Source: Candidatus Xiphinematobacter sp. (GTDB lineage Bacteria > Verrucomicrobiota > Verrucomicrobiia > Chthoniobacterales > Xiphinematobacteraceae). From it: a stretch of DNA of 64,000 nt. Shown one piece after another: positions 1-64,000 of the stretch. The stretch's first letter is position 1. The number at the start of each line of letters is the position of its first letter. Where the stretch lies: NCBI GenBank assembly GCA_016766635.1, contig CP068473.1:368673-432672 (forward strand). The letters are read 5' to 3'. Under the pieces are notes generated by a model. The model was not told the DNA's origin. It saw only the letters and a list, made by a program, of their open reading frames with translations, and made no database searches. The position numbers and the translations under genes are program-made.

Positions 1-894
1 TGCATTGACTATGACCCGTCCTTGACGATCTACTTCGACGCCAAGTTGACTTCCCAGAGGAGAAGCCACGTTTCCGGCGGCCCAAATAACGGTACGAGTG
101 GGAATGGTGGCTCCATTTACTTCTACATAATCCCCTGTAATTCGAGTGACCTTCGCGGCAAGGCGGACCTCCACGCGAAGTTTTTTTAGCTGTTTAAGGG
201 CTTTGCCGGAAAGGACAGGATCAAAAGTAGGAAGAATGTGGGAGGCGGCCTCCACAAGAATAATCCGAGCCTCTGGCGGATTGATATGGCGAAAATCTCT
301 TCTTAAGGTATGGTGTGCCAGTTCAGCAATAGCGCCCGCCGTTTCTACGCCAGTCGGTCCCCCTCCTACTATCACAAAGGTCATTGCTCGCTCGCGCTCT
401 TCTGGCACAGAAGCCTTCTCGGCATCCTCAAATGCCACAAGGATGCGATTTCGAACGTTAATAGCATCTTCCAGAGTTTTTAGACCTGGAGCGTGCCGCT
501 CCCATTCGTCTTTTCCAAAATAGGAATGACGTGCACCACAGGCTAGAATAAGGTAGTCGTAGCGTAGAGTTAGGTCTGGCGTTACCACTAGCTTCTTAAG
601 CGTATCAATCCTGGTTACCTCGTCGAGAAAAATCTCTACGTTTCTTTGGGTACGTAAAATAGAGCGAATCGGTTCAGCGATATCTGCTTCCGCCAGGCCG
701 GACGTTGCAACCTGGTAGAGAAGCGGCTGAAAAAGATGATGATTACTTCTGTCAATTAGAATAACTCGGACTGCCACATCTGCGAGGCCGCGGGCAGCAG
801 AGAGCCCGCCAAACCCTCCCCCGATAATAACGACAACTGGTAGGCTCGATTGATTTCCGACGGTTCCACTTGTATAGCTCATAGCAGTGCTCAT
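1..894 (-). CDS. ndh: Type II NADH dehydrogenase (NDH-2), C-terminal part cut by window edge
   Basis: This is a membrane-associated FAD enzyme that oxidises NADH and passes electrons to quinone without pumping protons. Reading from the ATG at 894, the frame is open to base 1 (298 codons). An FAD-binding Rossmann motif GGGFGGLSAA lies near residues 25-34, followed by LFQPLLYQVAT typical of NDH-2. A second nucleotide-binding motif, VGGGPTGVETAGAIAE, lies near residue 168 and binds NADH. The C-terminus lies outside the window. A second in-frame ATG at 882 could be the start. It is divergent from lysA. With the MqnP-like prenyltransferase nearby it would feed a menaquinone pool, which is inference. 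Confidence 0.9.
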   Translation of the reverse strand, partial: MSTAMSYTSGTVGNQSSLPVVVIIGGGFGGLSAARGLADVAVRVILIDRSNHHLFQPLLYQVATSGLAEADIAEPIRSILRTQRNVEIFLDEVTRIDTLKKLVVTPDLTLRYDYLILACGARHSYFGKDEWERHAPGLKTLEDAINVRNRILVAFEDAEKASVPEERERAMTFVIVGGGPTGVETAGAIAELAHHTLRRDFRHINPPEARIILVEAASHILPTFDPVLSGKALKQLKKLRVEVRLAAKVTRITGDYVEVNGATIPTRTVIWAAGNVASPLGSQLGVEVDRQGRVIVNA

Positions 895-903
895 AGAGGT
901 CTC

Positions 904-927
904 ATTTTGCTGGATATTTTGCTGGAT
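904..927. repeat. 12-bp exact tandem duplication
   Basis: The unit ATTTTGCTGGAT occurs twice back to back in the ndh/lysA divergent intergenic region. It is one of several short exact tandem duplications in non-coding parts of this window, which suggests replication slippage. Confidence 0.85.
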
Positions 928-1083
928 GGGGGGAGCAGCTTTCATACAGAAAATCCGCACGCACCCTTACCCCCTTCTTCCGGACCAAAGCAGGCTGGGC
1001 CGGACCTCCCCGGGGGCCCATTCTACTTTGATTTACTGGCTGATTGACATTAAAAAAATAGCGGTTACATCCTTTTCCTGACT

Positions 1084-2397
1084 ATGCATCACTTTGCTTT
1101 CCACAATGGGTCTCTCTGCTGTGAACAGCATAAACTCTCCTACTTAAGTAGGCATTATGGGACTCCTCTCTATGTCTATTCGGCACAGACTATCAGGGAT
1201 AATTTCCGGCGTTTGAAAGCTGCTTTAGCACCTTTAAACCACCTAGTCTGCTATGCAGTTAAAGCTAATTCCAATCTGTATATTCTGAATCTTTTTGCCG
1301 GGCTAGGGGCTGGATTTGACATTGTCTCTGGTGGCGAACTTTATCGAATCCTGCAGGCCGGTGGATATGCTAGCCGTTGCACCTTTGCAGGAATCGGTAA
1401 AACCCGGGAAGAAATCGACTATGCACTTAGGGAAGGTGTATACTGCTTCATCGTAGAATCTGAAGCAGAACTGGAGACTATCAACGGAATTGCTGGGAAA
1501 CTGGGGAGAAGGGCTCCAGTAGCTCTACGCATTAATCCAGATGTGGAAGTGAGCACACACTCTTATATCACCACTGGAAAGGCCAACAACAAATTCGGAA
1601 TCGACCTAAGCCATGCCGAAGAAGCGTACGCCCACGCTGCTGCCCTGCCTCACCTTTCCATCCGCGGCGTCCAGACTCACATTGGCTCCCAGATTTTAGA
1701 TTGCCGACCCTTTGTAGAAGCCATTAGAAAGCTATCTTCTCTAGTTGTTCAGCTTGCGGAACGCTATGGGATTGAGTTCTTTAGCGTGGGGGGGGGTATG
1801 GGAATTGTCTATCAAGAAGCTCTAGAAAGTGGGGCTCCACAATGGTGGAAGGAGGCGGATCCAGAACTCTTAACTCCAGAGAGATACGCAGCAGCTCTGC
1901 TGCCACTCCTTTCTTCCCTAGGGGTTAAAATTTTATTTGAACCTGGCCGTAGTCTTGTCGGAAACGCTGGAATTCTTATCACACGAGTAATCCAAGCTAA
2001 GAAGCAATCTGCCAAGCGCTTTGTGATCGTGGATGCCGGCATGAACGACCTCATTCGGCCAGCCCTTTATGGAACGCCACATCAAGTAGTTCCTCTCGAG
2101 CACTCCCCTCACCTTGGCTCAGGTACGGCAGACGTTGTCGGACCTGTCTGTGAGAGCGGCGATTTTTTCCTGCAGGAGGCTACTCTCCCTGATTATCAGC
2201 CAGGAGATTATTTAGCACTTATGAGTGCAGGTGCCTATGGTTCTGCTATGTCTTCCCGATACAATTCCCGTCCTCTTGCGGCAGAAGTCATGGTAGACAA
2301 CTCCGAATCTTTCCTTATTCGGGAACGGGAAAAGTTTTCTGACCTCATCCTCAGAGAACACGTTATGGGCATCTCCTCAAATATTTCCCACTTGTAA
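1084..2397 (+). CDS. lysA: Diaminopimelate decarboxylase
   Basis: This PLP enzyme decarboxylates meso-diaminopimelate to L-lysine, the last step of lysine synthesis. The PLP lysine is in YAVKANSN (K60). The phosphate-binding glycine loop is SVGGGMG near 235-240, and the substrate/PLP motif EPGRSLVGNAG is near 286-296. The second-subunit active-site cysteine is in VCESGD (C356). The 437-residue length is a little above the usual ~420. It stands alone with 189 bp upstream and 331 bp downstream of non-coding DNA. The ATG has no clear Shine-Dalgarno sequence. It is one of several dispersed essential-amino-acid genes here (hisI, leuCD, argCJB). Confidence 0.97.
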   Translation: MHHFAFHNGSLCCEQHKLSYLSRHYGTPLYVYSAQTIRDNFRRLKAALAPLNHLVCYAVKANSNLYILNLFAGLGAGFDIVSGGELYRILQAGGYASRCTFAGIGKTREEIDYALREGVYCFIVESEAELETINGIAGKLGRRAPVALRINPDVEVSTHSYITTGKANNKFGIDLSHAEEAYAHAAALPHLSIRGVQTHIGSQILDCRPFVEAIRKLSSLVVQLAERYGIEFFSVGGGMGIVYQEALESGAPQWWKEADPELLTPERYAAALLPLLSSLGVKILFEPGRSLVGNAGILITRVIQAKKQSAKRFVIVDAGMNDLIRPALYGTPHQVVPLEHSPHLGSGTADVVGPVCESGDFFLQEATLPDYQPGDYLALMSAGAYGSAMSSRYNSRPLAAEVMVDNSESFLIREREKFSDLILREHVMGISSNISHL

Positions 2398-2728
2398 CAC
2401 TTGGAATAGAATAGAAAAGTAACAACTCACTGCCGAATAATCTGGGACCATCGCTAGAGTTTTATGTGCCATCCGGCTATTAGTTACAGCCTTTGTGTAG
2501 AGGGTCTCCTTCCTATAATTGATCTCCCGCGCCATGCCCTCCGAGATCTTACTGTACCTTACTTTTTTTAATGGAGGCGGTGAGAGTATAAAAACTGGTC
2601 CAATATCTCCTTTTTCGAATCTTCGGCTATATTCGGCTGTATGCTGTAGGAATTGCAGACCGAGTAGATTTCGTTGTTGATTCCGAGCAGGCTATTCCCT
2701 ACTCTCCCCCCTGGAGGACTACTAAGTC
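2398..2728. other. Gene-free gap between lysA and moeB
   Basis: No gene was recognised here. A near-duplication of TTCGGCTAT/TTCGGCTGT lies around 2622-2643. The last ~120 bases before moeB are open in one plus frame but have no start and no family resemblance that I can name. Confidence 0.6.
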
Positions 2729-3919
2729 ATGGAAGGAATAAACAGAGACATTGTCGGCCCGGAACGGACCGGCTGCGTTGAGCTCGGTCGCGATGAAATC
2801 GCGCGATACTCCCGCCACCTGATTATGCCGGAGATCACCTTGGAGGGGCAGAAAAAACTCAAAGCTTCCAGCGTTCTCTGCATTGGCGTTGGGGGATTGG
2901 GTTCTCCTATTGCCCTCTACCTTGCGGCAGCTGGAATTGGTAAACTAGGGTTGGTGGACTTCGACATTGTGGACCGCTCGAACTTGCAGCGCCAAGTTCT
3001 ACATGGAACGAAGGACGTCGGCAGAAAAAAGCTTGACAGCGCACTAGACCGCATTAAGGACATCAATCCTCACGTCAATCTGGTAATGCACGACTGCTTT
3101 TTCCGCAGCGAGAACGCCAGGGGCATTGTAATGGATTACGATCTGGTCGTCGATGGTACTGACAATTTTCCAACTCGGTATCTTTCTAATGACGCATGCT
3201 TTTTTCTGAGAAGGCCGAATGTTTATGGCTCAATTTTTAGATTCGAGGGGCAGAGTACAGTGTTCGCTCCCCACCTAGGGGGCCCTTGCTATCGTTGCCT
3301 CTTTCCTGAGCCTCCTCCTCCAGGCGCTGTTCCTAGTTGTGCCGAGGGCGGGGTTTTTGGGGTGCTCCCGGGTATTGTTGGTCTCATTCAATCCATTGAG
3401 TGCATCAAGCTCCTAGTAGGGATAGGAGATTGCCTTATAGGAAGACTTCTCCATTTCGACGCTCTTAGGATGCGGTTTCGTGAATTTAGGGTGCGTAAAG
3501 ATCCGCGCTGCCCTCTCTGCAGTGAGGAATCCACTCTTACTGGACTTATTGACTACGAACAATTTTGTGGAGTTTCGAAAGCGGCGGAAATCGGAACTAC
3601 AGTTCCAACGGTAAGCGTCGAGATCTTAAGAGAGAAACTTAGCTCCGGTGTCCCATTGACTCTTTTGGATGTGCGTGAGCTCCACGAGTACCAGATTGCC
3701 CGAATTCCTGGCTCTCGCTTGATTCCGTTGGGTGAGCTTCCCTCTCGCATGAGCGAGCTAGACACTTCCGATGAAATTTATATCCACTGTAAAACGGGGG
3801 GGCGGAGCTTGAGAGCGCTGTGTCAACTTCGCGATGCTGGTTTTACGAAGTTGTTTAACGTAGAAGGTGGTATCCATGCATGGTCCGATAGAATCGATTC
3901 CTCGGTACCTCAGTACTAG
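2729..3919 (+). CDS. moeB: MoeB/ThiF-type adenylyltransferase fused to a rhodanese domain
   Basis: This E1-like enzyme adenylates the C-terminal glycine of a small sulfur-carrier protein (MoaD or ThiS type) and, through its rhodanese domain, can relay sulfur. The ATP-binding motif GVGGLGSP is at residues 53-60, followed by LVDFDIVDRSNLQRQ. Zinc cysteine pairs are CYRC (187/190) and CPLC (261/264), with a candidate catalytic Cys204 in PSCAEGG. A C-terminal rhodanese domain from about residue 300 has the active loop CKTGGRS (C354). CTGGAGGA before the ATG supports the start. No moaD, thiS or other cofactor gene is next to it, so the actual pathway (molybdopterin, thiamine or cysteine) cannot be told from context. 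Confidence 0.93.
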   Translation: MEGINRDIVGPERTGCVELGRDEIARYSRHLIMPEITLEGQKKLKASSVLCIGVGGLGSPIALYLAAAGIGKLGLVDFDIVDRSNLQRQVLHGTKDVGRKKLDSALDRIKDINPHVNLVMHDCFFRSENARGIVMDYDLVVDGTDNFPTRYLSNDACFFLRRPNVYGSIFRFEGQSTVFAPHLGGPCYRCLFPEPPPPGAVPSCAEGGVFGVLPGIVGLIQSIECIKLLVGIGDCLIGRLLHFDALRMRFREFRVRKDPRCPLCSEESTLTGLIDYEQFCGVSKAAEIGTTVPTVSVEILREKLSSGVPLTLLDVRELHEYQIARIPGSRLIPLGELPSRMSELDTSDEIYIHCKTGGRSLRALCQLRDAGFTKLFNVEGGIHAWSDRIDSSVPQY

Positions 3920-4059
3920 TTCTTGCCTCTTCTCGCTTGTAAGTATAATTTCCTTCAAAAAGAAGGTTGCTTTCCCAAGTATGGTCTTCCATAAGGGTGG
4001 CGTGGGTTTAGCTTTAGCTTCGCACGTCCGTGGTGTTCGTACTAGATTTCTTCTTCTTT

Positions 4060-5001
4060 TCATGCAGAGAGGGTTGTTCTCCCAGGGGAGCCGATGCAAA
4101 TTGCTCCAACACTCTGGAATACTAGACTAGAGAAATGGGAGTTGGACCTCCAGTAGAAGTCCATAAATATCCCTGCCATAAGGAGCAACCCCATGGTTGC
4201 ATTGCTTAAGACCCAGTTGGCAGCTATCTTCGTGCTAGAGTCCGTCGCGAAATGCCTGTACATCAGGAGCAGGAGACAGGCAATCAGTCCCAGTGCAACA
4301 GCATAGGGGAAACCGAGCTGTTCCACCCATCCGAAAAGGACGAGTGAGAGGAGCATTCCCACGTGGAGCCATTGTGCTGTACGGATCGACGTGGTTACAC
4401 CCAGTAGGACCACCATAGATTTAAGACCTTCCCGCCGGTCCACCTCAACATCTTGTATGGCGTAGACCATATCAAATCCTGCTGCCCAAAGAAAGACACA
4501 CAGTGCCAGTATTAGCGGAGGCAGAGCAAATTCTCCAGTTACTGCGTTCCATGCCCCTATGGGAGCTACTGACAGTGCTAGCCCCAAAAAAAACTGCGAC
4601 GCATAGGTAAACCGCTTTGTCAGGGAGTAAAAAAAGACAATTCCCAAAGCAAGAGGAGAAAGTGCCAGACATAGTCTGTTAATTGCCCAAGTGGTGCCTA
4701 TAAAGGCTAGGGAAGAGATAGCACAGGCCGCAATGGCAGTTGGCTGACTTACCAGTAGATGACGACAGGCAGTACGAGGGTTGCGTTTGTCTAGCTCTCG
4801 ATCTACCACTCGATTAAACGTCATGGCTGCTGTCCGAGCGCAAACCATGGCCACAACGATGAGTAGAAGAATTCCACGGGAGGGAAATCCATGTGCAGCC
4901 GTGAGCATAGAGCCCAAAGCAAATGGCAAGGCAAAAATTGTATGAGAGAAACAAACAAACTGAAGAAAAGCCCGGAGTGGACCCATGCTGTGTTTCTGCA
5001 T
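4060..5001 (-). CDS. UbiA-family prenyltransferase, probably MqnP of the futalosine menaquinone pathway
   Basis: This integral membrane enzyme transfers a polyprenyl chain to an aromatic acid in quinone synthesis. It has 313 residues and many hydrophobic segments. Both Asp-rich motifs are present: NRVVDRELDKRNPRTA near residues 100-115 and YAIQDVEVDRREG near 190-200. These bind Mg-diphosphate. The DxxxDKRNPRTA form is shared by UbiA of the ubiquinone pathway and MqnP of the futalosine menaquinone pathway, so the choice is inference from the likely Verrucomicrobiota origin. It converges with moeB. The start may be residue 1 or Met6. No other quinone gene is adjacent. Confidence 0.88.
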   Translation of the reverse strand: MQKHSMGPLRAFLQFVCFSHTIFALPFALGSMLTAAHGFPSRGILLLIVVAMVCARTAAMTFNRVVDRELDKRNPRTACRHLLVSQPTAIAACAISSLAFIGTTWAINRLCLALSPLALGIVFFYSLTKRFTYASQFFLGLALSVAPIGAWNAVTGEFALPPLILALCVFLWAAGFDMVYAIQDVEVDRREGLKSMVVLLGVTTSIRTAQWLHVGMLLSLVLFGWVEQLGFPYAVALGLIACLLLLMYRHFATDSSTKIAANWVLSNATMGLLLMAGIFMDFYWRSNSHFSSLVFQSVGAICIGSPGRTTLSA

Positions 5002-5125
5002 TGTCTTCTTAGAGGAATTGAGGGACTTTAATCATCCGAGGATAGTTAGAGCGTATACAAACTACACCACATCGATCTAGAAAGCTTCTATCCTACTTTT
5101 TTCTATCCGGGCCTTTCTAACAAAC

Positions 5126-5145
5126 TGGCAGTTAATGGCAGTTAA
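5126..5145. repeat. 10-bp exact tandem duplication
   Basis: TGGCAGTTAA occurs twice in direct succession in the mqnP-like/hisI gap. The gap (5002-5288) otherwise shows no gene. Confidence 0.8.
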
Positions 5146-5288
5146 CTACAGAAAAGGCATCCCCCGCCACATGCGCTCCCCTGGGCGAGACGCTAAAATC
5201 CCATCGTAACTTAACTGCAGTCCTCAACAAAAAAGCAAGCCACGTCAGAATCACAGCTTCCCATCCCCGCTAGTGAGGATGCAACGTG

Positions 5289-5735
5289 CTAGCATAGCAC
5301 CGCAGGTTTGCCCTCATTTTCCTTTTCTGGAGCACCCCCCTTTTTTTCCTCCACAGCGAGAAACTCTTTAGGGGAAGGTACCATGCCCTCTCGTATGTCC
5401 AACTCTGAAAAGAAACAACTTTCAGAACCTGAGTGACATGCCGATCCCTTCTGTTCTACATAAAAAAGAAGAGTATCTCGGTCACAGTCTACAAACCAAC
5501 GTACGATTTTCTGAACGTTGCCACTGGTCTCTCCCTTAAGCCAGAGCTTATTTCTAGAACGGCTCCAGTAGTGCATGAATCCCTTGGCTAGGGACTGCTC
5601 TATAGAATCCTTGTTCATCCATCCCATCATCAGAACACGACCGTAGTGGTGTTTCTTGGAAGTTAGTATTTGCTGCACAATCGCAGGGATTAATCCCTCT
5701 GCATTAAACTTAAAATCAAGGTCCATTTTGGGCAT
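5289..5735 (-). CDS. hisI: Phosphoribosyl-AMP cyclohydrolase
   Basis: This zinc/Mg enzyme opens the adenine ring of phosphoribosyl-AMP, the third step of histidine synthesis. The metal motif DCDRD is at residues 83-87, and zinc ligands include Cys100 and Cys107 in SACHSGSESCF. The 148-residue length fits a stand-alone HisI without the HisE pyrophosphohydrolase domain. A GGAGAGAG ribosome-binding site precedes the ATG. No other his gene is in the window, so the pathway is scattered. The Lys/Glu-rich C-terminal tail of about 25 residues is probably disordered. Confidence 0.95.
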   Translation of the reverse strand: MPKMDLDFKFNAEGLIPAIVQQILTSKKHHYGRVLMMGWMNKDSIEQSLAKGFMHYWSRSRNKLWLKGETSGNVQKIVRWFVDCDRDTLLFYVEQKGSACHSGSESCFFSELDIREGMVPSPKEFLAVEEKKGGAPEKENEGKPAVLC

Positions 5736-6143
5736 ACTCTCTCCGTTGAGTTACACAACAAAGCTACCTGATGGGGAATATGGGACCTAGGTGAGTAAAT
5801 CTCAAGCGTCTTCCGAGATTTGTGCTTTTCTAGGGGCTATTTCATCTTGTTGCTAGTTGCCAAGAAAGATGATTCCAGTCAACCATCCCCAATTTCCAGC
5901 AATTGTATCCCAGTTTTCCTTGCGGCGATTTCCCTTGTCTGGATAGCCTACAGGACAAGCCTGGAAGAAGGCCTGGGCCTACTTTCGCTGCGATCCGCAC
6001 TCGGCGTTTGTTAGTACGCGAGAGAGAATTCGAAGATTGCTCTCCAGCTATGCTTCTCCAGTGCCTTATAGTGCCAGTAGTCCAAGCAGGTGTGCTAACA
6101 CACTTGTCTCAATAAAAGCCATCACCAAAACTGCTAATACCCT
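5736..6143. other. Gene-free gap between hisI and guaB3
   Basis: This is a divergent intergenic region of about 400 bases. Only short, unlike-protein frames are present. No tRNA, terminator or riboswitch was recognised. Confidence 0.6.
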
Positions 6144-7322
6144 ATGGGAATGTGGATCGGAAAAAATAGAAAGGCGCGCGTTACTTATGGATTTGATGAA
6201 ATCTCCCTGGTTCCTGGCACAGTTACCATCAACCCAAATGAGGTAGATACCACTTTCGCCATTCCAAGAAAAAGAGGAGAACCCATCCGGCTTAACATTC
6301 CTATTCTTGCAAGTGCAATGGATGGCGTGGTGGACGTTTGTTTTGCACGGGAAATGGGGCTGCTTGGTGGCCTTGCAGTCCTTAACTTGGAAGGAATACA
6401 GACCCGCTATGAAAATCCCGAAGAAATTTTTGACGAAATCCTCAAGGCTAAGAGGGAACACGTTACCTCCTTACTACAGAGACTGTACCAGAAACCTGTG
6501 CAGGAGGTGCTTGTTGCCAGACGTATCCAGCAAATCAAGGAATCTCAGATCACTACTGCGGTGAGCTCCATCCCGCAAAATGCAGAACTGTATGGTCGCA
6601 TTGCAGCAGAGGCGGGAGCGGATGTTTTTGTGATCCAAAGTACTGTGTCTACCGTTCGGCATATTTCTAGTGAGTATAAATCTCTTGAGCTTGCTAATTT
6701 TTGTAAAAAAATTCCCCTGCCAGTAATCGTTGGTAATGCTGTCAGCTATAGCGTAACACTTGAAATTTTGGAATGTGGAGTAGCAGGAGTCCTGGTTGGT
6801 GTTGGCCCCGGAGCTGCCTGCACCTCCCGCGGAGTGCTTGGCTTAGGGGTGCCTCAGGTTACTGCCACGGTAGATTGTGCTGCGGCGCGCGATGCTTTTT
6901 ATAAAAAAAGTGGATCCTATGTCCCCATTATTACCGATGGAGGAATGTGTAAAGGAGGCGACGTATGCAAAGCGCTAGCATGTGGTTCGGATGCGGTAAT
7001 GGTGGGGAGCGCATTTGCCAAAGCCAAGGAGGCTCCTGGCAGAGGTTATCACTGGGGCATGGCCACCCCTCACGCAAATCTTCCCCGGGGTACGCGTATT
7101 CATGTGGGTACCACTGGAAGCTTGCAACAGATCCTTTTTGGTCCGGCTGGGGTGGATGACGGCAGTCAAAACCTCATAGGAGCCATCACTACTTGTATGG
7201 GCAACGTAGGCGCTGCTTCCATCCGCGCATTTCAGGAAACAGAAATCATTATTGCACCTTCTATCCAAACCGAAGGCAAACTCCTTCAGGTAGTACAGAA
7301 TGTAGGGATGGGCTCACAATGA
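6144..7322 (+). CDS. guaB3: GuaB3-type IMP dehydrogenase family protein
   Basis: This is a TIM-barrel enzyme of the IMP dehydrogenase/GMP reductase family, acting in guanine nucleotide synthesis. The catalytic loop GPGAACTSRG (with the nucleophilic Cys) and the phosphate-binding GGMCKGGDVCKALACGSDAVM segment (given here as GGMCKGGDV and GSDAVMVGSA) are present. The protein has 392 residues and no CBS pair, which matches the GuaB3 form known from Actinobacteria and Cyanobacteria rather than the ~490-residue classical GuaB. The exact reaction of this subgroup is less certain than for GuaB. The start could be Met1 or Met3, and neither has a good Shine-Dalgarno. fabF follows after a short gap on the same strand. 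Confidence 0.9.
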   Translation: MGMWIGKNRKARVTYGFDEISLVPGTVTINPNEVDTTFAIPRKRGEPIRLNIPILASAMDGVVDVCFAREMGLLGGLAVLNLEGIQTRYENPEEIFDEILKAKREHVTSLLQRLYQKPVQEVLVARRIQQIKESQITTAVSSIPQNAELYGRIAAEAGADVFVIQSTVSTVRHISSEYKSLELANFCKKIPLPVIVGNAVSYSVTLEILECGVAGVLVGVGPGAACTSRGVLGLGVPQVTATVDCAAARDAFYKKSGSYVPIITDGGMCKGGDVCKALACGSDAVMVGSAFAKAKEAPGRGYHWGMATPHANLPRGTRIHVGTTGSLQQILFGPAGVDDGSQNLIGAITTCMGNVGAASIRAFQETEIIIAPSIQTEGKLLQVVQNVGMGSQ

Positions 7323-7401
7323 ACACAGCGCAGTCGCCACGAAGCCAATAAACAATTCCTTCCGTTGAGCTTTCCTGTACTTCCTAAGTTTGATCCAATT
7401 G

Positions 7402-8733
7402 ATGAGTGATCGCAGGGTCGTCGTGACCGGTCTAGGCGTCATAACCCCACTCGGTAACGACGTAAAAACATTTTGGAAGAACCTGACTGAAGGCCGGAGT
7501 GGTGTTCGCCTTTATCAGGCATTCGACTCGGAGATTTACTCCTGCAAAATTGCGGGAGAGGTCCAGAGTTTTGATCCTGTCGGAGTTTTCAAGGAGGCGG
7601 GCAAATTGCATCGCTCCACCGAGCACGACCTATGCTCTAGAGGTACCAAGTCTTTTGAAAAAATTGCAATGTCCAAAGCCCTTAAGGAAGCTAGGCGCTC
7701 AGATCGATTCACTCAGTTTGCCGTAGCTGCTGCCACCATGGCCTTGTCAGACTCAGGATTAGATATTAAAACCATACAACGTGATCGTTTCGGCGTTCTG
7801 ATCGGAAGTGGCATTGGAGGCTTGCAAAGCATGGAAGATGAAACAAAGCGTCTGTATGCACGTGGGCCATCCCGTGTTTCCCCTTTCACAATTGCAATGA
7901 TGATTAGCAATATGGCCAGCGGCGTGGTTTCGATGGAGTTTGGTATCTGTGGACCCAACATGTCCATCGTAACAGCTTGTGCAACTGCCAATCATTCCAT
8001 CGGGGAGGCCTGGCGTATCATCAAGTTCGGTGATGCCGATGTATTTTTGGCAGGTGGTGCCGAGGCGACCATTACACCTCTAGGTATATCAGGGTTTTCG
8101 GCCATGAATGCGTTAAGTCTTAGGAATAGTGAACCGGAGCGCGCCTCCCGCCCATTCGATCGCGACCGCGACGGATTTGTTATGGGAGAAGGTGCCGGAA
8201 TACTTCTTATTGAAGAGTTAGAACATGCTAAACGTCGTGGAGCATCCATTTATTGTGAACTTTCCGGATATGGCTTAAGTAGTGATGCGTACCATATGAC
8301 ACAGCCTCTTCCGGAGGGAGAGGGAGCGGCACGCTGTATGAGAATGGCTATGCGGCACGCTGGTGTAAATTCGGGGGAAATTGATTACATCAATGCGCAC
8401 GGGACCTCTACGCCTATCGGTGACATTTGTGAGACCAGGGCGATTAAGCTGGCGTTAGGCAGCAGTGCCAAAACTACCATGGTAAGCTCGACAAAGTCCA
8501 TGACTGGCCATCTGCTTGGGGCAGCTGGTGGGGTGGAAATGGCTGCCTGTGTCCTGGCCATTAAATATGGAGTTGTGCCTCCAACGATCAATCTTGAGCA
8601 TCAAGATCCGGAATGTGATCTTGACTACGTACCAAACCAGGCTCGTGAGCAGAAGGTGTGTGTCGCTATTAACAACTCATTTGGCTTCGGTGGTCATAAT
8701 GCCACTCTGCTTGCACGTAGATTTCCAGATTAG
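7402..8733 (+). CDS. fabF: 3-oxoacyl-[acyl-carrier-protein] synthase II
   Basis: This thiolase-fold enzyme condenses malonyl-ACP with acyl-ACP to elongate fatty acids. The catalytic triad is visible as Cys193 (TACATAN), His333 (NAHGTST) and His370 (MTGHLLGAAG), with the terminal NSFGFGGHN loop. I start at the Met of MSDRRVVVTGLG because it matches the family N-terminus. An ATG 12 bases upstream is in frame. Between SFDP and RRSDRF there is an insert of about 29 residues not present in E. coli FabF. acpP, the usual neighbour, is not adjacent, and fabG lies 47 kb away. Confidence 0.95.
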   Translation: MSDRRVVVTGLGVITPLGNDVKTFWKNLTEGRSGVRLYQAFDSEIYSCKIAGEVQSFDPVGVFKEAGKLHRSTEHDLCSRGTKSFEKIAMSKALKEARRSDRFTQFAVAAATMALSDSGLDIKTIQRDRFGVLIGSGIGGLQSMEDETKRLYARGPSRVSPFTIAMMISNMASGVVSMEFGICGPNMSIVTACATANHSIGEAWRIIKFGDADVFLAGGAEATITPLGISGFSAMNALSLRNSEPERASRPFDRDRDGFVMGEGAGILLIEELEHAKRRGASIYCELSGYGLSSDAYHMTQPLPEGEGAARCMRMAMRHAGVNSGEIDYINAHGTSTPIGDICETRAIKLALGSSAKTTMVSSTKSMTGHLLGAAGGVEMAACVLAIKYGVVPPTINLEHQDPECDLDYVPNQAREQKVCVAINNSFGFGGHNATLLARRFPD

Positions 8734-8849
8734 GGATAAAAGAAATGGAGGAGGGTGCAACCTAAAGATTATTGCTTGGAACTTTCTCTCAAATGCCGGG
8801 AGAGGATTTTGCCTTCAAAAAGTAGCAAAAAATCATCCCTTCCTCTTTT

Positions 8850-10670
8850 TTATTCTTCTTGGACAAGAAGAAGAGCTTCTAGCTCTTCCAGCCGGTTGGC
8901 AAATAGATGTAATGCAGCCTGGATAGGTTCCGAAGAATTCATATCTACTCCAGCTGCCTGTAGAGCTGCAATTGGGAATTGACTCCCTCCGCTCCGTAGA
9001 AGGCCAAGGTATGCAGCAGTTTCTCCGCTTTCAAGTACCTTATTGCACAAGGTCACAGCTGCAGAAATGCCGGTTGCATATTTATAAACGTAAAATGCGT
9101 CGTAAAAGTGAGGAATTCGCAGACACTCAAGCTCTGCGACATCGTCAACCACCACTTCTTGTCCGAAAAAAGCATCGAGTAAGGATCGATAAGAGGATCT
9201 TAAAAAGTCTAGCGTGAGTGCACGTCCTTCCTCTTCGGCTGCGTGGATGATTTTTTCAAATTCCGCAAACATCGTCTGTCGAAAGAGACTCCCCTGCAAA
9301 TCATCGATTTGTCGATTAAGTAGGTAGGTATACGCAGGGAGATCACTTGCTTTGGAAAGCAAGTGCTCGGTAAGTAGTATCTCATTAAAGGCAGAGGCGA
9401 CCTCTGCGAGAAAGATGGAATAACGGTAGTTTTGAAAACTCTGGGTCCTGCTCGAGTACCACGTGTGCATGGAATGGCCTGCTTCGTGAGCAAGGGTATA
9501 GAGGTCAGAAAAGACATCCTTCCTGTAATTCATAAGGAGATAGGGAGGACTCGAGTAGCTACCGGCACTGAATGCTCCACTATATTTCCCTTTGTTTTCG
9601 TAGCGATCACACCAGCGTTCGACCATTAGTCCATTGTGGAGTACACTGACATACTCTTTCCCTAAGGGGGCAACTGCAGACAGGACTTTTTCTACTGCTA
9701 CCTCAAACGGAATACTTGTCTGGGCATTATCTACTAACGGCACTAGCAGGTCGTAGACGTGGACGGCGGAAAGATTTAGCACACGCCGGCGTAGACCATG
9801 GTAACGGTGCAATAGGGGGAGATGGGCACGGACGGTAGCGATCAAGCCATCATACAACGATAGTGGAACGTCGTCATAGAAGAGCGCTGCTTCCTGCGCC
9901 GATGAAAAATTTCTTGCCCGCGCATGAAAAACATCCTGACGTACCGAGACTGCCAAAGCAGCTGCGAGCGTATACCTGTGATCAGAAAACTCCTGGTAGA
10001 ATTTTCTGAATGCTTCCCTCCTGATCGTCCTATTTCTCCTAATAAGGAGGGAGGTGAGGGTATTTTGCGTTAATTGAATTTTATGGTTGGCGTCCTCCCT
10101 ATCATGGACGTAACCAAAACTCATATCAACATTGGTTAGCTGAGAAAAAACAGTACCAGAACCTTCTAGTACCCCTCCGACAAGAGCCAAAAGATTCTCC
10201 TCTGGCTCAGAGAGCGTGTGTGGTTTTGTGCGCAAAATTCTCCGGAGAAAGGACATCCATTCCTCCAAGGAAGGATCTTGCAGCCAACCAATAAACACAT
10301 TTTCAGGTATCCTTTGTAGTTCCGGTGCTATAAAGGAGAAGGTCCGCTTTAGATGCGGGGTAAAGCTGACCAAGCGAGCTTCTCGATCAAGTGCTTTTTC
10401 GTTTGAGTTATCCTCACTGAGACGCAACATCGCGTACTCACATACTCTCTCATTGAGTACGTCAATCTCCCTCTTAAGTTCCAGGCACCTTTTCAGGGTT
10501 TTTGGGGAATCCGAGAGGTGCCCACGGAATTTGAGGATTTCAGTGTGACATGCTTTCAGCTTTCTAAAGGCATTTTCCCAGTCAGATTCGCTAGAAAAAA
10601 TTGCCTTTAAGTTCCAAGTATCCCGCGGACAAATTGCAGATCGGTCAGGAACACAAACATTTAAGCTCAC
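8850..10670 (-). CDS. pepF: Oligoendopeptidase F (M3 family zinc peptidase)
   Basis: This is a cytosolic zinc metallopeptidase that cuts short peptides. The HEAGH zinc site (residues 395-399) sits in YTLAHEAGHSMHTWYSS, with a downstream Glu in LAEVASAFNE. The 606-residue length is normal for PepF. It starts with GTG. It lies directly downstream of rpsD, where rpoA and rplQ would usually be found, so it marks the broken end of the ribosomal block. Confidence 0.95.
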   Translation of the reverse strand: MSLNVCVPDRSAICPRDTWNLKAIFSSESDWENAFRKLKACHTEILKFRGHLSDSPKTLKRCLELKREIDVLNERVCEYAMLRLSEDNSNEKALDREARLVSFTPHLKRTFSFIAPELQRIPENVFIGWLQDPSLEEWMSFLRRILRTKPHTLSEPEENLLALVGGVLEGSGTVFSQLTNVDMSFGYVHDREDANHKIQLTQNTLTSLLIRRNRTIRREAFRKFYQEFSDHRYTLAAALAVSVRQDVFHARARNFSSAQEAALFYDDVPLSLYDGLIATVRAHLPLLHRYHGLRRRVLNLSAVHVYDLLVPLVDNAQTSIPFEVAVEKVLSAVAPLGKEYVSVLHNGLMVERWCDRYENKGKYSGAFSAGSYSSPPYLLMNYRKDVFSDLYTLAHEAGHSMHTWYSSRTQSFQNYRYSIFLAEVASAFNEILLTEHLLSKASDLPAYTYLLNRQIDDLQGSLFRQTMFAEFEKIIHAAEEEGRALTLDFLRSSYRSLLDAFFGQEVVVDDVAELECLRIPHFYDAFYVYKYATGISAAVTLCNKVLESGETAAYLGLLRSGGSQFPIAALQAAGVDMNSSEPIQAALHLFANRLEELEALLLVQEE

Positions 10671-10761
10671 GGGAATACTCCAAATCTCGTGTCCTGCTCA
10701 CTTGCACATCCGCCAAAACTTGTTTTATGACCGGACTTACAGAGTCCTTGTGGAGAAGCCG

Positions 10762-11376
10762 TTATCTAGAGTAAAGCTCGACGACCAGCTGCTCGTTCAC
10801 AATCGGATTAATGTCCTCTCTGGAGGGAAGTCTAACCATTCTCCCAGTCAAGTTCCCAAGGTCAACTAGGAGCCAACCTGGAACCGTTGCACTGTGAGCC
10901 AGCTCTAGGACTTTCTGAACCATGGACCTAGAACTAGGAGCCCCCTTAATACCTATTTGATCCCCAGGACGCAGATTTGCAGAGGCGATGTCTATTTTGC
11001 GGCTGTTTAAAAAAACATGACCATGAGCAACAAGCTGTCGAGCCCCTCGTAGTGTTCTAGAGAACCCCATCCGATAGACGATGTTATCCAAGCGAGTCTC
11101 AAGCAGCTGAAGGAGAATCTCTCCGGTGACCCCTTTTTTAGTTAGGGCCTGTCGAAAATAACGCCGGAACTGGCGCTCGAGGACGCCATATTGGCAACGC
11201 AGCTTCTGCTTTTCTGCAAGGGCCAATGCATAATCGGAGATCTTGCGACGTATACTCCTACTGGGACCGTGTACTCCTGGGGGATAGGTCTTGTTCTCAA
11301 ATGCCCTGGCAGATCCCTCAATGAGAACACCATATCGGCGGCTGACTTTCGTTTTTGGTCCAGTACGACGTGCCAT
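10762..11376 (-). CDS. rpsD: 30S ribosomal protein S4
   Basis: S4 is a primary 16S-binding protein that starts assembly of the small-subunit body and in many bacteria represses its own operon. I place the start at MARRTGPKTKVSRRYG (204 residues), the family N-terminus, because an upstream alternative would overlap rpsK. The S4 RNA-binding core ETRLDNIVYRMGF...ARQLVAHGHV is intact. It is the last ribosomal gene of the block. rpoA and rplQ do not follow. Confidence 0.97.
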   Translation of the reverse strand: MARRTGPKTKVSRRYGVLIEGSARAFENKTYPPGVHGPSRSIRRKISDYALALAEKQKLRCQYGVLERQFRRYFRQALTKKGVTGEILLQLLETRLDNIVYRMGFSRTLRGARQLVAHGHVFLNSRKIDIASANLRPGDQIGIKGAPSSRSMVQKVLELAHSATVPGWLLVDLGNLTGRMVRLPSREDINPIVNEQLVVELYSR

Positions 11377-11387
11377 GAAATAGTCAA

Positions 11388-11909
11388 CTAAACGCGGCGT
11401 TGCTTTGGAGGACGACACCCATTATGTGGGACAGGAGTGACATCTTGAATGAGGCTTATTTCCAACCCAATCGCTTGAATAGCACGCACAGCCGACTCGC
11501 GCCCTGCCCCTGGGCCTTTTACACGCACCTCCACTTCTTTGAGACCATATCCCATTGCCTGGCGGCAGGCATCCTGTGCAACAAGTTGAGCAGCATAGGC
11601 TGTACTTTTCCTTGAACCCTTAAAACCGCATTTACCAGCGCTAGACCAACCTACAACCTTTCCATTTTGGTCTGCAATACTCACGATAGTGTTGTTGAAA
11701 CTAGCCAAGACGTGGACGATACCCTGCACTATGCTTCTGCCGCCTCTGACCCTAGCCTTGGAGCTTTTTTTTGTTTTCCCCCGGCTGTCCCCAGCCTGCC
11801 TCTCACCCTTTTTCTGAAACCTAGGAGAGACACCCTCCTCGGAGGCGGGCTTGTCCGCCACCTCTTTAAGAGTCTCCACCATCTCCTCGTCAACTCGCTC
11901 AACAGCCAT
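11388..11909 (-). CDS. rpsK: 30S ribosomal protein S11 with N-terminal extension
   Basis: S11 lies on the 30S platform near the mRNA exit. The conserved core runs from [13 protein letters not shown] to the basic C-terminus [13 protein letters not shown]. The start at [15 protein letters not shown] gives 173 residues, with about 45 extra acidic and lysine-rich residues before the core. E. coli S11 has 129. An upstream in-frame extension to 12026 is possible but unlike any S11. A near-exact 12-bp tandem duplication (11913-11936) sits directly before the start, and no Shine-Dalgarno is seen. Confidence 0.95.
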
Positions 11910-11912
11910 TGT

Positions 11913-11936
11913 AGAATAGGGAAGAGAATAGGGAAA
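11913..11936. repeat. 12-bp tandem duplication (one mismatch) in the rpsK leader
   Basis: AGAATAGGGAAG is followed by AGAATAGGGAAA, directly upstream of the rpsK start on the minus strand. It occupies the place of a ribosome-binding site. Confidence 0.75.
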
Positions 11937-12142
11937 AAGGGAGTGCGCGAAAAAAACCCCCAGTTCCTCTCCTCCCCTCCGGGGGGGGGAAACCCACCTT
12001 ATCGACGCCCCACGCACGTACCCCAAGGGAAAAGGAACAATCAGACAATTTCATAGATAATATCGGGCGCAAAACCCCAGCTGGACGACTAGCAAGTATT
12101 ACCCACCTTGAAAAGGAAAATCGCCCTTCACCCCCCCTTGTA

Positions 12143-12538
12143 TCACACTTTACCGGATTTAGCATTTTTATTTCTGGCAATACCAACTGTTCTGCGGGCT
12201 CCCTTTCTGGTACGAGCGTTGGTGGATGTGCGTTGGCCACGCACTGGTAGCCCACGACGATGGCGCATTCCACGGTAGCAATTAATGCCTTGCAGGCGCT
12301 TAAGGTGATTTTGCACCTCTCGACGCAGGTCCCCTTCGGTCAAAATCTTGCTGGCAGAAATAGCATGAACAATTGCTGCAATTTGCTCTTGGCTCAGCGC
12401 TTTAGCTCGAAGATCGACCCCAATATCAGCTTGCTCCAAAATGCGCGCGGCTGTGCGCTTGCCGATTCCATAGATATACTGCAGAGAAGCCTCAATGCGC
12501 TTGTCGCCAGGGATTTCAACACCAAGGAGTCGCGGCAT
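12143..12538 (-). CDS. rpsM: 30S ribosomal protein S13
   Basis: S13 sits in the 30S head and forms bridges to the 50S subunit and P-site tRNA. The N-terminus MPRLLGVEIPGDKRIEASL and the basic tail RTSTNARTRKGARRTVG are typical, with 131 residues. The leader before the ATG is A/T-rich without a Shine-Dalgarno. It is followed after 233 bp by rpsK, a larger gap than usual. Confidence 0.97.
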   Translation of the reverse strand: MPRLLGVEIPGDKRIEASLQYIYGIGKRTAARILEQADIGVDLRAKALSQEQIAAIVHAISASKILTEGDLRREVQNHLKRLQGINCYRGMRHRRGLPVRGQRTSTNARTRKGARRTVGIARNKNAKSGKV

Positions 12539-12576
12539 AATATTAATAAATGGTCAAAATAGCTGGACGCATACGG

Positions 12577-12690
12577 TTAGCCCTGACGCTGTTTGTGCTT
12601 TGGGTCCTTACAAATGACCCGCACGACGTTTTTCCTCCGCACGATCTTACAGCTTCCACACTGGCGTTTTACTGAGGCTCTGACTTTCAT
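12577..12690 (-). CDS. rpmJ: 50S ribosomal protein L36
   Basis: This 37-residue zinc ribbon protein of the large subunit begins [19 protein letters not shown] and ends with KHKQRQG. Zinc ligands Cys11, Cys14, Cys27 and His32/33 are present, so this is the zinc-binding form. It lies between infA and rpsM, the usual place. Confidence 0.95.
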
Positions 12691-12707
12691 TCCATCGTCT
12701 CGCGGTT

Positions 12708-12926
12708 TTATCTGCATCGATAAGTGATGCGCCCCTTGGCTAGATCATAAGGAGAGATCTCCACTGTAACCATGTCACCAGGTAGAATGCGAATAAAATT
12801 TAGCCTCATTTTCCCAGAGATATGGGCCAGAACGCGTTGCCCACCTTCCAACTCCACACGAAACATCGTGTTAGGCAGAAGCTCAACCACCTTACCCTTT
12901 ACTTCAATAGAGTGTTCCTTGGACAT
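12708..12926 (-). CDS. infA: Translation initiation factor IF-1
   Basis: This small OB-fold protein binds the 30S A site during initiation. It has 72 residues from [19 protein letters not shown] to GRITYRCR, the standard length. Its first 28 bases overlap the 3' end of map in another frame, which suggests translational coupling. Confidence 0.96.
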
Positions 12927-13666
12927 GTTAGAATTTCCGGCTTTTCATTTGTTACAAGCACAGTGTGCTCAAAATGAGCGGACTGACTTCCATCCGCGGT
13001 TACAACAGTCCATTTGTCCTCAAGCATGCGGATATCGGCTTTACCAGCATTGATCATAGGCTCGATGGCAAGAATCATCCCGGCTCTCAGTATGGGCCCG
13101 GTGCCACGCTCGCCGAAATTTGGAATTTGTGGCTCTTCGTGAAGACTACGACCAATACCGTGTCCCACAAATTCGCGGACAACACTATATCCGGCAGCAC
13201 AAGCACATTCTTCAATGTGAGCTGACAGATCACCAAGCCTTCTACCAGCAGTGGCAATGGAAATGGCGCTCATGAGAATCCTCTGGGTGGTAGAAACTAG
13301 ACAGGCTACCTCAGGTAAGACCTCACCAGTGGTGATGGTCGCAGCGGTATCGCTGACCCAGCCTTCTCTAATAATACCTACATCGAGTTTCACAATATCC
13401 CCACACTGAATATGGCGGCTGCTACTACCAATCCCATGGACGACTTCCTCATTAAGGCTAATACAAATTCTTCCAGGGAAACTTCGGTAACCAAGAAAGG
13501 CACTGCGTACCTGAGCCGCGTTCATTAATTCTCCTGCCGCTTCATCGATATCCTTTGTCGTTATTCCTGGAGTTACCATCCCAACAAGCTCCGCGAGAAT
13601 CCCAGCCGCGACTTCACCGGACAGACGCATCTGAAAAACCTCCTTGCTCTTTTTAATGGGGATCAT
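12899..13666 (-). CDS. map: Methionine aminopeptidase type I
   Basis: This enzyme removes the initiator methionine from new proteins. The five metal ligands can be seen: Asp in KLDVGI, Asp in VSDTAAT, His in FVGHGIG, Glu in AIEPM and Glu in HFEHT. The 255-residue length is typical. GAGGAAG about 9 bases before the ATG acts as ribosome-binding site. It follows secY with adk missing between them, and overlaps infA by 28 bases. Confidence 0.96.
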
Positions 13667-13802
13667 AACTCACTTCTTCCTCTCCCTGAGGCAATGGGCA
13701 ACGCAATGCCGCGTCTCCTCCCTGTAAGAGGATGAGTTCTAGAAACATCCGAGCCCGAGGAGAACAGTTATTTTCTACACTTCCCTGCTCACTTCTTTCT
13801 TT

Positions 13803-15302
13803 TTAACGATGGTAGGCCACCAGAATAGTGGTGCCAGCGATAACTAGGATTGCCACAGCAACATAAACCCATACCAGCGGAGAGCTTGCCTTGTCCGCTC
13901 TCCCCCTAACGTAATACTCGGTACCACGCCGTCGCCCCTTACGCAAGAAGCCGTCATAGTGTCGTTGGAGCAAGTGAGTCTCCACCTGACGCATAGTCTC
14001 CAGGACAACACCAACGATAATCAACAATCCCGTGCCTCCAAAAAACTGTGCCGCCGTATAGGGCAGATTCAGCCCTTGGTAAAGAACCTGCGGCAGAATA
14101 GCAATGGCAGTTAGAAAGACGGCGCCGGCAAAGGTCAGCCGCGTCATAGCAAAGTCTAAAAAGTCCGCCGTCGGCCTGCCAGGACGCACACCAGGTATAA
14201 ATCCCCCACACTTTTTTAAATCATCGGCAATTTGCACTGGCTGGAACTGCGTCGCTACCCAAAAATAGCTGAAGAAGAAGATCATACATCCGTAGAGAGT
14301 ATAATGCAACCATCCAGAGGCCAACATGTCTGCTAAATCAGAGGCAGTTCTATTTTGAGGGAAGGCCATCTTTAGAATAGTGGAGGGAAAAATCAGGATC
14401 GCCTGTGCGAAGATTATGGGCATCACCCCTGCGTAGTTAACTTTAAGAGGCATGTATTGTGTCTGTCCGCCGTACACCTTGCGTCCCATTACCCGCTTTG
14501 CATACTGGATACTAATCTTTCTTTGTGCCTGAGTAACAGCAATTACTGCAGCTATTACGAATACCAAAAAGGCACACATTAGAACGAGAACAAGAGGGTT
14601 TATACTGGCCGTTGTGCCAATAACAGTAGGAACAAATGTCTTCCAAGCCTGGAGGAGACCCGCCGGAAGCTGGGCAAGGATTCCAACTGTGATGATCAAG
14701 GAAGTGCCGTTACCGATCCCTCGATCAGTGATTTGATCACCCAACCACATGAGAAAGAGAGTTCCTGCAGTCATTGTAGTGATGGTGAGTAAGCGGAACC
14801 CAAGACCAGGATGAGGAACTAGCTCCATGTCCAGCTGCCGCATTGTCTCCACGATTCCCTGTAGGAACGGGCTGGAAGCAGGGTTCTCCAGAGAAAGCGC
14901 AAGAAAGTAACCCTGGATGACACAAAGCCCAATAGTAATGTACCGAGCATAAAGCATGATTTTCTGGCGGCCACCCTCCTCACGTGCCAATTTTCCGAGC
15001 CTAGGAATCACTGCTGTGAGAAGTTGCAGCATGATGGATGCACTAATGTAGGGCATGATACCTAAGGAAAAAATTGCGCAATTGCCCAGCGCTCCACCTG
15101 TAAAAAGATTAAAGAGCGTAGCCACCCCACCGCTTGAGTGTGTTCTAGTAGCACCGACAAACCACTGCCGGAGTACTTCCGCATTTACTCCAGGAGTGGC
15201 TATTGCCGACCCTATACGCATGACCACAATCATGGCCAAGGTGAACATTATCCTCCTCCGCAGCTCTGGAATCTTAAAAATGTTGGTGAAGGCAGAAACC
15301 AT
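13803..15302 (-). CDS. secY: Preprotein translocase subunit SecY
   Basis: SecY forms the protein-conducting channel in the inner membrane with SecE and SecG. The protein has 499 residues, longer than the ~440 of E. coli, with ten or so hydrophobic segments. MVSAFTNIFKIPELRRRI at the N-terminus and the cytoplasmic loop before VETHLLQRHYDGFL are typical. The extra length is in the first periplasmic region (about residues 40-60) and the C-terminus. It is preceded by rplO and followed by map. Confidence 0.97.
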   Translation of the reverse strand: MVSAFTNIFKIPELRRRIMFTLAMIVVMRIGSAIATPGVNAEVLRQWFVGATRTHSSGGVATLFNLFTGGALGNCAIFSLGIMPYISASIMLQLLTAVIPRLGKLAREEGGRQKIMLYARYITIGLCVIQGYFLALSLENPASSPFLQGIVETMRQLDMELVPHPGLGFRLLTITTMTAGTLFLMWLGDQITDRGIGNGTSLIITVGILAQLPAGLLQAWKTFVPTVIGTTASINPLVLVLMCAFLVFVIAAVIAVTQAQRKISIQYAKRVMGRKVYGGQTQYMPLKVNYAGVMPIIFAQAILIFPSTILKMAFPQNRTASDLADMLASGWLHYTLYGCMIFFFSYFWVATQFQPVQIADDLKKCGGFIPGVRPGRPTADFLDFAMTRLTFAGAVFLTAIAILPQVLYQGLNLPYTAAQFFGGTGLLIIVGVVLETMRQVETHLLQRHYDGFLRKGRRRGTEYYVRGRADKASSPLVWVYVAVAILVIAGTTILVAYHR

Positions 15303-15419
15303 GGCTAACTACCATAGAGGAAGGGCATATACGCGCTCCATTATCGAGCAACACTAAGGAATTTCCCCATTTTCCCCTATGAAAAACAGCAGGCAAAGTG
15401 GGGCAACCCACTTGCCTTA

Positions 15420-15905
15420 CTAAGCACCTACCGGAATGGGCTTTTCCCAAAGAGGTCTTTTACACAGTGAGATGTTCCCTCCAGCTTTCTCCACCTTTTC
15501 TCTTGCTGCAGTACTAGTGCGATCCACCTCAATACTGAATTGCTTCGTTAAACTGCCCTTACCTAGGAGCTTTACCACCCGTAAATGCCCTCGTATGAGC
15601 CCCCTCCCGCGCAATATTGACTCATTGACCAGAGTGCCACCCTCAAAGAATTTCTCCAAATCCCCTACGTTGACAATGCCAACCACTTCCTTGAAACGAG
15701 AATTGTTAAAGCCGCGTTTGGGCAAGCGCCGAATCAGCGGCATCTGCCCCCCTTCAAATCCAGGGCGGATACTTCCGCCAGAACGTGCCCTCTGGCCCTT
15801 ATGTCCCCTACCAGAGGTCTTTCCATGGCCACTACTTTCTCCTATACCAAGGCGCTTCTTGCGATGTTTGGCCCCAGGAAGGGGCTTTAAATCATGCAGT
15901 CTCAT
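15420..15905 (-). CDS. rplO: 50S ribosomal protein L15
   Basis: L15 is a late-assembling 50S protein. The N-terminus MRLHDLKPLPGAKHRKKRLG and the glycine-rich segment SSGHGKTSGRGHKGQ are diagnostic, and the length is 161 residues. The leader is A/T-rich without a Shine-Dalgarno. rpmD (L30), usually just upstream, is missing: only 13 bases separate it from rpsE. Confidence 0.97.
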   Translation of the reverse strand: MRLHDLKPLPGAKHRKKRLGIGESSGHGKTSGRGHKGQRARSGGSIRPGFEGGQMPLIRRLPKRGFNNSRFKEVVGIVNVGDLEKFFEGGTLVNESILRGRGLIRGHLRVVKLLGKGSLTKQFSIEVDRTSTAAREKVEKAGGNISLCKRPLWEKPIPVGA

Positions 15906-15918
15906 AAATAAAAATAAA

Positions 15919-16494
15919 TCAGGGCGCAGTCATTATGGCTGACGAAAGTTCGGGCTGGAACTTCCCACGAATTTGACTAACCTGCTCACGTTTTCGGAGA
16001 GTAGTCAGGGCATTCAGAGTTGCCTTAACTACGTTGGTTGGATTACTGGATCCAAGGGATTTAGCCAGAACATCCCGGATACCAACAACTTCCATCATGG
16101 CGCGCACGCCTCCGCCAGCGATTACTCCTGTTCCTGGAGAGGCAGGCCGTAGTAGAACGCGCCCTCCTCCAAATTCCCCAATCACCTCATGGGGAAGTGT
16201 TTTTTCAGTAATAGCAATATTAAGCAGGCGTTTGTGTGCTGCTGCCGTTGCTTTGCGGATGGCCTCGCTCACCTCATTTGCCTTTCCAAAACCAACCCCA
16301 ACCCGTCCTTGACGGTCGCCTGAGACAATTAGCGCGCTAAAACTAAAGCGCCGACCACCCTTGACCACTTTGGCACAGCGATTGATAAAAACAACTTTAT
16401 CGGTGAGAGAGTTTTTGGGATCGGTGACCTGCCTGTTAGTCCCACGCAAGGACCGAGAGGTACTTCTTTCTTTACTATTCTTGAGGGTTAACAT
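15919..16494 (-). CDS. rpsE: 30S ribosomal protein S5
   Basis: S5 helps decoding accuracy and mRNA entry. The double-stranded RNA-binding core [19 protein letters not shown] and the segment [19 protein letters not shown] are intact over 191 residues, with an N-terminal extension of about 25 residues rich in Ser, Arg and Lys. AGGAAA precedes the ATG. Confidence 0.97.
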
Positions 16495-16524
16495 GAAATC
16501 GTTTCCTGCAGGGGGACTTGGGTA

Positions 16525-16884
16525 CTAGAACTGGAAGCCTCCTTCTCGTGCCGCATCGGCCAGTGCTCTTACCTTGCCATGGTATTGAAAACCCCCACGG
16601 TCAAAGACGACAAGGCGGATACCCCTTACCAGTCCTCGCTCAGCAATGAGTTTGCCGACTATCTTTGCGCCAGTGGAATTGGCCCTGGTGGTCACTCTTA
16701 AGTCTTTTTCCGTGGTGTTCACGGAAGCAACGGTCCTGCCTTCCACGTCATTGATCACTTGGGCAGTAATGTGACGACCTGAAAAATGCACGCTCAGACG
16801 CGGACGCTGCGCAGTACCAAAGATTTTCTTTCGAATCCGAAAGTGGCGGACTGTGCGTTTATAAACGTTAGAAACGTTAGACAT
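16525..16884 (-). CDS. rplR: 50S ribosomal protein L18
   Basis: L18 binds 5S rRNA with L5. It has 119 residues. The conserved segments RPRLSVHFSGRHITAQVIND and the C-terminal FDRGGFQYHGKVRALADAAR match the family. Confidence 0.96.
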   Translation of the reverse strand: MSNVSNVYKRTVRHFRIRKKIFGTAQRPRLSVHFSGRHITAQVINDVEGRTVASVNTTEKDLRVTTRANSTGAKIVGKLIAERGLVRGIRLVVFDRGGFQYHGKVRALADAAREGGFQF

Positions 16885-16897
16885 GATAAAGAAGCAG

Positions 16898-17437
16898 TTA
16901 TTGAACTGTTTTTCCCTCTTTTCGACGAATTTGTTCTCCCTTTAGTCGGATACCCTTTCCCTTAAAGGGTTCTGGTGGATAACATCTTCGAATATCCGCG
17001 GCACATTGCCCAACAAGCTGGTTATCAATCCCTTCTATAGTCAACTTAGTGTTGTCCACAACGGTAATTTGGATATTTTCTGGGATTGGAAAAAGAACCG
17101 GGCGGGAAAATCCCAGGTTGAGATTTAGAACTTTTTCCTGCACAGTGGCCCTAAAGCCCACTCCGTGAATTTCTAATTCCCGTCTAAATCCACTCGAAAC
17201 CCCCAGCACCATGTTGGAAAGGAGTGTCCGTGTTAGGCCATGCATGGCCCTGGAGCGACGTGAATCATCTTTCCTTTCCACCAGCAGCTCGCATTCCTTA
17301 ACTAGCGCCCTTATCGCAGGAGGTAGTACCTGTACCAGCCTACCCTTTGGGCCTTTTATTGCTACACCCCCATCCGGGAGGAAAACAACGCTTACCCCAA
17401 GGGGGAGTTTGATCGGCTTTTTGCCAAGTCGTGACAT
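16898..17437 (-). CDS. rplF: 50S ribosomal protein L6
   Basis: L6 lies near the GTPase centre of the 50S subunit. It has 179 residues with two similar alpha/beta domains. The N-terminus MSRLGKKPIKLP and the end PPEPFKGKGIRLKGEQIRRK are diagnostic. A GAAGGA motif lies upstream of the ATG. Confidence 0.97.
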   Translation of the reverse strand: MSRLGKKPIKLPLGVSVVFLPDGGVAIKGPKGRLVQVLPPAIRALVKECELLVERKDDSRRSRAMHGLTRTLLSNMVLGVSSGFRRELEIHGVGFRATVQEKVLNLNLGFSRPVLFPIPENIQITVVDNTKLTIEGIDNQLVGQCAADIRRCYPPEPFKGKGIRLKGEQIRRKEGKTVQ

Positions 17438-17559
17438 TGTTCTATCCGTCCTTCTTTTTTCTTCTCAACAGCCCCAGCTTATGGGGGTTAACTCCTCTGT
17501 TGAGGAAACTCAACTTTTAAAATTTAGATGACCCTGCTTACTACCGGCTAGTATAAGGT

Positions 17560-17958
17560 CTACCAGACATGAGCAAGTATTTCCCCGCCAACATTACGAT
17601 GCCGTGCTTCTTGATCAGTTAGGATGCCTAACCGTGTCGAAAGCAACCCGATGCCCATTCCCCCCAATACACGAGGGATCTCTTTGGAACCCACATATTT
17701 CCGGAGTCCAGGCCGACTAATTCTTCGCACACCGGCAATAGCGGCCTCCCTATTCACATATTTAGCATGCACTTTCAAGGTCGGGTGTTTCCCAGTATAA
17801 TCCAGCTCGATGCTTTCTATATATCCCTCTCTCTTAAGGAGGTGTAGAATCTCGCTCTTCAGTTTTGAATAGGGGACAACGAATTCACTCCTGCGGGAGC
17901 GTAAGGTGTTGCGTAGCCTAGTCAGGAGGTCGGCTATGGGATCAGTTAAGGTACTCAT
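17560..17958 (-). CDS. rpsH: 30S ribosomal protein S8
   Basis: S8 binds the central domain of 16S rRNA and in many bacteria represses the spc operon. It has 132 residues, starting MSTLTDPIADLLTRLRN and ending in GGEILAHVW as expected. rpsN (S14) normally precedes it, but only 39 bases separate it from rplE here, so S14 must be elsewhere. Confidence 0.97.
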   Translation of the reverse strand: MSTLTDPIADLLTRLRNTLRSRRSEFVVPYSKLKSEILHLLKREGYIESIELDYTGKHPTLKVHAKYVNREAAIAGVRRISRPGLRKYVGSKEIPRVLGGMGIGLLSTRLGILTDQEARHRNVGGEILAHVW

Positions 17959-17997
17959 GGATAGAAAAGTGAATTAGGTTAGGACAACGAACGAAAT

Positions 17998-18567
17998 CTA
18001 GGCGGTAGGCGTAGGCCCCCTAGCTCTATCCGAAAACGGCATGCCAATTTCGGTGAGGAGTGATTTTGCCTCTTCATCAGTACCGGCAGTAGTCACGATG
18101 GTAATGTCAAAACCAACAGTGTGCTTGACTTTATCAAGCTCAACCTCGGGGAAGATCGACTGGTCACTGACTCCTATTGTGTAATTCCCGCGGCCGTCAA
18201 AAGCCTTGGCAGACACCCCACGGAAGTCGCGTATTCTCGGCAAAGCGGCGAAGATAAAACGTTCCAGGAATTCGTACATAACACGCCCACGGAGCGTTAC
18301 CTTGGAGCCAATTTCTTGGTTTTTGCGCAGTTTGAAGTTAGAGATATTTTTCTTGGAAAGAGTTACTACAGGTCTCTGCCCAGTGATTAGGCTGAGATCA
18401 GCCCGAGCAACTTCTAGAGCTCCCTTTATATCGGAGGCTGAGGCCACACAGGTGTTGATCACTACCTTCTCGATTCTTGGAACCTGGTGGGTATTTCCAT
18501 ACTTGTGCCTTTCGAGGAGAAGCGGAACTATGCGCCTTCTATACTCTTCTTGTAGCCTAGCTTGCAT
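17998..18567 (-). CDS. rplE: 50S ribosomal protein L5
   Basis: L5 binds 5S rRNA and contacts P-site tRNA. It has 189 residues. The conserved parts are VPRIEKVVINTCV, GQRPVVTLSKKNISNFKLR and YTIGVSDQSIFPEV. AGGGG lies upstream of the ATG. The next gene downstream is rpsH. Confidence 0.97.
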   Translation of the reverse strand: MQARLQEEYRRRIVPLLLERHKYGNTHQVPRIEKVVINTCVASASDIKGALEVARADLSLITGQRPVVTLSKKNISNFKLRKNQEIGSKVTLRGRVMYEFLERFIFAALPRIRDFRGVSAKAFDGRGNYTIGVSDQSIFPEVELDKVKHTVGFDITIVTTAGTDEEAKSLLTEIGMPFSDRARGPTPTA

Positions 18568-18568
18568 C

Positions 18569-18826
18569 TTAATTTCCCCTTTCTCCCCTCCCTTTTTCTA
18601 TGAGCTGGAGGTTAGAAATATGAATAGGTCCCTCCTTCTCAATAATGGCACCATTTGGATATTCTTGGCTCTTACGCTGGTGCTTCTTGACAAGATGCAC
18701 CCCCTCCACAATAGCTCTGGACCTTTTCCTTAGAACCCGAAGCACCCTCCCCTGGGCGCCACGATAGTTTCCAGAGATTATTTTGACCGTATCACCCCGA
18801 CAAATGGAAAGGCTCCTGCGTATCAT
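18569..18826 (-). CDS. rplX: 50S ribosomal protein L24
   Basis: L24 starts 50S assembly. It has 85 residues, a KOW motif in [20 protein letters not shown] and the segment [12 protein letters not shown]. It overlaps the stop of rplN by 4 bases (ATGA), a sign of translational coupling. The protein is shorter than the ~103 of E. coli. Confidence 0.95.
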
Positions 18827-19185
18827 AAAACTTCAGGCGCGAGAGAAATAATTTTCATAAATTTTTCTCGTAGCTCGCGTGCCACAGGACCAAAAATGCG
18901 AGTACCGCGCGGATTTCCATCTTTATCGATGATTACAACGGCATTCGTATCAAATCGCAGAAAGGAACCGTCCTCTCGCTTGGTGCGGTACTTGGTACGG
19001 ACAACTACCCCAAGCACAACTTCACCCTTTCTTACAGACCCACCGGCGTTAGCTTCTTTAATATTCATTCGAACGGTATCACCCACTCTAGCAACGCGTG
19101 TTGCTTTCCCGATAACACCAATCATGCTGGCCTTGTGCGCGCCGGTGTTATCAGCAACATTTAGAATACTTCTTACCTGAATCAT
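18823..19185 (-). CDS. rplN: 50S ribosomal protein L14
   Basis: L14 forms part of an intersubunit bridge. It has 120 residues with the very conserved [16 protein letters not shown] start and the segment [12 protein letters not shown] near the end. Confidence 0.98.
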
Positions 19186-19233
19186 GGATCGGATTTTACG
19201 CCGCTAAACCCTTGTCGCTTCGTAACCTAACGC

Positions 19234-19524
19234 CTATTTACGTATTGCTAACAATCGCCAACGCTTGAGACTGCTTAATGGCCGTATTTCCACGACGCTG
19301 ACATAGTTTCCCACTTTGGCCTCATTCTTTTCATCGTGTGCGTAAACTTTTTTCACCTGCTTAACAATTTTCCCAAAACGGGGGTGGGCAACCCTAGACA
19401 CAACACTGACAACTATCGTTTTGTCCATTTTGTCTGAAACCACCTTCCCAATGCGCACTTTACGCGCGGTGGGCCTCGGCGGGGAAGCCATATTGATGTC
19501 TGCTCCAGCATTGTAGGTAGTCAT
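19234..19524 (-). CDS. rpsQ: 30S ribosomal protein S17
   Basis: S17 is an OB-fold 16S-binding protein. The core [21 protein letters not shown] is typical. The annotated start, which overlaps rpmC by 4 bases (ATGA), adds about 20 residues before the core. An internal Met at MASPPRP could also serve. The length is 96 residues. Confidence 0.95.
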
Positions 19525-19754
19525 TTTAATAAGGCAACATTAACGCTGTTATTTGTGCCCTTAATCTTTTCGTTCATAATGGTTCGGATGCGAGCAATGT
19601 GGCGGCGAAGAGTTCGAAGCATGCTAGGCTTGTCCAATCGTCCACTTTGCTGCTGGAGACGGAATTTAAAGATTGTTTCCCGTAGCTCCCTCTCACGTGC
19701 ACGGAGGTCATCGAGAGTTAAGCTAAATAACTGCTTTCTCAGAACATTTTTCAT
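19521..19754 (-). CDS. rpmC: 50S ribosomal protein L29
   Basis: L29 lies at the peptide exit tunnel and binds SRP and trigger factor. From the ATG of [17 protein letters not shown] it has 77 residues in two helices, with the conserved [23 protein letters not shown] 33 bases upstream is in frame but less likely. Confidence 0.93.
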
Positions 19755-19805
19755 ATTGATTCTCTTGGAGCCTGCTATCTGCTGCACTTTCCTGGCAACG
19801 CAGTG

Positions 19806-20228
19806 TCAGTTCACTGCATGGTGGCGAACAACAAGGCGAGTACGGACTGGCAATTTATTGGCTGCAAGGCGTAAGGACTCCCTGGCGATGGATTCTGATA
19901 CGCCATCCAGTTCAAAAAGAATGTTACCCGGCCGCACAACGGCCACCCAATACGTGGGCTGGCCCTTTCCTTTCCCCATTCTGGTTTCTGGAGGACGGGC
20001 CGTAACGGACTTATCCGGAAAAAAACGAATCCAGAGTTTCCCCTTCCTCTTCATATGCCGCGTCATCGCGACACGAGCAGCCTCGGCCTGAATGTTCGTG
20101 ATCCAGGCCCGCTCCAGAGTCTGTAACCCAAATTCCCCGAAACTGATCTTCAAATTACGTGACCCCATCCCTGCTCGGCTCCCCCGTTGAACCTTTCTGT
20201 ACTTTACCCGTTTTGGCACCAGTGGCAT
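19806..20228 (-). CDS. rplP: 50S ribosomal protein L16
   Basis: L16 helps form the A site of the 50S subunit. It has 140 residues from [16 protein letters not shown]. The segments [20 protein letters not shown] and the conserved MGKGKG are present. Confidence 0.97.
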
Positions 20229-20284
20229 AGAAAAATAGAAAAAGTCCCCTCTTGGAATTAAGTTCCTACAAGCTCTGATTCACA

Positions 20285-20947
20285 CTAGCGAGGGGCACCC
20301 TTAGTCACTTCCTCCTCGGGTTTTTCTTCCTTTCTGCAAAGCCATACTTTGACGCCGATCTTACCAGCTGTTGTATTGGCTTCACTAAATCCATAACCGA
20401 TAGGAACGCGCAAAGTATGAAGCGGCACCATTCCGACTCGTGTCCATTCTGTTCTAGCAATTTCTGCCCCCCCCAGGCGTCCTGCACATCGCACTTTGAT
20501 TCCGAGAGCCCCCGCATCCATGGTAGTTTGAACCGATTTTTTCATGGCACGACGGAAGGAAATACGGCGTTCCAGCTGAGAGGCAATATTTTCCGCTATG
20601 AGCTGCGCATCCAAGTCGGGGCGCTTGACCTCTACAATATCGATCTTTACCTGCTTACCCTTCGCCATATCCGAGATTTCTTGGGTCATTTTCTCGATCT
20701 CGGCCCCCCTACGTCCAATCACTACCCCAGGACGTGCTGTATGGATCGTAACTCGCAGGCTATTCCAAGCTCGCTCAACGATGCTTCTGGAAACTGCAGC
20801 CCCTTTTAGCTTTCTTTTCAAGTATCGACGAATTCTTTCATCCCCTAATAGGGAATCTGCATAGTCCTTCTTAGAGGCAAACCAGCGCGAGGCCCAATCT
20901 CGCGTAAGGGGTAGCCGGAAGAGCTTTGGATGAATCTTTTGTCCCAT
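20285..20947 (-). CDS. rpsC: 30S ribosomal protein S3
   Basis: S3 is a 30S head protein forming the mRNA entry channel with helicase activity. I start at MGQKIHPKLFRLPLTRDW because this is the family N-terminus (220 residues). An upstream frame would overlap rplV. The KH-domain motif VVIGRRGAEIEKM is intact, as is the C-terminal GAEIARTEWTRVGMVPLHTL. Confidence 0.96.
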   Translation of the reverse strand: MGQKIHPKLFRLPLTRDWASRWFASKKDYADSLLGDERIRRYLKRKLKGAAVSRSIVERAWNSLRVTIHTARPGVVIGRRGAEIEKMTQEISDMAKGKQVKIDIVEVKRPDLDAQLIAENIASQLERRISFRRAMKKSVQTTMDAGALGIKVRCAGRLGGAEIARTEWTRVGMVPLHTLRVPIGYGFSEANTTAGKIGVKVWLCRKEEKPEEEVTKGAPR

Positions 20948-20951
20948 TGGA

Positions 20952-21398
20952 TCAAACCCTACGCTCATCTTTTGGAGCACTTGTACTCCGATTGCCCTCA
21001 GGTAACTTTTCGGCAATCGAACCAGAATTTTTCCCTTGCTCATCTCGTTCCGGCTTAATTGCGTCAGTCAGAACAATGGTAATATGACTGGTGCGCTTTC
21101 GAATTGGACCGGCGCTACCGCGCGCCTTTGGCCGAAACCTCTTGAAGGTGGGCCCCTCTCCTACTGTAGCCTCTTTAATCACAAGAAGGTTTGTACGCGC
21201 ATTACCACTGTTGCTTTCGGCGTTTGCAATCGCGCTCTTCAGGGTCCTAAGAATTAACGGAGCAGCTTTCTTGGAAAGAGCACCCAGCCGCAGAATGTCT
21301 ATGGCCTCAAGCGCAGACAGCCCACAGACGGAACGAGCTACCTTACGTGCCTTGAAGGCTGAGACCCGCGCATACTTGTATACTGCTCGCACCTGCAT
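20952..21398 (-). CDS. rplV: 50S ribosomal protein L22 with C-terminal tail
   Basis: L22 lines the peptide exit tunnel. The core from KYARVSAFKARKVARSV to RPKARGSAGPIRKRTSHITI is intact, including the tunnel beta-hairpin. A charged tail of about 35 residues after the core (to 148 residues) is unusual against the ~110 of E. coli. The leader is A/T-rich without a Shine-Dalgarno. Confidence 0.96.
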   Translation of the reverse strand: MQVRAVYKYARVSAFKARKVARSVCGLSALEAIDILRLGALSKKAAPLILRTLKSAIANAESNSGNARTNLLVIKEATVGEGPTFKRFRPKARGSAGPIRKRTSHITIVLTDAIKPERDEQGKNSGSIAEKLPEGNRSTSAPKDERRV

Positions 21399-21711
21399 TT
21401 TATTTTAATTTCTTGCCGACCACCTTGTTCCTTGTAGCTATAAACTGCCAGAGTTGGCAATAGTGAACAAGATTCGCCGACCCTGGACAACCCTTTTCAT
21501 GGGAATATCGGGAATATCGATAGTACAGATCATACAATCAGCCTGACCTTCTTCATAAGGGGCTGTAAGAGAAGTGCTAGCTAGCAGAAGTTGCTGGCTA
21601 GCATAACAGACCTTCGCAGACCCCTTTCTCTGCATCTAGAGTCTCGTTGCCATAAAGCAGTTCGTAAAGCTGTCGTTTGGAACCCAACCCAATAGCCGGC
21701 TTATTTCTGGA
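21399..21711 (-). other. 313-bp gene-free gap inside the S10 operon with a stable hairpin
   Basis: rpsS and rplV are normally almost touching. Here 313 bases separate them. The gap holds a 9-bp exact tandem repeat (GGGAATATC, 21501-21518) and an inverted repeat at 21576-21602 whose arms, GCTAGC-T-AGCA and TGCT-G-GCTAGC, flank a 5-base loop. One unlike-protein frame of 65 codons exists and I do not call it. The hairpin has no T-run after it, so it is not a standard terminator. Confidence 0.6.
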
Positions 21712-21990
21712 CTATTTGGTTGCTTTAGCAGTGTGTGAGCCATGTTTCTTAAAAAGCCTGGTGGGGGAAAACTCACCCAGCTTGTGGCCAACCATATTTT
21801 CGGTAACAAATACCGGAACAAAGATCTTTCCATTGTGGACGCCGAAGGTATGCCCGACAAAGTCAGGGGTTATAGTGGACTTTCTGGACCATGTCTTAAT
21901 AGTTTTCCTCGTCCCACTGCTGTTCAGATCGTCGATCTTTTCAAGAAGCTTCCATTCAACAAACGGCCCTTTCTTTAATGATCTACCCAT
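21712..21990 (-). CDS. rpsS: 30S ribosomal protein S19
   Basis: S19 is in the 30S head and forms a complex with S13. It starts at [15 protein letters not shown] (92 residues). The conserved core is [20 protein letters not shown] and [15 protein letters not shown] 9 bases upstream is in frame but not needed. Confidence 0.96.
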
Positions 21991-22047
21991 GGGAGGCAAT
22001 TTTTTTCTCTGTTTATCTGCTGCTTCTACTACTATCCACTGAAGCTA

Positions 22048-22887
22048 CTATCGTCTTGTCTTTTCTTGCACAATAAAACGACCGGAAGGCTTATGCTTGC
22101 GCCTTGTCTTAAACCCCTTGGCAAGCTGGCCCCACGGACTGACGGGGTGATGACGCCCTCCTCCACCTTTGCTCTTACCTTGCCCTCCTCCCATTGGGTG
22201 ATCTACTGGATTCATAGCCACACCACGCACGTGCGGTCTACGCCCCAACCAGCGACTCCGCCCAGCTTTTCCACTAGAGACACTCATATGGTCGACATTA
22301 CCTACCCGTCCGATTGTCGCAAAACACTCTTCACTGATGCTTCGTGTCTCACCAGAGGCAAGTTTGACGAACGCAGCTCCTCCCTCCCGATTGGCTAGAA
22401 AAGCTTGTACCCCAGCACTTCGTACGAGTTTGGCGCCACGTCCTGGGACTAACTCAATATTGTGGATGGGAGTCCCCAGAGGAATAGATCTAAGAGGTAA
22501 CGCGTTGCCAACAGCTGGATCTCCTCTGACTCCTGCCACCACCTGCTGCCCCACTCGAAGAGCCATCGGAGCCAAGATGTAAGCTTTTTCCTTATCTGCA
22601 TACTCTAGAAGGGCAATGCGGGCGCTACGGTTAGGGTCGTATTCAATCGCCAGTACAATGGCCTCCACTCCCAGCTTGCGACGCCTAAAGTCGACAATTC
22701 GAAGCCTCTTTTTGTGTCCACCGCCACGGTGACGGCTGGTTAGCCTGCCACGATTGTTACGACCGCCAGTCTTCTTTAGAGGAAGAGTCAGGGACTTCTC
22801 AGGCCAGACCTTAGTAATCTCATCAAATTTGGGAAGTACTTTAAAACGCAAAGACGGGGTAAGGGGGGGGAAAGTTTTTAGAGCCAT
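22048..22887 (-). CDS. rplB: 50S ribosomal protein L2
   Basis: L2 is a core 50S protein near the peptidyl transferase centre. It has 279 residues. The segments [19 protein letters not shown] and [20 protein letters not shown] are intact, including the conserved His that is important for function. Confidence 0.98.
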
Positions 22888-22915
22888 AACTTAAGAAACA
22901 TTTTTAGGCTACATC

Positions 22916-23206
22916 CTAGCTTGCAAAGTCAAGTTTCTCCACACCGCTTAGCGTGACTATGGCCTTTTTCCAGTTCGCCTTTCGGCCAAACTTGTTAGTT
23001 CGATGGTTACGTTTTTTCTTCCCAGAACAACGCGCCGTATTAATGGCTAGCACCTTTTTGCTAAAAACCCGTTCGAGGGCACGCCTAATCTGAATTTTGT
23101 TGGCGGATGGTACAACGCGAAAGGTATACTGGTTCAATTTGCCGGACAGAAGGGTTGCTTTTTCTGTAAAAAGCACGCCACGAACTGGGTTTTTGGCCTC
23201 TTTCAT
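22916..23206 (-). CDS. rplW: 50S ribosomal protein L23
   Basis: L23 is the docking site for trigger factor and SRP at the tunnel exit. It has 96 residues, with VRGVLFTEKATLLS and the basic loop RCSGKKKRNHRTNKFGRK. Its ATG overlaps the rplD stop by 4 bases. Confidence 0.95.
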   Translation of the reverse strand: MKEAKNPVRGVLFTEKATLLSGKLNQYTFRVVPSANKIQIRRALERVFSKKVLAINTARCSGKKKRNHRTNKFGRKANWKKAIVTLSGVEKLDFAS

Positions 23207-23823
23207 TTGGAGAGCCTGGTAGCAATAACATTTAGGGCCGCCCTGGTAAGTAGGATTTTATCAAAGGACAGCAAGTGGGCAGTGTGAACTTCCCTGGCAA
23301 GAATCAGAAGCGCCTCCTGGACGTTACGTGCTGCCCTTACAGTTATCGTATTAAACATGGCATCAATAATAAGCACCTTCGCATGCGTTTGGGAAACACT
23401 CTCCCTAAGCAGAGCAAGAAACTGCTTCGTTTTTGGCTCTGCCACCTGGAAAGAATCCACAATAAGCACATCGCCTTCTAGAAGGCGAACACTAAAAGCC
23501 TTACGTAGGGCGAGGCGCTTGGTCCGCTTAGGGATCTTCTTTAAGAAGCTGCGTGGTTTGGGGCCAAAAACCACCCCTCCCCCTCTCCAGATAGGGGAGG
23601 ACCTATATCCCGTCCTCGCGCGTCCTGTCCCTTTTTGTCGCCAGGACTTTGTACCAGACAGTGACACATCGCCCTTTGATTTAGTGTTGGCACTACCACT
23701 ACGGGAATTTGCGCGAAGAGCAACTACCGTCTCATACACAGCCTGCATGCCCTTCGCACTGGCGGTGACCAATGTGACCTTTGCTTCCTCAGCTTCCTGC
23801 GTTGTCAGTATAGCTGCACCCAT
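23203..23823 (-). CDS. rplD: 50S ribosomal protein L4
   Basis: L4 reaches into the exit tunnel. It has 206 residues. The tunnel loop KSWRQKGTGRARTGYRSSP and GGGVVFGPKPR are typical. In many bacteria L4 represses the S10 operon. Whether it does here cannot be seen. Confidence 0.97.
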   Translation of the reverse strand: MGAAILTTQEAEEAKVTLVTASAKGMQAVYETVVALRANSRSGSANTKSKGDVSLSGTKSWRQKGTGRARTGYRSSPIWRGGGVVFGPKPRSFLKKIPKRTKRLALRKAFSVRLLEGDVLIVDSFQVAEPKTKQFLALLRESVSQTHAKVLIIDAMFNTITVRAARNVQEALLILAREVHTAHLLSFDKILLTRAALNVIATRLSK

Positions 23824-23826
23824 AAT

Positions 23827-24486
23827 CTATCCGTTGGAAAAATAACGAACGCTGCCCCCCTTCTTCTTGGAAGGAAGAATGAGAATATAACCCCCTATTG
23901 GGCCTGGTATAGCTCCTCGAACTAAGATTACCCCATCTTTCTCTCGCACCTGGATAACTCTCAAGTTTTGCACAGTAGTACGCTTGCTGCCCATATGGCC
24001 GGGCATACCAATGTTCTTCCACACTCGACCTGGAGTAGAACGGTTCCCAATAGCACCACTCCTACGATGCATCATGGATCCATGACTGGCCGGCTGTCCG
24101 GAAAAACCATGCCGCTTGACAACCCCCTGAAATCCTTTCCCCTTGCTTTGCCCAACAATGTCCACAAACTGATCCACCTGGAAATGGGTCACCGGCAAAC
24201 TGCCGAGTGACGGAGCAATTTCCCCCAGATTCGTTCGAAATTCTCGAATCGTCCTTTTGGGTGCAGAAGCACTCTTAGAAAAATGGCCGAGCTGCGCTTG
24301 GGTCACCCGTTGTTTTTTCTGGTCGTCAAAGCCTACTTGAAAAGCAGTGTAACCATCCTTCTCCAAGGTTTTTACCTGCAGCACCCAGTTTCCTCCTGCC
24401 TCGATGACAGTCACAGGAGTAGCACAACCCCTGTCGTCGTACAAGCGGGTCATCCCTTTCTTTTTTCCTATAAGTCCAACAGTCAC
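23827..24486 (-). CDS. rplC: 50S ribosomal protein L3
   Basis: L3 is an early-binding 50S protein. It has 219 residues and starts with GTG (VTVGLIGKKKGMTRLYDD). The methylated-Gln loop region and GFQGVVKRHGFSGQPASHG are intact. Confidence 0.97.
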   Translation of the reverse strand: MTVGLIGKKKGMTRLYDDRGCATPVTVIEAGGNWVLQVKTLEKDGYTAFQVGFDDQKKQRVTQAQLGHFSKSASAPKRTIREFRTNLGEIAPSLGSLPVTHFQVDQFVDIVGQSKGKGFQGVVKRHGFSGQPASHGSMMHRRSGAIGNRSTPGRVWKNIGMPGHMGSKRTTVQNLRVIQVREKDGVILVRGAIPGPIGGYILILPSKKKGGSVRYFSNG

Positions 24487-24494
24487 CTTATGGG

Positions 24495-24812
24495 CTAGAT
24501 TTTAATGTTAATGTCCACGCCAGCTGGTAAATTGAGCTTGCGCAGTTCGTCAACGGTTTTTGCGGTTGGTTCCACGATGTCTAGAAGGCGTTTGTGTGTC
24601 CGAATCTCAAATTGGTCCATCGATTTTTTATCCACGTGGGGCGAGCGGTTGACAGTAAAACGCTCGATTTCGGTTGGTAAGGGGATTGGTCCACTAACCT
24701 TGGAGCCTGTACGGCGCGCTGTCTCAACAATCTCTGCAGCAGAGGCATCAAGGACGCGAAAGTCATACCCTTTGAGACGGATCCGAATTTTTTGCTTCAT
24801 TGCTGTAGGCAT
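24495..24812 (-). CDS. rpsJ: 30S ribosomal protein S10
   Basis: S10 is a 30S head protein that also acts as NusE in antitermination. It has 105 residues with [22 protein letters not shown]. Its ATG shares one base with the fusA stop (TGATG). tuf, usually between fusA and rpsJ, is missing. Confidence 0.97.
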
Positions 24813-26968
24813 CAGCCTTCTCCATTAATTTTCTGCTGCTCTAGTATTAGACCAAGCACCTGTTGTGGTACTTGTTCAAAGTGTGACGGCTGCATAGAGT
24901 AGGAAGATCGACCCTTTGAGAGTGAACGGATTGCGGTAGCGTACCCAAACATTTCTGCTAGAGGAACCTCCGCATTAATGGTGCTGCCAAAGCCCCCCCT
25001 CCCATCAATACCTACAATACGCGCGCGACGACGATTAAGATCCCCCATAATGTCCCCTTGAAATTCCTCCGGGGTTATGTTTTCTACCCTCATGATAGGC
25101 TCGAGTAGAATTGGAGCCGCCTTCTTCAGGCCATCCTTAATGGCAAAAATAGCAGCTATCTTGAATGCAACCTCGCTGGAGTCTACCTCGTGATAAGAGC
25201 CGTCCACAACATCAATGTGTATGTCAATGACCGGATATCCTCCTAAAACCCCGTTGAGCAGACCCTCATGGAGGCCTTTAATAACCGCTTGGGCAAAATC
25301 CTTCGGGATAGTCCCACCCACAACTTTATTTTCAATTGTAATACCCTTGCCGCGATCGTTGGGACGCACTCCAATGATGACGTGCCCGTATTGGCCACGC
25401 CCACCGGATTGTTTGACGAGCCTACCCTCCCCGCTGGCTGACTTGGAAACGCTTTCCTTATAGGCAATCTGAGGTCTGCCTGCATTGGCACCTACCTTAA
25501 ATTCCCGCAGCATCCGATCTCGGATGATCTCGAGATGTAACTCCCCCATCCCCTCAATAATTGTCTGGCCCGTTTCTGTGTTAGTACAGACTCGGAAGGT
25601 TGGATCTTCTTCCGAAAGACGCTGGAGAGCGATAGCCATCTTTTCCTGATCTTGTTTGGTCTTTGGCTCAATAGCCATAGAGATAACAGGATCAGGAAAA
25701 GATGGCGGCTCAAGTAAAATAGGATACTCCTCGTCACAAAGCGTGTCACCAGTGGTAATATTTCTGATACCGACAATAGCAGCAATGTCCCCGGAACAAC
25801 AGGTATCTATGTCTTCACGTTTATCTGCCTGAATTTGAATAAGCCGACTGATACGCTCACGCTTTTTGGTCCTCGGGTTATACACAACGTCACCCTTGCT
25901 TAATTTTCCAGAGTAGACGCGGAAAAACACTAACTTTCCCACGAAGGGATCGGCCCAGAGTTTAAAAGCTAGCGAGCAAAAATGGCTGCTATCATCCGCA
26001 GTTACCAGCGTAACAGAGCCACTGTCTGGATCTTGGCCTCGCACGGGCGGAATGTCTAGCGGACTCGGGAGATAGTCCACTATTGCGTCAATCAAGCATT
26101 GAACACCTTTGTTTTTGAAGGCAGACCCTCCCACCACAGGTACGAAGCGGTTCGCAATAGTCTGACGACGGATGGCAGCTTTCAGATCTCGTACAGAAAT
26201 AGCCCTTTCTTCCAGGAAGAGCATGCCGAGCTCGTCGTCTAGGTCCACTATTTGCTCGAAGAGATCACGATATGCCCTCTCAGAAGTTTCTCGCCATCCC
26301 TCTGGGACCTCAACAATCTTGTATGTAGAACCTAGACCATTATCCTCTAAGTAAAGGACCGCTTTCCTATTGACCACGTCAAGCTGGCCGCGCAGCTCAC
26401 CTTCCCTTCCCATCGGGATCAAGACCGGCCACGCATTAGCGTTCAGTTTAGTACGCATACTCCAAACGGCCATATCAAAGTCAGCCCCTGTGCGATCCAT
26501 TTTATTGACAAAGGCGACCCTAGGAACACTGTATTTTGTGGCCTGCCTCCAAACGGTCTCGGACTGCGGTTGTACCCCAGCAACCCCACAAAAGACAGCA
26601 ACAGCTCCATCTAATACCCGTAGGGACCGTTCCACTTCTGCTGTAAAGTCGACGTGACCCGGAGTATCAATGATATTGATGCGCTGCTTTTGTCCCTCGA
26701 ACAATTTGCAAACCCCTTCCTCCTTATGTTGATCCCATGTACAGGTAGTAGCCGCTGAGGTGATGGTAATGCCTCGCTCACGTTCCTGCTCCATCCAATC
26801 AGTAACTGTGGTTCCTTCATGAACTTCACCAAGCCTGTGAATCATGCCAGTGTAGAAGAGGATGCGCTCAGTGAGGGTAGTTTTTCCAGCATCAATATGC
26901 GCAGCAATGCCGATGTTTCGTGTGTGTTCTAACGGAAACGCACGGGTCTGTAAATTAAGGTGGGCCAT
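24812..26968 (-). CDS. fusA: Elongation factor G
   Basis: EF-G is the GTPase that drives translocation and ribosome recycling. I start at [20 protein letters not shown] (718 residues). G1 is [10 protein letters not shown]2 is [10 protein letters not shown]3 is DTPGHVDF and G4 is NKMD, all intact. Domain IV motif [22 protein letters not shown] follows. It is directly coupled to rpsJ. Confidence 0.98.
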
Positions 26969-27042
26969 CTCTCTATAGCAACGCAAAGCGGTGGAATTGG
27001 ATCTTCTTACCTCGTTGATTTAGCCTTGTTTGGCCTTCCCGC

Positions 27043-27516
27043 TTACCAGCGAAAGTGTGCGAATGCACGGTTGGCCTGGGCCATTTTATGCATGTCATCC
27101 CGCCTTTTAACAGCTCCACCTTGCCCTGCCGCAGCATCCTTTAATTCGTGAGCAAGCGCCCGCACCATCGAAAGGCCCTTCCGCTTGCTTGCAAGCGTAA
27201 CGATCCACCGAATAGCAAGAGCAACCTGCCGATTAGGATTTACCTCAACCGGCACCTGATAAGTAGCGCCACCCATACGGCGAGATTTTACCTCTAGACG
27301 GGGTTTTACATTATCAACTGCCCTGTTAAAAGTCTCTAAAGGATCAACGGAATCGCTACCTTCGCGTGATTGCTCAATAGCGGTGTAAACAATACACTCT
27401 GCAACTGACTTCTTTCCACAACGCATGACAGTGTTAACCAGACGAGCGACCAATGGACTAGCGTATCGCGCGTCGTGCTTGGACTTCTTATGAAGAACTC
27501 TATGCCTCCTTGACAT
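27043..27516 (-). CDS. rpsG: 30S ribosomal protein S7
   Basis: S7 starts assembly of the 30S head and contacts E-site tRNA. It has 157 residues. [20 protein letters not shown] is at the start, and the conserved [17 protein letters not shown] and FAHFRW end are present. Confidence 0.97.
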
Positions 27517-27526
27517 AATTAATTCT

Positions 27527-27937
27527 CTACCTTTTCTTGCCTCCCTGAGTTTCCTTTTCCGCTCCAGGTTTTGGCTGCTTTGAGCCGTACTTTGAGCGGC
27601 TGCGGCGACGACCCTCTACCCCAAGGGTATCCAGTGCGCCGCGCACAATGTGATAACGTACGCCAGGAAGGTCCTTTACACGGCCTCCACGTATCAAAAC
27701 GATAGAGTGTTCCTGCAAGTTGTGTCCCTCACCAGGAATATACGCAATTATTTCCTGGCTATTGGTCAAGCGTACCTTAGCTACCTTTCGCAGCGCGGAG
27801 TTCGGCTTCTTCGGCGTACGCGTCATAACTTGGAGACAGACTCCACGGCGCTGAGGACATCTGGCAAGCGCAGGCGATTTCGACTTTACAGTGGCTCTAC
27901 TTCGTCCACTACGGACGAGCTGGTTAGTTGTTGGCAT
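27527..27937 (-). CDS. rpsL: 30S ribosomal protein S12
   Basis: S12 sits at the decoding centre. From [13 protein letters not shown] it has 136 residues. The streptomycin-region motifs are intact: [17 protein letters not shown] with its Lys at the usual position, and [14 protein letters not shown]. It is the first gene of the ribosomal block; rpoB and rpoC do not precede it. Confidence 0.97.
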
Positions 27938-28766
27938 CGGTTGCGAAAGGAATCCCCTTGGGAAAAAACAGTCAAAACCCACTCCCTAGTGCGTAGGGTT
28001 AGTCTCCCCCCTCTTGTGAGGGCCCATGCAGAGAGGGAGAGGCTACTCGTCTTGGAGATCGGCGCAAGTAAATTCTTAGCATTTCGTTATTTTATGAGCC
28101 AAGTAGATGTTAGCTCAGTGCGACTTTTGAGAGAACTCTGTCCTGGAGACATCATTTTTTGCGCTAGAGCCAACTTGCTTTTTTTCTTTTTTCCAGATGT
28201 AGATCCCGATTGCCCAGTGTGCGGGATCACTCCATCTCCTTCCGACTCCCCCTCCACCCCTAAACCAATTGCACTCTTGTTGGTTAAAGGCTGTGGAAAA
28301 ACCGTGTAAGAAGGCTTTTGGAGGTTACCCCTGCACTAAAAACCCTTGACAAAATAGGTCCGGATCAAGCGCTCCTAATCTTGATCTAAAAATGCCTTCT
28401 AAAAAATCTCTCCGTAAGGATCCCATGCACCGATATGGTGCCCTGTAGGTATTCTGTGCCCATGGACTTTTTCTACATGCTTTCTGCAGAGCGCCTGTCT
28501 AGTTGCAGTAATCGCCTCACACAGACACAGGGAAGGGGGGCGAAATTACCTATTCTAGCGGAAAGAAAGCACCACCTCGTCGCATATTTCCTTTTTTTTT
28601 GTTTTTGAGCAGGAGAAGATCCGCCACATTTCCACTATATAGCCACTGTATAGGTGCGAGGATTCTTATTTGGCGCTCACACTCGAGTCGGGAAGAGTTT
28701 CATTCCGCTTAAGGAGGAGGATAGGCGATTGTCATTCATTGGAGAACAAGTGACTTATCAAGCTGA
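27938..28766. other. Long gene-free region upstream of the str operon
   Basis: This region must contain the promoter for the minus-strand ribosomal block, but no clear -35/-10 pair was found. A T10 tract lies near 28590-28600 without a hairpin. At 28711-28720 there is a perfect Shine-Dalgarno (AAGGAGGAGG) followed at 28729 by a TTG and a 21-codon plus frame ending at 28794, inside the tsaB 3' end. No known gene was recognised. Confidence 0.55.
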
Positions 28767-29393
28767 TTATTGCCCAGTTGAAAAGGTAAATTGAGAAGCA
28801 GACTGAGTGGTGTGCGGAGGCTTTAAGTAAAGAGGGGAAAGCCCCTGCTCCGAGGTTGGGTATTCTTTTGCAAGAAAAGCCAATTTCCCAGCATTAGGAG
28901 GAAGTACACATAGTTTTGGAAATGCTGGAACCGGAGAAACGGTGTAGACAGGATCCCTACAAGTCTGCCTCCAAACGAAGAGTCTTTTTTGAAACTCCGT
29001 ATGAGACAAGAGCTGAAGATTTTCTAGACATTGCCCAGAGACAGTGCCGAAGAACAACGATCCTCCCCGCGCATCTCCAACGACTGCATAGCGCTCCGCA
29101 GGGGATTCTACGCCAAGAACAGAGGGAATACCACATAAAGGGACCCTCCAGGCAATTTTCAGGCCCGTGGCCAAGGAGATAGCAGCTCGAATCCCATTAT
29201 AGGCACCTGGCCCAATCCCAACAGCAATACGGTGCACACGCCCTTCTCTCCCTATTATTACCTTTTCAAGAGCACGACACAGGGCCCCCTCCCCGCCTCT
29301 GGGCTGCGCAAAGCGCTCCACTAAGAGCTTGTCTCCCCGTCGGATGGCCACGCTCCCCAGATGAGCCGAAGCCTCTATAGCCAATACTCTCAA
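28767..29393 (-). CDS. tsaB: tRNA t6A37 biosynthesis protein TsaB
   Basis: TsaB is the inactive Kae1-like partner of TsaD in making N6-threonylcarbamoyladenosine at position 37 of ANN-decoding tRNAs. It has 208 residues of the ASKHA fold. The N-terminal MRVLAIEASAHLGSVAI and the segment GIGPGAYNGIRAAIS (usual GPGSFTGLR) mark the family. Its ATG overlaps the tsaE stop by 4 bases, so the two form an operon. Confidence 0.9.
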   Translation of the reverse strand: MRVLAIEASAHLGSVAIRRGDKLLVERFAQPRGGEGALCRALEKVIIGREGRVHRIAVGIGPGAYNGIRAAISLATGLKIAWRVPLCGIPSVLGVESPAERYAVVGDARGGSLFFGTVSGQCLENLQLLSHTEFQKRLFVWRQTCRDPVYTVSPVPAFPKLCVLPPNAGKLAFLAKEYPTSEQGLSPLYLKPPHTTQSASQFTFSTGQ

Positions 29394-29815
29394 AATATAT
29401 GCGAGAAGGCTATATGTCGCTCTCCGCTTTTTAAGATCCTGAACAGGACAGTGTGTGTACCAGAAGGTAAGAGTTCATGGAATTTATCTCCCCATTCGAT
29501 AGCAAGTGTGGCCTGATGCAGGTAATCGTCGAATCCCAGTTCCTCTACTGCTTTCTCACAATCTAGGCGAAAGAAGTCAAAGTGGACCAAGGAGAGACGA
29601 TCACCTTCATAATACTCGTGAACTAAGGGAAAGGTCGGGCTTGTCACCGCTCCAAAAAATCCCAGCCCACGCGCTAACCCCTTAACAAACTGGGTTTTCC
29701 CAGCTCCCATCGGTCCCTCTAGGCAGAGCACATCGCTGGTAGAAAGCCCTGCCGCAAATACTTCACCTACCATTTGAGTTTCTATTTCAGATAGAGTAAA
29801 GAATTCCCTTTCCAT
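29390..29815 (-). CDS. tsaE: tRNA t6A37 biosynthesis ATPase TsaE
   Basis: TsaE is the ATPase that drives turnover of the TsaBD complex. The P-loop LEGPMGAGKTQF near residues 33-44, the segment SPTFPLVHEY and the Walker B-like HFDFFRL are present. The 141-residue length is typical. With tsaB here and tsaD at about 40 kb, three t6A genes are kept. TsaC is not in the window. Confidence 0.95.
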   Translation of the reverse strand: MEREFFTLSEIETQMVGEVFAAGLSTSDVLCLEGPMGAGKTQFVKGLARGLGFFGAVTSPTFPLVHEYYEGDRLSLVHFDFFRLDCEKAVEELGFDDYLHQATLAIEWGDKFHELLPSGTHTVLFRILKSGERHIAFSHIF

Positions 29816-29899
29816 GTATTACATTTGCTGAGAGGCACATCTTTATGTCAACGGTTTTGGTTTACAAATTCCAACTTTCTTCCATTTTTCTATGCTGCT

Positions 29900-31498
29900 A
29901 TGAGCACCATGTCTTCTTGGACTAGATTCCAGGAATACTTCTTACGTTATGAAGATTCAGGTTTTTCCTTGGATATCAGCCGCATGGGCTTCTCGGAGGA
30001 CTTTTTGCCCAGTATGCAAGGCCGCGCAACGCGGGCTCTTTTGTCTATGGCAGAATTAGAGAAGGGGAATATCGCCAACCAAGACGAGAACCGCATGGTG
30101 GGCCATTACTGGCTAAGAGATCCCAGCCTTGCCCCTACTACAGAGTTATGTATGGGTATTACCGACGCCCTGGAGGCTGTCCTGAAATTTTCAGCCGATG
30201 TTCACCTAGGAGCTATACGCGGTGTCACCGGAAAAAGGTTTACGGATGTACTTTCTATTGGTATCGGGGGTTCCGCCCTTGGTCCACAACTTGTGTCCGA
30301 CGCCTTAGGGAATGCACAAGATCCCCTGTCGATCCATTTTTTGGATAACACGGATCCAGACGGTTTTTCGAGAGTACTTACAAGGCTCTCTGGTAAATTG
30401 GATTCCACTCTTGTTGTAGTGATCTCAAAATCCGGGAGTACCAAAGAACCAAGAAACGGATTGCTGACAGTCCAACATGCCTTCAGGGAAGCCGGTATTT
30501 CTGCTTTTACTAAGCACCTTGTGGCAGTTACTGAAACTGGCAGCACGCTAGATTCCATGGCTGGAGTAGAAGGTTGGCTGAGACGTTTTCCCATATATAG
30601 TTGGGTAGGTGGACGTACTTCCGTTATGAGTGCAGGAGGACTAGTCCCCATATCTCTTCAAGGGTTAGATGTTACCTCCTTTCTAATGGGCGCTAGGGCT
30701 ATGGATATGAGAACACGTCATTCGGATCTGCGAAAAAATGCGGCGCTACTCTTAGCGCTGATGTGGTACTATGCGAGGGAAAGCAGGGGGAAGAGGGACA
30801 TGGTCATCTTACCTTACAAAGACTGCCTGCTCTTATTAAGTCGGTATCTTCAGCAACTGATCATGGAATCTTTAGGGAAAGAACGAGATCTTGACGGTAG
30901 GCTCGTTCACCAAGGTATTTCTGTTTATGGAAATAAAGGTTCTACGGATCAGCATGCCTATGTTCAGCAACTTATGGACGGAGTAGACAATTTTTTTGTC
31001 ACTTTTATCGAGGTTCGACAAGCAGCTGCTTTCCAAGAGATAGAAGTCGAACCTGGCGTTACTAGTGGCGACTACTTACAAGGTTTTTTTCGGGGAACTC
31101 GTACTGCACTCTGCGAAAAGGGACGGGATTCCCTCACGATTAGCGTCAATCAACTCAATGCCTCTTCCCTCGGCGCCCTGATTGCTCTCTATGAGCGCGC
31201 AGTGGGCTTCTACGGTTTCTTAACTCACATTAACGCCTACCACCAGCCTGGTGTTGAGGCTGGAAAGCAAGTAGCATCTCACATTCTCGAGTTGCAGAAA
31301 AAAGTCCTTAAATTCCTTCAAACCAATTCTGGACCCCCCATAAACGCTGAAGAAATTGCTCAGCACATAGGAGGAGATGCAGAAGAAACTTTTCATATTC
31401 TCCAACATCTAGCAGCTAACCAATCTGCAAATATCTCCCACTTTCTGGGTCAACGGCCATCGGATGATCGCTTCTCATGGAGAGGTCTATCTACCTAA
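29900..31498 (+). CDS. pgi: Glucose-6-phosphate isomerase
   Basis: This enzyme interconverts glucose 6-phosphate and fructose 6-phosphate. Sugar-phosphate motifs are present: SIGIGGSALGPQL, ISKSGSTKEPRN and YSWVGGRTSVMSAGG. Also present are GNKGSTDQHAYVQQL (active-site region) and GVEAGKQVASH with the catalytic Lys. I start at MSTMSSWTRFQEYF (532 residues). An upstream in-frame start would add 25 unlike residues and reach into the tsaE leader. It stands divergent from tsaE. Confidence 0.95.
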   Translation: MSTMSSWTRFQEYFLRYEDSGFSLDISRMGFSEDFLPSMQGRATRALLSMAELEKGNIANQDENRMVGHYWLRDPSLAPTTELCMGITDALEAVLKFSADVHLGAIRGVTGKRFTDVLSIGIGGSALGPQLVSDALGNAQDPLSIHFLDNTDPDGFSRVLTRLSGKLDSTLVVVISKSGSTKEPRNGLLTVQHAFREAGISAFTKHLVAVTETGSTLDSMAGVEGWLRRFPIYSWVGGRTSVMSAGGLVPISLQGLDVTSFLMGARAMDMRTRHSDLRKNAALLLALMWYYARESRGKRDMVILPYKDCLLLLSRYLQQLIMESLGKERDLDGRLVHQGISVYGNKGSTDQHAYVQQLMDGVDNFFVTFIEVRQAAAFQEIEVEPGVTSGDYLQGFFRGTRTALCEKGRDSLTISVNQLNASSLGALIALYERAVGFYGFLTHINAYHQPGVEAGKQVASHILELQKKVLKFLQTNSGPPINAEEIAQHIGGDAEETFHILQHLAANQSANISHFLGQRPSDDRFSWRGLST

Positions 31499-31667
31499 GG
31501 GGGCATTATCAAGAGCTACGCCTCGGACCATACTCCGACCGATGAGAGGTCTCCGACCTGCAGGATCTACCGGACGGTGCAAGGCGACTTGTCTTAGAAA
31601 AACCTAGAAAGAAGGAAAAACCCACCCCTGGCACCCCATGCATCACACTCTGGCCCCGGTTTCCAGG

Positions 31668-32264
31668 CTAAAAATGGCTGACCTTTGCGGCAATCTTTCG
31701 GATCAGCGGAATACCTTCTAGAAGATCAACAATAGGATCCCACTTGCCTTGGAGGAAGGCCTCCCGTGCATACCCAGGAAGGTTCCCATGAAAAGCCAGA
31801 GGCCCTGCAGTCACCCTACCAGAAGCGATGTTAACAACAAGTTCAGGTGGTGGATTGTTCGCTGCAAGCTCAGTCAGTACTCTAAGCGCTTCTACCGGCA
31901 AGGAGAGGCATGGCATACCCAACATGACCGCATTACCAAAGAAAATTTCTGCGTAACTCTCTGCTAAAATCGCCCGAAACCCACGACGGTAGAGGGCCTG
32001 CGGGGCATGCTCCCTAGAGCTCCCACAACCAAAGTTGGAACCACTAATGAGAATGCTAGAACCCTTATACTTTGGGTCATTAAGTGGGTGAGGCTTCTCA
32101 GTGCCATCCTCGTCGAATCTTTCATCATAAAATGCGTACCGTCCCAATCCATCAAAAGTTACGCACTTTAAAAAACGCGCCGGGATGATGCGATCTGTAT
32201 CCACATCGTTGCTAGGGATACTGACTGCTTTTCCGGTTACAGTGAGGATCCTCCGTAGAGTCAT
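31668..32264 (-). CDS. leuD: 3-isopropylmalate dehydratase small subunit
   Basis: This is the swivel-domain subunit of isopropylmalate isomerase in leucine synthesis. It has 198 residues. DVDTDRIIPARFLK is near the start, with the conserved GSNFGCGSSREHAPQAL. It lies 15 bases after leuC on the same strand. No leuA or leuB is in the window. Confidence 0.97.
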   Translation of the reverse strand: MTLRRILTVTGKAVSIPSNDVDTDRIIPARFLKCVTFDGLGRYAFYDERFDEDGTEKPHPLNDPKYKGSSILISGSNFGCGSSREHAPQALYRRGFRAILAESYAEIFFGNAVMLGMPCLSLPVEALRVLTELAANNPPPELVVNIASGRVTAGPLAFHGNLPGYAREAFLQGKWDPIVDLLEGIPLIRKIAAKVSHF

Positions 32265-32279
32265 GGCAAGCTAATCCCC

Positions 32280-33683
32280 TTACTGAATTGAAAAGATCTC
32301 GCGAGCATCACTAATCTCGCCCCTTATGGCGGCAGCTGCCACCATAAGCGGACTCATTAGCACCGTTCTTCCGTTTGGGCTACCTTGTCGACCTTTAAAG
32401 TTGCGATTGCTGGAACTTGCACAAAGCTGGCTACCAGAAAGCTTATCAGGGTTCATTGCCAAACACATAGAACACCCAGCTCCCCGCCATTCGAATCCGG
32501 CCTCTCGAAATATTTCTGCTACACCCAGTTCTTCGGCTGCTGCCGCCACGCCCTGTGAGCCAGGAACAACGATGGCCTTAACCCCCAGTTTCACTCTATG
32601 CCCCTTAAGGTGACGTGCTACCTCCTGAAGGTCCGTCAGCCTTCCGTTGGTACAGCTACCTATGAAGGCAACATCCACCTTGGTACCTTTAATAGGTAGT
32701 CCGGCTTTCAACTGCATGTGTTGCAACGCTTCCCGAGCAGCAGCGCGATCTTTGGTGGATAATTCCTCCGGAGCGGGAACTTTTTCTTCGATAGAAATGG
32801 ACTGTCCGGGATGAATTCCCCACGTTACCGTCGGGAGCACTTCTTCCGCTTGAAAGGTAACTATGTCATCATAGCTAGCGTCTGGGTCCGAAGCAAATGA
32901 TCCCCATTGCCTCACTGCAGCGTTCCACTGCCGTAGTGAGGGGGCATATGGTCTCCCTTTTAGGTAGGAGAATGTAGTGATGTCCGGATTGACATAACCA
33001 ACCCGTGCCCCACCCTCAATAGACATGTTACATATGGTCATCCGCTCCTCTTGGTTGAAGAGGTCAAAAGTGCTGCCGCCATACTCGTATGCAAAACCGA
33101 TGCCTCCGTTGACGCCTAACTTGCGGATAATATGGAGAATCACATCTTTAGCATAAACTCCGGCGGCCAATTTACCCTCTACATTAACACGGCGTACTCT
33201 AGGCTTGCGCAAGGCAATGGTCTGCGTGGCCAAGATATCCCGCACTTGACTAGTCCCAATGCCGAAGGCAATCGCCCCAAATGCTCCATGGGTGGAGGTA
33301 TGAGAATCGCCACAAGCAATGGTAATACCAGGTTGGGTGATACCTTCTTCGGGGCCAATGACATGCACGATGCCTTGATGCCCAGTCGAGATGTCAAAAA
33401 ACTGGATCCCAAACTCAGCGCAGTTCGCTCTCAGAGCACGAATCATCTCTTCTGCTAGAGGATCAGGAAAGCGCGCTACGGTAGTGGGAATGATATGATC
33501 TACAGTTGCAAACGTGCGTTCTGGATAAAGCACCTTCAACCCAAGATCCCGTAGCATCCCAAACGCCTGAGGGCTTGTTACCTCATGGATAAGATGAGTA
33601 CCAATAAAGATCTGTGTCTGCCCGTTTGGTAACTGGCGAACGGAATAAGCCTCCCATACCTTGTCTAACAGGGTCTTTTTCAT
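32280..33683 (-). CDS. leuC: 3-isopropylmalate dehydratase large subunit
   Basis: This subunit carries the 4Fe-4S cluster that isomerises 2- to 3-isopropylmalate. It has 467 residues. The cluster cysteines are in GSCTNGR and [10 protein letters not shown] near the C-terminal third. [20 protein letters not shown] is also present. It forms an operon with leuD. Confidence 0.98.
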
Positions 33684-34097
33684 CAGGCAATGAAGGATAA
33701 CTAATCTCCATTTTCACGCTATGCAAGCGAACTGATGACTAATTCTATAAACGATCCTCCAAAGCCCAACAACGTAGCCTCCAACAGAGCAGGAAAACCT
33801 GGTCGCCTGACTTAATGCTGCTAGATAAGATGAGGTGTTTCGACGATCTATTTTGGAGATCTAAAAGCTATATTGCGGCCTATCGGAACGCTAGCCAACG
33901 TTGTGTGCCTCTCCCCCTTGTAGTCCCCTTAGGAGTCCCCCCCCATCTGAAGAAGATTCGGAAGTTACAGAACCTCCTGCCTGCTCGGACAGTGCTTATG
34001 GAAGTCGCCAACTTCCTAGACTCATAAAGATTATCGTGTTACCCTGCCTCTTCTTCCGGAAAATACAGGCCTGCCCCTTCTATGGTGTACATCCCAC
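33684..34097. other. Gene-free gap between leuC and lgt
   Basis: There are short frames only, none resembling a known family. No RNA gene or terminator was seen. Confidence 0.55.
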
Positions 34098-35069
34098 TTA
34101 CGATCGGGGTTTTTTGTGAAAAAAGGAAGGATGGTGTTGTGTAGAAATTGCCACTAGGCTAGAAACGATTCCAAGGGGGATAAAAAAAAGGGAAAAAAAT
34201 TGTCCGCGTGAAATCCCCACAATAAGCGGCGCGTCGGGCTCACGAAAGGCTTCCGCTAGAAAGCGGAAGCATGCGTAAAATAGGAAGAATAAGCCTGTCA
34301 GCAGACCATTGGGAAGCTGGAAACGGGTACGCAATAGCCACAGAATCATAAAAAGCACCGCCCCCTCCAGTAGTGCTTCGTATAATTGAGATGGATGTCT
34401 GGGAGTTAGGATTTGGCCCAGCAGGTAGCGTAATTCCGATGAGGCAGGAATATTGGAGATAAGGGTATCCAAGGAAGAAAAATCCGGTCGGATCTGAGAA
34501 GCTTGCACAAGAATTGAATGAATTTTCTGTGGGTTATTGTAGCGCAGGAGTTCGTTGGGAAATTGGACCGCCCAGGGGACTTCCGTGGCCTTTCCAAAGA
34601 GTTCGCCGTTGATAAAGTTCGCACAACGCCCGAAAAAGATCCCCACTGGAGCCACTACCGCCGTGTTGTCACCTGCGCTGAGAAGGGGCATCCCACGCCT
34701 TCTAGCATAGATAATGATAGCTACTGCGGCGCCCATTATGCCCCCGTGGCTAGCCATACCACCTCTCCAAATTGCAAAGAACATCCAGGGCTCGGTGAGA
34801 AAGGAGGATCTATCATAGAGGAGTAGATACCCAAGGCGTCCTCCAATAAGAACTCCCAATGCACACCATAGAAAGACGAATTCCCCTATTTGGTCGGACC
34901 GCATGGGAGAGTATCCGTGACGGGCTAACCATCGATAGAGCCAAAACGCACAGAGAAACCCCAGCACGTAAGAAAGACCGTAGTAACGGACCCCAATACC
35001 ATGCCAGGAAACAAGAAAGGGGCTTAGATCATGGACGTAATAACCAAGAAGAGCTGCACCGCCCCACAC
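34098..35069 (-). CDS. lgt: Prolipoprotein diacylglyceryl transferase
   Basis: This integral membrane enzyme attaches diacylglycerol to the lipobox cysteine of lipoproteins, the first step of lipoprotein maturation. Seven or so hydrophobic segments are present, with the family motif GRCANFINGELFG and the segment RHPSQLYEALLEG. I start at a GTG (VWGGAALLGYY) six bases after the ppdK stop, giving 323 residues. The longer frame begins with TTG inside ppdK and adds an unlike segment. An insert of about 45 residues follows VPWAVQFPNE. LolC/E at 50 kb acts later in the same pathway. Confidence 0.9.
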   Translation of the reverse strand: MWGGAALLGYYVHDLSPFLVSWHGIGVRYYGLSYVLGFLCAFWLYRWLARHGYSPMRSDQIGEFVFLWCALGVLIGGRLGYLLLYDRSSFLTEPWMFFAIWRGGMASHGGIMGAAVAIIIYARRRGMPLLSAGDNTAVVAPVGIFFGRCANFINGELFGKATEVPWAVQFPNELLRYNNPQKIHSILVQASQIRPDFSSLDTLISNIPASSELRYLLGQILTPRHPSQLYEALLEGAVLFMILWLLRTRFQLPNGLLTGLFFLFYACFRFLAEAFREPDAPLIVGISRGQFFSLFFIPLGIVSSLVAISTQHHPSFFHKKPRS

Positions 35070-35074
35070 TTTTT

Positions 35075-37912
35075 CTACTTTGCCCCCAAGGCCGCCTGAG
35101 CCGCAGCAACCCTGGCAATTGGAACTCGGAACGGACTGCAGCTTACGTAAGTGAGCCCTAGAAGAGAACAATACCTCACGCTGTCAGGATCTCCCCCGTG
35201 CTCACCACAAACGCCGAGCTTAATGTCTGAGCGTACACTGCGAGCCCCTTCAATGGCTATCTCCATAAGGCGCCCAACCCCCTTCTGATCGATGCTAGTG
35301 AAAGGATTCTCTGGTAGGATCTCCCTTTCCATATAAGTCGGCAAGAAAGAACCAGCGTCATCTCGGCTCATACCAAGGCTTGTCTGTGTAAGGTCATTCG
35401 TGCCAAAGCTAAAAAAGTCAGCCTCCTCTGCAATTTCATCAGCTATTAACGCTGCCCTGGGAACTTCGATCATCGTTCCAACGAGATAATTGAACTTTGT
35501 TTGTTGTCTCGCAGCAACCTCGTTAGCCACCTTCTGCAAAAGGTCTCTCTGGATTCTGAATTCCTTGGAGAATCCGACTAGTGGGACCATGATTTCTAGG
35601 CGTACTTTGACGCCCTCTTTCTGTACTAATGCTGCTGCTTCAAACAGGGCATAGGCCTGCATCTCAGAAATTTCTGGATAAACCACGCCCAGGCGGCATC
35701 CGCGCAGTCCTAACATAGGGTTAAACTCATGCAGCTCCTGAACACGTTTTACGAGCGTCTCTACCGGAATGTTTAGACTATTCGCCAAACTCCTCTGCTG
35801 CGAAGAGCCACGCGGAAGAAATTCATGAAGGGGAGGGTCTAACAAGCGAATGGTAGCCGGCAAACCCCTCAACGCGCGGAAAATGCCAATAAAGTCCTCC
35901 TTCTGATAGGGCAATAGCTTTTCCAAAGCGGCACGGCGTTCCTCCGGACCAGCAGCAAGAACCATCTCCCTCATAGCATTAATTCGGTCTCCCTCAAAGA
36001 ACATATGCTCGGTACGGCACAAACCCACGCCCTGAGCTCCAAATGCAACGGCATTGGCCACTTGCTCGGGAGTATCCGCATTGGCGCGGATCCGCAGCTT
36101 GCTATATTTGCTTGCCCAGCCCGTAAGAAGAGCAAAGTTTTTATAGGTCCTGGAACGGGAAGGACTCAGTGTCCTATCAACGAGGACTTGAACCACCTCA
36201 GAAGGAGAAGTTCTGACTTCCCCAGAAAAAACTTCCCCAGTCGTCCCGTCAATAGAAATAAAGTCGCCTTCTCTTAAAGTGACCTCGCCTGCGGTAACGG
36301 TCTTTACGCCGTAGTCAATGTGAAGCGTGTAGGCGCCGCAGATGCAAACTTTGCCCATTTGGCGTGCTACCAAAGCTGCGTGTGAGGACACTCCCCCCCT
36401 GGCAGTAAGAATGCCTTCGGCTGCAATCATTCCTCGCAAATCTTCAGGAGAGGTCTCTACGCGAACCAGAAGAACCTTCTCTCCTTTCTGAGAGAGGGCA
36501 ACTGCATCTTCTGCCCGGAAGGAGATATGGCCGCTGGCGGCACCTGGACCAGCAGGGAGTCCTCTGGCAATCAGTTGAGCGTTTTCCTTAGAGGCCGGAT
36601 CAAAGATGGGAGCAAGTACATGACTGAGCGAGTCGGCAGGAATACGCAGAAGAGCTTCTTCCTTGGTGATTAAGTGTTTTTTCACCATTTCCACCGCAAT
36701 CCTCACTGCGGCGGTTCCAGTCCTTTTCCCATTACGCGTCTGGAGGATATAAAGCCGGCCGTCTTCGATGGTAAACTCTAAGTCCTGCATGTCCCGAAAA
36801 TGCTTTTCCAGAACATGGCGGACAGCCAAAAGCTGGTGATAGACGACCGGCATCTCCTTCTGCAATTGAGACACCGGTTTTGGGGTACGTGTCCCAGCCA
36901 CTACGTCCTCTCCCTGCGCGTTGACGAGATATTCTCCGTAGAAAGCCTCTTCTCCAGTAGCTGGATTACGAGTGAAGACAACCCCAGTAGCACTAGTTTC
37001 TCCCATATTGCCAAATACCATGGCTTGCACGTTTACTGCTGTACCCCACTCGTGGGGAATGGCATACTTTCGGCGATAGACAGTCGCACGATCGTTGTGC
37101 CAAGAACGAAAAACCGCACCAACGGCTCCCCACAGCTGTTCCATGGGCTCTTGCGGGAAATTCTTGCCACTCCGTTCCCTAATTAAGGCCTTAAAGGAGG
37201 CTACCAGCTTTTTGAGATCCATCACGGAAAGCTCGCCATCTTTCTCGATCCCAACCTCTCGCTTAAGCGTGTCGATCACCTCCTCAAAGGGATCATGATG
37301 TTCGCCCGTATGACGTTGCACACCCATGACCACATCTCCGTACATCTGTAGAAAACGTCGGTAAGAATCCCAGGCGAAGCGCGGGCTACCGGTTTTAGTG
37401 GCTATAACCTCCACGGTTGCATCATTTATGCCAAGATTGAGGATGGTGTCCATCATACCTGGCATGGAATCACGAGCACCGGAACGGATGGAGAGAAGCA
37501 GCGGATTTTCCGTGCTACCCAATCGCTTGCCGACCGATTCTTCGGTTTTTGACAGCGCTACCCTGAGTTGATCTTCCAGTTCCCTTGGATATACGTATCC
37601 GTGCTTGTAGTAGTAGGTACAAACCTCGGTCGAAATGGTAAATCCGGGAGGGACAGGAAGCCCGATCTTCGTCATCTCTGCAAGATTTGCCCCCTTTCCG
37701 CCTAGCGCAGCACGGAGGTCACCACTACCATCTGCTTTGCCATTCCCAAAACAAAAAACGTACTTTTTCCTACCGGCCTTAGCTGCACTTTTTTTGAAAA
37801 AAGAGACTCCCCTCGAGCCATTGCTATTCTTGCTATTCTTCTTAACGGCTCTAGCATTAGTAATGGCTGTTTTATTAGTAATGGCTGTTTGAATGGCTAT
37901 TTGCTTGTACAC
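35075..37912 (-). CDS. ppdK: Pyruvate, phosphate dikinase
   Basis: This enzyme interconverts pyruvate, ATP and phosphate with PEP, AMP and pyrophosphate. The ATP-grasp N-terminal part begins at [12 protein letters not shown], then [12 protein letters not shown]. The phosphohistidine domain motif [15 protein letters not shown] is mid-protein. The C-terminal PEP-binding TIM barrel has [11 protein letters not shown] and [10 protein letters not shown]. At 945 residues it is long because of a ~48-residue Lys/Ala/Asn-rich extension before the first domain. The extension begins at a GTG and contains an in-frame 18-bp tandem repeat. lgt follows immediately. Confidence 0.96.
37856..37890. repeat. 18-bp-period tandem duplication inside the ppdK 5' end
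   Basis: ATTAGTAATGGCTGTTT occurs at 37856-37872 and 37874-37890. The period of 18 keeps the frame and encodes AITNKT then AITNAR in the ppdK N-terminal extension. Confidence 0.85.
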
Positions 37913-38083
37913 GGCTAATTATAAAAGACATCGCTTGGGACACCACTTCGCCAGCTAACGGATACGTTCACGACAAAGTCGCCTGACTCCAAACCCCAAC
38001 GTTTAATGCATGAGAAGCCACGAGGAGGAACTCAAATTCAATTATTTCAATTATTAATATTATTTGAAGGAACTCAATTTCTT

Positions 38084-38293
38084 TCAGCAGCTGCTAGGAA
38101 GGAAATTGGAAAGGACCTGCCCAAGGTGCCGGCCGAACTCTTCCAGGCCAGTACTCGGGATAATGACGGAGTTCCTCCTCCCATGAGCCTCCTCAGTGAT
38201 CTTTAAAAAACGCCCCCGATCGTTCTCGCGAAACTCAATAAAGAAGTGCTTCCGCTCTACTTGTAGCTCCCTTGACTCAAGGATGTTATCCAT
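38084..38293 (-). CDS. PUR-alpha-type ssDNA/RNA-binding domain protein
   Basis: This is a 69-residue protein made of one PUR repeat. The family pattern is clear in ELQVERKHFFIEFRENDRG, then RFLKITEEAHGRRNSVIIP and TGLEEFGRHLGQVL. PUR domains are Whirly-like folds that bind single-stranded nucleic acid; bacterial members occur in spirochaetes, Bacteroidota and, by my recollection, Verrucomicrobiota. The role here is unknown; a nucleoid or RNA chaperone job is only a guess. Two repeats are usually needed for a full fold, so dimerisation is expected. It lies alone upstream of ppdK on the same strand. Confidence 0.78.
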   Translation of the reverse strand: MDNILESRELQVERKHFFIEFRENDRGRFLKITEEAHGRRNSVIIPSTGLEEFGRHLGQVLSNFLPSSC

Positions 38294-38373
38294 TTTCCCA
38301 CCACTCTTCCACTTAATAAAAGCTGCCGGCTGCTAAGACTTCCCATTGCACGCCCCAACAAAACTTTCGAGCG

Positions 38374-38446
38374 GAACCCGCCTAGTCCGTAGGACATCCA
38401 ACTGTTTCCCAACTATTTCGAGGGTGCAACGCTACACCCTTTTTTA
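38374..38446 (+). ncRNA. Candidate small structured RNA ending in an orphan terminator
   Basis: Three short hairpins follow each other on the plus strand: GCGG-AAC-CCGC near 38375, CCTA-GTCCG-TAGG near 38386, and the terminator at 38421. No plus-strand gene lies upstream, since the PUR gene and ppdK run the other way. The stems are short, and no clear promoter was found, so this is a weak candidate that matches no RNA family I know. Confidence 0.25.
38421..38446 (+). terminator. Intrinsic terminator-like hairpin
   Basis: AGGGTG pairs with CACCCT around an 8-base loop and is followed by TTTTTA. It points along the plus strand, away from any recognised plus-strand gene. It may end a short RNA or shield the following tRNA-Gly from upstream readthrough. 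Confidence 0.55.
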
Positions 38447-38660
38447 TTCCAAAGTCAACTTATTGCTTTGAAAAAAAGTCTGGATCTCTTCATCTTTGCG
38501 TGTGTACGCTCCGGTTCTGCTTAGTTAGACATGCTGGTGGGTTAGGACTAACTACTCTTTACTCTTTGCGATGGTCGGACTGGCGGGGATTCTAGGTTTT
38601 CTTGTCAAGCTCCCCCATCGCAGTAACAACTAACAGAAAGTGGGAAGGAGGGCGAGGTGC

Positions 38661-38732
38661 GCGGGTGTGGTTTCAATGGTAGAACGGTGGCTTCCCAAGC
38701 CTCAAGTGAGGGTTCGATTCCCTTCACCCGCT
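38661..38732 (+). tRNA. tRNA-Gly (CCC)
   Basis: The acceptor arm GCGGGTG pairs with CACCCGC. The anticodon loop TTCCCAA gives CCC, reading GGG codons. The T arm holds GGTTCGATTCC. The discriminator is T and CCA is not encoded. It stands alone with long non-coding flanks. The minus-strand frame across it is a well-known false protein. Confidence 0.95.
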
Positions 38733-39423
38733 CACTCCAGTGTCTTTCTCTCCCGTGTCTTTTCCCTTTCTCTTCCTGCGTTGCTGCCTCCTTGCCTAGA
38801 TGCTTCTTCTCCATTCAGGAATAGCCCAACTCGTCACCTGCGGAACTTTCTGGGACTTTGTTAATAGTTGCGGTGGTGACCTGTCTTATCCTCGGTAATG
38901 CTTAGCGGGCAGTTGCGTCTCGTTGCTTACGTTATGGCTAGGGTGCGGCGTACCAATCCGGACTCCACCTCGTTTCTTACTACATATTGGTAAATATTAG
39001 TAAATTAGGTGGCATGTCCACGATGCCTGCATCGTGGGTACCGCTGATCGTGAACTGGATAACGAATCCAGAGAGTATGAGAGAATGGTTACTGAATCCT
39101 CACCTATAGAGGTGGGTTAGTTGTTGCGAGCTTTCCGGCAAATGAAGGACTCTTGGCCTAAGCTAGCGTTCCCTTCGCCTTCTGTTTTTTAGAGGCTTGC
39201 AGTCAACAGGAAGTACCATCTTTGGGAATAGATAAGGCTTTGGCCCCTATTACTGATGGAGAGCCTCTAGTTTTTGTGAGCTTTATTATACGTACGGGAA
39301 TCCCCTCTGGAATTGATTGATTTCTTTTCCATAAAAGGGCACAAGCGGACTAGTAACACCTACTCCCCTCTGAGACTTACTCCCAACCTGCAAGAGAACC
39401 ACCTACTTCTCTTCTTTCTCTTC
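38733..39423. other. Mostly gene-free gap after tRNA-Gly
   Basis: A perfect hairpin (CACGATG/CATCGTG) lies near 39018-39035 with no T-run. A possible frameshifted short gene is listed at 39142-39320. Nothing else was recognised. Confidence 0.5.
39142..39320 (+). pseudogene. Possible short gene broken at a T6 tract
   Basis: An ATG at 39142 opens MKDSWPKLAFPSPSVF and stops right after a T6 run at 39185-39190. Adding one T would join it to a 43-codon frame, EACSQQEVPSLGIDKALAP and on to the stop at 39320, with a lipobox-like EAC. The N-terminus is not hydrophobic enough for a clear signal peptide. This may be a decayed gene or a slippage site, or chance. Confidence 0.25.
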
Positions 39424-39921
39424 TTACCCCTCTATCTTGTACCGCCCGCTTCCACTTGCTTTGCAATGGGAAGGGAGTAAGTGTATCCATCGCCCCATTT
39501 CTGTCGCTCCTCCTTCCATATAGCCCACCCGCTCCCTCAGCTTTTTTCCATTACAATCAAGGAGCACAAAGGTAGGAAATTCCCTCACGCGGTACTCTTT
39601 TCTGAGCCTTTCATTTTGTTCCAGGAGCCTCCTTGGAAGGGATCCGCTCCGAGGAAAATCCACTCTGACCAAGACCAGATGCTTCTTAGCAAACTGAACA
39701 AATTCAGGCCTGTCAAAAACCTCTTCCTTAAAGCGTATGCACCATCTGCACCAGTCTGAACCTGTGAAGTTTAGCAAAACCTTCTTGCGTTCTACCACCG
39801 CCTGTTCCAGCGCCTTTTTGTAGTCCGTCCGCCATTCTTCGCTAGATTTAGTTGGAGAGGAGGCTGTTATAAAAACAGCCGCTGAGAGGCAGGTGAAAAG
39901 GTATTTAAGGTATTTTTTCAT
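39424..39921 (-). CDS. Exported thioredoxin-fold protein
   Basis: This is a 165-residue protein with a signal peptide (MKKYLKYLFTCLSAAVFITA) and a thioredoxin-like domain. The redox motif is GSDWCRWC (C58/C61), followed by FKEEVFDRPEFV, a pattern of the thioredoxin_7-like group common in Planctomycetota and Verrucomicrobiota. REFPTFVLLD carries the cis-Pro. A role in disulfide chemistry in the periplasm is inferred. A longer upstream frame overlaps tsaD and is rejected. It lies 34 bases after tsaD on the same strand. Confidence 0.85.
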   Translation of the reverse strand: MKKYLKYLFTCLSAAVFITASSPTKSSEEWRTDYKKALEQAVVERKKVLLNFTGSDWCRWCIRFKEEVFDRPEFVQFAKKHLVLVRVDFPRSGSLPRRLLEQNERLRKEYRVREFPTFVLLDCNGKKLRERVGYMEGGATEMGRWIHLLPSHCKASGSGRYKIEG

Positions 39922-39955
39922 ATGTACTTGGGCCCCCAAACGATGGGTTTGCGCA

Positions 39956-40981
39956 CTATCTGCATCTTGGGCATCTGGCCTGCGGGTTCCAGCCAACAAG
40001 GGGTTTCCAATCAAACCGGGAGAGCATTTTTCCCCCCAACTTTCTGGACTGGAGTGTATGGGCCGCAGTAAAGGCAATCATGAGGGCGTTGTCAGTCCGC
40101 AATCCAGGTTTTGCTACACGAAGCGTGATTCCAGCACAAGCGCAGGCGTCCTTCATCTTAGCTCGAAGCCGGTTATTAGAACTCACCCCCCCACTTATAG
40201 TGACAAGTGAACGCCGATAGACGCAAGCGGCACGGAGGACCTTTGCAACCAAGACATCCACTACTGCCTCTTGGAAGGAGGCACAGAGATCCGGAAGACT
40301 TACTTGGCTACTCCTCCTTTCCAAGAGAGCTCGGACGGCCGTCTTGAGGCCACTAAAACTGAAATCCCAATCTTCGGAGTGTAACATACCTCGGGGAAAC
40401 TCATAAGCGGAAGCCTCTCCTTGCCCAGCAAGTGCGTCAATCTTGGCACCTCCTGGGTAGGAGAGACCCAAGAGCTTTGCCACCTTGTCAAAGGCTTCGC
40501 CTGCCGCATCATCGCGGGTCCCTCCCAGGAGTCTATAGTGCCCAAACCCCTGGACGTCAAATAATAAGGTATGTCCACCACTAACGACTAGGGCGATGTG
40601 AGGTGCAATACGTTTTTCCCCAAAAAATGGGGAAAGAAGATGCCCCTCGATGTGGTTGATTGGAATAAACGGCCGTCCGGTGCCAAGAGCTAATCCGCGA
40701 GCGAGAGAAGTACCGACGATCAACGCTGATGGCAGTCCAGGGCTGGCCGTCGCTGCATATAGATCCACGTCCTTCAAGGGTACTGTCGACTCGCGGAACG
40801 CTTTTTCTACCAAGACTGGCAGGACATCCAAATGACTACGGGAAGCAATCTCGGGTACCACCCCTCCATACCGAGCATGAATGTCCGCTTGAGAAGCTAT
40901 GTTACTAAAGAGCACCCTATCGAAACCCTGGAGAAGGGCGACTGCTGTTTCATCACAAGAGGTCTCTATGGCTAGAACCAT
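39956..40981 (-). CDS. tsaD: tRNA N6-threonylcarbamoyltransferase TsaD
   Basis: TsaD transfers the threonylcarbamoyl group to A37 of tRNA. I start at MVLAIETSCDETAVALL (341 residues), the family N-terminus. A longer frame adds 23 unlike residues. Metal ligands His110 and His114 are in NHIEGH. ALVVSGGHTLL, the DDAAGEAFDKVAKLLGL segment and SGGVSSNNRLR are intact. Its partners tsaB and tsaE are 10 kb away. Confidence 0.97.
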   Translation of the reverse strand: MVLAIETSCDETAVALLQGFDRVLFSNIASQADIHARYGGVVPEIASRSHLDVLPVLVEKAFRESTVPLKDVDLYAATASPGLPSALIVGTSLARGLALGTGRPFIPINHIEGHLLSPFFGEKRIAPHIALVVSGGHTLLFDVQGFGHYRLLGGTRDDAAGEAFDKVAKLLGLSYPGGAKIDALAGQGEASAYEFPRGMLHSEDWDFSFSGLKTAVRALLERRSSQVSLPDLCASFQEAVVDVLVAKVLRAACVYRRSLVTISGGVSSNNRLRAKMKDACACAGITLRVAKPGLRTDNALMIAFTAAHTLQSRKLGGKMLSRFDWKPLVGWNPQARCPRCR

Positions 40982-41465
40982 TCTGGGAATGCATCCAACA
41001 GGGGCAGCAAAAGGATTCTGGGGTTCTGGGTTTGTACCTTCAAAGAGCACTGTGGTACCGTAATGTGTGGCCCAGATTATTACTAGGACGAGTTAAGTAG
41101 AATTCTTCCACAAAGTTTTACTCGCGCGAAGCCGACCTTGGGCACGTCTACTTAGGCCAGCTACTAGGCTACTACTAGTCCAGCCTATCCTTCTATAATG
41201 CGGTAATGGTCCTTGGAAGCTTCATCCCCACGTTGCAGCTACTGCAAATTCCTAGTAAGGATGGGCCATATAACTTTCTGGAACAGCGGGACACCCTGCC
41301 GGTTAGAGCAAGTCTAGACTCTAGCTTCTCTCTGAGCGTCTGCGCACACATGCCCTAAGGTAGAGAAAGACCCCCCACCCTCGGCAACGCCACAATCGCG
41401 CATGTGGAAGGAACACCCCCCTGCAAGGGGTACACTAGCAAGAAACAAGAAAGAAAAAATCACAC
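40982..41465. other. Gap between tsaD and birA
   Basis: This gap is largely gene-free. On the minus strand the part next to birA carries the lipoprotein-like frame given separately (41314-41511). Confidence 0.5.
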
Positions 41466-41511
41466 TCAACCAATTTTCCTGCTGGAGGAAGCAGTCCTCC
41501 ACCGCGGCCAA
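41314..41511 (-). pseudogene. Lipoprotein-like reading frame overlapping the birA 3' end
   Basis: A 65-codon frame has a hydrophobic run and lipobox-like end (SVIFSFLFLASVPLAGGC, then SFHMRDCG). The placement of CSFHMR after the cysteine is reminiscent of LptE-type lipoproteins (usual GCGYH), but it stops 30 residues later. It may be the truncated start of an outer-membrane lipoprotein gene. It overlaps birA by 46 bases. Confidence 0.3.
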
Positions 41512-42149
41512 GCCTCATACAGAGACTGGACTGCAGGTAGCTGCTCCGCCAGGCGGGTGTAAAAATAGTCCAACTCAGTAAGTACTACTAGGGCGATCTG
41601 AGTGCGGTCATAAAGCGCGCCGGTTTCTTCCCGTAAAGAAGTCGCAATACCTCGAAGTGCTGCAGGAAAATCGTTGCGGAGTTGGTTGACGTTAATCCCG
41701 ATACCCACCACGGCAAAAAAACGATCTCCCGTACGCGCTTCAATCAAGAGCCCACAGACTTTCCCCCTGGAGAGATACAGGTCGTTTGGTAGTTTTAAGG
41801 TAACCTCCAACCCCAGAAAGCGCCTAATAGAAGAAGCGACAGCAACTGTAGCAAACGGGGTCAAACAGGCAGCTTGTGCTGGAGGGAACGAGGGACGCAA
41901 CAAGAGAGAACACCAAATGCCGCAACGTGGCGCAGAATGCCATCTTCTTCCAAAGCGTCCGCGACCAGAAATCTGAGACTCCGCTATGATAACGCATCCA
42001 TCTGGCTCACCGCTCTCTCCCCATCTCAAAGCCACTTCATTCGTGGAAGAAACCTGGTCAAACACATAAATTTTGTGGCCAATAGCGCGCCCGGAACAGC
42101 TTCTCCTGAGAAATCCGGCGTCAAGTGGCATTGGGCGGCAGTCGCTCAC
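41466..42149 (-). CDS. birA: Biotin-[acetyl-CoA-carboxylase] ligase
   Basis: BirA makes biotinyl-AMP and attaches biotin to the carboxyl-carrier protein. The biotin-binding motif SGRGRFGRRWHS, LKLPNDLY with KVCGLLIEA, and VVGIGINVNQ are present. It is a short, class I enzyme of 227 residues without the DNA-binding domain. The C-terminus ends YEAWPRWRTASSSRKIG and lacks the usual SH3-like domain, so it may be truncated. The start may be GTG at 42149 or ATG at 42131. It follows rnd by 32 bases. Confidence 0.9.
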   Translation of the reverse strand: MSDCRPMPLDAGFLRRSCSGRAIGHKIYVFDQVSSTNEVALRWGESGEPDGCVIIAESQISGRGRFGRRWHSAPRCGIWCSLLLRPSFPPAQAACLTPFATVAVASSIRRFLGLEVTLKLPNDLYLSRGKVCGLLIEARTGDRFFAVVGIGINVNQLRNDFPAALRGIATSLREETGALYDRTQIALVVLTELDYFYTRLAEQLPAVQSLYEAWPRWRTASSSRKIG

Positions 42150-42181
42150 GTGAAGCTGTTAACAAAGGAAAAGACGGCCCC

Positions 42182-43420
42182 CTATCCAAGCTGGAGCAGA
42201 CACTTCTGCCAATCCATAAGACCAGAAAGATTCTTCTGGAAAGCGATCGATTCTAAGATATTTCTCGGCGCGATTATCGCTGGATCCAACTTTTCCTCCC
42301 TAGCAACTTCATCGCGCAGCCTTTTTAGCCGGCCAAATTCCTCCACCGCCTGCTTACTAGGAAAGTATCGGGCTGGCTTGTCCTGTAGGGGCCAGCAATC
42401 TTCTGGAATCTGGAGAGCTCTAGCAAGGGTCTGCCTAAAGCGCTTGCGACGGGAAGGGGAAAATCGAGGAGAAGAAAGAACGCCTCTTGTTGCCGCCTCT
42501 GCGGCCTTCAGCATATCTTCGTTGCTCATAACGTAAAATGGGGGACGGTTCCATTCACGAGCTTCTGCCTCTCTCCAATTCCAAAGTTCCCGTAGCACCG
42601 CCTGGGCGTAGGGCTGTAGAGTCGCTGAACCTGCAATACGCCACGCCCTGCTCAGATCTTTCTCTTTGTGGGTTTTAGTCGAGCGGAATAGACGTTCCAA
42701 AGACTGGCGTAGCCACTCCTGGCGTCCTAGGCGGACAATTTCTGCTTCCAAAATCCCCGCCAGGGGTAAAAGGAATTTTGTATCGTTCGCCGCGTACTCT
42801 ACCATCTGTCTTGGCAATGGGCGTAACGCCCAATTTGCCTTCTGGGAAGCTTTAGAGAGCTTTACACCAAAGAAACGTTCTACCAGAGCTGCAAGCCCCA
42901 ACTGGTTGTAACCCAGGAGGCGTGCGGCAACCATGGTATCAAAAATCTCGTGCGGCCTAAACTCTCCATAGCGCGCTAGTAACCTCAAGTCGTAGTCTGC
43001 CCCGTGAAAGACAACCCTCTTGTCAAGAAGACCTTTGAAAAGCAACTGCAGCTCCACCCCAGACAGAGGATCTATCAACACTGTTGCTGAGTCTGTACTG
43101 ACCTGGATCAGACACAACTTTTCAAAATAACAATGCAAACTATCAGCTTCTGTATCCAGGGCGACCTCCAGCAGAGGGGAAATACCAGAAAGAAACTCTA
43201 CCAGTTTAACACTGGACTCAATTAGGACCTCCTGGTAGCTCCCCATGCAGGGAGGAACTTGTGGGAGGATGGTGCGAGCATCAGCGACGGAATCGGCAGC
43301 AGAAGAGGGTACTACCCCCTCCTTTATACTTCCAATCTGTGATTGAGCCTCCTGTTTCACTACAAAGAGAGTATGGATGGTTGTGAGAAAAAGCTTGAAC
43401 CCTAGTGGACTATGGAGCAA
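42182..43420 (-). CDS. rnd: Ribonuclease D
   Basis: This is a 3'-5' exoribonuclease for tRNA 3'-end trimming. DEDD motifs are LDTEAD, FHGADYDLRLL, FDTMVAARLLGY and YAANDTKFLLPL (about residues 90-230). A C-terminal HRDC domain, with RELWNWREAEAREWNRPP and SNEDMLKAA, follows. The start is a TTG with a strong GGAGGGGGAG Shine-Dalgarno, giving 412 residues. The first ~55 residues are low-complexity. A Met at 43246 is an alternative without a ribosome-binding site. Confidence 0.93.
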   Translation of the reverse strand: MLHSPLGFKLFLTTIHTLFVVKQEAQSQIGSIKEGVVPSSAADSVADARTILPQVPPCMGSYQEVLIESSVKLVEFLSGISPLLEVALDTEADSLHCYFEKLCLIQVSTDSATVLIDPLSGVELQLLFKGLLDKRVVFHGADYDLRLLARYGEFRPHEIFDTMVAARLLGYNQLGLAALVERFFGVKLSKASQKANWALRPLPRQMVEYAANDTKFLLPLAGILEAEIVRLGRQEWLRQSLERLFRSTKTHKEKDLSRAWRIAGSATLQPYAQAVLRELWNWREAEAREWNRPPFYVMSNEDMLKAAEAATRGVLSSPRFSPSRRKRFRQTLARALQIPEDCWPLQDKPARYFPSKQAVEEFGRLKRLRDEVAREEKLDPAIIAPRNILESIAFQKNLSGLMDWQKCLLQLG

Positions 43421-43915
43421 GACAATCTCCCCCTCCTACAAGGGACGAGCTGACTATAGAATCTCTATTCGTCCAGGTCAATTTCCTGATTAAATGCGGC
43501 CTTCTTAAGATTTTTCCGGAAGGAAGCACTGCATATGCCCCGCGGAGTAGAACGGATCAAGAGGTTATGTAGGTTTTTTAGTGGCTTTGTCTCTGAGTTC
43601 CAGAAAAAAACTTAAAAAATCTCTCGATGTAGTGGCAGTCATAACCCTATAGGAGAATGCTAGCTGGAACGAATGAAGCAAGGTGCTTCCAGAGCACTGC
43701 TACCATCCGAAGGCAAAAACGGCAATGACTCTCCTCATAGCCTTTCTTTTTTTCTTTTTATTGGGGGAGTGCTTGGAAAAGCTTTTTTGCAACTCCCGCA
43801 AGGCAAGTAAAATGGTGTACGCTTCAGGAGGAGGGGAAGCTGAAAGCCCTTTCCGAAAGACCGCTGGGGACCCACTTGGTACTTCCCCGGTTGTTCCATC
43901 AAATTGAATCCATCG
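43421..43915. other. Divergent gap between rnd and the zinc-ribbon gene
   Basis: One possible small membrane protein frame (43725-43907) is listed separately. No RNA gene or regulatory site was recognised with confidence. Confidence 0.5.
43725..43907 (+). CDS. Possible small membrane protein
   Basis: A 60-codon frame begins MTLLIAFLFFFLLGECLEK, one strong transmembrane segment, followed by a charged tail ending 8 bases before the ATG of the zinc-ribbon gene. No family was recognised and no Shine-Dalgarno is seen. Poly-T tracts alone could create such a hydrophobic frame, so this is weak. Confidence 0.25.
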   Translation: MTLLIAFLFFFLLGECLEKLFCNSRKASKMVYASGGGEAESPFRKTAGDPLGTSPVVPSN

Positions 43916-44617
43916 ATGATCCCAGAAATTAGAAAATTACTCATCCTGCAGCACTCCGACCAAAAACTCCGCACACTCCGTCTGGAATTGGCATCCATCC
44001 CTGCACAAAGGCTTGCCAGCGAGGCAGCCTTTGCAGGAGTATGTACACAATTAAACCGTATCCAAATCCGTTTGCGGACAGTTGACTTGGAAATGAACCA
44101 TTTGGAGCTTGATGTACAGGCTAAAAAAGCCGATGTCACCCGTTATAAGCGGCACCAGCTTCAAGCACGCAAAAATGAGGAGTACACAGCGCTAAGCCAC
44201 GAAATCGCGATAGCCGAAGCGGCGATTCTCAAAATTGAGGAATGCCAGCTTGGGCTTATGGAAGAAGCCGAGAAGAGTCAATTTCTTTTGAGAGCAACTC
44301 AAAAAAACCACACCGATGCACACAAAAAACTAGAGACCCAACTGTCTAAATTAGACATCCGCATGGCTACGCTCGAAGTTAGCATTCGCGAGTTGGAGGG
44401 CACGCACGTTAGATTGAGTGCGGACATCGATATCGACCTGCTTGAGCAATACTCCAGATTGTTTAAAAGTAAAAATGGCCAGGCCGTGGTGCCCATGGAG
44501 CATGACGTCTGCTCGGGCTGTCATATGAGAGCCACGCCACAGTTGATCGTTCTTGTGAAGTCCGAACAATCCATCGTGTACTGCCTACAGTGTGGATGCA
44601 TCCTTTACTTACCTTAG
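43916..44617 (+). CDS. Coiled-coil C4 zinc-ribbon protein (CdsZ/DUF164 family)
   Basis: This is a 233-residue protein. Long alpha-helical coiled coil fills residues 1-180, and a C-terminal zinc ribbon has CSGC and CLQC pairs. Chlamydial CdsZ (CT398) belongs to this family and was linked to type III secretion and RpoN binding. In other bacteria the role is unclear. I see no secretion genes here. The start is ATG at 43916; a TTG 12 bases upstream is in frame. Confidence 0.85.
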   Translation: MIPEIRKLLILQHSDQKLRTLRLELASIPAQRLASEAAFAGVCTQLNRIQIRLRTVDLEMNHLELDVQAKKADVTRYKRHQLQARKNEEYTALSHEIAIAEAAILKIEECQLGLMEEAEKSQFLLRATQKNHTDAHKKLETQLSKLDIRMATLEVSIRELEGTHVRLSADIDIDLLEQYSRLFKSKNGQAVVPMEHDVCSGCHMRATPQLIVLVKSEQSIVYCLQCGCILYLP

Positions 44618-44640
44618 TTGTGTAAAGCCACCCTACTACA

Positions 44641-45111
44641 TCATCGCAATCGGCTAATAAGGGTTGTCGTTGAATAGCCAAAAACCCGCGGTGTAAACCG
44701 AATTTCAGCACCCACCTCAATAAGAGCGGTGGTTTCTTCTTGGTCCAATGCGTCTAGGGTATAGTCCCCTCCCTTTACGTATAAAACTGGGCATACTTCT
44801 CGAATAATTTGAGTCGCTCGTAGGGAATCGAAGATCGTAACACAGTCCACACACCTTATAGCTGCTATGATTTCCGCCCGGTCTTCTTGGGTGTTTACCG
44901 GACGTTCTATTCCCTTTAAGGCTCTGGCAGAGGCATCTGAGTTTACTGCTACCAGCAAAAAATCGCCCAGGCTCCTGGCCTGCTGCAAATAACGCACATG
45001 GCCGATGTGTAAGAGATCAAAGCAACCATTTGTTAGAACAAGGCGCATCCCCTGACGATGCACACTCCCGGCAAAAGCTGCCAGGTTTTCCAGGGGCAGT
45101 ATCGTGGCCAT
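44641..45111 (-). CDS. rfaE2: D-glycero-beta-D-manno-heptose 1-phosphate adenylyltransferase
   Basis: This is a nucleotidyltransferase that makes ADP-heptose for the lipopolysaccharide core. It has 156 residues. The HIGH motif in NGCFDLLHIGHVRYLQ is near residues 28-43, and YVKGGDYTLD is intact. The kinase half (RfaE1) is absent, so the two activities are separate genes. It suggests that LPS core synthesis is kept. Confidence 0.92.
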   Translation of the reverse strand: MATILPLENLAAFAGSVHRQGMRLVLTNGCFDLLHIGHVRYLQQARSLGDFLLVAVNSDASARALKGIERPVNTQEDRAEIIAAIRCVDCVTIFDSLRATQIIREVCPVLYVKGGDYTLDALDQEETTALIEVGAEIRFTPRVFGYSTTTLISRLR

Positions 45112-45298
45112 CGTAAAATCTGCTGAAAGGTTACCCCGAAGAGCAGAGCAGGATCATTTGTAGCAGATCAGTATAGTGTGAGCAAGAGTAGGAACTCCGT
45201 CTGTAACTTACTGTTTTACTTGGCCGTCCAAGACCGCCAATGTCCTCTGGAAGCCGTATTCTCCTAACACTTACACTGTTACTGAACATCTTCTTAGA

Positions 45299-45925
45299 AT
45301 GGACTGCTACTTGGAATACTTCTGTGGTCACTATGGATTCTGGATCTATGCTTTCCTCTTCTCCATTATTTTTTCGAGACTGGGTCAATAATTACTCCCC
45401 TTTTTACCCGGGAATACACTGCTTTTTACCGTTGGGGCCCTTGCCGCCCGTAGCTATTTTAGCGTCAGGCTCTGCATCGCTCTACTCGTTATAGCAGCTT
45501 TTGCCGGAGGCGCGGTAAACTACAGTGTTGGCAAGCAATTTGGAATGTCACGCTTCTGGAAGGATTCCCACTCTCCAATGGGGAAATACCTGGGGAGTGC
45601 GGTAAAACGTTCTTTACAAAGCATGGCGGGAAGGCTGTAGTTATCCCGCGGTTCCTACCTATCTTTCGTACTATGGTTCCCTTTGCAACGCTGCAGGGGC
45701 CATCGCATGGGTCGCCCTACGGTACTTGCTGGATGGGTCTTTGGCAACATTCCCCTTGTTGGAGAGAACTTTGAAGTTGTAGTCATCGGTATTTTTGCCC
45801 TTCCTATTTTCTCTCTTGCTGGGAAGGCCCTATTGAGCTGGCAACGGGCCGTGCTGTTCTTCCGAAAGTCTTTACCAGAAGTTCAGACAGCCGGGTCGAC
45901 AGCGACTCGGGATTCCGAAAAGTAA
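45299..45925 (+). pseudogene. dedA: DedA family membrane protein pseudogene, multiple frameshifts
   Basis: DedA proteins are inner-membrane proteins of the undecaprenyl-phosphate/lipid flippase group. Four pieces in different frames together give a DedA sequence: YLEYFCGHYGFWIYAFLFSI; FFETGSIITP; FLPGNTLLFTVGALAARSYF, ending with AFAGGAVNYSVGKQFG; FFTKHGGKAVVIPRFLPIFR, with MVPFATLQGP; and VFGNIPLVGENFEVVVIGI, ending at the stop at 45925. At least three frameshifts separate them. The order and spacing match an intact DedA of about 210 residues, so this is recent decay. Confidence 0.85.
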
Positions 45926-46193
45926 CCTTCTTCTCTTCCTCCTAATCTTCTACTATGCAGAGATCTACAAACATGCGGAGAAGCCCTATGGGAGACACTT
46001 CCCTAGTTGCTATGAAGTCAACCCAGTCGGAGGGCGCCCGCCCAATTGTGTACACAATATACGGACAGAGGGGGAATCCAGGCAAAACAAGGCTTCCCGT
46101 TTTCATAACCCATTGCTCAAAATCGAACAAGCTATCGCAGCTGCAAGAAACGCGGGGAGACAAGGCATTGGACTCCTAACTAAAGACTGCTAG
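45912..46193 (+). other. Protein-like frame without a start codon
   Basis: A 94-codon open frame follows dedA, overlapping its last 14 bases. It begins with ATT and has no ATG, GTG or TTG start upstream in frame. A hydrophobic start (NLLLFLLIFYY) is followed by KIEQAIAAARNAGRQGIGLL near the end. No family was recognised. It may be the remnant of a gene that followed dedA. Confidence 0.3.
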
Positions 46194-46213
46194 AACCACA
46201 ACGGCTAACTGAA

Positions 46214-46238
46214 GCTCCCTAAGGAGCCGGAGTTTTTT
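46214..46238 (+). terminator. Terminator-like hairpin after the dedA remnant
   Basis: GCTCC pairs with GGAGC around CTAA, and TTTTTT follows five bases later. It points along the plus strand, the direction of the dedA remnant. Confidence 0.4.
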
Positions 46239-46324
46239 CGTACCCCCCGAGAAAACCAGCGGAGAACCCAGATAGCTCCGTTCTGACCCAATCCCAAAAG
46301 GCAACTCTCTCTTCTAGCAATACG

Positions 46325-46669
46325 CTACAAACCACTGGCAAGGATGATAGCTTCTAGCTTAGAGAGCAGAACTGCCTGACTAACGTAGCCCACACTTCTG
46401 TCTTTGACCTCACCCTTTAGGAAAAAAAGGACCTGAGGAACAGCCTGTACATGAAAACGCCTGGCCGTGCTTGGATTTTCATCAATATTCACTTTCCCAG
46501 CAACCGCCCTTCCCTGTACTTGCAAGGCGATCTGACTAATTACTGGTTCGAGCATTCGGCATGGACCGCACCATGGTGCCCAAAAATCCACCAAAACCGG
46601 TAGAGTTGCCTGAATAACTAGACTCTCAAAGTTTGATTCTGTAATTGTGATGACCGAATTATTTTGCAT
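46325..46669 (-). CDS. trxA: Thioredoxin
   Basis: This is a general cytosolic disulfide reductant. It has 114 residues, with WCGPC at residues 33-37 and the cis-Pro in VQAVPQVLFF. GGAGAAG lies before the ATG. rsmE follows the same direction upstream but is separated by 74 bases. Confidence 0.97.
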   Translation of the reverse strand: MQNNSVITITESNFESLVIQATLPVLVDFWAPWCGPCRMLEPVISQIALQVQGRAVAGKVNIDENPSTARRFHVQAVPQVLFFLKGEVKDRSVGYVSQAVLLSKLEAIILASGL

Positions 46670-46743
46670 GAAACTTCTCCATTAATAAATAAATGACTCA
46701 ATCTGCCTAATCCATGTGGGGAAGTCTTAAGTCTTGCTACCAC

Positions 46744-47499
46744 TTAGGATGAATATGGGTTCAGCTCGTACGAGAGAACGCTTAGGCAGTATACTGCAGC
46801 AGTTTCGCTTCTCAATACGCTAGGGCCTAGCGTAACAGGCCGACACCCTCTGCTCCTGGCCAGAGCCACCTCCTCTGGGGTAAAATCCCCTTCTGGACCC
46901 ACGAAAATCGCAACACGCTCCGGCGGTTGTCTCCGTTTCTGGAGGCAGTCAGTAAGAACATCTTTGAGTCTGCAAGCACCCTCTTGGAGGGAGGCAATCA
47001 AAAGGAAGTCCTCCGTGCCTACGGACTGGAGGAATTCCTCGAGAGAACTTGGCCGCAAAATATGTGGGAGCCAATTCTGGCCACACTGCTCACATGCTCT
47101 GATAGCGATCTTTTCCCACCTAGACTGTTTTCTTTGCCCTTCCACAGCGTCCATCTGAACAACAGTCCTTTCGGAAATCAAGGGAGCAATACGGGCGACC
47201 CCCAATTCTACAGCTTTTTGAACAAGCCGACCCATATTCTTCGCTTTTGGGATTGCCTGCGCAAGGGTAATCCCTATGGAAGGACGGGGCGTGAAACTAC
47301 GGCTCATGGGGCTCAGTAACATCCTCTCTTTCTTGATGCAAGCAATAGTCGCTTTTGCCTCACTTCCATGGCCGTCAAATATAATAACCTGCTCCCCTAC
47401 AGGAAGTCTCAGCGTACTGAGACAGTGGTGTGCCTCCGCCCCAGTAAGAAATGGGGAAGAATGCCGAAAAATTTCTGGAGGTAGGAAAAAACGATGCAT
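46744..47499 (-). CDS. rsmE: 16S rRNA m3U1498 methyltransferase
   Basis: This SPOUT-fold enzyme methylates U1498 of 16S rRNA. It has 251 residues. IFVGPEGDFTPEEVALARSR and LGPSVLRSETAAVYCLSVLS form the knotted SAM site. The N-terminal PUA-like part is HRFFLPPEIF and GAEAHHCLSTLRL. Confidence 0.95.
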   Translation of the reverse strand: MHRFFLPPEIFRHSSPFLTGAEAHHCLSTLRLPVGEQVIIFDGHGSEAKATIACIKKERMLLSPMSRSFTPRPSIGITLAQAIPKAKNMGRLVQKAVELGVARIAPLISERTVVQMDAVEGQRKQSRWEKIAIRACEQCGQNWLPHILRPSSLEEFLQSVGTEDFLLIASLQEGACRLKDVLTDCLQKRRQPPERVAIFVGPEGDFTPEEVALARSRGCRPVTLGPSVLRSETAAVYCLSVLSYELNPYSS

Positions 47500-47960
47500 C
47501 TAGTACAGTGTAATAACAGGCATGGGAAGGTACAAACCTCCTTCCTTTACAAATCGCACCGGAGACTTCTAGCCTATTCTGTACCGAATGTATAGACTAT
47601 AGACCGACGTGACCGGCCGTGTTAACCCCACGTTGGGTGGTTAAGTTTTTATCCTTGAATCTTTTTTAATCTGCGCGGCTCTAGCCGGTCACTGCTGGCC
47701 GAGAGCTAGGCTATGCTCGAGTGCAAGCCTTTGGCATCTAAGCTGGGGGGTTCCGTTGTGTCTAACAAAAATTGCCCATTGAATTTTTGTAGAGAAGTTG
47801 CTAGACGTGGGCGCGCCGGTCGGTTTTTATGGGGGACGAGGGAGGGGGGCCCTCCACGGACTCCAGACTTCAGCAGGGACCTTTCCAGTGGGAACTGGAG
47901 GGGTCGCGTTACCGTTCGTGTTTTTTGTTTTTTCACGTGGTCCTCTGCTTGTTTTATCCG
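47500..47960. other. Gap upstream of dnaX
   Basis: It carries an inverted repeat TTAACC/GGTTAA at about 47622-47644 followed by TTTTT, which could be a plus-strand terminator without an upstream gene. A GGAAGG/CCTTCC pair near 47525-47546 may also fold. The SRP RNA gene, often next to dnaX, was sought here and not seen. Confidence 0.45.
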
Positions 47961-49604
47961 GTGAGCTATCAGATCCTTTCCAGAAGATATCGTCCACAGA
48001 CGTTTGCGGAGCTCATTGGGCAAGAATATGTCGCAACCACGTTGCGGAATGCCATACAGCTTCAGCGCCTGGCCCAGGCTTATCTTTTTGTTGGTCCACA
48101 CGGAGTTGGAAAGACTTCTGTTGCTCGCATTCTTGCCAAGGCGCTTAACTGCTCTAAGGGTCTCACAATAGACCCTTGTGGGGTCTGTAGTTCCTGCGTA
48201 GAAATTGCAGAAGGCCGCTCATTGGATGTATTGGAAATTGATGGGGCAAGCAATAATGGTGTGGAGAATATCCGAGAACTCCGTGAGAGTATTTCTTTTT
48301 CTCCTGCGCGAGATCCTTTTAAGGTCTACATCATCGACGAAGTGCACATGCTTTCCTCTGGGGCGTTTAACGCACTGCTGAAGATCGTAGAAGAACCTCC
48401 TTCGCACGTGAAGTTTCTCTTCGCCACGACGGAAGCCCATAAGGTGCCTTCCACTCTTACTAGTCGGTGCCAACGTTTTGATTTGAGGCGCATCCCAGCA
48501 CAATTGATCGCCACCCATTTGAAAACTATTGCTTCCAAGGAAGGAAGCGAAGTGGAGGAAGAGGCTATAAAGGCTATTGCTATTGCCGCGGAAGGGAGTT
48601 TACGAGACGCCGAGTCCATGCTAGACCAGGCGATTGCCTTCTGCAACCATCGGGTTACCGAGTCCGATGTTTTATCAATTTTTGGGCTGGCATCTAGTCA
48701 CGCTGTCGCTGGCCTCTCCTCTCTAGTCCTCCGTAGGAAAACCAAGGAAGCACTAGAACTGGTTGCTGACCAGGTGGATCGTGGTTGCGCTCTCCACCAG
48801 CTCCTTGGGAGTTGGGTTGTGTGGCTGCGGGGCGTACTCGTTCAGCAAGTGACCCCACCAGGGTCCTCCACACACCCGGCTATCCAGGAGCAGGCATCGT
48901 GCGTACAGCGAGAGAAGCTCCTCGAACTGCTTGATCTCCTGGAAGAAGAACAGTCTCGCATGAAGTGGACCATTGATACCCAGTTGCAAATGGATATCGC
49001 CATCATCAAAGCAGTACATTTGCTTGGCCAAGCTAGCCTGGATGACGTGCTGGCTGCCCTCACTGACCTATCCGGAGAAGAGACAGCTGCTTCTATCCCC
49101 ACTACCCCTGGTGCGCCTTCTTGCTTGAAGGGACCCGAAGAGAGTGTTTATCCGTCTGGTGAAAGTAGCCCAGGTGCAGGGAGAGATAGGTCCACTGCCA
49201 TACAACAACCTAATGATGCTCAAGTCACTTGGGAAGCAGTTGTTGCAGAGGTAGTGAAACAGGGATCCATTAGATTTCGTTGGTTGGAAGAGGGTCGGGC
49301 CACCTCCCTTGAGGGAGACACTCTGCGCGTGCGCTTTCCAAGATCTTTTAGAGCACAGTTTCGCTCCGCTTTTTGGGCAGACATCCAGCCTGTAGTGGAG
49401 AAACATCTCTCAGAAAGAAGAGGGGTTTCCACTCGTCTTGCCATCGAAGTAACAGAGGGTCCGCTCCCGGAGGATCGCTCTTCCATGGAAGCCAATACCC
49501 CACATCACATGCAATCCACGGCGACCCTTCAGGCTACTGAGGAAATTTTTAAGAACGACCCTCTAATTCAAAAGGCGCTAGAAGTCTTCAAGGGTACCCT
49601 CTAG
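47961..49604 (+). CDS. dnaX: DNA polymerase III subunit gamma/tau
   Basis: This is the clamp-loader ATPase of the replisome. From GTG at 47961 (VSYQILSRRYRPQTF) it has 547 residues. Walker A is GPHGVGKTS (45-53), zinc cysteines lie in CSKGLTIDPCGVCSSC, Walker B is IIDEVHML and the sensor is TSRCQRF. A longer frame from 47829 adds 44 unlike residues. The C-terminal tau region is short. A programmed frameshift for gamma was not evident. Confidence 0.92.
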   Translation: MSYQILSRRYRPQTFAELIGQEYVATTLRNAIQLQRLAQAYLFVGPHGVGKTSVARILAKALNCSKGLTIDPCGVCSSCVEIAEGRSLDVLEIDGASNNGVENIRELRESISFSPARDPFKVYIIDEVHMLSSGAFNALLKIVEEPPSHVKFLFATTEAHKVPSTLTSRCQRFDLRRIPAQLIATHLKTIASKEGSEVEEEAIKAIAIAAEGSLRDAESMLDQAIAFCNHRVTESDVLSIFGLASSHAVAGLSSLVLRRKTKEALELVADQVDRGCALHQLLGSWVVWLRGVLVQQVTPPGSSTHPAIQEQASCVQREKLLELLDLLEEEQSRMKWTIDTQLQMDIAIIKAVHLLGQASLDDVLAALTDLSGEETAASIPTTPGAPSCLKGPEESVYPSGESSPGAGRDRSTAIQQPNDAQVTWEAVVAEVVKQGSIRFRWLEEGRATSLEGDTLRVRFPRSFRAQFRSAFWADIQPVVEKHLSERRGVSTRLAIEVTEGPLPEDRSSMEANTPHHMQSTATLQATEEIFKNDPLIQKALEVFKGTL

Positions 49605-49849
49605 TGCACGTGGACTTCGAAAACCGGGGCTTATGTGCCGTGCTAGGGGACATTTTGTTGTAGATAAAAGCTAAGAGCAACCCCGGGGGTTAGGTTAGGG
49701 GGGTTATAAAGAGTTGGGACGTTTTAGAAACCTTTTTTCTGGGTGGAATGATTCCAATCTCCTCTAGGAACAGTGGCGGCTTCCCCGGAAATGCTTCCTT
49801 AATGCTGCGGGCTTGTGGGAGACATAGAGCCTCTAGTAGGGTTCCTAGA

Positions 49850-49867
49850 GAAGTTTGTGAAGTTTGT
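49850..49867. repeat. 9-bp exact tandem duplication
   Basis: GAAGTTTGT occurs twice in direct succession. Confidence 0.8.
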
Positions 49868-49969
49868 GCAGAGCCAAAGGCTGACAAGCAACAAGAAGAA
49901 ACAAGCAAGGAGAAACCCCGCGGATTTGAGATCAGCTGTCTAGATCCCTCTGGATCCGTAAAAAGAAGA

Positions 49970-50033
49970 GCATGCTTATATGCATGCTTATATCTTTGCT
50001 TCGGGATGCTTGGCTTTGCTTCGGGATGCTTGG
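49970..50033. repeat. Two adjoining exact tandem duplications (12 bp x2, then 20 bp x2)
   Basis: GCATGCTTATAT occurs at 49970-49981 and 49982-49993, directly followed by CTTTGCTTCGGGATGCTTGG at 49994-50013 and 50014-50033. The copies are identical, so they are recent. The shared ATGCTT in both units suggests a common slippage hot spot. Confidence 0.9.
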
Positions 50034-50126
50034 AAGCTGTTTCTGATAGGTTATCAGGACTTGCTCAGAGGGAGCTGCTTGCTGTCTGGATTGGGCCCAT
50101 AGGTTCCAGACTAATTATCTTAAGCG

Positions 50127-50200
50127 CGCAGCCGCAGGGACTTGAACCCTGAACCTTCTGATCCGTAGTCAGATGCTCTGTCCAATTGAGCTACGGCTGC
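50127..50200 (-). tRNA. tRNA-Arg (ACG)
   Basis: The acceptor arm GCAGCCG pairs with CGGCTGC. The anticodon loop CTACGGA gives ACG, which after deamination to inosine reads CGN codons. The T arm holds GGTTCAAGTCC. The discriminator is G and CCA is not encoded. Confidence 0.95.
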
Positions 50201-50282
50201 TTGAAAAGATAGATGTCGGCAGAGGCTCCAATAAACTCGATGTTTGCCTGGCATAGAGCACACTGCTGGATGGTTTTGGACT

Positions 50283-51605
50283 TCATCCGTATCGCAAAGC
50301 TCTAGCCGGGTCAAGGCGTGCGGCAAACCAAGCAGGTAACACTGCAGCCAGAGCACAGATAAGGAATGCACTGAGGCATATGGTGCAAATGTCGGAGGTA
50401 ATGATTTCCGCAGGAATTTCCGTAAACTGGTATACGTCCCTTGGAAATATTTCAATGCCCAACGTGGAAGTTATCCAACGATTGACTTCGTTTCGGCAGT
50501 ATATCAGACACATTCCCAGACCCAGTCCAGCCATAGTGCCAAACGCGCCAATCGTCATGCCTTGCATAATAAACACTCCAACCACTTGCCATGTTCGTGC
50601 ACCCAATGCCTTTAGAATTCCTATCTCACGTGTCTTCTGCACAGTAATAGTAATTAGCGTATTCATAATGCTGAAAGCGGCTACTAGGATAATAAACATT
50701 AGGAGAAAAAACATCACATTCCTCTCCATACGAATGGCGCCAAAGAGCGACCGGTTCTTTTCTATCCAAGTGTCCACTCTGGCAGAGGGGGACAAAGCAC
50801 GCAGAAGGTCCCTTTTTACTTCTCCAGATTTATATGGATCAGAGATCCTAACAGCAAGGCCATGGACACCATCACCCAGACTGTAGAGTTTCTGCCCAAT
50901 GTGGAGTGGAACAAGGACAAACTCGCTATCGTAGAGGTGATGACCTGTTTGAAATATTCCAACTACAGTGAGGGACTGTGGCTGGATCGCGTACCGCAGT
51001 CTTTTTAAAAGAGTGCTGTAATCATTTCTGTAATTTTTTGGGTCCCGTGTGCGATCCAGTTCGGAGAGAGCTGCGTGTAGATTGGCGGAGGAACAGACGG
51101 AGATCTTGTCCCCTACCTTGACGCCAAGAGTATTAGCAAGTGCGAGGCCTAAAACAACATTATTACCTATAAGGTCTAACCTCCCAGCACAAAGTAGTTT
51201 ACGTATCTTGGTAAGTATTAGTTCAAAATCATGGTGCACTCCACGCATATTAGGGGCAATGCATAAATGGTTGTACTCAATGATAATAGGTCCTTGGACA
51301 TAGGGGGCAACACCTGTGACATACCTGCGGGGCAGTACCCTCTTCGCGAATTCACGCCAGTTAAGCAATACTCCGCGTGACATCGTTGTGATAGTCAAGT
51401 GAGGCTCGAACCCGACGATTTTGCGTCGTAGCTCAAACTCAAACCCCGTCATTACAGCAGTGACAAGAACAAGCACTGCCACGCCGAGGGCCACCCCAGT
51501 GAGCGAGATTATAGTAATAACGGAGAGAAACGCACGGCTGGGCCTAAGGTACCTTAATGTAAGGAACCAAGCAAATCGGAGTGTAGAAAAAATAGGCAGG
51601 CTCAT
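50283..51605 (-). CDS. Lipoprotein-releasing ABC transporter permease (LolC/LolE family)
   Basis: This is an inner-membrane permease that, with LolD, passes outer-membrane lipoproteins to LolA. It has 440 residues, an N-terminal membrane segment (FLSVITIISLTGVALGVAVL), a large periplasmic domain and three C-terminal segments of the FtsX domain (REIGILKALGARTWQV). The LolD ATPase is not adjacent. A single LolC/E gene (LolF type) is common outside gammaproteobacteria. It follows tRNA-Arg's position and is transcribed in the same direction. Confidence 0.9.
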   Translation of the reverse strand: MSLPIFSTLRFAWFLTLRYLRPSRAFLSVITIISLTGVALGVAVLVLVTAVMTGFEFELRRKIVGFEPHLTITTMSRGVLLNWREFAKRVLPRRYVTGVAPYVQGPIIIEYNHLCIAPNMRGVHHDFELILTKIRKLLCAGRLDLIGNNVVLGLALANTLGVKVGDKISVCSSANLHAALSELDRTRDPKNYRNDYSTLLKRLRYAIQPQSLTVVGIFQTGHHLYDSEFVLVPLHIGQKLYSLGDGVHGLAVRISDPYKSGEVKRDLLRALSPSARVDTWIEKNRSLFGAIRMERNVMFFLLMFIILVAAFSIMNTLITITVQKTREIGILKALGARTWQVVGVFIMQGMTIGAFGTMAGLGLGMCLIYCRNEVNRWITSTLGIEIFPRDVYQFTEIPAEIITSDICTICLSAFLICALAAVLPAWFAARLDPARALRYG

Positions 51606-51952
51606 AAGAGGTAAAAAATAAGGTCTAGTATGAAAAGGATGTTTTTCTTCCAGATCGCAGCAGGTCTTTGTGATATTTCTGGTCTAGCGGACAGTCCACA
51701 CAAACCTCTCCTATATCGCCTGTATCTCGCCTCTTCCAGCAAGAGGCTGAGGGCTTAGCTAGGCCAATGGAAACTTTTGTGAGTGTGGAAGATGTTGGTT
51801 TGCTTCCTTACTTGAAACGGCCTTCCCCTTACTCGTCACCGCCCCTTGGCCATGCAGGTTTATTTAGTTCCTTTTGGCTATAGAGGGATGGCAAAGATAA
51901 CGCTGTGTGTGCCTTTTTGCGCGACTAGAGAAAAAGCGTATATCGTCCTGTC
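51606..51952. other. Gene-free gap between the Lol permease and obgE
   Basis: No gene, RNA or clear regulatory site was seen in this 347-base stretch. Confidence 0.6.
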
Positions 51953-53002
51953 TTAGACTTCCAGAAAGGCAATTAAGAGTTCTCTGATAAGGTTGGCGCT
52001 TTTCCTGCTTACTGTGGACATTGGTATGATGGGCGTCTCGTGAAATTTTTCGCAGAAAATTTTTAAGTTGACGTCGGCGCCTGGCAAATCCATTTTGCTT
52101 GCAACAATTGCCGAGGGTTTGGTGGCAAGTAGAGGGTCGTAGAGCTCCGTCTCTCTACGAAGAACACAGAAGTCCCTTAGGGGATTCCTTCCGTCGCTGC
52201 CGGCCATATCAATGATAAAAAGGAGCACCTTGCAACGCAGGATGTGACGCAAGAACGCGTGCCCCAGTCCTTTATTGGCGTGAGCACCCTCTGTTAGCCC
52301 AGGGATGTCTGCTACGGTGACTTGATGGTAGTCATGGAGTTCAACGACGCCTACCACTGGATGAAGCGTCGTAAAGGGATAGGGGGCTATCTTAGGATGT
52401 GCTGAGGAAACGCGAGTAAGCAAAGTGGATTTACCAGCGTTGGGATACCCTACTAAACCTGCAAATGCGATAGTACGTAACTCTAAAACAAACCATCCTT
52501 CCTCGCCAGGGTGACCTTTTGTACACTGGCGAGGAACCCGATTGGTTGAAGACTTGAAGTACGCGTTTCCCCTTCCACCTTTCCCCCCTCTACACAGGGT
52601 AAACCTTTGTCCTTTCTCGGAAAGATCGGAAACAACATCTGGCTTGATAGGACGGGTCTCCCATGCCTTAGGGGATAGGTTCCCGCTATTCCCACTACTT
52701 GGGGAGGGCAGGCGGTAAACAATGGTGCCTAGCGGAACCCGCACTGTCTTGGGACAGGCACTACACCCGCATTTGCTTTTCCCTTGACCATTGCCGCCGT
52801 TCGCGGACCGAAGAAATGGCTCATAAAAAAGCGAAACCAAGCTGTTAGTATGTTCGTCGGCGTAAAGGACAACATCCCCACCTCTTCCGCCATCTCCTCC
52901 ATCCGGACCACCGCGGGGTACATATTTTTCCCGACGAAAGCTACAACAGCCTGCACCGCCGTCTCCTGCCTTCGCGTGGACACGAATCTGGTCAATAAAC
53001 AC
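51953..53002 (-). CDS. obgE: GTPase Obg
   Basis: This is a ribosome-associated GTPase in 50S assembly and stress response. It has 349 residues. The glycine-rich Obg fold FRREKYVPRGGPDGGDGGRG is at the start, then G1 GYPNAGKST, G3 DIPGLTEGA, and a G4 motif SKMD instead of NKxD. It starts with GTG, 6 bases after glgA, so the two are one operon. rplU and rpmA, its common neighbours, are absent. Confidence 0.96.
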   Translation of the reverse strand: MFIDQIRVHAKAGDGGAGCCSFRREKYVPRGGPDGGDGGRGGDVVLYADEHTNSLVSLFYEPFLRSANGGNGQGKSKCGCSACPKTVRVPLGTIVYRLPSPSSGNSGNLSPKAWETRPIKPDVVSDLSEKGQRFTLCRGGKGGRGNAYFKSSTNRVPRQCTKGHPGEEGWFVLELRTIAFAGLVGYPNAGKSTLLTRVSSAHPKIAPYPFTTLHPVVGVVELHDYHQVTVADIPGLTEGAHANKGLGHAFLRHILRCKVLLFIIDMAGSDGRNPLRDFCVLRRETELYDPLLATKPSAIVASKMDLPGADVNLKIFCEKFHETPIIPMSTVSRKSANLIRELLIAFLEV

Positions 53003-53008
53003 AGCCAG

Positions 53009-54217
53009 CTAGACTCCAATGAGTTTCCCGTAGAGATCCTGCGTCTGCTGAGCAATGACATTCCAACTAAACATCCTCTCCGCACGGCGACGCCCAGCAG
53101 TTCCCATTTTTCGACGGAGACCTTCGTCTTTCATTAGTGCATTAACCCGTTCGGCGAGGTCTAGTTCAAATCGTTCAGGATCGAGTGGGCCAGTGGCATC
53201 TGGAGATTGTCTGAAAGGAACCAAAAGGCCAGTTATTTCATCTACCACCACTTCTTTAATACCTCCGACAGCGCTTGCTACTACTGCCGTACCACAGGCC
53301 ATCGCCTCTAGATTGATGATCCCAAAGGGCTCATAAATGGAAGGACAAACAAATACGGAAGCATGGCTGTACAGCTCCCTCTTGGACTGTACATCCAGCC
53401 TTTTTTGGATCCAGAGAACCCGCTGCAGACGTTGCTGCTGTACCTTTGCAATAGCAGAACGGATCTCCGCCTCTATCTCCGGAGTATCAGGGGCATCTGC
53501 ACAAACCACAACCTGGAGCCCCGGCACGAAGTGCTGGATTGCACGCACCAAGTGGATTATCCCCTTCTGCCGAGTCATCCTCCCTATAAATAAAACGTAT
53601 GGTCGCGAAGAATCAATACCATAACTTTGTAGCGCACTCACTCCCTGCGTGGGAGTATACTCATCTAGGTCAACCCCGTTATATACGACATGAACGCGGT
53701 GTTCGGGAAGACCAAAAAGACGCAGGACATCCTCCTTGGTTTCTGTGGAAACGGCGACTACAGCGTCCGCCATCCTTAGAGCGGCCGATTCTAGCCAGCA
53801 GGTAAAGCCATAGCCGCGGCCAAGTTGTTCGCTTTTCCATGGACGTAACAACTCAAGAGAATGGACGGTGACCACCAACGGAATCCCATAGCTGAGCTTT
53901 GCAACTATTCCACCAAAATACGAGTACCAAGTGTGGCAGTGCACAATATCAGCATCTATCGCAGAGGTATTGAAATCTAAACACCGCTGCAAAGCACCAA
54001 AAATTGGACGCAGAGACTTTGGACAGGAGAACTCAGAGGCACCCTCCTCTTCAAAGCCCCGTACGCAAAGCCCCTTAGCGTGCCATGCTTGCTCTCCAAA
54101 ACAACGCACCTCAATCTGCACCAACTTTGAGAGATAATGACTGAGATAGCCTACATGAGTACCTGCACCACCATAAACATTGGGGGGATACTCCTTTGTA
54201 AGGAAGAGAGCCCTCAT
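53009..54217 (-). CDS. GT4-type glycogen synthase / maltose-1-phosphate synthase
   Basis: This is a glycosyltransferase of family GT4 that uses ADP-glucose. It has 402 residues. The N-terminus MRALFLTKEYPPNVYGGAG and VRCFGEQ match the actinobacterial GlgA group (TIGR02149), now known in Mycobacterium as GlgM, which makes alpha-maltose-1-phosphate. It is not the classical GT5 GlgA. The C-terminal nucleotide-sugar motif FVCPSIYEPFGIINLEAMACG is intact (given in part). It lies in fabG-pgl-this-obgE. Confidence 0.88.
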   Translation of the reverse strand: MRALFLTKEYPPNVYGGAGTHVGYLSHYLSKLVQIEVRCFGEQAWHAKGLCVRGFEEEGASEFSCPKSLRPIFGALQRCLDFNTSAIDADIVHCHTWYSYFGGIVAKLSYGIPLVVTVHSLELLRPWKSEQLGRGYGFTCWLESAALRMADAVVAVSTETKEDVLRLFGLPEHRVHVVYNGVDLDEYTPTQGVSALQSYGIDSSRPYVLFIGRMTRQKGIIHLVRAIQHFVPGLQVVVCADAPDTPEIEAEIRSAIAKVQQQRLQRVLWIQKRLDVQSKRELYSHASVFVCPSIYEPFGIINLEAMACGTAVVASAVGGIKEVVVDEITGLLVPFRQSPDATGPLDPERFELDLAERVNALMKDEGLRRKMGTAGRRRAERMFSWNVIAQQTQDLYGKLIGV

Positions 54218-54229
54218 GAGAAAGGAAAG

Positions 54230-54922
54230 TTACGCTCTGCCGAGCAGCCAAGTTAGTCTGCCATGATGAGGCAAAACCCGGCTGCAGGGAAAGTCCGATT
54301 TTCCGCTAAGGACCTGTTGGAGTATCTTGTCCTTTTCCATCGAATCTTTTACCAAAAAAAGCACATGTCGAGCAGCGTTAATTAAAGGATAGGTAAAGGT
54401 TAGGCGCCAAGCCTTAAGCTTGGGTACGTAGTTTTCAACTACTAAGCGATCAGTTGCTTCTAGGGCCCGAGTGCCATGAAATAGAGAGGCCGTGTGACCG
54501 TCCTCCCCCACACCCAGGAGAAGGAGATCATGCTGGTAGATCTTTCCGCTGCCAGTACGTCCTTTCAGGAGGGCTTCATACTCTGAAGCAGCCTCTGCAG
54601 GATCTAGTTCTCCCTTCATTCTGAGGATATTTTGTGCAGGAATTGGCACATGGTCTAGCAGTACTCTAGATGCTGTACAGTAGTTACTCCGCGTATCGCT
54701 CGGTTCGACACACCGTTCGTCACTGAAGGTAACCACAGTACGGGACCAGTGCAACACACGTCCTGCCAACGCCGCAAAAATGGGTTGTGGCGTGCTACCT
54801 CCACTTAGGGCAATGCGAAACTCATTACGCACGCTGATGGCTCGGCGTGCTTCCACTTCAATCAGAGAAACAGCATCTTGCACGAATCGCCAACTCCGTA
54901 GGATTCTAGTGGTCATAGTCAT
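54230..54922 (-). CDS. pgl: 6-phosphogluconolactonase
   Basis: This enzyme hydrolyses 6-phosphogluconolactone in the oxidative pentose phosphate pathway. The NagB/Pgl fold shows FRIALSGGSTPQPIF, FSDERCVEPSDTRSN and LLLGVGEDGHTASLF. The start at MTMTTRILRSWRF gives 230 residues. An upstream GTG adds 21 unlike residues. Gaps to glgA and fabG are short. The glucose-6-phosphate dehydrogenase is not in the window. Confidence 0.93.
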   Translation of the reverse strand: MTMTTRILRSWRFVQDAVSLIEVEARRAISVRNEFRIALSGGSTPQPIFAALAGRVLHWSRTVVTFSDERCVEPSDTRSNYCTASRVLLDHVPIPAQNILRMKGELDPAEAASEYEALLKGRTGSGKIYQHDLLLLGVGEDGHTASLFHGTRALEATDRLVVENYVPKLKAWRLTFTYPLINAARHVLFLVKDSMEKDKILQQVLSGKSDFPCSRVLPHHGRLTWLLGRA

Positions 54923-55115
54923 AAGTAGCAGTAGAGACGCTGGAGGCACAGCAGAGCGAGGACCAGCCCTGCCCGCAGTGCTCACAAGGCTGTAGAGTTC
55001 GCATTAAGGACAGAAAGACTCTCTAGCGTAAAGCTGAGACCTTATCAGGGGAGACTTACATCCCGCAACACTAACATCGATATACAATCGCTATCATTCT
55101 ATCTGCTACCAGTGA

Positions 55116-55859
55116 TTACATGCCCAAACCTCCATCAACCATCATCACTTGGCCCGTGATATAGGAAGCTTGTGGGCTAGCTAAAAAAGCTGCCACCGAG
55201 GCAATCTCTTCCACTTTTCCCATGCGTCCCATGGGAACTTGCGTGGTGATTTTACCGTAAAGGCTTTCCTGTAAGGCAGTTGTCATATCTGTATCGATGA
55301 ATCCAGGAGCGATCGCATTTACAGTTATGCCACGCCTAGCAAATTCTCTAGCAATGCTTTTAGTAAGGCCAATTAGACCACCTTTTGAGGCAGCATAGTT
55401 AGCTTGCCCTGCATTTCCGATTACGCCACTGACGGAAGTGATGTTAATAATGCGCCCGGAACGACGTTGAATCATGGAGCGGCTAACGGCCTTAATGAAG
55501 TTAAAAGCTCCCTTCAAGTTGACATCAATTACTTCCTCCCATTGCTCTAGGCTCATACGTATGACAAGCTCGTCCTTTGCAATGCCAGCGTTATTAACCA
55601 GAATGTCTGTTCGTTGGAATTCTGTCAGAATGCGCTCACCTAGAGCTTGAACTGCATGATAGTCCGAGACATCGACAGCGTAAGCGTTGGCCTCTCCCCC
55701 GAACTGACGAATCTCCTCCGCTGTCCTCTCGGAGGATGCCTCGGAGCGGCTTATTATCGCAACTCGTGCTCCTAGGGCAGCTAGCTCCCTGGCAATGGCC
55801 CTCCCGATACCTCTACTGGCGCCTGTGACAATTGCAACCCGATCTCTAAATGGTTTCAT
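55116..55859 (-). CDS. fabG: 3-oxoacyl-[acyl-carrier-protein] reductase
   Basis: This short-chain dehydrogenase reduces 3-oxoacyl-ACP with NADPH in fatty acid synthesis. It has 247 residues. The cofactor motif is TGASRGIG (12-19), NNAGI is present, and the catalytic Ser in SVSG and YAASK complete the site. fabF is far away, and acpP is not adjacent as it often is. Confidence 0.96.
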   Translation of the reverse strand: MKPFRDRVAIVTGASRGIGRAIARELAALGARVAIISRSEASSERTAEEIRQFGGEANAYAVDVSDYHAVQALGERILTEFQRTDILVNNAGIAKDELVIRMSLEQWEEVIDVNLKGAFNFIKAVSRSMIQRRSGRIINITSVSGVIGNAGQANYAASKGGLIGLTKSIAREFARRGITVNAIAPGFIDTDMTTALQESLYGKITTQVPMGRMGKVEEIASVAAFLASPQASYITGQVMMVDGGLGM

Positions 55860-55984
55860 AAAGTAGAAAGTAGAGGACGCTCCATATTCCCCAGGAGATT
55901 ATAGGAAGGAACCCAATGCGGCCAGTATGGCTACCATACACTAAATGGGAAAGAGGAAAATTGGAATCTGAGAGAGTTGGACAA

Positions 55985-56170
55985 CTAGGGGAGTCTACTC
56001 TGAAGATGCAAGGTATTTCGCTTTACCACAAATTTGTCATAGGCATGTAGCATGCTGGCGTAGCGCGAGGGATCCTGTCCCGCAAAAGTAAGAGTAGCAT
56101 TAGTGTGCGTGCCAACTGGCAATCCGTGACTAATTCTTGCATCACGGGAAGTAACTAAACTAGCGCGGTT
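55985..56170 (-). pseudogene. Protein-like frame with no start, probable gene remnant
   Basis: A 62-codon frame, bounded upstream by a stop, reads like real protein: SRDARISHGLPVGTHTN, then TFAGQDPSRYASMLHAYDK. It has no start codon before its middle. I do not recognise the family. The composition and ordered Pro/Gly/aromatic spacing suggest the C-terminal end of a lost gene. Confidence 0.35.
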
Positions 56171-56212
56171 CTATCCTCGGGGAGATGGCGCGCCTACGGG
56201 CGCCTAGTCCCG

Positions 56213-56238
56213 TCCGGGCGTTAATTCCGGGCGTTAAT
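56213..56238. repeat. 13-bp exact tandem duplication
   Basis: TCCGGGCGTTAAT occurs twice in direct succession, followed by a third partial copy of its end (TGTTAAT). Confidence 0.85.
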
Positions 56239-57005
56239 TGTTAATTTTAGTATCTTGCCTCATCCCTTCCATCTTGTATCCTATTATATTGTTATATATG
56301 TCCAGCATGTGCGAAGGACTAATTGAGTGAGGGACCTAAAGGGTAAGGTCCCAGGCTCCCCTAGGCCAGTTTTACGTGACATGGTAGCATTCTCGAAATT
56401 ATCTTTTCCTTTCCCTCTAGGAGGGAGCTGCTCACAGAGTTGCGGAGGAACGGTGAAAAAACGGTTGTCGAAAGCAAGTATTACTTTTACAGTAGCCTGG
56501 CATCGAAGGCGGCGCTCCGTGTTAGGATCTAAAGATCCTGTGTCATCCTTGCGATTTGTTTGACACAATAGGAGGGAGAGTGTGCCGTCTGGCGAGCCTG
56601 GAAGGGATGAAAAGCGATCGACGGCCTCAAGTTGGTGGCCTTGGAAGGGGGATGGGGTGCCATAGCTTTGTCGTAGAGTTTTTTAACGCTACCAGCTCCA
56701 AGGCAACCGGAGAGAGTTGGGAGGTTGGGGAGGGTTGGCCTTAGGTGATGGAAAACTACGCAGTGTAAAAAGCGCATGATCAGAGCTCGCGGTGTATGTC
56801 TAGTAAATTCTACTATCGTCTTCCCAGGAGATTTGGGGGCCTCGGAGAGTCATTCCTGAGGAGGAAATGGAGGCAAAGAGGGGGAATCTCTGCGTGGCCG
56901 GAGCTCTTCAGAACATGATTGCGAGCCCTCTGCCCCTATGCCTGGGATGGATCCGCTGCTGTACGCCCGTTCGTTGCCTTCGGCCCTCTCGGGAGTCAAA
57001 AGATT

Positions 57006-57344
57006 ATGGGCCTTTTTGAAGAAATCATTTCTCGTAAAACTCCTGCCAAGATTGTGTGGGAGGATAGTGAAGTGCTCGCCTTTCGGGATATACAACCTCA
57101 GGCTCCTGTCCATATTTTGATTGTACCGAAAGAGACTATCTCAGGGCTGACCTCTGCTGAGGAACACCACGTGGCCCTTCTAGGAAAGTTGCTTTTAGTG
57201 GCTGCTCATCTAGCCGAGAGCGAAAACGTATCCAGAACGGGGTTTCGATTAGTTATCAACAGCGGCTTGGAGGGCGGACAAGCAGTTTCCCACCTTCATG
57301 TGCATCTCTTAGGAGGTCGCCCCTTTTCTTGGCCGCCCGGCTAA
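57006..57344 (+). CDS. HIT family nucleotide hydrolase (HinT-like)
   Basis: This is a small HIT protein that hydrolyses nucleoside phosphoramidates. From MGLFEEIISRKTPAKIVWED it has 112 residues. The histidine triad HLHVHLLGG is at residues 96-104 (His96, His98, His100) with an upstream Asn in VINSG. A longer upstream frame is unlike the family. It is transcribed alone. Confidence 0.93.
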   Translation: MGLFEEIISRKTPAKIVWEDSEVLAFRDIQPQAPVHILIVPKETISGLTSAEEHHVALLGKLLLVAAHLAESENVSRTGFRLVINSGLEGGQAVSHLHVHLLGGRPFSWPPG

Positions 57345-57933
57345 TAAAGTTCCTTGCTCGAGTCAGTCCGCGCAGCGCCTGCAGTACGCAGCATGCATAC
57401 AGTAGTTCTCGGCCACTGCTTACTTGTTGTACGCAAAGGTGAAGCTAAGTCTGCCCAAAAGTCTCTCAAAGATTGTCTTCACATCATGCAATTGGGAATA
57501 GCTGAACTTAAGGTGCAACAGTCCAGCGTCCCCGTTATGCTAGATAAAAAAATTCCCCGGAATAGAGGGGCCTGCCATGGAGTCTGGAAAGCGGCACCAA
57601 GGAGCTTTTCGAGAGAAGCATTATAGGAATTAGGCACACATGAAGTGAATCGGCGCGGGAGTATAGTCTCTCAAATGAGGTAGAACTTCCAGGAAAGGGG
57701 GAAAGTAATATTAGAGAGGATTAGTTAGCCATACCTACGGCGTTGATTGCAGCTGGTAGCCACGTAATTAACGTAATTTCTAATTGGTGAGAAGAGCAGA
57801 TGCTCCCGTCGCAGAAGCAGTTAGAGCGGCACGCGACAGGGGTGGGCAGACTCCACAGAGATAAAAAATGAAACATAAAAGTCAGTTTGAGCTAGCATAA
57901 TACAGAAAAGACGCTGACACTTATAGTTTTCTC
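57345..57933. other. Gap between the HIT gene and argB
   Basis: It holds a possible kinase remnant (57354-57626) and an imperfect ACGTAATTA/ACGTAATTT repeat near 57765-57782. No other gene was seen. Confidence 0.5.
57354..57626 (+). pseudogene. Possible remnant of a P-loop exopolysaccharide tyrosine kinase (BY-kinase)
   Basis: The middle of a 90-codon frame reads LLVVRKGEAKSAQKSLKDC, then HIMQLGIAEL. This resembles the C-terminal part of Wzc/CpsD-type kinases and MinD-like ATPases (LLVVREGKT...RALELLRQLG). No P-loop domain precedes it, and the rest of the frame does not look like protein. This is a resemblance by eye and needs a search. Confidence 0.25.
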
Positions 57934-58809
57934 CTAGGGAAGGATCTCTGTACCAATGCCGGCGCTGCTGAAGATCTCTAGTAGCAAACAGTGGCTTCTG
58001 TCCCCAGAAAGCAGGTGGACCTTTGCAACTCCCTCTTGAAGAGCGAGGATTGCACTCTGAACCTTGGGTATCATGCCATCCGAAATAATTTTATCCCTAA
58101 TCAGTTTCTCGACCTCTCCGCGAGTAACAGAGGGAATTAGAGTCTTGGAAAGGAGTGGGTCCAACAGAATGCCAGGCACGTCGCTTACAAAAATGAGCTT
58201 GGACGCTTTGAGTGCAGTAGCTAGAGCTGATGCGGCAACGTCTGCATTGATATTAAGGGCATATCCCTCTTTAGAAAACCCTAGCGGGGAGATCACAGGT
58301 ACCATTTCCCGACCAATGATAAGTTGGACTTCCTCAGTCCGTACCCCATAAACTTCTCCCACAAATCCGATATCCTTGGACTTAGGAGGTATAGCCTCCA
58401 GGAGATGCCTTGCTTGGAATATTGTCTTCCCGGAGAGCCCTACCGCCTTGCCGCCAAAATGTCTGATGATTGAAACAATTCGTGGATTAATCTTTGTATC
58501 CAATGTTCTCTCAACAACAGAGATGGAGTTTTTATCTGTCACGCGTAACCCGTTTACGAAACGGGATGTTAGGCCGCGTCTACGCATGGCGGCGGTAATA
58601 GCTTTTCCACCTCCATGAACTAACACTGGATTAATCCCGACTGCTTCAAGAAAAACCACGTCCCTAAGTAAGCATTCCACTTGACTTTCATTCTCCATGG
58701 AGCTTCCACCATATTTAATGACAAAAGTGCTTCCACGGAAGCGTTGTATGTGTGGTAGAGCCTCAATTAAACTTTCGGCGCGAAGATTCGGTGTCAAGTT
58801 ATAAGCCAT
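57934..58809 (-). CDS. argB: Acetylglutamate kinase
   Basis: This enzyme phosphorylates N-acetylglutamate, the second step of arginine synthesis. It has 291 residues. The N-terminal FVIKYGGSSMEN, VLVHGGGKAI and INADVAASALATAL regions are intact. It is the last gene of argC-argJ-argB, 11 bases after argJ. Confidence 0.97.
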   Translation of the reverse strand: MAYNLTPNLRAESLIEALPHIQRFRGSTFVIKYGGSSMENESQVECLLRDVVFLEAVGINPVLVHGGGKAITAAMRRRGLTSRFVNGLRVTDKNSISVVERTLDTKINPRIVSIIRHFGGKAVGLSGKTIFQARHLLEAIPPKSKDIGFVGEVYGVRTEEVQLIIGREMVPVISPLGFSKEGYALNINADVAASALATALKASKLIFVSDVPGILLDPLLSKTLIPSVTRGEVEKLIRDKIISDGMIPKVQSAILALQEGVAKVHLLSGDRSHCLLLEIFSSAGIGTEILP

Positions 58810-58820
58810 GATAGGACTTC

Positions 58821-60032
58821 TTAGTCTATACGATTAAGTCGCACGTATTCCTCAGTTAAGTCCGTTGTTAGAATCGTATAATGTCCCTTGCCCGAGTTCA
58901 GATGAATGCTTATGTGGAACGCTGCACTGGCCGCAACTCTACCCAGGCTGAGGGACGATGCTGGACCAGCAACACCTCCAATTACCATTGGCAGCCGATT
59001 AAGAAAAATGTTCACTCGTTCCTCTTGAAATCTAGCACTGGAATAGCCCAATGCGTCCATAACTCGACCCCAACCTGGATTATTCCCGAACCAGGCACAT
59101 TTTAGAAGAAGAGAGTTAGCAACAGACTCAGCGGCAGAACGAGCCTCAACATTATTTCGAGCCCCCTGTACCTCAACTTCTACAAATTTACTGGCTCCCT
59201 CACCATCTAACACGATCATTCTAGAAAGCTCTCGGCATACGGAACACAGAGCTTCCAGAAACAGTGTGAATTCTGCGCTATCAGGCCTTACCAAGGGAGC
59301 TCTAGCTGCTCCATTGGCAAGTATAATAACTGTGTCATTGGTACTCATGCTGCCATCTATAGTAATACGGTTAAAAGAATCTTCTACCGCCCTGCGAAGG
59401 GCCTTAAGCAGCTCTGGTTGAGCGACCGAAGCATCTGTGGTAACGATACAGAGCATAGTCGCCATATTCGGGTTGATCATACCAGCACCCTTGGCCATAC
59501 CGCCTAGACGCACAGGTATTCCCCCCATTTGTAACTCCCTTGCCGCTTCCTTGGGATGCGTATCACTAGTCATGATAGCCCGAGCAGCAGCTTGATTGCC
59601 TGTCTGGCTAAGGGCTTGAACTAGCGATTTCAGACGAGGGCTAATCTTTTCCATTGGGAGTGGAACCCCGATACACCCAGTAGAACATGCCAAGACCTGT
59701 TGCCTACACAGGCCAAGCAAACTAGCAGTTTCCGCCACTAGCCGTAACACGTCATGATATCCCCGATCTCCCGTACAGGCATTGGCGTTTCCACTGTTAA
59801 GTATAACTGCACGAGTGCTGCGTGATCGAATGTGTTCCATGGAAAGCTTTACCGGAGCTGCCTTCACTTGGTTTGTAGTAAATACTCCAGCTGCTGAAGA
59901 CTTGTACTGTGAGTACACCATAGCTAGATCTGCATGGCCCCGATTGAACGGCTTAATCCCACAGTAAGTCGCACCTGCCGAGAAACCACGTGCAGCACAA
60001 ACGCCTCCTTTTACCCTTTTTAAATTGTTCAC
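58821..60032 (-). CDS. argJ: Glutamate N-acetyltransferase / N-acetylornithine acetyltransferase
   Basis: ArgJ moves the acetyl group from N-acetylornithine to glutamate, which saves acetyl-CoA in a cyclic pathway. It has 403 residues. The autoproteolysis site is in KGAGMINPNMATMLCIVTTD, with the new N-terminal Thr in MATML. It starts with GTG and overlaps argC by 4 bases. An ArgJ here means the cyclic arginine route is used and ArgE is not needed. Confidence 0.97.
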   Translation of the reverse strand: MNNLKRVKGGVCAARGFSAGATYCGIKPFNRGHADLAMVYSQYKSSAAGVFTTNQVKAAPVKLSMEHIRSRSTRAVILNSGNANACTGDRGYHDVLRLVAETASLLGLCRQQVLACSTGCIGVPLPMEKISPRLKSLVQALSQTGNQAAARAIMTSDTHPKEAARELQMGGIPVRLGGMAKGAGMINPNMATMLCIVTTDASVAQPELLKALRRAVEDSFNRITIDGSMSTNDTVIILANGAARAPLVRPDSAEFTLFLEALCSVCRELSRMIVLDGEGASKFVEVEVQGARNNVEARSAAESVANSLLLKCAWFGNNPGWGRVMDALGYSSARFQEERVNIFLNRLPMVIGGVAGPASSLSLGRVAASAAFHISIHLNSGKGHYTILTTDLTEEYVRLNRID

Positions 60033-61066
60033 GGCAAAAGCCCTTCTGTTTCTAAAAACCCACTCATAAGATTAAAACACTGAACAGCTTGTCCCGCAGA
60101 TCCTTTCATCAAATTATCGATTGCGCTAAAAAGGAGCAATTTTCCGGCGTGGGGATCAGTGCGGATAGCCAAGTTACAGAAGTTTGTTCCGCTCACGTGT
60201 TTAGTATCTGGCAAGACAGCACCGACATGAATAAAAGGGCACTGAATGTAATCCTCCTCCCATGCTAACCGTATTTGTGTAGCGTCTATGTCCTTGCTTG
60301 GGACAGAAAAAATAGTTGTGTGAAGACCTCTATGTGTAGGGAGGAGATGGGGGACAAAACAGGCACGTATTTCTTCCCCAGCAGCAAGGCTTAGCTCCTG
60401 TTTAATCTCGGCTAAATGCCGATGTTGAGGAACACCATAGGCTCGGAAGCTATCATCACACTCTCCAAAAAGAAGAGGAATCTCAGGTTTTCTTCCAGCA
60501 CCGCTCACGCCACTAGCACTAGCAACACAAAGGAATTCCAGCTGTAAAAACTTACGTGCTAGCAGAGGAAGGAGTGGTAATAGGATACTTGTTGGATAAC
60601 AACCTGGGCAGGCTACCAGTCTGGCTGAACGAATTTCATCTGCATGCCACTCTGGCAATCCATATACTGCTTCCGAGAGAAGATGGGGGGCTGGATGCTG
60701 TATGCCATAAAATTCCCGATACAATCCACTGTCCCGTAAACGGAAGTCTGCACTGATATCGATTACCTGGACACCTACCTCCAGTAAAGGTATTACAAAC
60801 TGAGCAGCCAGCCCATGAGGCAAGGCTAAAAAAACAACCTCCACTCCGGCATCTGTTAGACTAGAAACTGATGGGAAAGAGAAACGGTTGCTAGCAATGT
60901 TTCCGTATCTTGCCAATCTGGGTAGGACATCACCTACTGCTTTCCCCATGTATTGGCGTGAGGTCATCGCCGCTATCTCTACACCGCGGTGGCGTGCCAA
61001 TAAGGCACACAACTCTTGGCCTGAATATCCGCTTGCCCCCACTATTCCCACGCGTTTTCGTTCCAT
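60029..61066 (-). CDS. argC: N-acetyl-gamma-glutamyl-phosphate reductase
   Basis: This is the third step of arginine synthesis. It has 345 residues. The NADP motif GIVGASGYSGQEL is at residues 7-19, and the catalytic Cys156 is in VACPGCYPTS. His near HLLPTHRGLHTT is present. It is the first gene of the argCJB operon, with 108 bases to tRNA-Pro on the other strand. Confidence 0.97.
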   Translation of the reverse strand: MERKRVGIVGASGYSGQELCALLARHRGVEIAAMTSRQYMGKAVGDVLPRLARYGNIASNRFSFPSVSSLTDAGVEVVFLALPHGLAAQFVIPLLEVGVQVIDISADFRLRDSGLYREFYGIQHPAPHLLSEAVYGLPEWHADEIRSARLVACPGCYPTSILLPLLPLLARKFLQLEFLCVASASGVSGAGRKPEIPLLFGECDDSFRAYGVPQHRHLAEIKQELSLAAGEEIRACFVPHLLPTHRGLHTTIFSVPSKDIDATQIRLAWEEDYIQCPFIHVGAVLPDTKHVSGTNFCNLAIRTDPHAGKLLLFSAIDNLMKGSAGQAVQCFNLMSGFLETEGLLP

Positions 61067-61174
61067 AGAACGGGAGGCTAAATCAGCTAAAAACAGAAAT
61101 CACCATGTTTGTTCATTTTTAAATCCCCTTTTGCAACTCCCCCTTTCATCTGATAGTGGTAGGGGTTGCCACTG

Positions 61175-61248
61175 CGGGCCGTAGCACAGTTTGGTAGTGC
61201 GCTTGAATGGGGTTCAAGAGGTCGTGGGTTCAAATCCCGCCGGCCCGA
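61175..61248 (+). tRNA. tRNA-Pro (GGG)
   Basis: The acceptor arm CGGGCCG pairs with CGGCCCG. The anticodon stem CTTGA/TCAAG holds the loop ATGGGGT, giving GGG. The T arm holds GGTTCAAATCC. The discriminator is A and CCA is not encoded. Confidence 0.95.
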
Positions 61249-61352
61249 ATCTCGGCGGTCTCCGTTTGTTTGTGCCCTGTACCCTTCCCTTGGACTTTGC
61301 CATCTTCCCTATCCAGCGCAAACAATACCAGGACCCGATGGGCCCCACAAAG

Positions 61353-64000
61353 TCATCCCCTGGAGTCTTGTCTGCCTGCCTTATGTGAGACAAGATATTG
61401 GTTGATTTCGTTTATGATAGCTACCTCGTTTCCAACGAGGAATTCACTACCAGCTCGGACCGTACAAGAGCTGCCTTCGGTGTTGATAAAGTCGATGAGG
61501 AGCTCTTTGCTTCCAGGATGTCTGACAACGGAGTCCAATATCTCATAAAGCACCCCTTCATTAATTAATTTCCAATCAAGCTCCAGCCGGAGCGGTTGAG
61601 AGACTGGCTCGGACTGGAGGGGACGAACATCATTTATAGTTACACGCAGGGATTCCTCCTTTTTAACGACACGGGCCAGGAGGGAAACGACTGTGCCCAC
61701 CTTCAGCAGCTCTGAGAATCTTAAGAATACCTCATTCCATGCGGAGGCTTCCACGGCCCCGGTGAAATCTTCTATGACCAGAATGGCATACGGTCTGCCA
61801 TCGGTCTTGGTGAACTTTTCTTCCACTAAGATAAGCATGCCGGCCATTCTAAGTGTGACAGATCCTTCAGGGAGCTGCTTTATCTCAGCAATTGAGACAT
61901 GCTGCTCACCTACGAGGGCTGTCCGATATGGCTCTAGCGGGTGCCCAGTAACATAAAATCCCAGTAATTCCTTCTCGTAGGCCAAAGTTTCACGGGATGA
62001 CCACGGTTTTACTTCGGGAACTGGCCGCTGTGGAGTGGAGAGGTAGCCTTCTTCAACTAGAGAAAACAGAGAGGCTTGCCCACTGGATCTGTCTCGATGG
62101 AGAGATATCGCTCCCTTCATGGCCGTTTCAATGTGCGCGAACAGAGAGGCTCTAGACTTCCCAAAGCAGTCGAAAGCACCACACTTGACTAAACTTTCTA
62201 GGACTTTCCGGTTGACTGTCCGAGGGTCCATTCGACCGCAAAAATCCTCCAAACATCGGAAAGTTCCTCCGCGACTACGTTCCTGGATAGCAGAAGACAT
62301 AGCCTGCTCTCCTACGTTTTTGATGGCAGCGAGGCCGAAGCGAATGGCTTGTTGTTCACTCTCAGGAGTGAATTTTAAGGAGCTTCGGTTAATGTCCGGC
62401 GGCAATATTTTTAAGTGCATTCTCTGGCATTCTGCTACGAGGATAGAGATCTTGTCTGTGTTGTTGACTTCGTTACTTAGCAATCCAGACATAAATTCTA
62501 TAGGATAGTTTGCCTTTAGGTAGGCAGTCTGGTAGCAGATGAGCCCGTATGCGGCGCTGTGGCTTTTGTTAAACCCATAGCCAGCAAATTTTTCCAAAAG
62601 ATCAAAAATACTGTTCGCTTTCTTCTCTGGAATGTTGTTGGCGCACCTGCATCCCTCTATAAAACGTGTCCGCTCCTTAGCCATTTTTTTTTTGTCCTTT
62701 TTTCCCATAGCGCGACGTAAAAGATCTGCCTGTCCCAGAGAATACCCGGCGAGGGTGCTTGCCGCCTGTTGTACTTGTTCTTGGTAAATCAAGACCCCAA
62801 AAGTATCAGAACAAACCTGTTTTAGGAGAGGATGGGCGTACTCGATTCTCTTGAGCCCCTTTTTTCTCTCAATATAATCGTCGATCAGATCCATGGGACC
62901 AGGGCGGTATAGGGCAATGAGGGCAATAATATCGTCAAGGTTCCGGATTTGGAAACGCTTACAGGTGTTCATCATGCCATTAGATTCCAATTGAAAAATG
63001 CCGGTGGTTTTACCCTGATTCAAGAGATCAAGGGTGGGAGCGTCATCAGACGGAATCTGCGTAATATCGAAACGCGGCTGGTGATGACGAATAAAGGAAA
63101 TAACATCGTGGACAACGGTTAGGGTTTTGAGGCCAAGGAAGTCCATCTTTAACATCCCAAGGTCCGTGAGAGGCCCCATAGGGTACTGTGTGACAATTTC
63201 CTTATCCTTTCCCCTGCAAAGGGGGACATGGCCATCGGAAAGGTTATAATCTCCAATTACCACCCCGGCGGCGTGGATGCCTGTATTGCGGCTGATACCC
63301 TCAAGTACCAAAGCATAGTCCCAAAGTCGTTGAACACGAGGTTCCTGCTCTAGCATATTATGCAATACAGGGTTCTTTTCCGATGCGAGCTGGAGGGTGA
63401 TGTTTAATTCGTTGGGAATCATCTTGGCGATACGGTCGGCATCCGCATATTTCCAGCCCAGTACTCGTCCTACATCCCGCACTACGCTTTTTGCCCCCAG
63501 GGTGCCGAAGGTGATGATCTGTGCAACAGAACGTTCTCCATATTTTTTCCGCACATACTCGATTACCTCTCCGCGCCGATTTTGACAGAAATCGATATCG
63601 ATATCTGGGGGACTGACACGCTCTGGATTGAGAAAACGCTCAAAAATCAGTCCGTAGTGGAGGGGATCTAGGTCAGTAATGCCCAAGACATAGGCGACAA
63701 GCGACCCCGCAGCAGACCCACGCCCAGGTCCCACTGGAATGTCATGCTGCTTTGCAAAGTGGATGAAATCCCAGACGATTAGGAAATAACTTACAAATCC
63801 TGCCGTTTCTATAACGGAAAGCTCATACTCCAGACGACGGTTCAGGTTAACATCTCCTCGAACCCGATCTTTACCAAACCTTCTTTCTAGCCCTTCCTTG
63901 CATAATCCCCTAAGGTAGGTTTCCCGAGTGATTCCATCAGGTACTTGATAGGCTGGATATTTCGGTTCTCCAAACTCCAGATCGAGACTACAGCGCTCTG
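61353..64000 (-). CDS. dnaE: DNA polymerase III alpha subunit, N-terminus outside window
   Basis: This is the replicative polymerase catalytic subunit. The frame is open from 61353 to the window edge (about 882 codons). The palm motif with its catalytic Asp residues is PDIDIDF, next to GPGRGSAAGSLVAYVLG. The fingers, the tandem HhH region, and the OB fold (KFTKTDGRPYAILVIEDFTG) follow. The N-terminal PHP domain lies beyond the window. It converges with tRNA-Pro. Confidence 0.97.
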   Translation of the reverse strand, partial: ERCSLDLEFGEPKYPAYQVPDGITRETYLRGLCKEGLERRFGKDRVRGDVNLNRRLEYELSVIETAGFVSYFLIVWDFIHFAKQHDIPVGPGRGSAAGSLVAYVLGITDLDPLHYGLIFERFLNPERVSPPDIDIDFCQNRRGEVIEYVRKKYGERSVAQIITFGTLGAKSVVRDVGRVLGWKYADADRIAKMIPNELNITLQLASEKNPVLHNMLEQEPRVQRLWDYALVLEGISRNTGIHAAGVVIGDYNLSDGHVPLCRGKDKEIVTQYPMGPLTDLGMLKMDFLGLKTLTVVHDVISFIRHHQPRFDITQIPSDDAPTLDLLNQGKTTGIFQLESNGMMNTCKRFQIRNLDDIIALIALYRPGPMDLIDDYIERKKGLKRIEYAHPLLKQVCSDTFGVLIYQEQVQQAASTLAGYSLGQADLLRRAMGKKDKKKMAKERTRFIEGCRCANNIPEKKANSIFDLLEKFAGYGFNKSHSAAYGLICYQTAYLKANYPIEFMSGLLSNEVNNTDKISILVAECQRMHLKILPPDINRSSLKFTPESEQQAIRFGLAAIKNVGEQAMSSAIQERSRGGTFRCLEDFCGRMDPRTVNRKVLESLVKCGAFDCFGKSRASLFAHIETAMKGAISLHRDRSSGQASLFSLVEEGYLSTPQRPVPEVKPWSSRETLAYEKELLGFYVTGHPLEPYRTALVGEQHVSIAEIKQLPEGSVTLRMAGMLILVEEKFTKTDGRPYAILVIEDFTGAVEASAWNEVFLRFSELLKVGTVVSLLARVVKKEESLRVTINDVRPLQSEPVSQPLRLELDWKLINEGVLYEILDSVVRHPGSKELLIDFINTEGSSCTVRAGSEFLVGNEVAIINEINQYLVSHKAGRQDSRG

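Follow-up and report, generated by a model that had tools for sequence, protein, structure and literature searches.

The dedA remnant and its counterpart in the sister genome

Xiphinematobacter is a bacterial endosymbiont of plant-feeding nematodes, and the DedA family comprises membrane proteins involved in lipid recycling. We analyzed a 64,000-nt stretch of DNA (the window; GC content ~0.49) from a host genome of 917,278 bp in one contig; Table 1 of PMC7857533 gives a GC content of 49.0% for isolate P23 of 'Candidatus Xiphinematobacter' (CP068473). Between a cytidylyltransferase-like gene and a thioredoxin gene, the (+) strand of the window carries DedA-like pieces that follow one another in the correct order and are spread over three frames. 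Judged from its sequence and setting, this region is a dedA pseudogene:

44641–45111, (−) strand: cytidylyltransferase-like (RfaE2/HldE-type) gene, intact neighbor (PF01467, 1.9e-17)
45247–45925, (+) strand: dedA pseudogene (PF09335, VTT domain), whole remnant, from frameshift-aware alignment to the syntenic intact sister DedA and from DNA alignment
46325–46669, (−) strand: thioredoxin gene, intact neighbor, syntenic in the sister (PF00085, 4.4e-27)

Among relatives with complete genomes, the closest is G003 (contig of 915,884 bp; hereafter, the sister), which has an intact DedA of 248 aa in one open frame (L041:10330–11076, (−) strand; PF09335, E = 4.6e-18). The two copies share an identical site and identical neighbors, and 148 of 208 aligned residues (71%) are the same, but the sister gene is unbroken, whereas the window copy is broken. 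The cytidylyltransferase-like neighbor is also syntenic in the sister (79% identical). Across window positions 1–64000, the gene order is that of the sister in inverted orientation, and most of the compared genes are intact.

The initial annotation had proposed a frameshift-aware search, which we ran with three DedA proteins as queries. The sister protein aligned to window positions 45112–46324 with a score of 658, including five frame changes and one 14-residue gap, compared with a maximum of 43 among 15 shuffles of the region and 36 on the reverse strand. Two more distant DedA proteins (from genomes G001 and G002) scored 488 each, with shuffle maxima of 41 and 42, and their alignments broke at nearly identical places; these scores place homology to intact DedA proteins along the length of the remnant. 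A plain tblastn search with the sister protein had returned a single forced match (49% identity, two stops) and was replaced by this purpose-written frameshift-aware aligner.

The evidence for the remnant consists of frameshift-aware alignment and synteny, because neither its separate reading frames nor the profile search gave a match: the two largest ORFs over it, taken singly, had no Pfam hit with E ≤ 1, and a PF09335 profile search of the host genome did not report it. The intact syntenic orthologue reached 66.3 bits with PF09335 against a curated cut-off of 33.9, whereas the remnant pieces had no Pfam match. The initial annotation's reading of a DedA gene with its segments in order and properly spaced, with changes of frame and loss of function, was borne out by the DNA and frameshift-aware alignments together with a survey of conserved residues (see below). 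Its five segments proved to be six, and the remnant begins at 45247, ~50 bases before the 45299 that it gave.

Disabling lesions and conserved residues

Compared with the intact orthologue, the window copy carries a series of disabling lesions. The initial annotation correctly described broken frames, and its count of at least three frameshifts is corrected here to six indels. The lesions are listed below, with coordinate ranges that represent the spread across the three query proteins; "both alignments" denotes DNA alignment plus frameshift-aware alignment, and the sister start codon was deduced by reference to where the G001 protein begins.

45247–45249, (+) strand: CTG where the sister has its likely ATG start (DNA alignment)
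45262–45270, (+) strand: gain of one base close to the N-terminus, around 45267 (seen only in the DNA alignment; the protein alignment begins downstream)
45368–45374, (+) strand: one-base loss in a T run (both alignments)
45395–45399, (+) strand: one-base gain in a C run, at 45397 (both alignments)
45411–45413, (+) strand: Asn codon at sister residue 66, a position with Asp in all 84 homologues (conservation survey)
45593–45605, (+) strand: two-base gain (both alignments)
About 45681–45688, (+) strand: junction of a 43-base deletion, with sister residues 156–169 missing and the frame shifted (both alignments)
45714–45718, (+) strand: one-base loss (both alignments)

The conservation survey covered 104 loci searched by tblastn, 84 of which matched the sister protein. 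Peptide patterns taken from the sister protein had served to retrieve 80 of the 104 loci, and D66 lies outside all of these patterns. The deletion removes 14 codons, 10 of which fall at positions at least 90% conserved in the 84 homologues, a figure that is inflated because one fetching pattern (AGMGKMHY) lies within the deleted stretch. The second half of the core was lost with this deletion; the DedA proteins of G001 and G002 contain a stretch closely similar to the missing one. Among the positions listed at a conservation of 1.00, four (57, 66, 210, and 213) are altered in the window and none in the sister.

Sister residues E54, D66, R144, and R150 have the same spacing as E39, D51, R130, and R136 of YghB/YqjA, which are described as required for function (PMC6849406) and as marking COG0586, the undecaprenyl-phosphate (C55-P) flippase subfamily (PMC10127716). 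By this spacing, which was used for the match to YghB numbering in place of an alignment to the E. coli sequence, sister D66 is the counterpart of D51. COG0586 includes UptA, YqjA, and YghB, which are C55-P flippases (PMC10127716). The sister and the homologues keep all four residues, whereas the window copy has departed from this pattern. Specifically, the sister has both acidic residues of the first re-entrant helix, and of these the window retains E54 and has Asn for D66. Both arginines of the second re-entrant helix (R144 and R150) are kept in the remnant, and the stretch just after R150 is lost.

Sequencing error, true decay, and the age of inactivation

Six indels within one 680-base gene could, in principle, have been introduced into an intact gene by sequencing or assembly error, or by a mixed-strain consensus from bulk nematodes. 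Two of the six lie in short homopolymer runs, and the P23 genome was sequenced with 150-bp paired Illumina reads from a library of about 500–2,000 pooled nematodes, as described in PMC7857533. Against this, a 43-base deletion is atypical for 150-bp Illumina reads, and error would also have to account for Asn at an invariant Asp and for the further invariant residues that are altered. Moreover, when 53 other window genes were compared with the sister using the same aligner (15,246 codons), we found one interior frameshift in total (interior being >25 residues from either end). It falls at residue 62 of survey gene 65, in an N-terminal extension, while the ribosomal S11 domain of that protein spans residues 153–263. 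Because the 53 genes hold only this one interior frameshift, outside the conserved domain, assembly error appears very unlikely as the cause of the six indels, and a broken consensus of any such origin is given very little probability.

Not included in the interior count are frame changes close to the N-termini of three survey genes (25, 40, and 63) and stops in two (38 and 65). The survey found no window match for 16 of 73 sister ORFs; eight of these sit at the low end of the sister stretch, in a part that the window does not extend to. Seven ORFs were left out of the 53-gene set (survey numbers 9, 32, 53, 55, 56, 57, and 70), none with a Pfam match; two of them overlap tRNA genes, number 70 overlaps another ORF, and number 57 sits opposite ribosomal-protein-like ORFs. 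A 1,169-aa gene was passed over because of its length.

It is also exceedingly improbable that the remnant still yields a useful product, through programmed frameshifting or as a short peptide. Differences from the sister are most frequent at third codon positions (0.226, 0.139, and 0.332 per codon at positions one, two, and three), and long pieces still read well, but such a codon pattern is what would be expected from the time before inactivation. No single slip could bridge the 43-base deletion together with several frame changes in both directions; none of the ORFs over the remnant has a Pfam match, and the likely start codon is gone. The remnant would give no product with DedA activity, and the sister gene is probably a working flippase.

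The lesions are almost certainly the record of decay in a chromosomal dedA of the type that has the two acidic and two arginine residues of the C55-P flippase subfamily (COG0586). In this reading, function was lost in this Xiphinematobacter lineage after the split from the sister, and the gene is now eroding through small slips and a 43-base deletion. Pseudogenes in reduced symbiont genomes likewise show several small indels within a single non-essential gene, alongside intact neighbors and an intact copy in a relative; this case differs from them in nothing of note. The loss is ordinary gene decay in a reduced symbiont genome, and it provides a clean, well-placed case of a gene lost from just one member of a closely related symbiont pair. 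The published feature table for P23 lists only two pseudogenes (PMC7857533, Table 1), and the word DedA is absent from the main texts of PMC7857533 and PMC4607532.

The region around window positions 27961–28800 presents a mirror image of the dedA case, with a heavily decayed transpeptidase (PBP) gene in the sister. The sister remnant (L149:601–2200; G003:C1, about 521100–522700) aligned to a G001 protein with a score of 449, 12 frame changes, and three stops; in the matching window interval, 27961–28800, no PBP trace exceeded shuffled DNA.

The initial annotation had called the inactivation recent, and in a relative sense this is a fair description. The dN/dS between the window and sister dedA copies (208 codons) was 0.253 (bootstrap 95%: 0.17–0.39), which is far below 1 and ranks third of 54, with two of the 53 other genes higher. 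Median values were 0.124 for the 53 other genes and 0.192 for the five neighbors, the highest neighbor reaching 0.26. If the whole excess accumulated on the window branch under no constraint, the ratio fits a gene that spent ~15–30% of that branch since the split as a pseudogene; if the highest neighbor (0.26) were taken as the baseline, the share would be none. A relative-rate test counted 10 window-only versus five sister-only changes in dedA (P = 0.30, not significant), compared with 23 to 19 in three control genes (the rfaE2-like gene, the PF00953 gene, and MurJ; the PAP2 gene gave no comparable position). The dedA counts did not differ significantly from those of the controls (Fisher P = 0.55), and the test does not show relaxed constraint relative to the three control genes. 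Because the dN/dS share depends on the baseline and the relative-rate test does not set dedA apart, "recent" is only loosely bounded.

DedA, DUF368, and the lipid II cycle

The initial annotation had advised looking for another dedA in the genome, and a PF09335 profile search of the host genome (13 of 14 control genomes positive) detected no second copy. The family was found in 37 of 38 relatives and in 108 of 113 genomes sampled from the class, with the host genome being one of the five that do not have it. According to a review (PMC12826051), the families responsible for returning C55-P are DedA and DUF368. A search for DUF368 (PF04018; 3 of 14 controls positive) gave no match in any of the four genomes of the genus, the host included, nor in the four other class genomes without PF09335 (G045, G048, G088, and G103; 95–99% complete). 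Searches of PMC9876793 and PMC12893004 yielded nothing useful about bacteria without both families.

Next to this double absence stand several envelope genes present in the host genome: UppS, a PF00953 transferase (MraY type), MurJ, PAP2, and two transpeptidases. Since the tested genes of the lipid II cycle are present, loss of dedA does not equate to loss of the wall, and the earlier suggestion that the loss says something about the envelope is partly supported. Going by gene content, the symbiont appears to keep a lipid II cycle with neither DedA nor DUF368. In a sheltered intracellular habitat, DedA may have become dispensable, with C55-P return needed only at a low rate and provided either by a different protein or by slow flipping without assistance. 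That the cycle actually runs without both known C55-P translocase families, with an unrecognised protein or slow, unaided flipping returning the carrier, is a possibility that we hold to be rather doubtful; on that reading, the four other class genomes without DedA and DUF368 might share the route.

A related account, which we likewise consider somewhat improbable, would have dedA lost as another protein took over C55-P return, so that the change was a replacement and not a reduced need. The retention of UppS, the PF00953 transferase, MurJ, PAP2, and the two transpeptidases speaks for it, since C55-P must return if a wall is made, but the other known family, DUF368, is found in none of the four genomes of the genus; the search for candidates covered PF09335 and PF04018. 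Whichever route is used, loss of dedA function after the split from the sister leaves a mild puzzle, i.e., a wall-building cell that manages without DedA, and makes C55-P return a point of modest interest. If both translocase families are absent and the lipid II cycle is kept in the living cell, the symbiont would be a natural test case for walls made without a dedicated translocase.

Two further families showed a pattern within the genus. Each of the two reduced genomes (host and sister) has one PAP2 protein only, and BacA (PF02673) is absent from both, while it is present in G001 and G002, the larger genomes of the genus.
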